Below, one piece after another: positions 1 through 33,199 of a stretch of 33,199 nucleotides of DNA. Both the position numbers and the translations under genes were made by a program. Below the pieces are notes generated by a model. It ran no database searches and was not told where the DNA came from. It saw only the letters and a program-made list of their open reading frames with translations. Source of the DNA: Synergistaceae bacterium (lineage in GTDB: Bacteria; Synergistota; Synergistia; Synergistales; Synergistaceae); contig JAISRE010000070.1 of the NCBI GenBank assembly GCA_031273805.1, positions 1-33,199 on the forward strand. The letters run 5' to 3'. Each line of letters opens with the position of its first letter. The stretch's first letter is position 1.

Positions 1-266
1 GAAGAGACCAGAAGGGCAAGATGCGATACGAGATATTTCTGCGGATATGGAATCATTATATAGAAAGGCCGCACCTGACGAAGGACATATGGAGTGTATC
101 ACCGAAGCAGATTTGAAGAGCCGTATGCGGGAAAACCGCAAGTACGGTTCTGTGAGGGGGGCGGAAGTGAGTGACATGGGCTGACGGTTATTTGCCACAA
201 AGCCGAAAGACGGATACATACGGAAACCTGTTGCCCTAAATCTCTTGCTTACTGCCTCTACTCGAC
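1..266 (+). mobile_element. 3' end of a group II intron (domains V-VI), truncated by the window edge
   Basis: Positions 118-150 fold as a group II intron domain V: lower stem GAGCCGTA/TACGGTTC carrying the catalytic AGC triad, a two-base AG bulge at 141-142, and an upper stem TGCGG/CCGCA closed by an A-rich loop. After it comes GAGGGGGGC, which can pair with the GCCTCTAC near 255-261 as an extended domain VI, and the candidate 3' splice end ctctactcgac at 256-266. Bases 1-117 would be the end of domain IV or of the intron-encoded protein. I see no recognisable reverse transcriptase residues in them; one frame stays open from 2 to 183, but reading through domain V is a common artefact. The intron lies on the plus strand, antisense to the tnpA remnant it interrupts. 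The exact 3' boundary is inferred. Confidence 0.6.
118..150 (+). ncRNA. Group II intron domain V hairpin
   Basis: A 33-base hairpin with eight lower pairs (118-125 with 143-150, including a G-U pair), a bulge at 141-142 and five upper pairs (126-130 with 136-140). The AGC triad at 119-121 and the GTACGGTTC strand match the conserved ribozyme core. The loop is GAAAA, one base longer than the usual GNRA tetraloop. Confidence 0.65.
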
Positions 267-387
267 AAGTTTCCCCAAGATATTTGCGGATCCTGCCAAA
301 CATTGCCCTGCGCCGGTATTTGGGAATCCACACAATGTGGTACTTACAATCCCAACTGCTGTGGCATAAACTGGCTATATCTTCCAC
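267..387 (-). pseudogene. tnpA: IS200/IS605-family transposase TnpA, N-terminal fragment
   Basis: Reading from a GTG at 387 towards 267 gives about 40 residues that include HSSWDCKYHIVWIPKYRRR, the N-terminal signature of IS200-type Y1 HUH transposases, followed by AMFGRIRKYLGET. A Shine-Dalgarno sequence GGGAGGAG lies about 6 bases before the GTG. The frame then leaves transposase sequence exactly where the group II intron 3' end (ctactcgac, to 266) is read in antisense. The HUH motif and catalytic Tyr are therefore missing from this piece; if they survive they lie beyond the intron, outside the window. It is a broken gene and probably cannot transpose on its own. Confidence 0.75.
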
Positions 388-500
388 GGGTTCTCTCCTC
401 CCTTGTAAACTTTGAGCGGTTCACAAGCGTAGGACCCTAGCCCGTTCCCGGATTTGTCAAACTTTAGGAGTCCCCCGGCAGAGCCGGGGGTTTACCCTTT
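388..500 (-). mobile_element. Left-end region of the IS200/IS605 element
   Basis: Upstream of the tnpA remnant (to the right on the plus strand) are about 110 non-coding bases containing the perfect hairpin CCCCCGGC-aga-GCCGGGGG at 472-490. IS200-like elements carry such a subterminal hairpin near their left end as the single-strand recognition structure for TnpA. The exact outer boundary near 500 is a guess because these elements make no target duplication. Confidence 0.55.
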
Positions 501-540
501 ATTAATTATTCCCGGGGAATAATCCCAGTTCTGCCATCTT

Positions 541-606
541 TCCCTTGAAGATGGTTGGCGAATACGCCTATTGCGGTCAAAGGTTATTGAATCGGCGGTT
601 CCTTTA
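541..606 (-). repeat. MITE-like dispersed repeat, copy A (one end)
   Basis: Read on the minus strand from 606, this is CTAAAGGAACCGCCGATTC followed by AATAACCTTTGACCGCAAT and AGGCGTATTCGCCAACCATC. It is a diverged copy of the repeat end at 24779 and 32615. Its first bases supply the stop codon region of the AsmA-like gene, whose TAA occupies 606-604. Only one terminus is visible; the other end seems to be lost or replaced by the IS200 remnant. Confidence 0.7.
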
Positions 607-3600
607 GAAAGTCAGCAGTCCTTTAAGGGCTTGCTCCAGAACCTGTCCGCCGACCTGTCCTCCGATGCTGTCATCGGATCTGCTGTTCCCTCCTGGGCCG
701 ACCGGGAACTCCAGCTTTATATTTATCCTCTCCGCGTCCTTCTCCCTGGCGCCCTCCGGCTCCGCGAGTCCCGCAGGCATAGCGTCAAACTTCACTGGGT
801 TTGCCACCGTCACATCTGAAAATTTTATGTCCCCGGGTATGCCGGAGACCTTGAGGCTGACGTCGCGGAACTCGTTCCTGGAAAATCCGGTGATTGCGCT
901 GCCAAGGAAGTTTTGGAGCATATCGTTGGTGGTTCCTCCATCTATTGCAGCTGAGAGCATTCCCTGCATCCCGGCCGCGAAAGCATTGAGGGCCCGTATG
1001 TTGACGTTGCCCACGCATGAAAGATTTATGTGGTTATCCAACGCAACGCTTCCATCTACCATGACATATTTGAATATGGGATCCTCGCCGGGCGCCGAGA
1101 CTCGGCTGCCGGGAAGCAGATATATGGTTTTGCCGTCTATATTGAATGAGAAGAGCGCGGAGCGAAAGCGAAGCGGTTTCCCCCTGACGAGCTTGGATAC
1201 GGCCTTTGCCCCGTCGAATCCGGATATCTCTCCGTCAAGGACCTCTATACTGCCGTTCCCGTCCTGCATGCTGGTTCTCCTTGTGTCGCCGGAAAATCGC
1301 ATTGTGAAGTTTGTGACGCCACTGATGACGCCCTCGGAGTTTGGCATGATATCCCTGAATGCTGATGCCATATCGGCGCTCTCCACCTGAAACCTGCCTC
1401 CCCAGTCAGATAGGTTGAGGTCCTTTGCCATCTGGGCGTTGACGCTGCCTCCGTAAGCCTTTGCCGACGATTCTTCGATCAGAATGAAACCATCCGTTAC
1501 AAGAAATGGGGCCTCTATATCTGTAAGAGTGACGCCTCTGACCGATAGCGCCGGAATCGTGGCCTTTCCTCTGCCTATAAAGGAGCCCGGTCCGCCGCTG
1601 CCCTCGAAGTCGAAGTCGAGCAAACCGGTTATTGCCCTTCTCGTGTCCTCGTCAAGAGAGAATGTCAGGCTGCGAATGTCGACGTTATTGCCTCTGGCCC
1701 TAACTCGTCCGCTAAAGTCGCCGGATTTGACGGATAGCTCTCCGTCCGCGTTTATGACCCCTCTGCCCACTATAGCGCGAATCTCAGGAAACTCTATGTC
1801 CCTCATGCTGCCGTGAATGTTGTTCAGCCATACGACTGGAAGAAAGAGGCCAAAGGCTCTCACCGCCGAAACTCTGGCGCTGGCTGTAAATGACGGAGAG
1901 GCCACGCTCCCGCGTATGTCCGCGCTCCCGCTGACCATTCCCTGGAAACCCTTTGCCATTGGGTTGAAGATTCGTGATATTCGGCCTGCGTCGGCGCTTG
2001 CGACGGATGCGCTGATGTTGATGGGCATTTTATTCAATGTTTTGCTCATGACGTTCTCTATCTTGCCGTTCAGGCTGATATATCCCATATTCATATTTGT
2101 CCTTAGATTTTCGATCAGGAGATTTCCTCCGCTGAGCGTGACCAGTCCCTTGATGTCGGAGATATCCAGAGTGTTGGAGTATCTTATTCTGGAGTCCTTA
2201 AAGAATACCCGGTACGACGGTTCGCCTCCGCCGCTCCATATCCTGGCGTCTCCCGCGAGATCTCCTGAGATATCCTCCGAGATCAGCCCCATCCTGACGA
2301 GGTCTGCAGGGTCCAGGTTCTTGAAGCTCCCCTTAATATCGTACATCAGCGGCCGTTCGTCTGTGGCCGGCGATACCGATCCGGCTGCCGTTATGTCGGC
2401 GTTCCCAAGCTTGAATGCCGTTTTGGATATTGTGAGTTCGGACGATTTATAGCCGCCTCTGACGCTGAATCCGTTCAGTATAAGGGTTTTACCTATGCTC
2501 AGCCTGGGCACAGATGCGTCGGCGCTGAACACCGGATTGTCGCTTGTTCCGCCCAATGTCCAGGTTCCTGAGACGACTCCCCCTATATTGTTCTCCTTTA
2601 CGGCATTTACCATGCCGCCGATGGCCGAGATGTTGAAGTTCGACACTTTCCCATTGAATGCCAGTGGCTGCCCGGAGGCGGACTTGCTTAAATTTGAGCT
2701 GCCCTCCGCTGTAATGAGCGCGTTATTCCATCTTGCGGCAGCGTTTTTGACGGATAGGATCTCGTGGGCAAGTTCGAACTCGGCTTTGGCGTCGCCCAGC
2801 GAGTACTCACTCCCGATGTCAAGTTTGGGAAGTGACAGCGCGCCTGAAATGGTGAGTGCGGACGGATGTCCACCGATTTTGATGTTCACAGAGCCATCGC
2901 CGCGCGCGCCAAATTTCTTAACCTGCGGATACTTTGCGGCCAGCGCGTCCAATGAAACTTTTGGCAGATGAAGCTGCGCGTTGATTTTTATGTCAGGCGT
3001 CAGCGAGACGGAAGCGTCGCACGACAGGGGGGAGTTGTACGATATTCCGTCCAGCGCTATGGCAAGCGAGGAACTCCCCGACACGCCAATGGTTGCATCG
3101 ATGTTTGAGATGTCGTATCCGGCGACGTCAAACGAGGCCGATTTCAAGCGAGCTCTGCCGCTTAAGGAGTTGAGCGGACCTTTTATATCGCATGACGCGG
3201 AATCGATCACTCCGGAGAAGCTCTCGAGCCATGGCATCACAGACGTCATCATTCGCGTGTCGATAGACTTCATTCCCAGCTTCAGGTCGAGTTCTGTTTT
3301 TTTGCCCTTGGGGAGCTTTATGCCCGCGATCCCGGATATCCCCCCGCCGAAGATATCCGCCGCGATGTCTTTGACTTCTATGCTGCCGTCGGTGTAGTGT
3401 ATTGTTGCGGTCATCTTGTTAAATGGAAATAACCATATGCCTCCTCCGGCGGATGAGATAGTTCCGTCGATCTCAATGTCCGAAGAGTTAAATAAGTGAA
3501 GTTCGCCGCTGTAGACGCCCCGGACTGTCGAGCTTTCCGCCTGAGGAATTATCTCGTACACCGTGCCCATGTCGAACTCCCTAAGCGCGCAGAGCACATC

Positions 3601-4242
3601 TAGTGACGGAGTGATCTCTCCCTGCGCGTTGACGGATGTTTTATCCAACTTCATTTCCAGCTCATCTATTCGTATTCCGCCGCTCGAGGTGAGGATATCC
3701 GTATTCATGTAGAGTGGTTTACCCCGGAAGTTTCCCCGCAGTTCGACATTGTAGTTTGCGGCGCCGAGCGCGGTCGAGAGTGCGTCTATTCCGAGTGTTC
3801 CCCACGGAGTTTTGACGGAGGAATCGTATATTGAGAGCCGGTCGACAGGGGGCGACGCGCCCTGGTCGCTTTTAGGCTTGGGCATATGGGAGGCTGCTGT
3901 CTCGTAGTCCAAATCAAGACCTAATATGTCTATTTTTGCCAGCCTGGGTGTTTTCGAAAGTATGGTGGGAAGTGAGAGGTATAGGCCTATTTCATCAACT
4001 GTCGCGATGGGCGCCCCTCCACTCGAGATCACCGCGCCATTACAGAATACTCCAGTGATTGGGTTTCCGCGCAGGGCGCCTATCTTAAGCTCGTAGCCGG
4101 ATTGCTCTAGCGCCTCACCCACTTTTCCCGCGACCAGCTCCGCGTAGAACGTGCGTCCGGAGATGAACAGATAGCCTGCCGCCATAATTAATGACGATAA
4201 CAATAGTGCGGATATAATTATTTTTTGCTTTGCACGCGACAA
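604..4242 (-). CDS. AsmA/TamB-like envelope protein, very large
   Basis: About 1,212 residues. One N-terminal transmembrane helix (about residues 8-28) is followed by a long, mostly beta-strand, low-complexity body rich in Gly, Ser, Asp and Ile with repeated patterns such as SG..RLKSASFDVAG and SGSADIRGSVASP. The C-terminal third (FDGAKAVSKLVRGKP, KYVMVDGSVALDNHINL) resembles the AsmA-like C-terminal domain. Members of this superfamily are inner-membrane-anchored periplasmic proteins that bridge to the outer membrane and carry phospholipids or help outer-membrane biogenesis. The start chosen is TTG at 4242, because GGAGG (4255-4251) lies 8 bases upstream. ATG at 4266 is in frame but has no ribosome site. 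The gene is divergent from parAB. Family assignment is by overall look, and the exact subfamily is unclear. Confidence 0.75.
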   Translation of the reverse strand: MSRAKQKIIISALLLSSLIMAAGYLFISGRTFYAELVAGKVGEALEQSGYELKIGALRGNPITGVFCNGAVISSGGAPIATVDEIGLYLSLPTILSKTPRLAKIDILGLDLDYETAASHMPKPKSDQGASPPVDRLSIYDSSVKTPWGTLGIDALSTALGAANYNVELRGNFRGKPLYMNTDILTSSGGIRIDELEMKLDKTSVNAQGEITPSLDVLCALREFDMGTVYEIIPQAESSTVRGVYSGELHLFNSSDIEIDGTISSAGGGIWLFPFNKMTATIHYTDGSIEVKDIAADIFGGGISGIAGIKLPKGKKTELDLKLGMKSIDTRMMTSVMPWLESFSGVIDSASCDIKGPLNSLSGRARLKSASFDVAGYDISNIDATIGVSGSSSLAIALDGISYNSPLSCDASVSLTPDIKINAQLHLPKVSLDALAAKYPQVKKFGARGDGSVNIKIGGHPSALTISGALSLPKLDIGSEYSLGDAKAEFELAHEILSVKNAAARWNNALITAEGSSNLSKSASGQPLAFNGKVSNFNISAIGGMVNAVKENNIGGVVSGTWTLGGTSDNPVFSADASVPRLSIGKTLILNGFSVRGGYKSSELTISKTAFKLGNADITAAGSVSPATDERPLMYDIKGSFKNLDPADLVRMGLISEDISGDLAGDARIWSGGGEPSYRVFFKDSRIRYSNTLDISDIKGLVTLSGGNLLIENLRTNMNMGYISLNGKIENVMSKTLNKMPINISASVASADAGRISRIFNPMAKGFQGMVSGSADIRGSVASPSFTASARVSAVRAFGLFLPVVWLNNIHGSMRDIEFPEIRAIVGRGVINADGELSVKSGDFSGRVRARGNNVDIRSLTFSLDEDTRRAITGLLDFDFEGSGGPGSFIGRGKATIPALSVRGVTLTDIEAPFLVTDGFILIEESSAKAYGGSVNAQMAKDLNLSDWGGRFQVESADMASAFRDIMPNSEGVISGVTNFTMRFSGDTRRTSMQDGNGSIEVLDGEISGFDGAKAVSKLVRGKPLRFRSALFSFNIDGKTIYLLPGSRVSAPGEDPIFKYVMVDGSVALDNHINLSCVGNVNIRALNAFAAGMQGMLSAAIDGGTTNDMLQNFLGSAITGFSRNEFRDVSLKVSGIPGDIKFSDVTVANPVKFDAMPAGLAEPEGAREKDAERINIKLEFPVGPGGNSRSDDSIGGQVGGQVLEQALKGLLTF

Positions 4243-4269
4243 CCTCAGAACCTCCAAAAAAATCATAAA

Positions 4270-4300
4270 CTTATAGATCTTACCATGATTATTGAGGCAA
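4270..4300 (-). promoter_or_regulatory. Possible promoter of the AsmA-like gene
   Basis: On the minus strand, TTGCCT (4300-4295) and TATAAG (4275-4270) form a -35/-10 pair with a 19-base spacer, slightly long. It lies directly upstream of the gene in an AT-rich stretch. The call rests only on consensus similarity. Confidence 0.3.
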
Positions 4301-4462
4301 TGTTATCATTAGTTTGAAAATTTGGATAGTCATAAGCGTATTGCGGCATTAAAAGAATTAAATGCGCATTAATGGATGTTTTAGCCCACTTAAAAAACTA
4401 CAAAATATCTTATTACATTAATTTACAATAAACGCTGCCGCATAATTGCAATAAGCCGATGG

Positions 4463-4478
4463 TGTTTCACGTGAAACG
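4463..4478. promoter_or_regulatory. parS: parS centromere site, near-perfect
   Basis: TGTTTCACGTGAAACG matches the 16-bp bacterial parS consensus TGTTTCACGTGAAACA at 15 of 16 positions; only the last base differs. It is the ParB binding and CTP-dependent clamp-loading site. It sits about 190 bp before parA, just upstream of the predicted parA promoter, so ParB loading here could also repress the operon (inference). The rest of 4267-4670 is AT-rich and I see no gene in it. Confidence 0.9.
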
Positions 4479-4479
4479 T

Positions 4480-4508
4480 GTGATTTTATTCAAGAAAAAA
4501 GCTATAAT
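4480..4508 (+). promoter_or_regulatory. Predicted parAB promoter
   Basis: A perfect -10 TATAAT at 4503-4508 is preceded, after exactly 17 bases, by a weak -35 GTGATT at 4480-4485. It begins two bases after the parS site, leaving a leader of about 160 bases before parA. That leader contains the hairpin at 4541-4557. Confidence 0.55.
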
Positions 4509-4540
4509 AGGAAGGGATGCAGATCAAACAGTAATTTACA

Positions 4541-4557
4541 CGATGCGGCTCGCATCG
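4541..4557. other. Small perfect hairpin in the parA leader
   Basis: CGATGCG-gct-CGCATCG is a 7-bp inverted repeat with a 3-base loop. No T-run follows, so it is not a typical terminator. It could be a leader RNA stem or a protein site; function unknown. Confidence 0.4.
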
Positions 4558-4670
4558 CCTATCAGCGGATCGGCGTCTCTTTTGAGGTATATTGCGCGCG
4601 GAGATTTACGCGCGCGGCATCTGAGCATGGTCGCGTTGGTTCGCATAAGTCTTGAGGGGGTGTCCATTTT

Positions 4671-5441
4671 ATGAGAGTAACTGCTATTGCTAATCAGAAG
4701 GGCGGGGTGGGTAAAACCTCCACCTGCGTCAATTTATGCGCTGGACTGGGCCTTATGGGTAAGAAGGTGCTGCTTGTCGACATGGATCCGCAGGGAAACA
4801 GCACCAGCGGGCTTGGAGTGGAGAGGGGCTCTTTAACTCAGAGTGTGTATGAGCTTCTCGTTGACAACGCGCCATTCCAGGATTGTATCAGGGCAACGGG
4901 CTGGAAGGGCGTGTTTCTGGTACCGGCTACGATCGATCTCGCGGGAGCTGAGATAGAGCTGGTTTCTGTCATGAGCAGAGAGACGCGGTTAAAAAAGTGC
5001 CTTGAAAGCGCGCAGGGATATGACCAGATTATCATCGACTGTCCGCCGTCTCTGGGACTCTTAACCCTTAATTCACTTGTTGCGGCCGACTCTATAATAG
5101 TTCCGATACAGTGCGAATACTACGCCCTTGAGGGTCTCTCCCAGCTTATGAAGACAATCGATCTGGTGAAGTCTCATCTGAACAGCTCTCTCGAGCTCGA
5201 TGGGCTGCTGCTGACCATGTTCGACTCTCGCACCAGGCTCTCTAAGGATGTTGCCGAGGAGGTCCGGGCCCGATTCTCCGACAAGGTGTACAAGACCACT
5301 ATACCCAGAAATGTTCGCATCAGTGAGGCGCCAAGTCACGGAATGCCGATTCAATACTATGACTCAGGAAGCCCGGGAACCACAGCGTATAATAAATTTA
5401 CAAAGGAGGTTGTTAAGAGATGGCAAAGCAGAGGGGCTTAG
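4671..5441 (+). CDS. parA: Chromosome partitioning ATPase ParA/Soj
   Basis: 256 residues, the usual size for chromosomal ParA. The deviant Walker A motif KGGVGKT is at residues 10-16, then VDMDPQGNSTSGLG (Walker A') and IIIDCPPSLG (Walker B). ParA dimerises on ATP, coats the nucleoid and pulls ParB-parS complexes apart; ParB stimulates its ATPase. The protein has no long N-terminal DNA-binding extension, which fits a chromosomal Soj-type rather than a plasmid type Ia ParA. A purine-rich ribosome site GAGGGGG lies before the ATG. The 3' end overlaps parB by 22 bases, so the two are probably translationally coupled. Confidence 0.96.
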   Translation: MRVTAIANQKGGVGKTSTCVNLCAGLGLMGKKVLLVDMDPQGNSTSGLGVERGSLTQSVYELLVDNAPFQDCIRATGWKGVFLVPATIDLAGAEIELVSVMSRETRLKKCLESAQGYDQIIIDCPPSLGLLTLNSLVAADSIIVPIQCEYYALEGLSQLMKTIDLVKSHLNSSLELDGLLLTMFDSRTRLSKDVAEEVRARFSDKVYKTTIPRNVRISEAPSHGMPIQYYDSGSPGTTAYNKFTKEVVKRWQSRGA

Positions 5442-6346
5442 GTAAGGGGCTTTCGTCTCTTATTCCCGCCGCCGCTATTGTTGCTGAGGAGATGCCGCAT
5501 CTGCAGCTTGACGTCTATGACGAGAAGGAGGAGGAGGCATCTCCTCTTGTGGTTTCGTGCGACTCGATTTTTCCCAATCCATTTCAGCCGCGCAGATCTA
5601 TAAACAATGAGCAGCTGCAGAACCTGACGGCATCTATAAAGGAGCACGGAGTCCTGCAGCCGATACTCGTGAGGCGCGCGGAGATAGGTTATCAGATCAT
5701 AGCCGGTGAACGCAGATGGAGAGCCGCTCAGATGGCTGGCTTGAAGGAAATTCCGGTTCGCGAGTTCACAACAACCGATGCTCAGGCAATGGAGCTTGCG
5801 CTTGTGGAAAACCTGCAGCGCGAGGACCTGAGCTCTGTTGAAATTGCCCGGGGAATAAACGAATTGGTGACGAAGCTCGCTCTCACGCATGAGGAGGTTG
5901 CCGAGAAGATAGGCTTGAGCCGTGCCGCTGTTACGAATAAATTGCGGCTCCTACAGCTGCCGGAACGGGTACTCTCGATGCTGGAGAACGATGAAATCAC
6001 AGAGGGGCACGCCAGAGCGCTGCTCTCCCTTCCAAGTGAGGAAAAAATCACTGAGTACGCGGAGATGGCAATACAAAAATCGCTCAACGTACGACAGCTA
6101 GAGGAGCTTGTTCGAAATGCGCCGGCAGCCGCTAAGATATCCGCCGCGCTTCCTCGAAAGGTCAACAAGAGCGTTGATTTTGAAGAGGAAATAAACATGC
6201 TTCACGCCAACTACAAGCTAAACATCCGCGTTGCGGGGAACAGAAAGAACATGGGCATCTTGATAAAAGGACTCAAAAAATGGCAGATTCAATTATTGCT
6301 TGAGTATATCGAACAGCATAACGAGGAGCTATTCCCTAAAGAATAG
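5420..6346 (+). CDS. parB: Chromosome partitioning protein ParB/Spo0J
   Basis: 308 residues. The N-terminal ParB/Sulfiredoxin-like CTPase domain shows FQPRRS (about 55-60) and the GERRWRA motif (96-102). A helix-turn-helix (EEVAEKIGLSRAAVTNKLRLLQL, about 158-180) reads parS. The C-terminal part (LHANYKLNIRVAGNRKNMGILIKG) fits the dimerisation domain. An N-terminal basic stretch (MAKQRGLGKGLSSLI) is the usual ParA-interacting segment. Two matching parS sites lie on either side of the operon. The start overlaps the end of parA, with a ribosome site AAAGGAGG located inside parA. Confidence 0.96.
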   Translation: MAKQRGLGKGLSSLIPAAAIVAEEMPHLQLDVYDEKEEEASPLVVSCDSIFPNPFQPRRSINNEQLQNLTASIKEHGVLQPILVRRAEIGYQIIAGERRWRAAQMAGLKEIPVREFTTTDAQAMELALVENLQREDLSSVEIARGINELVTKLALTHEEVAEKIGLSRAAVTNKLRLLQLPERVLSMLENDEITEGHARALLSLPSEEKITEYAEMAIQKSLNVRQLEELVRNAPAAAKISAALPRKVNKSVDFEEEINMLHANYKLNIRVAGNRKNMGILIKGLKKWQIQLLLEYIEQHNEELFPKE

Positions 6347-6361
6347 CGAAGGGAGAGGATC

Positions 6362-6874
6362 ATGGATATTTTAAGAGCTCCTTGGAGGATGGAGTACATC
6401 GATTCCTCAAGTATCATCGGCAGCAGCTCTCAGAAAAATGAGCAATCCTGTATTTTTTGTCAATTCCCGCGTGAGGACAATGACGAAGAAAATCTCATCA
6501 TTGCAAGAGGTGATCGCGCATACGTTATATTGAACAGGTATCCATATAGCTCGGGACATGTAATGGTTATTCCTTATCGACATACCTCTGATTTGCAGAT
6601 GCTCTCTGCTGAGGAGGCCGTCGATGTTTTTGCACTCACGCAAAGAGCTCTTCGGGCAATTGATGCGGCATTTCACGCGGATGGTTTCAACCTTGGCGTG
6701 AATATTGGCAAAGTCGCCGGCGCGGGAATTGACACCCATCTTCATCTGCATATAGTTCCGCGATGGAATGGAGACACAAACTTCATGTCGGTAACAGCGG
6801 AGACAAAGGTATTGCCCGAGGCGCTGAAGATAACACGGGAAAGATTGGCGAAAGCGTGGATACTGGCGGGCTGA
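6362..6874 (+). CDS. HIT-family nucleotide hydrolase/transferase
   Basis: 170 residues. It carries the histidine triad HLHLHIVPRW with His126, His128 and His130, preceded by NIGKVAGAGIDTH, and an N-terminal CIFC pair (residues 30-33) that often binds zinc in Ap4A phosphorylase-like HIT proteins. Such proteins split or transfer nucleotidyl groups from dinucleoside polyphosphates or nucleoside phosphoramidates; the substrate cannot be told here. It starts 15 bases after parB with GAAGGGAGAGG as ribosome site, so it is in the parAB operon. The extended N-terminus (about 25 residues before CIFC) resembles the Ap4A-phosphorylase-like subgroup. Confidence 0.9.
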   Translation: MDILRAPWRMEYIDSSSIIGSSSQKNEQSCIFCQFPREDNDEENLIIARGDRAYVILNRYPYSSGHVMVIPYRHTSDLQMLSAEEAVDVFALTQRALRAIDAAFHADGFNLGVNIGKVAGAGIDTHLHLHIVPRWNGDTNFMSVTAETKVLPEALKITRERLAKAWILAG

Positions 6875-7503
6875 AGCTCAATGAGGGACAATACCTCTCC
6901 ATAGCTGAACCTGTTGATTACGAATGCGTGATAACTCGCTCGCGTTTTATTGCGTCTTTGCGGCGCGCTACAAACAGAACAGAGTTTGAAAGAGAACTGC
7001 AGGAGATAACGAGACTCTATCCCAAGGCGACTCACCACTGCTGGGCATACAGATTTGAAGCTCATCCCATTCTTGAACATTCGTCGGATGCCGGCGAACC
7101 GCCAGGAACCGCCGGGCGCCCGATGCTTGGGGCTCTCAAAAAATACTCTCTCTCCAATATAATGGCCGTCGTGACTCGATATTACGGCGGCGTCAAACTT
7201 GGAGTGAAGGGCTTGATATCCGCATACGGAGGCACGCTTCTCATGGCGTTGGAACATGCGGAGATTGTGGAGAGAGAGCCCATGTCGAGGTTAAATTTTA
7301 TCTGCACCTATGACCTATATAATATACTCCTCTCAAGGCTCGTTAAATTTCAAATTTCTCAGGAAATGATAAAAACAGAATTCGCGGAACATGTTTCCGG
7401 GGAAATACAAGTTCCGAACTCAATCCTGACCGCATTGACGAAGGAGCTGGCGTCTATCTCGCCAGGCGGTCGTAATTTATCATACACTCTTTTGCCTCAT
7501 TGA
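6856..7503 (+). CDS. YigZ/IMPACT family protein
   Basis: About 215 residues from a GTG at 6856, which is the usual family length. An upstream in-frame ATG at 6763 would add 31 residues that read as a shadow of the HIT gene, so I prefer GTG. The UPF0029 domain is clear: TRSRFIASL, the HHCWAYRF segment, DAGEPPGTAGRPML and VTRYYGGVKLGVKGLISAYG. A C-terminal DUF1949-like ferredoxin-fold domain follows. Relatives of eukaryotic IMPACT are thought to affect translation or proline peptide handling, but the bacterial role is not settled. The start lies inside the end of the HIT gene, indicating coupling at the tail of the parAB operon. Confidence 0.88.
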   Translation: MDTGGLKLNEGQYLSIAEPVDYECVITRSRFIASLRRATNRTEFERELQEITRLYPKATHHCWAYRFEAHPILEHSSDAGEPPGTAGRPMLGALKKYSLSNIMAVVTRYYGGVKLGVKGLISAYGGTLLMALEHAEIVEREPMSRLNFICTYDLYNILLSRLVKFQISQEMIKTEFAEHVSGEIQVPNSILTALTKELASISPGGRNLSYTLLPH

Positions 7504-7565
7504 GCGGAGTAAGCACATTCGAGCTCATAGAGCCCGCCTCTCATCCCAGGCAGGCAGGATGGGCA

Positions 7566-7581
7566 TGTTTCACGTGAAACA
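7566..7581. promoter_or_regulatory. parS: parS centromere site, perfect
   Basis: TGTTTCACGTGAAACA matches the consensus 16-bp parS exactly. It lies between the convergent YigZ and pbpC genes, about 3.1 kb from the other parS. Together the pair brackets the parA-parB-HIT-YigZ operon. Confidence 0.95.
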
Positions 7582-7646
7582 TCAACATGCTCATCCGTCG
7601 TTCCTCGTCTCATTAATAACAGCTCACGGTTCATACAGGCCTATGG

Positions 7647-7669
7647 GTCCTCCGGTCAAGCCGGAGGAC
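7647..7669. repeat. REP-like palindrome
   Basis: GTCCTCCGG-tcaag-CCGGAGGAC is a perfect 9-bp stem with a 5-base loop, followed by GACAG. It belongs to the same family as the repeats at 16333, 19255, 25685 and 32683. It lies between two convergent genes and could serve as a transcription stop. The remainder of 7504-7793 holds the parS site and no gene that I can see. Confidence 0.8.
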
Positions 7670-7793
7670 GACAGCGTAAATCAAGGCAGGGGGAGGCAGT
7701 GAGAGTCAAGATAGTGTTAAAAACTGTTCAATGACAGTTCGCGGCTTATACGGGCTTGTGGATGACTCTTCGCGTATTTCTTGGGAAATAGAC

Positions 7794-10100
7794 TTAGTTG
7801 ATGACGTTGTTTCTGGCGTCGTTTCCTGATGTGCGTATATCGCGTGGAGTGAGAACATCGAATACTACTGATTCCGTATTACCATTTGAGAGGACGCTGG
7901 CCTTATGTCTGCCTCTGTGCGCCTCTGTGAAAATTCCGTCCCCTTTGATGTCCGTGCCCACGAATGTTCCGTCGAGGTACCAAAAGTACGGTGGCTTTCC
8001 TTCTGCAGAGAGGAATATTCTTTCGCTCTCCTGTCCGTCTCTGATGATGATCGAATGGCCGGCAAGCGGCCGAATTATTTTAACTTTATCATTATCCTCA
8101 GGTCTGTTCTTTTGAATATTGGTATCAGCATTCTCAACCTGCCTCATCCAGCCGCGTATGGACTGCGGCCATGTGAGAGTGATAACTCCGTTTATATTCG
8201 TGTGCAGTCCGCACAAAGAGAGTGATGAAACATCTTTTATGGCGAGATCAAAGATTTTCTGAGGACAATTTTTAGTTGGCAGCGCTCCGGAGACCGCGCA
8301 CACCGCCCTTGAGTAAATACCATCCGGCCTCGTCGCCGGTGTTTCGGATTCGGGCCATATCTCGCGCATCACCTTGAGCATGATTGGAGTTGCTGACTGC
8401 ATTCCCAAAAGCATTGAGTCTCCAATCCCCAGAGGAGAACCCAGCCAGATTACGACTGTGTAATTCCTGGAGTAACCCGCGCACCACGCGTCGCGGAAGC
8501 CATGAGATGTTCCTGTCTTGAACGCGATAAGCTGTTTTCTTTCCTCGAACAGCTCTTTATAAAGAGGTATCAAACGGCTGGTGTCCTGAAGTATGTTCGT
8601 CGTGATATATGCGGCTTCGGGGGATATCGCTTTATAAGGGGAGACGGAGTGCTCGTTTTTAGTCCAGCGGAGAGGAGTGAAATGTCCCTCGTTAGCTAAT
8701 GCTCTATAGGCGGCAGCCAGTTCAATGAGAGTTACCTCGCATCCGCCCAGGATGAGCGAGTCCGTGTAGTGAGCGCTATCCCTCGTAAGATGTCTGAAGC
8801 CGAATGTGCGAAGTCTGGAGAGCGCGGAGGGGTATCCCACCATGCGAAGCACTCTGACCGCCGGCGCGTTGAGAGATGAGGATAGGGATACTCTGGCGCT
8901 TACCGGTCCTCTGTATGACATATCGAAGTTACGCGGGGCGGAACCTCTGAAAAATAGCGGAGTATCCGCTAAAAGCGACGCGGGCGTCAGCATTCCGCGC
9001 TCAAATGCCTCAGCATATATAAATGGTTTTAATGTCGACCCGGGAGAGCGCGGCGCGTCTCCGCAGTCGACCTGCGCTCCGGGAAGCGCGTCTCCGTGCC
9101 GCGCGTTTCCGACGTATGCCAACACCTCGCCGGTGATATTCTCTACAATTATACCGGCGGCGGTTATTTTCTCCGGATATTCAGCAAGGGCATCTTTTAT
9201 CGTTTTTTCGAGCATCATTTGGAATTTCATATCAAGCGTGGACATAATCATCTGTTGATTGTAGGAACGTCTCGTTGAGTGCATTATGGCCATAGACGCC
9301 TCGTTAGGCATGGGATAACGTTTGCCTATGACCGGCTCCATCTTTGCGAGTTTTATATTTTCCTGGGAAATGACTTTCTGAAGCGCGCCGCGATCCAGTG
9401 TCTTGTTGCGTACTTCACGAGCTCGCTCCGGGAACCTGTCCGGGCGAGTGCGGCTGGGCGAGCGCAGGAGAGATATGAGAACCACCGATTCCCCCAAAGA
9501 GAGCGTGGATGCGCTTTTGTTGAAATATGCCCTGGCTGCCGCCTCGACTCCTCTTATATTCCCTCCGAATGGCGCCCTGTTGAGATATAGCTCCAGAATC
9601 TCATCTTTTGTCATAGTTCGTTCTATTCTTGCGGCTCGCCAGAACTCGGATATCTTAGCCCGTACTGTCCGGTCGCGCGGGTCGGATATCCGTATAACCT
9701 GACTTGTGATAGTCGACGCTCCGGAGACCACTTTCCAGGATATCATGTTTGAGTATGCCGCTCGGAATATGGCCATTATGTCTATGCCGTGATGTTTGTA
9801 AAATCGCTTGTCCTCTATGGCTACTACTGCAGTTGGAAGCCATCTTCCCATTTGATCGAGCGACACAGGGATACACCATTCATCGGATTTTGAGAGGGAG
9901 ACGTTTATCACGTTTCCCTCTCTGTCGAACACTATTTTAGAGAAGTCGTAACTCCTGACATCCCGCAGAGTGAATTCCGGGAGCGAGAAGATATAGAGGA
10001 AGAGTGCCGACGTAAGAAGAAGGCTCGTCACAAAGCATAGGAAAACCCTCTTCATTCCGCGTGCGCTGAATTTGTCAAGTCCTCTTCCTCTACAGATCAT
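7794..10100 (-). CDS. pbpC: Penicillin-binding protein 1C
   Basis: 768 residues. A membrane anchor (about 17-40) is followed by a GT51 transglycosylase domain with AIEDKRFYKHHG (catalytic Glu96) and a transpeptidase domain with SxxK (S355-TL-K358), SLN (409-411) and KTG (528-530). A C-terminal beta-rich BiPBP_C-type domain covers about 665-768. All catalytic residues are present. It polymerises and cross-links peptidoglycan at the periplasmic face. The ATG at 10100 has a strong ribosome site AGGAGGGG and lies 20 bases after the alpha-2-macroglobulin gene. The pairing of pbpC with a yfhM-type alpha-2-macroglobulin is a known, recurrent bacterial gene pair, interpreted as wall repair coupled to protease trapping. 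Confidence 0.95.
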   Translation of the reverse strand: MICRGRGLDKFSARGMKRVFLCFVTSLLLTSALFLYIFSLPEFTLRDVRSYDFSKIVFDREGNVINVSLSKSDEWCIPVSLDQMGRWLPTAVVAIEDKRFYKHHGIDIMAIFRAAYSNMISWKVVSGASTITSQVIRISDPRDRTVRAKISEFWRAARIERTMTKDEILELYLNRAPFGGNIRGVEAAARAYFNKSASTLSLGESVVLISLLRSPSRTRPDRFPERAREVRNKTLDRGALQKVISQENIKLAKMEPVIGKRYPMPNEASMAIMHSTRRSYNQQMIMSTLDMKFQMMLEKTIKDALAEYPEKITAAGIIVENITGEVLAYVGNARHGDALPGAQVDCGDAPRSPGSTLKPFIYAEAFERGMLTPASLLADTPLFFRGSAPRNFDMSYRGPVSARVSLSSSLNAPAVRVLRMVGYPSALSRLRTFGFRHLTRDSAHYTDSLILGGCEVTLIELAAAYRALANEGHFTPLRWTKNEHSVSPYKAISPEAAYITTNILQDTSRLIPLYKELFEERKQLIAFKTGTSHGFRDAWCAGYSRNYTVVIWLGSPLGIGDSMLLGMQSATPIMLKVMREIWPESETPATRPDGIYSRAVCAVSGALPTKNCPQKIFDLAIKDVSSLSLCGLHTNINGVITLTWPQSIRGWMRQVENADTNIQKNRPEDNDKVKIIRPLAGHSIIIRDGQESERIFLSAEGKPPYFWYLDGTFVGTDIKGDGIFTEAHRGRHKASVLSNGNTESVVFDVLTPRDIRTSGNDARNNVIN

Positions 10101-10119
10101 CTGCCCCTCCTGAAGTACG

Positions 10120-13100
10120 TTATTTTATCGTGATTTGCGATGTTTCACCGATGCAACGTATTCCCGGTGAATACATCCCCTCAGCCGCTATCGGCGGGAG
10201 TGTAAATGTGCCGGATGTCACAGCGCGCAGCGCGAACTTCCACGTGAACTCCTTCTGGAACTCATCCACAAAGAGGATCAGTCTGTCGTCTCGAAGTTCT
10301 GCCCTGGAGGTTATGTACGTGTAGTAGTCGCCATATCCTCCTGACGCGTCGCCCTGATTAGGATCTGCGAACCTCGGGTTCTCTATCTCCAGCCCTCCCG
10401 CTAAAGGCAGCGAGACCACTATATTTTGGAGAGTGCCGCCCAATGCCTTCAGCTTTATTGTGCCTATCAACTTATCTCCTCTCTTTACCTGTATGTTTGC
10501 CGGAAGAATTGTCTCCGTGGAATTTGCATACTCCACATACTCCACGGACGCCTCTATTCCGATGCTCTCGGACTCCGGTTTTTCGACCGGCACTCCGTCG
10601 GTCGTCCAAGAGGCAAAGCCCACTCCGTCTCCGGTGTTTTTCACCAGAAGCTGAGTAACTCCGTCGTCAATTTGCTTATTGACGCTCTCGTCTCCGCTGG
10701 AGGACGCGAGGAGCGAGCTATCAGGCCCGGTGAGCTCCAACAGCGCCTTGCCATCCGATGAGTTATAGGAGTAGAACTCAGAGAGGCTCAGCATGGCAAA
10801 CCCCACCTCCTGTGTCGTGTAGAGCGGAGTGTCGTGCAGTGCCCGCAGCAGATCTGAGGCTGCGTTGACCGCGCCGGCGGATGACGGGTCGAGCGCGTTC
10901 CAGGCCAACAGTTGAATAGCCTTTGTCCTGAGCGGTGAGTCGTAGTTAGGAAGCTCCTGATCGTTCTGTGACTTCACTATAGGAGGCGCATATTCGCCGA
11001 TCAGCTCGCGCGCCACTCCCTTCTCGCCCAGTTTGGCGTATGCCGCAGCCAGCAGCAGGCGTCCGTACGGTTGCATAGACGTCAGGTTATCGCGCAGGTA
11101 TGACATCCAGCCCAGCGGGGTCTCCCCGTTGCACGCCAGGACATATGCTATATACGCGCGCAGAGAGAGCCCATTTGCGAAGCTATGGTAGCTCGTGATA
11201 TCCGGAGTCGAGGCGATCACTCGCCTGATGTATTCGAGCGAGGCGCGAAGAGCCTCGCTGGGCGCCTCATACCCGCTCTTATTGCTGGCTATCATGAAGT
11301 GCGTCGCGTATACGCTGCCCCAGTAGTTTGGCGCGCTTCTGTACCAGGAGGTAAACCCGCCGTCGTACGACTGCATGGACTGTATCCTCATCAGCCGACG
11401 CGATATCTGGTAACGAAGCTCCCCTTTGGATACTAGCTTGGCGTCTATCTTCCCCACAAGATCGGGAAGCGAGAGCAGCATCCAGCCTGATGATACCGTC
11501 TGTTCGAGGCAGTAGTACGGATAATTGAGCAGGAATCTGGCCGCGTTGGCCAGTCCTATATCAGGCATGCCGCTCATCGCGACAGCAGCTCTCCTAGTAC
11601 CGGGGAACCAGTTCGCCGGAAGTTCCAGTTGTGCTGTTTCTCCCGGCGCGATTCGAACGGCGCCGCTCTTCGTCACCCTGGGATAGGGAGGTCTCACCGC
11701 CAGCTCGATGACCTGCTCTTGCGTGTTGTCGGCGTAAGTTGCGCGAAGGGTGACCACGGCGACTCCCGACGAGGCGTCCGCCTTGAGCTTCAGCGGGATT
11801 GCGAAGAGTTCATCAGTCGGGGGTATCTCCAGCTCTATAAACAATCTTTTGGGTGAGTCCGTCCTGTTTGACACGTCCTCCGTCTGAAGTATCGAGATGG
11901 GGCCGGCAATTTCCAACTCCGCCGTTATGTCGATTGACGTCCCGGACCTGTTGAAGAGCTGTATCTGTGAGTCGAACTCATCGCCAGGCGCCAGAACCCT
12001 GGGCAGGGTTATATCCGACACCAGGTCGCGAGTGATGGTGGAAAGCTGCTCGAACGATCCAAATGCCCGTTCGCTCGCGGCAATCACCATAAGGCGCGCT
12101 CTGCCCGCGAACTCAGGAACGTCCAGCGAGAAGTCAGCTCTGCCAGTATTATCAGTAATTATACGCTTGACTTCTGTCAGGACTTTGAATCTATTGGCTT
12201 TCACCGGTGAGAGGGATGCCGTCAGCGTCGCCTGCATTGCGTCGTCGCCTCCGCCTGGCGCGAGCGCCTCCGGCGTCTTGAGGTAGATTGGCATAAGCGC
12301 TTCATATATATCATATGCGCCTACGGTCAGTCTTCTCCTCCGCGTGTAGCTCTCCATGAAGTTCGGAGTCCTGTAAGATGTGAGTGAGAGCACGGCGTCG
12401 TCCACCAGTATGACTGAGGCCTCACCGCGCAGAGGACGTCCGTATTTGTCTCGTAGTTGGAGCGAGAAGTCGTTTCTGGCAGCCGGAACTATTTTCTCCG
12501 GAGATGATATCTCAATCGAGAGCACTCTGTCCGACGTGTCTATTTTGATGGGGACCGCTCCGAATGCCCTGTGCGAGGACCAGACATCCTCCGAGACGGC
12601 CGGTTTTATCAGATGGGCGGTGACCCATGCGTTGGGCGCCATCTCCGGCGTCACCTTGAACCGAAATTCGTTCTCCTTGGAGTTATTCTCCTTGACGTAG
12701 TGCTGCAGCACCTCGCTTGTCTCGACTGTCATAAGCATCGAACCCTCAAACGAGCCCGATACATGAGCGACTCCTATGTCTCCGATGGAGTATATCTCCT
12801 TGTCGAGCGTTATATTGAGCGACTCGGACAGAGTTGCCTCCTCCTCCTCGGAGTAGTTCCACCAACCCGGGGAATAGACGAAGAAGTTCTGCGCGGCGCT
12901 GGCGCCGGTATCTGTGTCCTCGACTATGATCTGGTAGCGGCCGGAGAGGGCTATCTTCATTTCGGACGTGTATACGCCGTTCTCAAACGAGATAGGAAGG
13001 CTTTCATAGCCCTCGAGAGGCGTGTATTCATAGTGTATCTCTGAGCGCTGTTCTCCATCAGTGGTAGTGACTATGGTCCGCGATTTTACCCTGTTGATGG

Positions 13101-15645
13101 TAATATGGGCATTCTTCAAGTCGGACGCTATACCCGAGTGCTCTATGGCGGCAATAGAAAACGGTATATCCTTGTTTGTGACGAGGTCGTCGTATGGCAT
13201 CTTTATGCCCAGCAGAGTCTTCCTCGGATAATACGGAAGGGTTACATTCTTATATACCCATCTCCCGCTGTCCTCCATAACGCCGACGTTGTACGTCACA
13301 TCCAGCATCGACGTCGGAACATCCTCGACAGCCGGCAACTCGACGCGCGCATTACCGCTCTCCGATAGATTGCCCACTGCATCGGTGTTTGACCTCTTCG
13401 TGAAGGATATTCTGTTGTCGAAGAAGCCATATCCGCTCCAGTTGGGATGCGAGTATTCCCTGGGAATAAACGTCGAGGTGACCTCGTAGTGCAAACCGTC
13501 CGCAGGAGCGCCAAAGAGGTACTCGGCAAATATGTCGAGAGCGGTGCTCTCCCCTCCCAGAATAATCTCCCTGTCTGCGTTGACCTCCACGAGTATCTTA
13601 GGCGGGGCGAAATCCTCGACCAGGAATTCGCACTCCGCTATTGGCGCGTCATCTCCGGGAATGAGAATATCGATGCTCCATGAACCAGTTGGAGAAGCGT
13701 CGGATAGCTGTATTTCCGTGGACGCCATTCCCAGTTCGGAGAGCGTGACGGTCGACTTGCTCCATTCTCGCCCTGTAGATGTGCGTGTCCTCACCAGAAC
13801 CGGGAACGGTTTCTCCGGCGACAGGTCGGGCTTGCGTATTATCATTTCGACGGGAACGGTCTCTCCGGGGCGAAAGACGCCCCTTGGGGTGAAACATATG
13901 CCCTGATACCCTTCGGTGGGATATGGAATACCCGAGTAGCTGCCGTCGCCGATCTGCCAGATGTTGTCGTTGAAGTGCAGCACGGAGACATCTCCGGCGC
14001 GCTCCAGTATCGCCATTCTCGGCCAGAGGTTCTCATCCCATCTGGAGTCCCTCTTTATCCAGCATACGCCGTTGTAGTCGGTGACGCCGCTCGCCAGCAA
14101 TTGGTTGCTGCTCGAATATATACTCACCTTCACGCCGCTCAGATGCTTGCCGCTGAGTATGGAGTTGGCCCAGATCAACGCGCCCTTGTCGGATATTTTT
14201 GCGCTGCCGGCGATATCAGTTACATTCACTATGCGCGATATACTATTCCAGCTTTTTTCCTCGGAGACTCTCACGTCGAAGAGTCCAAGTCTGCCATTGA
14301 GTATCTTCTTAAGGTCGATGGAGAACTCCTTCCTCTCGTTGGGCTTGGCTCTGGTGTCGTACTTCTTCGAGAATATGTTCTCGGCGAGGTCGTATATGGA
14401 GTATGGCCAGCCATGACGCGCCGCAAAGGGCACGTTATTGTCGTAGACGCGCATTACACTGACTTGAATTTCATACATGTTTACAGTGGAAACAGGTATC
14501 AGCAGCTCGTCATTTGCGGGTGAGATAAACTGTCCCTGAGTGGTGAAGAAGATGTTTGGCTCAATCTCCGGCATGATAAACACCTTTTCCCACTCCTCGA
14601 GCGATGTCGGCCCATCATGAGACGGCAGGCCCTTATGTATCTTGACCGTGATGAGCTCTCGCGGTTTGAAATCCGCGACTATCATAAATGAGCTGCCCCA
14701 TCGTTGTTCGATGCTGAAGGCTCGTTCGGGGGATATTTCGATGAACGAATGCGCCCGCTCGATGTCGATCGGCGTGGATGTCTCTATGTATATGCGGCCA
14801 TTGGAACTACCCTCATAGAATGCATACGATTCGCGCACCAACACCTTCATGTCTCTTTTTATATTGCGTGATACGGGCTTAGTCAGTCCGAGGGGCCCGC
14901 GTTCGCTCGTCAGCCCCTCTTTGATATGGAGCGATATGGGGGATGCGTCATCGGCGGGTACCCGAATTCCCACTGTCGAGGATGTCTCGATATTTCTGAG
15001 TGATGAACTCTCAGGGTTGTCGCCTCGAATCAACGCGCCAGTCTGTGGCTCCGCGCCGTTGAACGAGTAACTTATGCCTCTGTCGCTACCGTCCTTTACG
15101 CTCATGAACTCCTTCAGCTTCGTCGGATTGACCGGATAGTTGAAGGAGATCTCGTAGTCGACATAGTTCTCGTTTACGCTGAAGCCCGTCTGAGCCACGT
15201 TCTTAAACGTAAGAGGAGGGGAGCTGAAGGAGAATACGGTAGGTCCCGTGATAGGCGTTCCGTTCAGATCCTTCAGATCTTCGCGTATGGTGAATTCGTA
15301 TTTTGTGGCGTCCGCGATGATCCCATTGGTTGGTTGGTAAAAAAAGGTCAATGCGTCTGCCCACTTTCCATATCCCGAAAGCGCGGGGGAGATGGAAAAC
15401 GGCATATCCTCACTGGCGAGGAATTCGACGAGGTCCTCGCTTCTGGCAACCTCGGAGGAGAAAACGATCTTGATGACAACAGGCGCTGAGATCTCGCCCT
15501 GTGGGTCGAAGCTTTGGACGGTGAAGATCTTTGGGGCGACCTCCGGCGGAGATGATGCTGCCGCGACGAAGAGCCCTATGATTAAACCCAGAACAAGGAG
15601 CAGTATTAACGCGCGAAGAGGTATTTTGGGTATATGTTCTTCCAC
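10120..15645 (-). CDS. yfhM: Bacterial alpha-2-macroglobulin with thioester motif
   Basis: 1,841 residues. An N-terminal hydrophobic segment (about 11-32) acts as anchor or signal; no lipobox Cys is seen, unlike E. coli YfhM. A series of beta-sandwich (MG) domains with an Ig-like N-terminus follows. A central bait-region/MG7 area is recognised by VILVDDAVLSLTSYRTPNF and the FSLDVPEFAGRARLMVIA segment. The thioester domain carries CLEQ at residues 1379-1382, so it is the thioester-active type. These proteins trap proteases that enter the periplasm by bait cleavage and covalent capture. The start is a GTG with AGGAAG about 12 bases upstream. It is probably co-transcribed with pbpC. Confidence 0.95.
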   Translation of the reverse strand: MEEHIPKIPLRALILLLVLGLIIGLFVAAASSPPEVAPKIFTVQSFDPQGEISAPVVIKIVFSSEVARSEDLVEFLASEDMPFSISPALSGYGKWADALTFFYQPTNGIIADATKYEFTIREDLKDLNGTPITGPTVFSFSSPPLTFKNVAQTGFSVNENYVDYEISFNYPVNPTKLKEFMSVKDGSDRGISYSFNGAEPQTGALIRGDNPESSSLRNIETSSTVGIRVPADDASPISLHIKEGLTSERGPLGLTKPVSRNIKRDMKVLVRESYAFYEGSSNGRIYIETSTPIDIERAHSFIEISPERAFSIEQRWGSSFMIVADFKPRELITVKIHKGLPSHDGPTSLEEWEKVFIMPEIEPNIFFTTQGQFISPANDELLIPVSTVNMYEIQVSVMRVYDNNVPFAARHGWPYSIYDLAENIFSKKYDTRAKPNERKEFSIDLKKILNGRLGLFDVRVSEEKSWNSISRIVNVTDIAGSAKISDKGALIWANSILSGKHLSGVKVSIYSSSNQLLASGVTDYNGVCWIKRDSRWDENLWPRMAILERAGDVSVLHFNDNIWQIGDGSYSGIPYPTEGYQGICFTPRGVFRPGETVPVEMIIRKPDLSPEKPFPVLVRTRTSTGREWSKSTVTLSELGMASTEIQLSDASPTGSWSIDILIPGDDAPIAECEFLVEDFAPPKILVEVNADREIILGGESTALDIFAEYLFGAPADGLHYEVTSTFIPREYSHPNWSGYGFFDNRISFTKRSNTDAVGNLSESGNARVELPAVEDVPTSMLDVTYNVGVMEDSGRWVYKNVTLPYYPRKTLLGIKMPYDDLVTNKDIPFSIAAIEHSGIASDLKNAHITINRVKSRTIVTTTDGEQRSEIHYEYTPLEGYESLPISFENGVYTSEMKIALSGRYQIIVEDTDTGASAAQNFFVYSPGWWNYSEEEEATLSESLNITLDKEIYSIGDIGVAHVSGSFEGSMLMTVETSEVLQHYVKENNSKENEFRFKVTPEMAPNAWVTAHLIKPAVSEDVWSSHRAFGAVPIKIDTSDRVLSIEISSPEKIVPAARNDFSLQLRDKYGRPLRGEASVILVDDAVLSLTSYRTPNFMESYTRRRRLTVGAYDIYEALMPIYLKTPEALAPGGGDDAMQATLTASLSPVKANRFKVLTEVKRIITDNTGRADFSLDVPEFAGRARLMVIAASERAFGSFEQLSTITRDLVSDITLPRVLAPGDEFDSQIQLFNRSGTSIDITAELEIAGPISILQTEDVSNRTDSPKRLFIELEIPPTDELFAIPLKLKADASSGVAVVTLRATYADNTQEQVIELAVRPPYPRVTKSGAVRIAPGETAQLELPANWFPGTRRAAVAMSGMPDIGLANAARFLLNYPYYCLEQTVSSGWMLLSLPDLVGKIDAKLVSKGELRYQISRRLMRIQSMQSYDGGFTSWYRSAPNYWGSVYATHFMIASNKSGYEAPSEALRASLEYIRRVIASTPDITSYHSFANGLSLRAYIAYVLACNGETPLGWMSYLRDNLTSMQPYGRLLLAAAYAKLGEKGVARELIGEYAPPIVKSQNDQELPNYDSPLRTKAIQLLAWNALDPSSAGAVNAASDLLRALHDTPLYTTQEVGFAMLSLSEFYSYNSSDGKALLELTGPDSSLLASSSGDESVNKQIDDGVTQLLVKNTGDGVGFASWTTDGVPVEKPESESIGIEASVEYVEYANSTETILPANIQVKRGDKLIGTIKLKALGGTLQNIVVSLPLAGGLEIENPRFADPNQGDASGGYGDYYTYITSRAELRDDRLILFVDEFQKEFTWKFALRAVTSGTFTLPPIAAEGMYSPGIRCIGETSQITIK

Positions 15646-15680
15646 GCTTGTTCACTTCCTTTCGGCCGTGCGGCCTCTAT

Positions 15681-16169
15681 TTAAGATGTGGGAGCTTCGT
15701 AATGTGAACCCATTAATTTTTTCCAGTCGACATTATCGTCGAGCAGATTTGGACATGTTGAATCGGGGTAGAACCAGTGTCTTCCAAGTCCGATCAGCAC
15801 CTGCCACCAGTCATGCACGTCGGGCGCTATTATCTGTCCCTCCTGTCCTATGCGCCGCAGTTCTCTGTAAATAAGCGCGATCATCTGGTTTTCGTCGAGA
15901 CAAGCCGTGGTCTTTCCGTAGAACTCCATTAAATAGAAGTAAGAACATGCTCCCAGTTGAAATAACACATCCCTCCATTTCTCCGGCACCCTTGCCGTGC
16001 GGGCCAAGGTTATGGTCTTCTTGGAACCCGCTGTTTTATGGTTGACTACAAAGAGAATGTGATCCACGTCGATATGCCTCAGCTCCTCGTATTTCTTTAT
16101 CAGCGAGTCCGCAATTGGTCTGATACGTGAATTGCATATCTCAAAATCAAATTCGTGACTGGCTTCCAT
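15681..16169 (-). CDS. Putative metallopeptidase-like protein, motif altered
   Basis: 162 residues, no signal peptide. The pattern (ADSLIKKYEEL near the start, HILFVVNHKTAG, then LDENQMIALIYRELRRIG and a downstream HDWWQVLIGLG) resembles the small putative phage-type metallopeptidase family in which an HELxH motif and a later His-Asp bind zinc. Here the usual histidines of the helix read as Arg (RELRR), so catalysis is doubtful. The resemblance is from memory of the family and is only moderately sure. ATG with AAGGAG 10 bases upstream. It lies 35 bases before the alpha-2-macroglobulin gene on the same strand, so they may be co-transcribed. Confidence 0.6.
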   Translation of the reverse strand: MEASHEFDFEICNSRIRPIADSLIKKYEELRHIDVDHILFVVNHKTAGSKKTITLARTARVPEKWRDVLFQLGACSYFYLMEFYGKTTACLDENQMIALIYRELRRIGQEGQIIAPDVHDWWQVLIGLGRHWFYPDSTCPNLLDDNVDWKKLMGSHYEAPTS

Positions 16170-16332
16170 GAGAGCTCAACTCCTTTTTTTAATGAATTTA
16201 ATTATACATCACCAGTGAATCATGAGCCAATAGTCAATATTGGTCAGTCGCCTCATACTCAAATTCATGCTGTTTTGGGTTGCTATCCATTTATTTTTAT
16301 GCGAAGCATGAACTGTTATCAGCGAATCGAAT

Positions 16333-16481
16333 GGGTCCCCCGGTCAAGCCGGGGGACGACAGAGTGAGTCAAGTCGGGGGACGACAGAGTGAGTCAAGCC
16401 GAGAGAATGGCAGAGTGGGCAAAACCGAAGGGATGAGAGAGTGAATTAAGCAGATATAGGACGACAGAGTGGGTCAAGCCG
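16333..16481. repeat. REP-like palindrome followed by a degenerate 25-bp tandem array
   Basis: A palindrome GTCCCCCGG-tcaag-CCGGGGGAC at 16334-16356 is followed by about five units of roughly 25 bp based on GGGGACGACAGAGTGAGTC plus aagYcg. The first two units are near-identical and the next ones drift. The last unit (agagtgggtcaagccg) runs into bioY: the bioY stop codon TGA (16476-16474) and its last codon lie inside repeat sequence. The rest of 16170-16332 is AT-rich without a gene. Confidence 0.75.
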
Positions 16482-17085
16482 AAATTCTCCTTGACACGAT
16501 CATGGCGACGACGACCACGGCGGCGGCCTTCAGGATATCCGGCAGCAGATAAGGCAGTACTCCCATCGTAAGGGCGCCGTACAGTCCTATGGCATGTCCC
16601 ATGATGTACTTCACGTTAAAGTAGAGCCAGGTCGCGCCGATGATGTCGTAAACGATCATTCCCGCGATGCATGACGTGATGTAGATACCTAGCCGGCGAG
16701 CCTCCGTGCGAGGGCTTTTTTCATGAGCGACGTCTGCCAGCTCGCATATTTTGCCCGCAGTCCATGCTGAGAAGATGAATCCGACTATAAACCCGAACGA
16801 CGGAGACAACAGCGACTGCAGGCCGCCTCCGTACGCGAATACCGGCAGTCCGATGAGGCCCAGCGTCATGTAGAGCGTCATTGCGAGGGCGCCGCGTCTC
16901 GACCCAAGGAGCATGCCTGAGGCCAATACCACGGCTGTTTGCAGCGTCATCGGCACCGGCGAGACGGGCAGCGGCACGTTTATCTTCCCTCCCACCACCG
17001 TCAAAACCGCAAAGAGCGACACTATTACCATGTCGCGTGTGCTTATAGCAGGACGCACGGCGCCCTCCGAATGTGACTCCTTCAA
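16474..17085 (-). CDS. bioY: Biotin transporter substrate-binding subunit BioY
   Basis: 203 residues from a TTG at 17085 that has AGGGGG about 10 bases upstream. An upstream in-frame TTG at 17127 lacks a ribosome site. The family signature is clear: GGKINVPLPVSPVPMTLQT, VLASGMLLGSRRGALAM and LPVFAYGGGLQSLLSPSFGFIVGF. There are about six membrane helices. BioY is the S-component of an energy-coupling factor transporter that binds biotin; no bioM or bioN (A/T components) is nearby, so it would use shared ECF components or act alone. I could not find a convincing BirA operator upstream. The last residues and stop are formed by the adjoining repeat. Confidence 0.93.
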   Translation of the reverse strand: MKESHSEGAVRPAISTRDMVIVSLFAVLTVVGGKINVPLPVSPVPMTLQTAVVLASGMLLGSRRGALAMTLYMTLGLIGLPVFAYGGGLQSLLSPSFGFIVGFIFSAWTAGKICELADVAHEKSPRTEARRLGIYITSCIAGMIVYDIIGATWLYFNVKYIMGHAIGLYGALTMGVLPYLLPDILKAAAVVVVAMIVSRRISA

Positions 17086-17127
17086 CTCTCGATTCCCCCT
17101 TTTAGTGATATTCCAGGCGCCGCACAA

Positions 17128-17399
17128 AACATACGCAAACGCCTGAACAATTTTAACATGCGCAGCAGGCGCATTCCAGATAATAGGGGTCCTAGGGGAC
17201 CAGTTCCCCTGACGGGCCTGGGCAGTGCCTGGATTTTACAAAAAAAATGAGCTTATGGGGATTGACTTAATTTGATCAATAGAATCATCGATTCCTGAAT
17301 ATAGGAGGTTGTTATCCGTCCGGTTGGAAGCCACTAATACCAGCATAGGGAGTCAGGGGCCCGGTTCTCTGTAAGAACAAAAAAAGGAGGCAGACAGAG
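17128..17399. other. Intergenic region between bioY and the DUF1659 cassette
   Basis: About 270 bases between divergent genes. It contains overlapping GC-rich inverted repeats around 17188-17211 (GGTCC-tagg-GGACC and AGGGGA-ccagt-TCCCCT), which could form alternative hairpins. A -35-like TTGACT sits at 17262, but no good -10 follows at the right distance. A ribosome-site-like AGGAGG at 17303-17308 has no obvious reading frame. No gene seen. Confidence 0.35.
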
Positions 17400-17618
17400 A
17401 TGGCGGATATTCAGGCATTGTCAGGCAAGTTGGTATTCAAGATGGACAGCGGTGAGGTTAAGGACGGCAAGACGGTTTACCGCAACCTCACCCTGAGCGG
17501 GGTGAACGGCGACTCCCCCCTGGGCGATCTTGGGATGGCGGCGGCGTGTGTCGAGGGGCTGCTAGAGTTCCCGGTGGAGCAGGTCTCTCTGACCAGAGTG
17601 GACGTTCTGAGCTACTAA
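17400..17618 (+). CDS. DUF1659 family small protein
   Basis: 72 residues, no signal peptide or membrane helix. The pattern SGKLVFKMDSGEVKDGKTVYRNLTLSGV with a following short helical stretch fits the DUF1659 family, found mainly in Firmicutes and Synergistota next to DUF2922. Function unknown. A strong ribosome site AAAGGAGG lies 10 bases before the ATG. It is the first gene of the small cassette that runs to 19117; the next gene follows after 45 bases. Confidence 0.85.
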   Translation: MADIQALSGKLVFKMDSGEVKDGKTVYRNLTLSGVNGDSPLGDLGMAAACVEGLLEFPVEQVSLTRVDVLSY

Positions 17619-17663
17619 CGCGGAACGGGCTGAATTTACGAGTTTACGAGGAGGTAAAAAAAC

Positions 17664-17876
17664 ATGAGCGCAAAGACGAATACGCTTTGCCTGAGGTTCG
17701 ACACTCAGGAGGGCAAAATCGCGACGATCAACATCAACAACTGCAAACTTGATCTGACGGTAACCGAGGTGTCGGATGCGATGGACGATCTGATAGACAG
17801 CGGCATTTTTGCCAGCGGGCTGTTGAGCAAACGCGACGCGAAGATCATAGAGCGCACAGTCACAGAGCTGTTTTAG
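17664..17876 (+). CDS. DUF2922 family small protein
   Basis: 70 residues. LCLRFDTQEGKIATININNCK and the ending IDSGIFASGLLSKRDAKIIERTVTELF match the DUF2922 family, whose members end in a similar LxxxxGAxxxxRxxTxLF-like stretch. Soluble, function unknown. Good ribosome site GAGGAGG 8 bases before the ATG. A short charged protein of this type next to a DUF1659 partner suggests the two form a complex (inference). Confidence 0.85.
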   Translation: MSAKTNTLCLRFDTQEGKIATININNCKLDLTVTEVSDAMDDLIDSGIFASGLLSKRDAKIIERTVTELF

Positions 17877-17931
17877 GTCTCTGATCGGATCTCGCGCTCA
17901 ACATGCGCGGATAGATACGTAAATTAAGGAG

Positions 17932-17968
17932 GAGGGAGCGGGATGATAAAAATCTCCTCCCTCTTTTT
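17932..17968 (+). terminator. Terminator/attenuator overlapping a mini-ORF
   Basis: GAGGGAG (17932-17938) pairs with CTCCCTC (17957-17963) and is followed at once by TTTTT, a classic intrinsic terminator after the DUF2922 gene. The left arm is also the ribosome site of an 11-codon ORF starting inside the loop at 17943, so the element could work as an attenuator for the downstream YvrJ-M15-sigma genes. Confidence 0.6.
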
Positions 17969-17978
17969 GTCGAGATAA
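17943..17978 (+). CDS. Possible 11-residue leader peptide
   Basis: ATG at 17943 preceded by GGAGGAGGGAG reads MIKISSLFLSR and stops at 17976-17978. The stop is followed directly by the GGAGG ribosome site of the YvrJ gene. The peptide overlaps the terminator hairpin. It may be chance, but the spacing of all parts is neat. Confidence 0.3.
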   Translation: MIKISSLFLSR

Positions 17979-17989
17979 GGAGGCGCATC

Positions 17990-18151
17990 ATGGAGGAGTT
18001 TGTGGCCGGCGTGCTTCAGGGCACTTTTTCGATAGCTGTGGCGGGGTACCTGCTGGTCAGGATGGAAAAGAGGCTTGACGATCTCACCACCGCTATAACG
18101 CGCCTGGAGAGCGCCATAAATGGGCTATTTCAGAGAGGCGGGGATGTTTAG
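17990..18151 (+). CDS. yvrJ: YvrJ family small membrane protein
   Basis: 53 residues. One hydrophobic N-terminal segment (about 4-23, VAGVLQGTFSIAVAGYLLVR) is followed by MEKRLDDLTTAITRLESAI, an amphipathic coiled-coil-like helix. This is the YvrJ family pattern of about 50 residues. In Bacillus subtilis yvrJ lies beside the two-part sigma factor genes sigO (yvrI) and rsoA; here too a sigma-like gene follows. Ribosome site AAGGAGG lies 8 bases before the ATG. The shape is also holin-like, so a role in passing a muralytic enzyme through the membrane is possible (inference). Confidence 0.8.
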   Translation: MEEFVAGVLQGTFSIAVAGYLLVRMEKRLDDLTTAITRLESAINGLFQRGGDV

Positions 18152-18490
18152 TTGAGGATAAACGACATAAGACTGTCCCCGCACTTCAGGCTAATGGAGT
18201 TCGAGTGCCGCTGCTGCGGAGCCGTGAAACTGCTGCCGGACCTGATAGAGCTTCTGGAGGCGATCAGGTCCGGGTTCGGCAGGCCTATGGTGATAACGAG
18301 CGGTTATAGATGTGCCGGACACAATAGGGCGGTCAGAGGCTCGAAGCGAAGCCTGCACCTGCTCGGAAGAGCCGCTGACGTAAGGGCTGATATGGAAGAA
18401 CAAATGGAGATAGAGAGCCTCGCGAAAAACATGGGGTTTTCAGAAATAATCTGCGGAAATAAAAGCCATTATATCCACTTAGCCCTTTGA
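18152..18490 (+). CDS. Peptidase M15A-type (D-Ala-D-Ala carboxypeptidase-like)
   Basis: 112 residues from a TTG that directly abuts the yvrJ stop codon. The M15_3 pattern is complete: an N-terminal LSPHFRLMEFECRCCG segment, ITSGYRC, then HLLGRAADV (zinc ligands His69 and Asp76) and YIHLAL (His109). These enzymes cut peptide cross-links of peptidoglycan and are common as phage endolysins. No signal peptide, so export would need a holin or lysis; the abutting YvrJ membrane protein is a candidate partner (inference). It is close to the minimal length for the domain. Confidence 0.85.
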   Translation: MRINDIRLSPHFRLMEFECRCCGAVKLLPDLIELLEAIRSGFGRPMVITSGYRCAGHNRAVRGSKRSLHLLGRAADVRADMEEQMEIESLAKNMGFSEIICGNKSHYIHLAL

Positions 18491-18499
18491 TAAGTCGCG

Positions 18500-19117
18500 G
18501 TGATAGACTTCCAAAACTATTTTTTTAAATTTATGCACATAAGAGAGGAGTTTGTGGATAGATTGTACAAGGGAAGAGAGAGACCGAACGAGAAGAGGAG
18601 ACATCCCGGAAGGCGCAGGCTGCATGAGCTCCTGGAGGCTTACGGCCCGTTTGTCAGTCATCTGGCGCACAGGTACAGAGGAAGGGGAGCGGAACCGGAG
18701 GATTTGAGGCAGGAGGGCTACATCGCCCTTTTCGAGCTGGCGAGGCGATTTTCAAAGAAGCAGTATAAGAGGGTCGTGTCGAACTTTCTGCCCGGCATAG
18801 TCCGCGACGCTGCCGCGTCTCTGAGGCATCGCGCCGGCACGGTGCAGCTGTCGGCGTGTGAGGACTCAGACTCGCAAGACGCGGCGCTGATGCCGGCGGA
18901 TAAGGTCGAGGACGGCCGGTCGGCGGACGATTTGGAGCAGATCGAGCTGATGGACGCGATAGAGCGCAAGCTGTCCGGCCCTGATCTCACGATTGTAAAC
19001 GAGCTTCTGCGGGGCTTCACTCACGCGGAGATAGCCGCGCGGCTGGGGATCTCCCAGCAGGCGGCGTCAAAGAGAATAGCGCGCCTGAGGGTGGCACTGA
19101 AGGATATCTGGTCATAG
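18500..19117 (+). CDS. Sigma-70-like transcription factor
   Basis: 205 residues. A region-2-like part (about 46-84, AYGPFVSHLAHRYRGRGAEPEDLRQEGYIALFELARRF) and a region-4 helix-turn-helix (about 163-200, LRGFTHAEIAARLGISQQAASKRIARLR) are joined by an acidic linker. Region 1.1 and region 3 are absent. The start at GTG 18500 has a poor ribosome site; ATG 18533 is possible. It follows the M15 gene by 9 bases, so the four genes from yvrJ on appear to be one unit. The factor could drive its own cassette or phage-like late genes; its target promoters are not known. Confidence 0.82.
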   Translation: MIDFQNYFFKFMHIREEFVDRLYKGRERPNEKRRHPGRRRLHELLEAYGPFVSHLAHRYRGRGAEPEDLRQEGYIALFELARRFSKKQYKRVVSNFLPGIVRDAAASLRHRAGTVQLSACEDSDSQDAALMPADKVEDGRSADDLEQIELMDAIERKLSGPDLTIVNELLRGFTHAEIAARLGISQQAASKRIARLRVALKDIWS

Positions 19118-19134
19118 GGCGCGAATAACGCGCA

Positions 19135-19182
19135 CCATAACGAGCGGCGGCGTGAGAATCCTCACGCCGCCGCTCGTTATGG
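19135..19182. repeat. 22-bp perfect inverted repeat
   Basis: The arms 19135-19156 and 19161-19182 are exact reverse complements (CCATAACGAGCGG and on to GGCGTGAG), separated by only AATC. It begins 18 bases after the sigma gene stop. It could end transcription of the cassette, though no T-run follows on the plus strand, or serve as a cruciform or protein site. Confidence 0.85.
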
Positions 19183-19254
19183 CGACACAGGCTCAAGACT
19201 ATGGATTCCACCCATGCCCGCAAAGGCGTCGGCGCACTGGACTCTCATATCCAC

Positions 19255-19315
19255 GTCCTCCGGCTCCGACCCTTTCTGTCGTCCTCCGGCTCCGACCGGA
19301 GGAACCACGGGCCTG
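19255..19315. repeat. REP-like repeat cluster
   Basis: GTCCTCCGGCTCCGACC occurs twice (about 19255 and 19280), the second copy followed by GGAGGAACCACGGGCCTGCA. It corresponds to the unit seen at 25737-25818. Confidence 0.7.
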
Positions 19316-20156
19316 CATTAATCATGAATGATTATGCGCAATTTATGCAGGGATAAACTGCTCATATTGCTGTTATTTTTAATAGTAAAACGATAAATGC
19401 TAGGAATATCAAGGGTTTTGTGCTAATTTAGACTCCAGGTGGCTCCGTCACTTTTTATAATGCATAACCATTATGTGTAAGTAGTGAATAAGATTAACTT
19501 TATTGCCTAAGTAATTTTACGTGTCATATATACGTAAAATTTGCAGGTAAAGGGTGACGTATTCGCTATTGGCGATGAATTTGGCGGCCTGTCATCGGAT
19601 AAATCGAGCAAAGAGGCCGAGTTTTATCCCGTAACACAGAGGACCAGCCGATTTGTTGTGTTTATGGGAGCGAGGCTTGAGACAGCCCACAAACGGGGAA
19701 GAGCAAAGTGAGCGGAACAGGCCGGACGAGCCGGACGAGCCAGAAAACTTGGGCTTCTCAAACTCGCGGCGGTCTCCTGTGAATCACTGACGAGTGCGTA
19801 CTTTGAGCGACAATGCCGGTCAGTGGTTCCTCGGATTGAAGAAGGTGGTGAGAGCAGTGTTATGAGCGCAGATTAGTTGTGGTGTATTGGTTGCCTTAAG
19901 TTGAGTTGTGAGAACCGCGCTGTTTGTGCCCGAGGGCCTTTGCGGGCGGAGCGGCGCATGAGGGCATCGCTCGCCGTGGGGGCGGGCGTTTGCTGAAGTC
20001 AGAAGGGCTGATTCATATAATCAGCGGTTATTTAGCGCAGGGTGAGTATCAGTTGGGGATTTCACAGCACAGGGGTATTGCTCTGTCCAGGCGGCGCGAA
20101 TTCTTGGGAGTCGTTTCGCGCCCCCGATATAAACATCTTTGGGGAGGTTTTTGCTT
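19316..20156 (+). promoter_or_regulatory. Long non-coding leader of the surface protein gene, with inverted repeats
   Basis: No convincing gene was found in these 840 bases. They hold a -10-like TATAAT at 19456-19461 without a matched -35, an inverted repeat ATTTTACGT/ACGTAAAAT at 19514-19540, CGATGA/TCATCG at 19573-19597, GGATAAATCG/CGAGTTTTATCC around 19597-19629, and CACTGAC/GTCAGTG at 19785-19825. A closing ribosome site GGGGAGG lies at 20141-20147. The density of stems would suit a structured 5' RNA. I do not recognise a known riboswitch. Confidence 0.4.
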
Positions 20157-22817
20157 ATGAAGTGTAAATGTGATGGAATAAAACGGCGCAGCGCGCTGTT
20201 TATGGCACTGCTAGCCGCGATAGCGCTTATGATAACGGCAGGCGGGGCTTTCGCTGCGGATACGCCATATAAGAGCACGTGGGATGAGACAACTAAGACT
20301 CTGATCATCAAGGATATTCTGCCTATGGCGGAAGGCGGTGTGGACACAGATTACGGAACAGCAGCCAGCAGTGATTTGAAAAATCTGATGGAGAGCAGCG
20401 ATTCGTTCATTGGGGCAAAAGGAATAATTTCACCAGGACAAATCGAGCAGCTCGTCATAACAGAGGAGGCCGCGCCTGGCGCGGGTCAGGCGTACAAAGA
20501 TAAGGGATTCTTCACGTACGAGGACATGGCGTACATTGCCGTCAACATGAGTAGTCTTAAGACACTCGATCTCGGCGATGCCACAGTTGGCGCGAAGTCA
20601 GGGGATAAGCCCGGGATCAGCACGAATCTGAGCAACTTTACAGGTGGAACTTCATCTCCGACCATGAATGATCTGGAGTTCCTCTCACTGCCGAAGGGCA
20701 TGGCCTTTATCTCCGGTGACGTGTTCAGCGGTTTTGTGAATTCTTCTGGTGCTAGTGATAAAGGGCTCTCGCACATCGTATTCCCGGAGACTTTAGCGGC
20801 TATCGGGAAAGATGCGTTTAAGGGCACGCTGGCAACTAGCTTGCGGCTCGAGTTCAAGAGCGAGACCCCTCCTGTTCTGAGCGGTGATATAGCTGATAGC
20901 TACAACTTCTCGAATACTACTCTCGTGGTCCCAGATGGCGCCAAAGACGCGTACAAAAACGCGTACAGTAATAATCCTATAGCGAGCGCAACCACGGGCA
21001 GCGTGACGCTTACGGCATACGCGCCGACGTTCGCGCCGATTACCGATGGCGATACACTGCCTTCGCCTAAGCAAATAACCGTTGAGAACAGCGGTGATAC
21101 ATCCACCACATTCACCGTTATGCTTAATCCTGATAATGAGGTGTTTAAAGTTTACGACAAAGGCGTTTCTCTTGATCTTAAAAAACGCCCCTCATTCACA
21201 GTCGAGGCTAAGGATAGCAGCGGCGCAAATGGTGAGTATAAAGATCTTACGATTGGCCCCAAGGATGGTATAAAGGCCGGCCTCCACAGAGCGACGCTCG
21301 AGGTCAACTACAATCAGGACACAGCGGAAGACATCGTGGAGTTCCTCGTTCGCGAGAAGACGCCTAAGTCCGACATATCGTACCTGACTGAGAGGCTCAT
21401 AGGCCTCGATGTAAGCGGCAGATATACAGTTGGAGCTAAGCCGGTCTCGGCTGACTCCAGAGGGACCATGCCAATCAGCGACGACTGGATGGGACACACT
21501 GTCGATATAGTTAAGCTGAACGCGGCTGCGGAGGCCAACAGCGCCAAGCAGGCGATCGATATCCCAGCGCGTCCCGGGGCGCCGAAAGTCGAGATGATAC
21601 CGGGGAACACGTCCGATGATAAAGGCAAACTGATAGTCCCGGCGGGCGTCGAGTACAGAGTTGAGGGTGCGACACCGTGGATTGACGCGAATGATAAAAA
21701 AGAGATCACACTTCAGAACGGAAAGTACGAGGTGCGCCTGAAGAGCACATACAGCGCGTTCGCCAGCGCAATCACAAAGGTTGAGATCGCGAAGGCCGCA
21801 ATCACACTCAATATCGAGACTCCGATATTCGCTCCGAAAACAGTGGGTTACAGCGAAATACCGTTCCACGCGATCAAGATCAGCAACACCGGCAACCTCG
21901 AAGCTATCATAGATGGCGTAACCCACACCGCCGAGTTTGAGCTAAAAAGCGGCAACGGCTCGGTCCCGGCCGGCGGAGAGGACTATAGCTGGGAGGTGCG
22001 TCCGAAGAAAGATCTGCCTGTGGGCGAATATAAAGGCAGCATCGAGGTCAAATACAAAGACGCCAACAGCAAAGACGTCACTGCGAAAGACAGCGTGACC
22101 TTCAACGTGCTCGCCGCGCCCACGATAAGTACGTTCAAGATCAACGGCGTTGCTGGCAGCATCAACGACGCGGAGGGAACTATAAGCCTCAAGCTGCCAA
22201 ACGGGACGGACCGCACGCAACTCTCCCCGGAGATAGCGCTGACAGACGCAGACTCGACTGTGAGCCCGAAGAGCGGAGAGCCTCAGGACTTCACGAATCC
22301 CGTGGTCTACACCGTCAAGGCTGGAGATGCTGAGAAGAAATACACCGTGACCGTAACCATTGACCCGCGCGTCGAGGGCCGTCTGGTGGACGACAACCCC
22401 AACGAGTGGACCGCGAGCTCTACGGAGAACAAGGAGGCTGGTACATTCAGCTTCGTGATAACGCTCCCGCTCGCGGGCGATGTCAACACGTCCGACATCA
22501 AACCCGGCAGCCTGAAGCTCGAAGCGGCCTTGGGGCTCATCGATACTAAGGTGGAGCTGAAGGATGCCGATAAGACGATCGTCATCACCGGAACCACGTA
22601 TGATCTGGCGAAAGTGGAGATAAGGGGCCTGATCTACGAGCTTATCAGCAAGCCCGGAGTCACCGTCTATCAGAAATTCGACCCGGCGGTGAAGTTCAGC
22701 GACATTCCCAAGTCCGGTTCGACGGGCAAGAACAGCGGCGGCTGTGACGCGGGATTCGGCATAGCCTCCCTCTTGATCGCCGGAGCTGGCGTAATAGCGC
22801 TCAGGAAGAGCCGATAG
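20157..22817 (+). CDS. Secreted BspA-like surface protein with Synergist-CTERM anchor
   Basis: 886 residues from ATG 20157 (ribosome site GGGGAGG; an upstream TTG at 20139 is less likely). Signal peptide about 1-33, cleavage near AFA-ADT. Residues about 110-265 resemble BspA-type leucine-rich repeats (LEFLSLPKGMAFI, LSHIVFPETLAAIGKDAF, a TLVVPDGAKDAY ending). Two related beta modules follow, recognised by APTFAPITDG (about 285) and TPIFAPKTVG (about 555), and then a DUF5018-like domain (TISTFKINGVAG onwards). The tail NSGGCDAGFG plus a hydrophobic stretch and RKSR is the Synergist-CTERM sorting signal, which implies export and processing or anchoring at the envelope. Probably surface binding; the ligand is unknown. 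Confidence 0.85.
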   Translation: MKCKCDGIKRRSALFMALLAAIALMITAGGAFAADTPYKSTWDETTKTLIIKDILPMAEGGVDTDYGTAASSDLKNLMESSDSFIGAKGIISPGQIEQLVITEEAAPGAGQAYKDKGFFTYEDMAYIAVNMSSLKTLDLGDATVGAKSGDKPGISTNLSNFTGGTSSPTMNDLEFLSLPKGMAFISGDVFSGFVNSSGASDKGLSHIVFPETLAAIGKDAFKGTLATSLRLEFKSETPPVLSGDIADSYNFSNTTLVVPDGAKDAYKNAYSNNPIASATTGSVTLTAYAPTFAPITDGDTLPSPKQITVENSGDTSTTFTVMLNPDNEVFKVYDKGVSLDLKKRPSFTVEAKDSSGANGEYKDLTIGPKDGIKAGLHRATLEVNYNQDTAEDIVEFLVREKTPKSDISYLTERLIGLDVSGRYTVGAKPVSADSRGTMPISDDWMGHTVDIVKLNAAAEANSAKQAIDIPARPGAPKVEMIPGNTSDDKGKLIVPAGVEYRVEGATPWIDANDKKEITLQNGKYEVRLKSTYSAFASAITKVEIAKAAITLNIETPIFAPKTVGYSEIPFHAIKISNTGNLEAIIDGVTHTAEFELKSGNGSVPAGGEDYSWEVRPKKDLPVGEYKGSIEVKYKDANSKDVTAKDSVTFNVLAAPTISTFKINGVAGSINDAEGTISLKLPNGTDRTQLSPEIALTDADSTVSPKSGEPQDFTNPVVYTVKAGDAEKKYTVTVTIDPRVEGRLVDDNPNEWTASSTENKEAGTFSFVITLPLAGDVNTSDIKPGSLKLEAALGLIDTKVELKDADKTIVITGTTYDLAKVEIRGLIYELISKPGVTVYQKFDPAVKFSDIPKSGSTGKNSGGCDAGFGIASLLIAGAGVIALRKSR

Positions 22818-22886
22818 AGCGCGTCGGATAACGCGGCAGCAAAGCAGTGCACTCCGCGTAACACGTGACATGTAATACTGCAACGA

Positions 22887-22931
22887 CGAAGGAAGGGGCC
22901 ATAAACAGAGGTCCCTTCCTTCGTTATTATT
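22887..22931 (+). terminator. Intrinsic terminator of the surface protein gene
   Basis: A 14-bp stem CGAAGGAAGGGGCC / GGTCCCTTCCTTCG (22887-22900 and 22910-22923, one G-T pair) with a 9-base loop is followed by TTATTATT. The remainder of 22818-23123 holds the cheV promoter and no gene. Confidence 0.88.
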
Positions 22932-23081
22932 CCGTCACAGTGATCGGGCGCAGCCGGATTGCGTATTATTCAGCTTCATAAATCATCGTGTGCGCTTTAC
23001 ACCTTAGCCTTATACTGTAAAATATGAATATATACAACTTGGTCCGGCATGGGTCAAGTTTGTTCTTGGCGTATCCTTTAT

Positions 23082-23090
23082 TGCTATAAT
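23082..23090 (+). promoter_or_regulatory. Extended -10 promoter of cheV
   Basis: TGCTATAAT is a perfect TATAAT (23085-23090) with the TGn extension. It lies 33 bases before the cheV ATG. A possible -35 TTGTTC at 23060 is 19 bases away. Confidence 0.55.
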
Positions 23091-23123
23091 CGGCATAGTC
23101 ATACAGATTGGGGAGTGATCAAA

Positions 23124-24065
23124 ATGGCAGCGGCGACGGACGAAAAAATTCTCACCGAGGTCGGCACAAATGAATGGCAGGTAGTGGTCTTTCTGCTCGG
23201 CAATCAGTTTTTCGCCATAAACGTGGACAAGACGAGGGAGATCCTGAGGTGGCCCGGCGCCCGCGATGTGCCCCAGGCTCACACTGCGATGAGGGGCATA
23301 ACGACGATACGCGGCGAGGTAATCCCCTTGATAGACCTTCGCGCGTATCTGGACATCACTCCGTGCGTGGAGCTGGAGAGCAGTAAGCTGATAGTGGCGG
23401 AGTTCAATAAGATGAAGCTCGGCTTCGTCGTGGACGGCGTCGACAGAATATATCGCATCAACTCGGACGAGCTGGACGCGTCACTGACGGGGACGTTTCT
23501 CGGTGAAAACGCGCTCTATGTCATAAAGCGCGACGGGCGCAACATCCTGCTCCTGGACTACGAGCGTATAGTGCAGGTCGTAAATCCGGGCCTTGCCGAT
23601 CAGTTCAAGCTGGAGTCGAACATGACGGAGGATGTGATAAACACGCTTGGCGACTCGGATATCTACAAAATACTGGTTGCGGAGGACTCGCCTCTGATAC
23701 GCAAGCTGATACAGGATGCCCTCATATCCGGCGGGTTCCACAACTTCGAGATGGTCGGGCATGGCAAGGCGGCGTGGGACCGTCTGCTTGACGACGGCGA
23801 CGAGTTCGACATACTTCTCACTGACATAGAGATGCCGAAGATGGACGGGCTCACACTGACCCGCAGGGTCAAGGAGGACAAGAAGCTGTCTCATATCCCA
23901 GTCATAGTATTCTCCAGCGTTATGGCGGAGGATATCAAGCGCAAGGCGCAGAGCATCGGCGCGGACGCCCAGATCACTAAACCGGAGATGCACAGGCTCC
24001 TGGAGACGGTGATCGAGCTTCTGCAGAATACGCCAAAGGCTCAGCAACATAAGAACGCTTCATAG
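23124..24065 (+). CDS. cheV: Chemotaxis coupling protein CheV
   Basis: 313 residues from ATG 23124, with GGGGAGTGA upstream; an in-frame ATG at 23049 lies before the predicted promoter and is rejected. The N-terminal CheW-like coupling domain (about 15-155) shows AINVDKTREILRW, MRGITTIRGEVIPLIDLRAYL and VDGVDRIYRI. A C-terminal receiver domain (about 182-305) has an acidic pair Glu187-Asp188, phospho-acceptor Asp234 in LLTDIEMPKMDG, and Lys in ITKPEM. It links receptors to CheA and is tuned by phosphorylation. It is a lone copy here, outside any che cluster, but overlaps the next unknown gene. Confidence 0.95.
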   Translation: MAAATDEKILTEVGTNEWQVVVFLLGNQFFAINVDKTREILRWPGARDVPQAHTAMRGITTIRGEVIPLIDLRAYLDITPCVELESSKLIVAEFNKMKLGFVVDGVDRIYRINSDELDASLTGTFLGENALYVIKRDGRNILLLDYERIVQVVNPGLADQFKLESNMTEDVINTLGDSDIYKILVAEDSPLIRKLIQDALISGGFHNFEMVGHGKAAWDRLLDDGDEFDILLTDIEMPKMDGLTLTRRVKEDKKLSHIPVIVFSSVMAEDIKRKAQSIGADAQITKPEMHRLLETVIELLQNTPKAQQHKNAS

Positions 24066-24748
24066 TGTTTGCCGCGTACTCCGGTATGTTTGGAGGCATA
24101 TATCATCTTCCTTACTGGAACCAGAGCATGGAATTCGATATAGAGATGTGGGTGCCGTACAGGTGTGACTTCAAGCCGATAACTACGAACTCCATGTTCA
24201 GTGATAGCCTTGGGCGCATCGCGGAGATGGCTATGTGTATGGAGAGCGAGCTGCTTTATATGTGGAACGGAGCAGACTGCCCGGTGGGCGCGCTCGTGCC
24301 GGAGAATTTGATTCGCCCTCACTCGTCCGGCGACAGAGAGAGAGGTTTTGCGATGGTATTCTCTTACTCGCACGGGATGGAGTGCGTTCTTCACGATATC
24401 AGGCTGGAGAACGACCTATTCGGCGTGGGCGTGACGATTTGCTGTATAAGGCGCAGTTCCATACTGTTGGAGGAGTGCAAGGTTCTGGTGGTGGCAAGCG
24501 GTAATCCGCTCTTCGACCCCGATGAATTTTTGGACCTCCTGGGAAGAATACTGTCTAACAGGAAAAAACCATGCAGTGACAGCATACCATATTTTGCGGA
24601 GAAGTTTGGCTACAGGCGATTTTCCATTCCGTACGAAACGGATGACGTGAATGATCTGCTGATATCCAACGTGATCATGTCCTTCGAGTTCGACGAGACT
24701 CGCCGCTGCGTCGGGGCGACTCCAGACCTGTCGCTCGACAACTATTGA
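24065..24748 (+). CDS. Unknown protein coupled to cheV
   Basis: 227 residues from a GTG whose first base is the last base of the cheV stop codon; ATG 24086 is an alternative. Not recognised. Soluble, with no signal or membrane segment. Notable features are an aromatic and Met-rich N-terminus (MFGGIYHLPYWNQSMEFDIEMWVPYRCDF), several Cys, and a central beta-rich part (FAMVFSYSHGMECVLHDIRLENDLFGVGVTICC). The stop-start overlap suggests co-translation with cheV, so a role in taxis or receptor signalling is possible but unproven. Codon use and GC look like the neighbours, so it is unlikely to be a spurious frame. Confidence 0.7.
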   Translation: MFAAYSGMFGGIYHLPYWNQSMEFDIEMWVPYRCDFKPITTNSMFSDSLGRIAEMAMCMESELLYMWNGADCPVGALVPENLIRPHSSGDRERGFAMVFSYSHGMECVLHDIRLENDLFGVGVTICCIRRSSILLEECKVLVVASGNPLFDPDEFLDLLGRILSNRKKPCSDSIPYFAEKFGYRRFSIPYETDDVNDLLISNVIMSFEFDETRRCVGATPDLSLDNY

Positions 24749-24778
24749 CCGCGTGCTCGCAGGGAGACAGATTTATTG

Positions 24779-25046
24779 TTAGGGAACCGCTGATTTAATA
24801 ACCTTCGGCTGCAATGGGCGTATTCGCTCACCATCTTCACGGTTACCACAAAAATAGTCCTCAATGTAGCTCTGCTACACCTGCGGCCATTTTTGCGACA
24901 ACCGTTTCGATGGAGAACGAATCCGCTCCATTTCGCTCGAAGAACATTAAATCAGCGATTCCTTAGGTAAAGATTAAAACCCTGATGTTCTCGGCATTCA
25001 CAGACGGCAAAATGTCGTTTCATCGATTTAATCAGTGATTCCCTAA
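24779..25046. mobile_element. MITE-like element, copy B (composite, three termini)
   Basis: The left end TTAGGGAACCGCTGATTTAAT at 24779-24799 is repeated inverted at 24946-24966 (ATTAAATCAGCGATTCCTTAG), enclosing a 188-bp unit with no ORF. The inside carries GGCTGCAATGGGCGTATTCG, a hairpin TGTAGC-tct-GCTACA near 24865-24879 and gc-rich stretches. A third, inverted terminus at about 25024-25046 (GATTTAATCAGTGATTCCC) suggests a nested or extended copy. The termini fit a non-autonomous element mobilised in trans. It separates cheV and its partner from cobO, and the intervening DNA holds no gene. Confidence 0.7.
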
Positions 25047-25070
25047 ACGGCGCGCGAGAAAGGGTTTGAC

Positions 25071-25655
25071 ATGGAGAAAAACGCGGAAAACTCAGACAAA
25101 AACTGGCAGCAGAGCGTTTACGACAGCATGAGAGACCGTTTCAGCCGCGGTTACGTTCAGGTGTACACCGGCAACGGAAAGGGCAAGACGACGGCAGCCC
25201 TGGGGCTCTCCATCCGCGCGCTTGGCGCCGGGATGCGAGTGTTCTTCTCTCAGTTCATCAAGGGAGCTAAGTACAGCGAGATAGATATACTGTCGGCCTT
25301 CGAGAACCTGACCCACAGGCAGTACGGCCTCGGATGCTTCATCATGAGGGCCCCGACTGACGAGGATAAGGCCGCCGCACGTCAGGGGATAGAGGAAGTA
25401 AGGGAGGCCATGAACAGCGGGAGATACCAGCTCGTTATTCTGGACGAGGCTAACGTGGCCTCGCATCTTGGGCTTATACCGGCATCCGACCTGGTGGCGC
25501 TGGCCAGGGAAAAGCCCGAGGCCGTCGAGCTGCTATTCACCGGGAGAAACGCGCCCGCGGAGCTCATAGAGTTAGCTGACCTCGTCACTGAGATGAGAGA
25601 GATCAAGCATTATTACGATAAGGGAGTCAAAGCGCGGCGAGGCATCGAGAGCTAG
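25071..25655 (+). CDS. cobO: Cob(I)yrinic acid a,c-diamide adenosyltransferase
   Basis: 194 residues, the usual length of CobO/BtuR. The P-loop GNGKGKTT is at 34-41, preceded by YVQVYTGNG. Further family marks are the FFSQFIKGAKYSE segment, YQLVILDEANVASHLGLI and LLFTGRNAPAELIELADLVTEMREIKHYYDKGVKARRGIE at the end. It moves the adenosyl group of ATP onto the cobalt of a corrinoid in the cytoplasm. The ribosome site before ATG 25071 is moderate (AAAGGG). Other cobalamin genes are not adjacent, although a CobB/CbiA-like gene lies 2 kb downstream. Confidence 0.95.
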   Translation: MEKNAENSDKNWQQSVYDSMRDRFSRGYVQVYTGNGKGKTTAALGLSIRALGAGMRVFFSQFIKGAKYSEIDILSAFENLTHRQYGLGCFIMRAPTDEDKAAARQGIEEVREAMNSGRYQLVILDEANVASHLGLIPASDLVALAREKPEAVELLFTGRNAPAELIELADLVTEMREIKHYYDKGVKARRGIES

Positions 25656-25684
25656 AAGCGGAACGATAGGTAAAAATTACCCTC

Positions 25685-25909
25685 CTGTCGTCCTCCGGCT
25701 CCGACCTATTCTGTCGTCCTCCGGCTCCGACCTATTCTGTCGTCCTCCGGCTCCGACCGGAGGACCCACGGATCTGCATGAACTCGATCTGTTATGGTCC
25801 CCCCGGCTCCGACCTATCCTGTCGTCCTACGGCTCCGACCGGAGGACCCACGGATCTGCATGAACTCGATCTGTTATGGGTCCCCCGGTCAAGCCGGGGG
25901 ACGACAGAG
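25685..25909. repeat. REP-like tandem array (26-bp and 82-bp units)
   Basis: CTGTCGTCCTCCGGCTCCG plus acctatt occurs twice with 26-bp spacing (25685, 25711). A larger 82-bp unit then occurs twice (25737-25818 and 25819-25900): the same half-palindrome, its inverse ccggaggaccc, a constant spacer CACGGATCTGCATGAACTCG plus atctgttatgg, and a closing palindrome arm. The second unit ends with cccccggtcaagccggggg and acgacag next to the stop codon of the minus-strand gene. No gene lies in 25656-25910. Confidence 0.8.
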
Positions 25910-25910
25910 T

Positions 25911-27629
25911 TTATGCACTTAATATTATGAGTCCTGATTCGGCCTCTCCGTCGAGATACACGGAGAAATTTCCCTCGTACACTCTCACAGACGGGTGTTC
26001 TCCCACGGTATAGGGCGTCTCGTCCAACCATTCCATATTGTGTATGTTGTTCCCGTGTTTGCCGAAAACCGGCAAATAGAGTATTCCATCCGAGTCCATG
26101 TCCAGGAAGAAGTGCGTTCCGAACGACAGCTCCGGCGAGAAGTTGAGCTCCGGCACGCTGATTTCGACCAGCACCCCGCAGTTGCATATCTCCGCGTATA
26201 TTATCGGGACGCCCAGCGCCGGGTTTCTGCTGCCCCACCTTCCGGGACCCGCGAGGATGTATTTTTTGCCCTCCAGTTTTTTGTTTATCTCTCCCACAGC
26301 CCGCGCGGCAGCGGACGGGTCCCACTGATCCTTGTACAGTGACGCGTCCACGTATACCAGATGGGTGACGTTCTCCAACGAACCGTTGCTGACCATCCTG
26401 TCGCCCCGGAATATTATCCTCTCCTGCGGCACATCCGGCAGATGCACTCCCTGAAGCTCCTCATAGGATGTCAGAGGGCGCATTTGCAGTATGCGGAAGT
26501 TCTTTACCGGCTCGGTCTCATATGTGAACTCTATGTCGACTGGAAATCCGGTGGTAGCCTCCATGTGCTTCAGGAGATCCTTCGACGTGTTGAACAGCGC
26601 GCGCTCCTTTATGTGCAGCTCCGGGAAGGAAAAGAGCGGTCGCACCGGTTCCTCCGGCTCCGCCATTGTCGAGTAGAGGAAGTTGTCGCCGTAGTTCTGC
26701 ACGTAAGCGCCGAAGTTTTTGTGCTCGCGCCGCAAAAAGGGAACGAACATCGAGAGGGCGCCGGTGAGGAATGTTCCGTGTTCCCTGTCTATGTAGTCGA
26801 AGTACTCCTGGCTCGCCTCGGCAACCTGCTGCGGAAGGTTGCCGGCTGGTCTGATCGACGGATTTGTGAGGTAAAATGTCCGGGCGGCGCACCTGTCCAC
26901 TGTCCTGGTCCCAAGGCCGAAACAGAGCCGCATGACTCCGTCCTCTTTTTTTATCCTGGGGTTTGGGCGGCGAAAGACGCGGGAGAAGAGTGTGCCGGCC
27001 AGCTCGGGGTAAAAATAATTTCCATGGTTTTTACCTGAAAGAGACTGGATGATTACCGCAATCGACTCGTCCCTGTGCGGTTTGTTGTGCTTTTCGCGAT
27101 AAGCGCGTGCGGATGGGTTGAAGAGGGAGGTGAACACGCTGCGGACCCCGCGTTCGAGGATCTTCAGACGGTCCTCCCTGGCGCCGCAGTTCGCCGAGAA
27201 ACAGGTCTCGTATTTGCCGGCGAAGGCAAGGGATATGGAGTCCTCCAGCAGAGAGCTCGAACGAATTGCCAGCGGGGGGGCTTCGAATGTGTCGAATCTA
27301 TCCAAAATTGCGCCGAGTTCACGTTTCAGGGAATCGGAGAACGGCGTCTTGTCCATGACCCTCTTGACCGTCTCCCAGTCCTCCTCGTCGTATAGGCCTG
27401 AAAGACCGTTACCGTTTATGTGATCGTCGAATACTTCTGTGGACAAAACGACGGTTAGATCCGGGAAACTCACCGTTTCGCCGAGAGGTGAGCCGAAGAG
27501 CGCGATCTTGGCGTAGGCAAGTCCCTTGGCTTTTCCGCCGCACCGTCCATCCCCGATCAAAGTTCCCTTTTCGCGGAAATACCCCTCTGCCTGAAACTCG
27601 TCGTAGTTTTTATCGGATTGATTCAACAT
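25911..27629 (-). CDS. PEP/pyruvate-binding ATP-grasp domain protein
   Basis: 572 residues from ATG 27629, with AGGAGG 5 bases upstream; ATG 27647 has no such site. The N-terminal two thirds match the ATP-grasp nucleotide-binding domain of PEP synthase and pyruvate phosphate dikinase: GGKAKGLAYAK (about 31-41), PLAIRSSSLLEDS (about 119-131), AFAGKYET and a DIEFTYE region with QMRPLTSYEEL near 410. The phosphohistidine swivel and PEP-binding TIM barrel are missing. A separate C-terminal part with GPGRWGSRNPALGVPI and FGTHFFLDMDSDG follows, known in stand-alone relatives. Substrate unknown. It is divergent from the 27730-32634 operon. Confidence 0.88.
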   Translation of the reverse strand: MLNQSDKNYDEFQAEGYFREKGTLIGDGRCGGKAKGLAYAKIALFGSPLGETVSFPDLTVVLSTEVFDDHINGNGLSGLYDEEDWETVKRVMDKTPFSDSLKRELGAILDRFDTFEAPPLAIRSSSLLEDSISLAFAGKYETCFSANCGAREDRLKILERGVRSVFTSLFNPSARAYREKHNKPHRDESIAVIIQSLSGKNHGNYFYPELAGTLFSRVFRRPNPRIKKEDGVMRLCFGLGTRTVDRCAARTFYLTNPSIRPAGNLPQQVAEASQEYFDYIDREHGTFLTGALSMFVPFLRREHKNFGAYVQNYGDNFLYSTMAEPEEPVRPLFSFPELHIKERALFNTSKDLLKHMEATTGFPVDIEFTYETEPVKNFRILQMRPLTSYEELQGVHLPDVPQERIIFRGDRMVSNGSLENVTHLVYVDASLYKDQWDPSAAARAVGEINKKLEGKKYILAGPGRWGSRNPALGVPIIYAEICNCGVLVEISVPELNFSPELSFGTHFFLDMDSDGILYLPVFGKHGNNIHNMEWLDETPYTVGEHPSVRVYEGNFSVYLDGEAESGLIILSA

Positions 27630-27656
27630 TATTCCTCCTTCCCCCATAATCGTCTA

Positions 27657-27687
27657 TTGGACGATAGGAAAAATTATGTGGTAAACT
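27657..27687 (+). promoter_or_regulatory. Weak promoter candidate for the CobB-like operon
   Basis: TTGGAC at 27657-27662 and TAAACT at 27682-27687 are 19 bases apart, with a TG at 27678 before the -10. Their location between the divergent genes is right, but the match is weak. Confidence 0.25.
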
Positions 27688-27729
27688 ATACCATCATATC
27701 ATTATTTTGTGGAACGAGGAGGGAGTATC

Positions 27730-29121
27730 TTGATTCTCCCAAGATTGATAATAGCTGACGAACAACGACCGGGCAAGATAATGTCCGGGGTAATTATTGC
27801 GACTATTTTGAAGGATATGGGCTATAAATTGAGGCTTTTCATGGGTAATGTAGACGAGGCCTCCATGCGCTCCCTTCAAATTCTCTGCAATATGCCCGTA
27901 ACTCTCCTCGATCCCACTCTGTGCGGCGACCGCGCCAATCTCAAATGGCTCTTTCAGCAGGCAGCGTCCCCTGACTGCCTCAACCTTGTCATAACGAACC
28001 TTGGGGGACGATGGACCGAGGACTCCCCGTTCCGAATACCCAAGGAGTGCTTTCTTCTGGCCGAGTGGCTGGAGTGCGAGGTCATTCCCGTCGTATACAG
28101 CGACACGTCGTCCACGCTGACTGTTCGCACCCTGCACGAGATAGCTGGCCAATTCGAGCAGAACGGGGACCTCAAAATACGCTCTTATCTCTTCCGTTCT
28201 GTTTTGAACGACAGGGAGTATGAGCTTGTGGATCGGGAGGCGGGGCGGCAGTTCACGTCAATATCCGCCGGGTCCATTCCTAAGTCGCTCGAACGGGACG
28301 CTCCGATGATAACTGATATATGTACGGACGAGACAAATCGCGCGATGTTCCCCATACGCTCCGCAGCCCTTCAACTCAAATGTATAAATCAACAGGTCCA
28401 ATGGCCTTTATTCAGCGCTCTCGCGAAGGTCTCCCCGGAGTGGACCTATCAGCGAAAGCTCTGCGAACCGATAACCGACAGCGGCAAGGTCAACATAGCG
28501 GTGGTCCGACATCCGGCGCTTACACTCGGCGGAGACGGTACGGAGCACATGATGAAGGTGCTGGGGTGCAATGTGGTGGACGTGCCTTTGGACGGGCATA
28601 TATCACACAACGTCCCGATTCACGGGGTCTATATCCCTCACGGGCTGGCCTACATGGCGCTGCCGAAGTTCTTCAGCAATATATACCTCAAGACGATGTT
28701 CAACAGGGCCTCCAACGGCTCGTCGTTTCTTCTCGCCGAGGGCGGATCCGCCCCCATTCTGGGCAACAAAATAAGCATGACGTCCGGGCAGGGCGGCGGG
28801 AGCGGACGCGGCTTCGGCGTGCTTGGGTTCGACAGTTTTTACAAGGCGTCGACATTCGGCTCCCCGCAGAAGCTGGTGGCCTTTCGCACACGGCTCAACC
28901 CGCTGATATCGGGCTCGCAGGAGTGTGTATGGGGTTATGCCTCCGCCAGCCTGTCGCTCATAGCGTGCGATTTGGATGAGGAGTGCTGGGAGACAAGGGA
29001 GACCCTCGTAGGTAAGCCAGTCGGGACGGATGGATGGTGCAAGGGACGAATCCTCGCGTCTTCCATGAGGATAGAACCGTGGAGCGCTCCTGAGTCATTC
29101 AGACGCTGGCTGGAGGGCTAA
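27730..29121 (+). CDS. CobB/CbiA-like protein with lost catalytic motifs
   Basis: About 463 residues from TTG 27730, with AGGAGGG 6 bases upstream; the in-frame GTG at 27709 lies before that site. The layout resembles cobyrinic acid a,c-diamide synthase: an N-terminal ATPase part (LIIADEQRPGKIMSGVII, LFMGNVDEASMRSL, LLDPT, LFRSVLNDREYELVDRE) and a C-terminal class I amidotransferase part (VNIAVVRHPALTLGGDG, VYIPHGLAYMALPKFFSN, SSFLLAEGGSAPILGNKI). Both key sites differ. The P-loop SGSGKTT reads DEQRPGKIM, and the nucleophile motif AECGG reads AEGGS with no Cys. It may be a corrinoid-binding or regulatory relative rather than an enzyme. Next gene follows after 4 bases. Assignment is by pattern and moderately sure. 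Confidence 0.65.
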   Translation: MILPRLIIADEQRPGKIMSGVIIATILKDMGYKLRLFMGNVDEASMRSLQILCNMPVTLLDPTLCGDRANLKWLFQQAASPDCLNLVITNLGGRWTEDSPFRIPKECFLLAEWLECEVIPVVYSDTSSTLTVRTLHEIAGQFEQNGDLKIRSYLFRSVLNDREYELVDREAGRQFTSISAGSIPKSLERDAPMITDICTDETNRAMFPIRSAALQLKCINQQVQWPLFSALAKVSPEWTYQRKLCEPITDSGKVNIAVVRHPALTLGGDGTEHMMKVLGCNVVDVPLDGHISHNVPIHGVYIPHGLAYMALPKFFSNIYLKTMFNRASNGSSFLLAEGGSAPILGNKISMTSGQGGGSGRGFGVLGFDSFYKASTFGSPQKLVAFRTRLNPLISGSQECVWGYASASLSLIACDLDEECWETRETLVGKPVGTDGWCKGRILASSMRIEPWSAPESFRRWLEG

Positions 29122-29125
29122 AACC

Positions 29126-30322
29126 ATGTCCATCCGGGACATCGAAACTGCTATCGAGACAGGAATGAAACTCCTCTCTGAGGCGGAGGGAATGTCGAAT
29201 GATATTGTGGAATGGCGCAGGACATTTCATCAGTTCCCGGAAATAGGGCTCGAAGAGCGCGTCACCGCCAGCAAGATAGAGGGCATTCTCTCCTCGCTGC
29301 CCGGCATGGAGGTATTCAAAGGTTTTGGGCTCCCCACCTGCGTTATAGGCAGGATAGGCGGAGACATATCGAGGGAGGCTCTGGCCTTCAGGATTGAAAT
29401 AGACGCGGTGGAGGTGCACGAGGACACGGGGCTGCCCTTCAGCTCGTACGACAGCAGAATATCCCACGTGCAGGGTCACGACGCCCACATGGCGTCCATG
29501 CTCGGCGCGGCCGTCATCCTCTCCGACCACAGGACGAGCCTCAAACGTCCGGTGGTCTTTATTTTTCAGCCCGCAGAGGAGGGCAAGGGAGGGGCGCAGC
29601 TCCTCATCGAAGCCGGCTTGATAGAGGAATTCAACATAGAAAAAATGCTCTGCGTTCACTGGGTGCCCCACCTTCCTTACGGGCAGATATTCACCAACAG
29701 GGGGCCTGTGACTGCGTTTTCGAGCAAGCTCCACATCGGCCTCACCGGTCAGGGGGGACACGGCTCGACTCCGTACCTGACCAGCGACCCGCTGTACCTC
29801 TCCGCTCAGGTGCAGATCACGCTGCAGTCCGTCATAACCCGTGAGGTGGACCCGCAGAAGGGCGCGGTTCTCTCCTTCGGCCGCATAGAGGCAGCCGAAG
29901 TCTACAACGTGATCGCGGAGGAGGTCCACCTGTGGGGAACGCTTCGCTCCACTGACAGGAACACCCATGACTTCCTCAAACATCGGGTGGAGGAAGTGGT
30001 GAAGGCGCTCGCCCACCTCACTCATATAGGCGCGTCGGTGGAGTACACGCTGGACTATGGGCAGGTGGTAAACAACGATACCCTGGTGTCCGATATTTTC
30101 CAGATCGGCACCGCTCTCATAGGAAGCGACGCAATGGAGCTATTGACGAATCCTCTCCTGGTGGGAGAGGACTTTTCATTTTACGCGGAACAGATACCAT
30201 CCTGTATTATGTTCCTCGGCACCGGCATGGACTACGGTCTATATCATGCCAGGTACGACATTCCGGAGAATCTGCTGCCCTTTGCCTCAGCGTGGGCCGC
30301 GTATCTGGCCCTCTTTCTGTAA
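29126..30322 (+). CDS. M20 family amidohydrolase (aminoacylase-like)
   Basis: 398 residues, typical of M20D hydrolases such as N-acyl-amino acid and IAA-amino acid amidohydrolases. Recognised segments are RRTFHQFPEIGLEE (31-44), FRIEIDAVEVHEDTGLPF (88-105), GHDAHMASML (117-126), IFQPAEEGKGGAQLLIEAG (146-164) with Glu151-Glu152, the lid dimerisation domain, and GEDFSFYAEQIP near 347-358. The usual metal-bridging Cys in HACGHD is Gln116 here (HVQGHD), and the RxDMDALP motif reads RIEIDAVEV, so it is a divergent member. Cytoplasmic. ATG 4 bases after the previous stop with GGAGG inside it, indicating tight coupling. Confidence 0.88.
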   Translation: MSIRDIETAIETGMKLLSEAEGMSNDIVEWRRTFHQFPEIGLEERVTASKIEGILSSLPGMEVFKGFGLPTCVIGRIGGDISREALAFRIEIDAVEVHEDTGLPFSSYDSRISHVQGHDAHMASMLGAAVILSDHRTSLKRPVVFIFQPAEEGKGGAQLLIEAGLIEEFNIEKMLCVHWVPHLPYGQIFTNRGPVTAFSSKLHIGLTGQGGHGSTPYLTSDPLYLSAQVQITLQSVITREVDPQKGAVLSFGRIEAAEVYNVIAEEVHLWGTLRSTDRNTHDFLKHRVEEVVKALAHLTHIGASVEYTLDYGQVVNNDTLVSDIFQIGTALIGSDAMELLTNPLLVGEDFSFYAEQIPSCIMFLGTGMDYGLYHARYDIPENLLPFASAWAAYLALFL

Positions 30323-30356
30323 ATCGGGATGACGCAAATCAAAGGAGCGATTCCGC

Positions 30357-31832
30357 ATGGAAAAAAAACTTGACGAGATAATACTTCACGCGTGCGCAAC
30401 ATCCCCAACAGAGCCGTGCCTGTGGTGGCGCGGCGCCTGGTGGTCGAGGGGAACGCTGAACGATATGGCGTTGGAGTGTGAAGCAAACCTCATCAAAAGC
30501 GGCTTTACCGCCAAGCAGAGGCTTGGACTCGCTCTGCCAAACAGCCCGCTCTTTCTAGCGGCCTGTATTGCCGCCTGGCGTCTCGGAGGAACGGTGGTCC
30601 CTGTCAATCCGCAGCTAAAGTATCCATCGGCGCCGGAGTATCTCAAGAGCGTCGACGTTTTCGGCGCCATCGTCAGCCGTGAGATAGCCGGGATGGTTGA
30701 CTTCATGCAGAGCTCCGGAATACCTGCGGCGAGCGCGGACCCAGGCGACGCGGCGCCTATAATGCAGGGCCGCTCCGCAGCGCCGGACCCGGACTCCGAC
30801 ACCGCCGTCCTCTTTCACACGGCAGGGGTTGGGGGCGACGTAAAGGCCGTCCCGATAACGCACCGCAATATCATCTCTCTTCTGACTGCGGTGATGGACG
30901 CCATTCCGACGATGAACGAGGACGACGTCGTGCTGAACGCGATACCGAACTATCACTCTCTGGGCTTTGTGGTCGGCGGCGTCATGCCGCTCGCGGCGGG
31001 CATATCTCAGGTGCTGCTCCCGTCGTTTGCCTCGCCAAAAACCGCCCTTTCCGCCATACGCGCCGCCGGGGTCACGATAATCCCCGCTCTGCCGGTGATG
31101 CTCAGTATGCTTCTGAGCGGCGAGAGGAATATAACCCCCATGTCGAAGGTGAAAATGGTCTTCTACGGAGGCGGCGAACTGATGCCCGGCATTGCTGAGC
31201 GCGTCAGGGAGGTCTTTGGCGTGGCGTCGCTGGAGGGCTATGGGCTCACAGAGGCGTCCAGCGTGCTAGCGGTTACGCCCTCCGAAAAGGCAATCAAACC
31301 CGGCACATCCGGCAAAATTCTATCCTGCTTCGACGCCAGGGTCTGCGACAAGGAGGGGACTTCTCTGCCCTGCGACACTGACGGCAGGCTCTGGATTCGC
31401 GGCGACGCGCTGGCGAAGGGGTATTACAGGGCCGGCGATACGCTGGCGGAGAGATTCCGCGACGAATGGTTCGACACCCAGGATATCGTCAGAATAGACA
31501 GCGATGGCTATATCACCATCGTCTCGCCGGCTGTCGACGTCATAATGGCCGGGGGGGTGCCGGTGTACGCCGGAGAGATCGAGGCCATGCTGAAGATGCA
31601 TCCTGAGATAGATGAGGCGGCCGTGGTCGGCATACCCAGGGGCATAAAGGGCGAGCTCACGCGCGCTTTCATCGTGCTGAAGGAGGGCAGCGCTCTGCGC
31701 CCAAAGGATATAGTTATGTACGGTCGAAGCAAGCTCCCGAACTACAAAGCTCCGCGCTCCGTCAAGATACTGCGGGAGCTGCCCAGGGACAACCTCGGCA
31801 AGGTCCTGAAGAAGGAGCTGCGCAGTGCCTGA
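30357..31832 (+). CDS. AMP-forming acyl-CoA synthetase/ligase
   Basis: 491 residues, ANL superfamily. Segments: GLALPNSPLFLAACIAAWRLGGTVVPVNP, the nucleotide loop FHTAGVGGDVKAVPITH (153-169), NAIPNYHSLGF, VFYGGGELMP, EGYGLTEASS, WFDTQDIVRID and the C-terminal NLGKVLKKEL with the adenylating Lys482. The nucleotide loop departs from the usual TSGTTGxPKG, although the rest is intact, so activity is likely but the loop is unusual. It joins an acyl or aryl acid to CoA through an acyl-adenylate; the acid is unknown. Good ribosome site AAAGGAG. It follows the M20 hydrolase by 34 bases, which could supply free acid (inference). Confidence 0.9.
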   Translation: MEKKLDEIILHACATSPTEPCLWWRGAWWSRGTLNDMALECEANLIKSGFTAKQRLGLALPNSPLFLAACIAAWRLGGTVVPVNPQLKYPSAPEYLKSVDVFGAIVSREIAGMVDFMQSSGIPAASADPGDAAPIMQGRSAAPDPDSDTAVLFHTAGVGGDVKAVPITHRNIISLLTAVMDAIPTMNEDDVVLNAIPNYHSLGFVVGGVMPLAAGISQVLLPSFASPKTALSAIRAAGVTIIPALPVMLSMLLSGERNITPMSKVKMVFYGGGELMPGIAERVREVFGVASLEGYGLTEASSVLAVTPSEKAIKPGTSGKILSCFDARVCDKEGTSLPCDTDGRLWIRGDALAKGYYRAGDTLAERFRDEWFDTQDIVRIDSDGYITIVSPAVDVIMAGGVPVYAGEIEAMLKMHPEIDEAAVVGIPRGIKGELTRAFIVLKEGSALRPKDIVMYGRSKLPNYKAPRSVKILRELPRDNLGKVLKKELRSA

Positions 31833-32634
31833 TATTCCCTTCCAAGAGGGGGAGCGGCGCGCGATCTTCGTTTTTGACTCCGAAGGAGATGTGATCCTCG
31901 AAAACGGCGACACGCCTCCATCCACGGACGACCTGGAAAAATTTACCCCCCTGCTTGAGACCTATGGCAGAACCACGCGCGATTCAGAGCCATGCGACCT
32001 CTGGGCTCTCTTTAAGAGGGAGGCGGCTATGCCGGATGGATTATCCTTCGTTTCCCGTCGCGCCCTGCCTGCCCTGTTGGGTTATGATTTTTTCAATCGG
32101 GCGGGGATCGCCTATCAGATGATGAACTTGACTGCCCACAATAAATACTGCGGGGTGTGCGGGGGCGCCATGAGCGATCACGCCGCAGACCGCGCGCGGG
32201 TATGCGGCGCTTGCGGCAATATGGTCTACTGCGCAATGAGCCCGGCGGTGATAGTGGCTGTCGAGAAGGGCGACATGCTGCTTATGGGGCGCGGCGTAAA
32301 CTTCCCTCCCGGGCGATACAGCGTGCTCGCGGGGTTTGTTGAGCCCGGCGAGACGCTTGAGGAGACCATTGTCCGCGAAATATACGAGGAGTCGTCGGTG
32401 AGGGTGAAGAATATAACGTACTTCGGCAGCCAGCCGTGGCCGTTCCCAAACTCGCTGATGCTGGCCTTTCGGGCGGAGTGGGAGAGCGGAGAGCCGACTC
32501 CGGACGGAGCAGAGCTCACGGACGTGAAATTCTTCAAGCCGGACGAAATTCCGCCGGAACTCCCCCCGGGCGTCAGCATCTCGCGAAGGCTGATAGACAG
32601 CTGGCTGGCCAAAATTAGGGAAGCGCTGATTTAA
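31825..32634 (+). CDS. nudC: NADH pyrophosphatase NudC-type Nudix hydrolase
   Basis: 269 residues from a GTG that overlaps the previous gene by 8 bases. A zinc ribbon (Cys109, Cys112, Cys127, Cys130) precedes the Nudix box GFVEPGETLEETIVREIYEESSV (170-192) and the NudC-specific QPWPFP motif (203-208). It splits NADH into NMNH and AMP or removes NAD caps from RNA. The last codons (REALI, stop at 32632-32634) lie in the terminus of a MITE-like repeat that begins at 32615, so the natural C-terminus was probably replaced or extended. Confidence 0.93.
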   Translation: MPDIPFQEGERRAIFVFDSEGDVILENGDTPPSTDDLEKFTPLLETYGRTTRDSEPCDLWALFKREAAMPDGLSFVSRRALPALLGYDFFNRAGIAYQMMNLTAHNKYCGVCGGAMSDHAADRARVCGACGNMVYCAMSPAVIVAVEKGDMLLMGRGVNFPPGRYSVLAGFVEPGETLEETIVREIYEESSVRVKNITYFGSQPWPFPNSLMLAFRAEWESGEPTPDGAELTDVKFFKPDEIPPELPPGVSISRRLIDSWLAKIREALI

Positions 32635-32672
32635 TAACCTTTGGGCTGCAATGGGCGTATTCGCTCACCATC
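32615..32672 (+). repeat. MITE-like dispersed repeat, copy C (one end)
   Basis: TTAGGGAAGCGCTGATTTAAT followed by AACCTTTGGGCTGCAATGGG and CGTATTCGCTCACCATC matches copy B over about 58 bases. The opposite terminus is missing; REP-like repeats follow. The repeat starts inside nudC. Confidence 0.8.
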
Positions 32673-32682
32673 AAACTTATCC

Positions 32683-32815
32683 CTGTCGTCCTCCGGCTTG
32701 ACCTCCCTGTCGTCCTCCGGCTTGACCGGAGGACCCAGCCCTAAATCTTTAGACCAAGGGCAAAATGGGTCCTCCGGTCAAGCCGGATGACGACAGAGTG
32801 AGCGAGGCGGATGAC
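32683..32815. repeat. REP-like repeat cluster
   Basis: CTGTCGTCCTCCGGCTTGAC occurs at 32683 and 32707 (24-bp period), the second with its inverted half ccggaggaccc. An inverted copy, GGGTCCTCCGGTCAAGCCGG plus atgacgacagag, lies at 32767-32800. The loops read tcaag or cttga here rather than ctccga as in the 25.7-kb array. No gene lies in 32635-32827. Confidence 0.75.
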
Positions 32816-32827
32816 GCTCATATTGCG

Positions 32828-33175
32828 TCACGCCATCATTGGAGCATCTGCAATCTCCGGTATCAGCTCCCCTATATATCGTATTACATCATCTGTCAAT
32901 TCGATCTTGATATAATGCTCTGGCCCTCGTTTTGCCCAAAAATTAAGATTAGCGCATTTATAGCGTTTTCCATTTTTGTCGCCTAACAGATAGTTTGATG
33001 TATCGACGCCGAACATACGATAGCAAAAACTTGCCCTGTACCAGACTTCGGCAAAACAACAGTCGATGAGTTCATAGTCTTCGGGGAGATTGTCGACTAT
33101 TTGAAGCAAATCGCCGCACCATGTTTCCGAAAGTTGTTCCGTCGAATCCGCAGAGATGCCTTCAAATAACGCCAT
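32828..33175 (-). CDS. Unknown protein, possibly continuing past the window edge
   Basis: At least 115 residues read from ATG 33175 to a TGA at 32830-32828. The frame is open upstream to the right edge (33176-33199 reads TETGGGTS), so the ATG may be internal and the gene incomplete. No family recognised. The sequence is rich in Cys, Tyr and Trp (for example DCCFAEVWYRASFCYRMFG and LNFWAKRGPEHYIKIEL), soluble, without signal peptide. It sits next to repeats and is lower in GC than the window average, hinting at accessory DNA. Confidence 0.6.
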   Translation of the reverse strand: MALFEGISADSTEQLSETWCGDLLQIVDNLPEDYELIDCCFAEVWYRASFCYRMFGVDTSNYLLGDKNGKRYKCANLNFWAKRGPEHYIKIELTDDVIRYIGELIPEIADAPMMA

Positions 33176-33199
33176 AGATGTTCCGCCGCCGGTTTCTGT

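Follow-up and report, generated by a model that had tools for sequence, protein, structure and literature searches.

What might five small genes, lying one behind another on the plus strand of a Synergistaceae contig, do together? The window, by which we mean the whole 33,199-nucleotide stretch of DNA analysed, is contig C96 of a 2.7-Mb Synergistota genome in 172 contigs, and the cassette within it has the order DUF1659, DUF2922, YvrJ, M15 peptidase and a sigma factor with regions 2 and 4. A preliminary description had recognised five small genes on one strand, with 0 nt between YvrJ and M15 and 9 nt between M15 and sigma; the open reading frames and their Pfam matches bear out the genes, and both gaps are correct. 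Three further elements had been overlooked (the promoter-like site, the hairpin and the inverted repeat), and we list them here with the genes.

17307 to 17335, plus strand: putative promoter of the cassette sigma factor, GGTTGTTATCCGTCCGGTTGGAAGCCACT, with TTGT at 17309-17312, N19 and CACT at 17332-17335
17400 to 17618, plus strand: DUF1659 protein, 72 aa (Pfam PF07872, 30.1 bits, cut-off 24.1), no evident signal peptide
17664 to 17876, plus strand: DUF2922 protein, 70 aa (Pfam PF11148, 70.9 bits, cut-off 25.5)
17927 to 17968, plus strand: hairpin with T-run resembling an intrinsic terminator, a candidate attenuator in the DUF2922-YvrJ gap (fold z-score -3.7 against shuffles)
17990 to 18151, plus strand: YvrJ-family small membrane protein, 53 aa (Pfam PF12841, 49.3 bits, cut-off 29.5)
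18152 to 18490, plus strand: Peptidase_M15_3, TTG start (Pfam PF08291, 77.1 bits, cut-off 23.2)
18500 to 19117, plus strand: sigma factor, GTG start, 205 aa (Sigma70_r2, 36.8 bits, cut-off 24)
19135 to 19182, no strand assigned: perfect 22-bp inverted repeat with a 4-nt loop, directly 3' of the sigma stop

From sequence comparisons we propose that the cassette is a self-amplifying release switch of the lysis type, a reading to which we would give a probability of roughly 0.6. The inverted repeat at 19135-19182 is likely the 3' boundary hairpin of the cassette; because no T-run follows it, we infer rather than observe a role for it in termination. A search of Rfam returned no match, and PADLOC gave only weak matches, to the HTH part of the sigma factor, and no defence system. 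To our knowledge, no function has been described for YvrJ, DUF1659 or DUF2922, on which the literature that we searched is nearly silent, and the cassette offers a testable role for all three.

Conservation of the cassette across Synergistota

We searched 188 Synergistota genomes and parsed the window together with 80 YvrJ neighbourhoods, 81 loci in all, with HMMs built for this work. The sigma factor is present in 77 of the 188 genomes, YvrJ (above cut-off) in 86, M15_3 in 114, DUF1659 (above cut-off) in 122 and DUF2922 in 132. In 76 of the 81 YvrJ loci, DUF1659 and DUF2922 stand ahead of YvrJ and share its strand, contig ends explaining most of the exceptions, and the full five-gene order is found in 46 of the 81, a count that takes in two loci truncated at contig ends and two that the parser read awkwardly. 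Since the loci were chosen for YvrJ and many of them are related, these figures are a measure of conservation and should not be read as independent trials. M15 precedes YvrJ in all four loci of the deepest family (f11), and about 30 YvrJ loci are without the cassette sigma. On a tree of the concatenated proteins, taxonomic family has to change 12 times, where the least possible number is 9 and shuffling gives a mean of 44.5; this argues for mostly vertical descent of the cassette. No flanking gene family is common to more than three of the 11 taxonomic families, and the cassette genes thus appear to stay together for their own sake. The neighbourhood check suggested in the preliminary description therefore finds, within Synergistota, that the five genes co-occur phylum-wide, the opposite of the outcome that it had named as telling against it.

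A dedicated sigma factor and its putative promoter

The sigma factor had been described as holding only region 2 and region 4 parts, and the profile matches agree: in addition to the region 2 match, there is a region 4 match just under the curated cut-off (23.2 against 25.7 bits), and over its full length the protein matches the sigma70-ECF superfamily model TIGR02937 (60.4 against 42.9 bits). Among 51 relatives the core-binding motif DLxQEG of region 2.2 is well kept (D57 94%, L58 100%, Q60 86%, E61 88%, G62 82%), so the concern that the protein might lack contacts to core RNA polymerase does not apply. With regions 2 and 4, no region 3 and the core-binding motif retained, it has the features of a group IV (ECF) sigma factor.

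Reading the sequences 5' of DUF1659, we noticed two blocks, TTGT and CACT, which were matched in 39 Synergistota loci; their spacing is 19 nt in every one, though 16-24 was allowed. A PWM scan of 1.89 Mb gave 42 sites scoring at least 19, all directly upstream of DUF1659 bar two, one of which lies 5' of a separate YvrJ-M15-sigma operon (G169) while the other is a second, divergent site (L087). The site at 17307-17335 is the sole PWM site within the 33-kb window, and the only convincing one of two matches to GGTTGTN18CCACT in the window's own genome. When the PWM was trained without the family being tested, with a match defined as a score of at least 9 within 180 nt, the motif was found in 35 of 47 sigma-bearing loci as against 2 of 29 others (Fisher p 3.6e-9, a value that relatedness makes optimistic). 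Of the two exceptions, one (G167) has the cassette sigma on another contig with an internal stop, and in the other (G182) the sole sigma match is a distant one elsewhere. The 12 sigma-bearing loci without such a match include the window and some close relatives; the window's site is divergent, with a leave-one-family-out score of 6.6, yet it ranks first in its own locus (p 0.004).

The motif also follows the sigma gene where the cassette has come apart. In split cassettes, in which the DUF pair and the sigma gene lie separately (G169, G116, G117, G118 and G119), it stands at both halves, and five stand-alone sigma paralogues of one genome (G138) bear it, whereas it is absent from L167-L171, L184 and L186, loci without the cassette sigma. 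A strict 19-base form with at most two mismatches is matched in 8 of 11 whole genomes, at nine sites that are all 5' of a cassette DUF1659; it occurs once per cassette copy in these eight genomes, weaker targets being possible elsewhere, and its backward control gave no sites in the 11 genomes. Canonical sigma-70 promoters (at least 11 of 12 matches) show the converse distribution, occurring in 12 of 36 loci without the cassette sigma and in none of 47 with it; a scan of the window region for them found none. The TTGT-N19-CACT motif was not found in the Bacillota loci. On this pattern of occurrence we consider it highly probable that the cassette sigma acts on TTGT-N19-CACT, and a new sigma-factor group would then have a promoter defined by its sequence.

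A terminator inside the cassette

Hairpins of the intrinsic-terminator type (-12 kcal/mol or stronger, with a T-run) occur in the DUF2922-YvrJ gap of 33 of 70 loci, as compared with 1 of 74, 1 of 57 and 0 of 48 of the other three gaps (2 of 179 in total); none of 70 shuffles had one. In family f7 this gap is mostly too short to hold such a hairpin. We suggest that the hairpin may be an attenuator that keeps expression of the lysis and sigma genes below that of the DUF genes. The preliminary description had supposed a self-regulated unit under a dedicated sigma factor, and this supposition gains from a motif that tracks the sigma gene, is found at both halves of split cassettes and in its strict form, in the eight genomes where it is matched, occurs at the cassette only. 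An internal terminator implies that the DUF genes and the lysis and sigma genes are expressed unequally.

YvrJ and M15 as a candidate holin and endolysin

YvrJ consists, as read from the alignment, of one N-terminal hydrophobic helix followed by an amphipathic helix. Among 44 YvrJ proteins, 38 match PHROG 4898, a holin family (best E 3.2e-8); the window's YvrJ alone matches it weakly (E 0.027), and the BhlA Pfam model PF10960 matched none of the 44 at E up to 1. The M15 protein matches the endolysin family PHROG 894 (E 5e-29), and all 69 relatives compared retain its metal ligands (H69, D76 and H109), as well as CxCC and C54, without change. The preliminary description had held that the enzyme lacks a signal peptide, and inspection of the sequence by eye likewise reveals no evident export signal.

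Wall hydrolases that are not related to one another occupy the enzyme slot. In place of M15, a GH108 muramidase follows YvrJ in genus g24 (97.9 against 21.2 bits) and a glucosaminidase-domain protein does so in genus g25 (30.4 against 30.2 bits, a marginal match); by locus, GH108 follows YvrJ in L117 and L132-L134, the glucosaminidase follows it in L102 and L109, and in L104 GH108 is located after the sigma gene. Bacillota add Amidase_3 and CHAP to this list. The holin position can change as well. Aerococcus tenax has the order sigma-like protein, DUF1659 (29.8 bits), DUF2922 (75.5 bits), coiled-coil protein, Phage_holin_Dp1 (103.2 bits) and CHAP+CW_7, the sigma-like protein being weak in Pfam (17.8 against 24 bits) and identified from the annotation of the record; by these matches, a true phage holin and endolysin occupy the YvrJ and M15 positions.

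Given the matches to PHROG 4898, the helix layout, the signal-less M15 protein and the swaps of both enzyme and holin, we think that YvrJ and M15 probably form a holin/endolysin pair. Of the two functions that the preliminary description had entertained, a lysis module and an envelope-stress device, the displacement of enzyme and holin favours the former. The latter would make YvrJ a membrane anti-sigma factor from which stress frees the sigma factor, with M15 remodelling the wall and no holin action. A small single-helix membrane protein beside an ECF-like sigma factor is indeed the usual sigma/anti-sigma layout, which the YvrJ-sigma arrangement resembles, and the sigma factor has regions 2 and 4 only; in addition SigO-RsoA, which transcribes yvrJ (PMC8103513), is an acid-stress system according to the title of a reference cited in PMC10028694. 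YvrJ nevertheless accompanies DUF1659-DUF2922 and an enzyme in the roughly 30 loci that are without the cassette sigma, and on Bacillota plasmids it is again found without a sigma gene; no more than about 25-30 of its residues would be left to bind sigma, it matches a holin profile, and a phage holin takes its place in Aerococcus. M15 has no evident export signal, and the strict promoter motif finds the cassette only and no stress regulon. We accordingly regard the envelope-stress explanation as quite unlikely.

One feature sits poorly with lysis. Synergistota are taken to be diderm. There is no spanin gene in the cassette, and the gaps between its genes are too short for one in most loci; in a diderm cell, absent spanins are a real gap in the lysis reading.

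Occurrence outside the phylum and in phages

For comparison with Bacillota we used a composed, consensus-like YvrJ sequence as a probe and drew on plasmid records. The probe met 82 plasmid records, all Bacillota among the matches listed, and DUF2922 of Parageobacillus as query met 27 plasmids. Plasmids of Parageobacillus and Geobacillus have the order DUF1659-DUF2922-YvrJ-M15-integrase, and a Peribacillus plasmid has DUF1659-DUF2922-YvrJ-amidase-integrase. The order is DUF1659-DUF2922-x-YvrJ-integrase-SSB-amidase on a Psychrobacillus plasmid and DUF2922-x-YvrJ-integrase-amidase on a Vagococcus plasmid that has two DUF1659/DUF2922-like pairs. Of the further YvrJ plasmids, some have a sigma gene and some have neither partner.

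No cassette turned up among 50,697 phage records, in which neither the YvrJ probe nor the Parageobacillus DUF2922 had a match, and three single-protein scans of viral contigs, which reach close relatives only, gave no relative. We note that a degenerate prophage lysis fragment with no present function might be expected to contain genes of endolysin and holin type, as the cassette does, and that M15 matches a phage endolysin profile. The phylum-wide gene order, the invariant catalytic residues and a gene tree that follows the taxonomic families make this explanation highly improbable, as do the want of relatives in phage records and viral contigs and the unshared flanks, on account of which we also rejected an identity of the cassette as a prophage. 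Phylum-wide co-occurrence and absence from phage records rule out a prophage fragment specific to this strain. Single genes of the cassette may still have an old phage origin.

The DUF1659-DUF2922 pair

The two DUF proteins are probable paralogues: hhalign aligns them with a probability of 73% (E 3e-5 for one comparison), and AlphaFold models both as beta-beta-alpha-beta, with pLDDT of 93 for DUF1659 and 81 for DUF2922. Both are near neutral or slightly acidic. A sequence search of the PDB with the two profiles found nothing, and the best Foldseek hits of the two models, phi29 p6 (E 0.04) and a p56-type protein (E 0.08), had low TM-scores and were set aside as not significant.

The pair is separable from the rest of the cassette, and many species have kept it alone. 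In a large genus (g38) it persists without a clear YvrJ, adjoining a glutamine-synthetase-like gene and other genes that by the appearance of their sequences are of housekeeping type. It follows that the pair has some function of its own, and cargo, lysis timer and an independent cytoplasmic function are all possible. That it is released cargo is a suggestion that we make tentatively and think more doubtful than not. We note that DUF1659 has been correlated across genomes with endospore formation (PMC2955703), which the release-switch model leaves unexplained.

A proposed self-amplifying release switch

How might such a switch work? The dedicated sigma factor would direct RNA polymerase to the observed motif TTGT-N19-CACT 5' of DUF1659, and transcription from there would yield much DUF1659 and DUF2922. 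The terminator after DUF2922 would pass only part of the transcripts into yvrJ, M15 and sigma, and read-through to the sigma gene would close a positive feedback loop, by virtue of which most cells may leave the unit off while a few express it to the full. YvrJ, if holin-like as its profile matches and the endolysin and holin swaps suggest, would let the signal-less M15 endopeptidase through the inner membrane to the peptidoglycan, which the enzyme would then cut. DUF1659 and DUF2922, made as a pair, would be either the released material or partners that time the switch. On this proposal, the cassette points to programmed release of a cell's contents as an ancient trait that a whole diderm phylum has handed down mostly by vertical descent, and not as an accident of prophages. 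One may go further and imagine a phylum-wide, bistable and altruistic switch, in which a few cells fill with a DUF1659-DUF2922 complex and are opened by YvrJ and the endolysin, releasing the complex to serve outside as a public good or a weapon. We regard this fuller version as speculative and rather improbable; if true, the DUF pair would represent a new type of protein assembly that cells release, common to Synergistota and Bacillota plasmids.

Holin-like proteins can also secrete without lysis (PMC9527704), and YvrJ and the hydrolase might instead open a limited passage across the envelope, through which something built from DUF1659/DUF2922 is secreted or assembled, or DNA is moved in connection with competence. 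On plasmids of Geobacillus, Parageobacillus and Peribacillus a gene lies just 5' of DUF1659 whose product is ComK-like where tested (25.3 against 22.3 bits in Peribacillus, weak in Parageobacillus), though ComK boxes 5' of DUF1659 on the plasmids are isolated partial sites with no clear pair. A comparison of competent with non-competent B. subtilis gave values of 8.7-fold for rsoA and 3.9-fold for sigO (PMC7317962), and some small plasmids have the cassette beside integrase and SSB genes; against this, we noticed no competence gene near the Synergistota cassettes, and the fold searches with the DUF proteins gave nothing significant. Sequence alone cannot separate lysis from non-lytic passage, and we think the latter unlikely.

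Comparison with known systems

By analogy, the cassette may be a sigma-controlled holin/endolysin release unit with variations of its own, and it would seem to work most like UviA/UviB/amidase/Bcn5 of the C. perfringens plasmid pIP404 and its relatives (PMC9527704), with which it shares a dedicated sigma factor, a one-helix holin-like protein, a signal-less endolysin, signal-less cargo candidates and location on a plasmid or chromosome. The UviB system has a BhlA-family holin, an amidase and one bacteriocin, whereas the cassette has YvrJ, M15 and two DUF proteins, is found throughout a diderm phylum and has a terminator inside it. The cassette sigma is placed by the general sigma70-ECF model, which does not imply that it and UviA belong to the same sigma group, and the likeness of YvrJ to the BhlA and TpeE holins, as described in PMC9527704, is one of topology only. 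The clostridial TcdR/TcdE release loci (PMC9527704) share a sigma-type regulator beside a holin-like release protein; they have a group V sigma factor, a polytopic holin and large cargo proteins, and the cassette is without such cargo. The likeness to the Type 10 secretion lysis cassettes ChiWXYZ and YenLC (PMC10847048) would be looser. These share a domesticated holin and endolysin outside a prophage, whereas the cassette has no spanins, a sigma regulator, another holin family and no known cargo, and so falls outside the definition of a T10SS.

The preliminary description had tied yvrJ to the two-part SigO-RsoA system. This holds insofar as yvrJ is transcribed by that system in B. subtilis (PMC8103513), where it is likewise under a private, self-transcribing sigma factor, but the cassette sigma is a single polypeptide, with regions 2 and 4 both on one 205-aa protein rather than on separate ones. 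The regulon as described includes no M15, DUF1659 or DUF2922, and oxdC is its best-known output (PMC8103513). The cassette also suggests why yvrJ should be among the genes that SigO-RsoA transcribes in B. subtilis.

DUF1659 and DUF2922

On the 11-kb Vagococcus plasmid p11, two consecutive DUF1659-like/DUF2922 pairs precede YvrJ (L193:1444-2525), an arrangement which suggests that the two proteins are produced as a pair. Two further members of the genus to which the window belongs, genomes G144 and G148, contain about eight scattered ORFs of 135-213 aa that lie apart from the cassette and carry a DUF1659-like domain with the pattern CRLAIQVCxGHFPDGRERHRTxSxKNIxPDAD, including:

L176:405-1028, DUF1659-like ORF
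L178:2039-2548, DUF1659-like ORF
L179:2998-3549, DUF1659-like ORF
L180:2041-2523, DUF1659-like ORF

Upstream regions and sigma copies

Geobacillus-group and Peribacillus plasmids carry a similar-sized gene immediately upstream of DUF1659:

L194:2828-3358
L196:3561-4067
L195:3589-4119
L199:3589-4008

Where tested, this gene is ComK-like (above the Pfam cut-off in Peribacillus, weakly so in Parageobacillus), whereas in Synergistota a putative sigma-driven promoter lies upstream of DUF1659. Some 60 nt before DUF1659, four loci of the deepest Synergistota family, f11 (L088, L090, L099 and L100), have in common a block, TATAGCAAA...CATCTATATAGGTGGA, that differs from the putative promoter TTGT-N19-CACT and may be recognised by a diverged sigma factor.

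Genome G138 holds five additional copies of the cassette sigma gene (L236-L240), each with a TTGT-N19-CACT site. IS-like genes adjoin these copies, some of which also lie beside surface-protein-like genes. Could transposition have spread these paralogues?

Genes outside the cassette in the window

20139-22817, large secreted-looking protein, directly after the cassette
7794-15645, minus strand, genes for penicillin-binding protein 1C (PBP1C) and an 1841-aa protein

The first protein has weak DUF5018-like and LRR_5-like matches and a C-terminal tail resembling a sorting signal; no cassette promoter was found in front of its gene. The very large 1841-aa protein, alpha-2-macroglobulin-like in the appearance of its sequence, adjoins PBP1C (624 bits), a pairing that resembles the known PbpC/alpha-2-macroglobulin arrangement.
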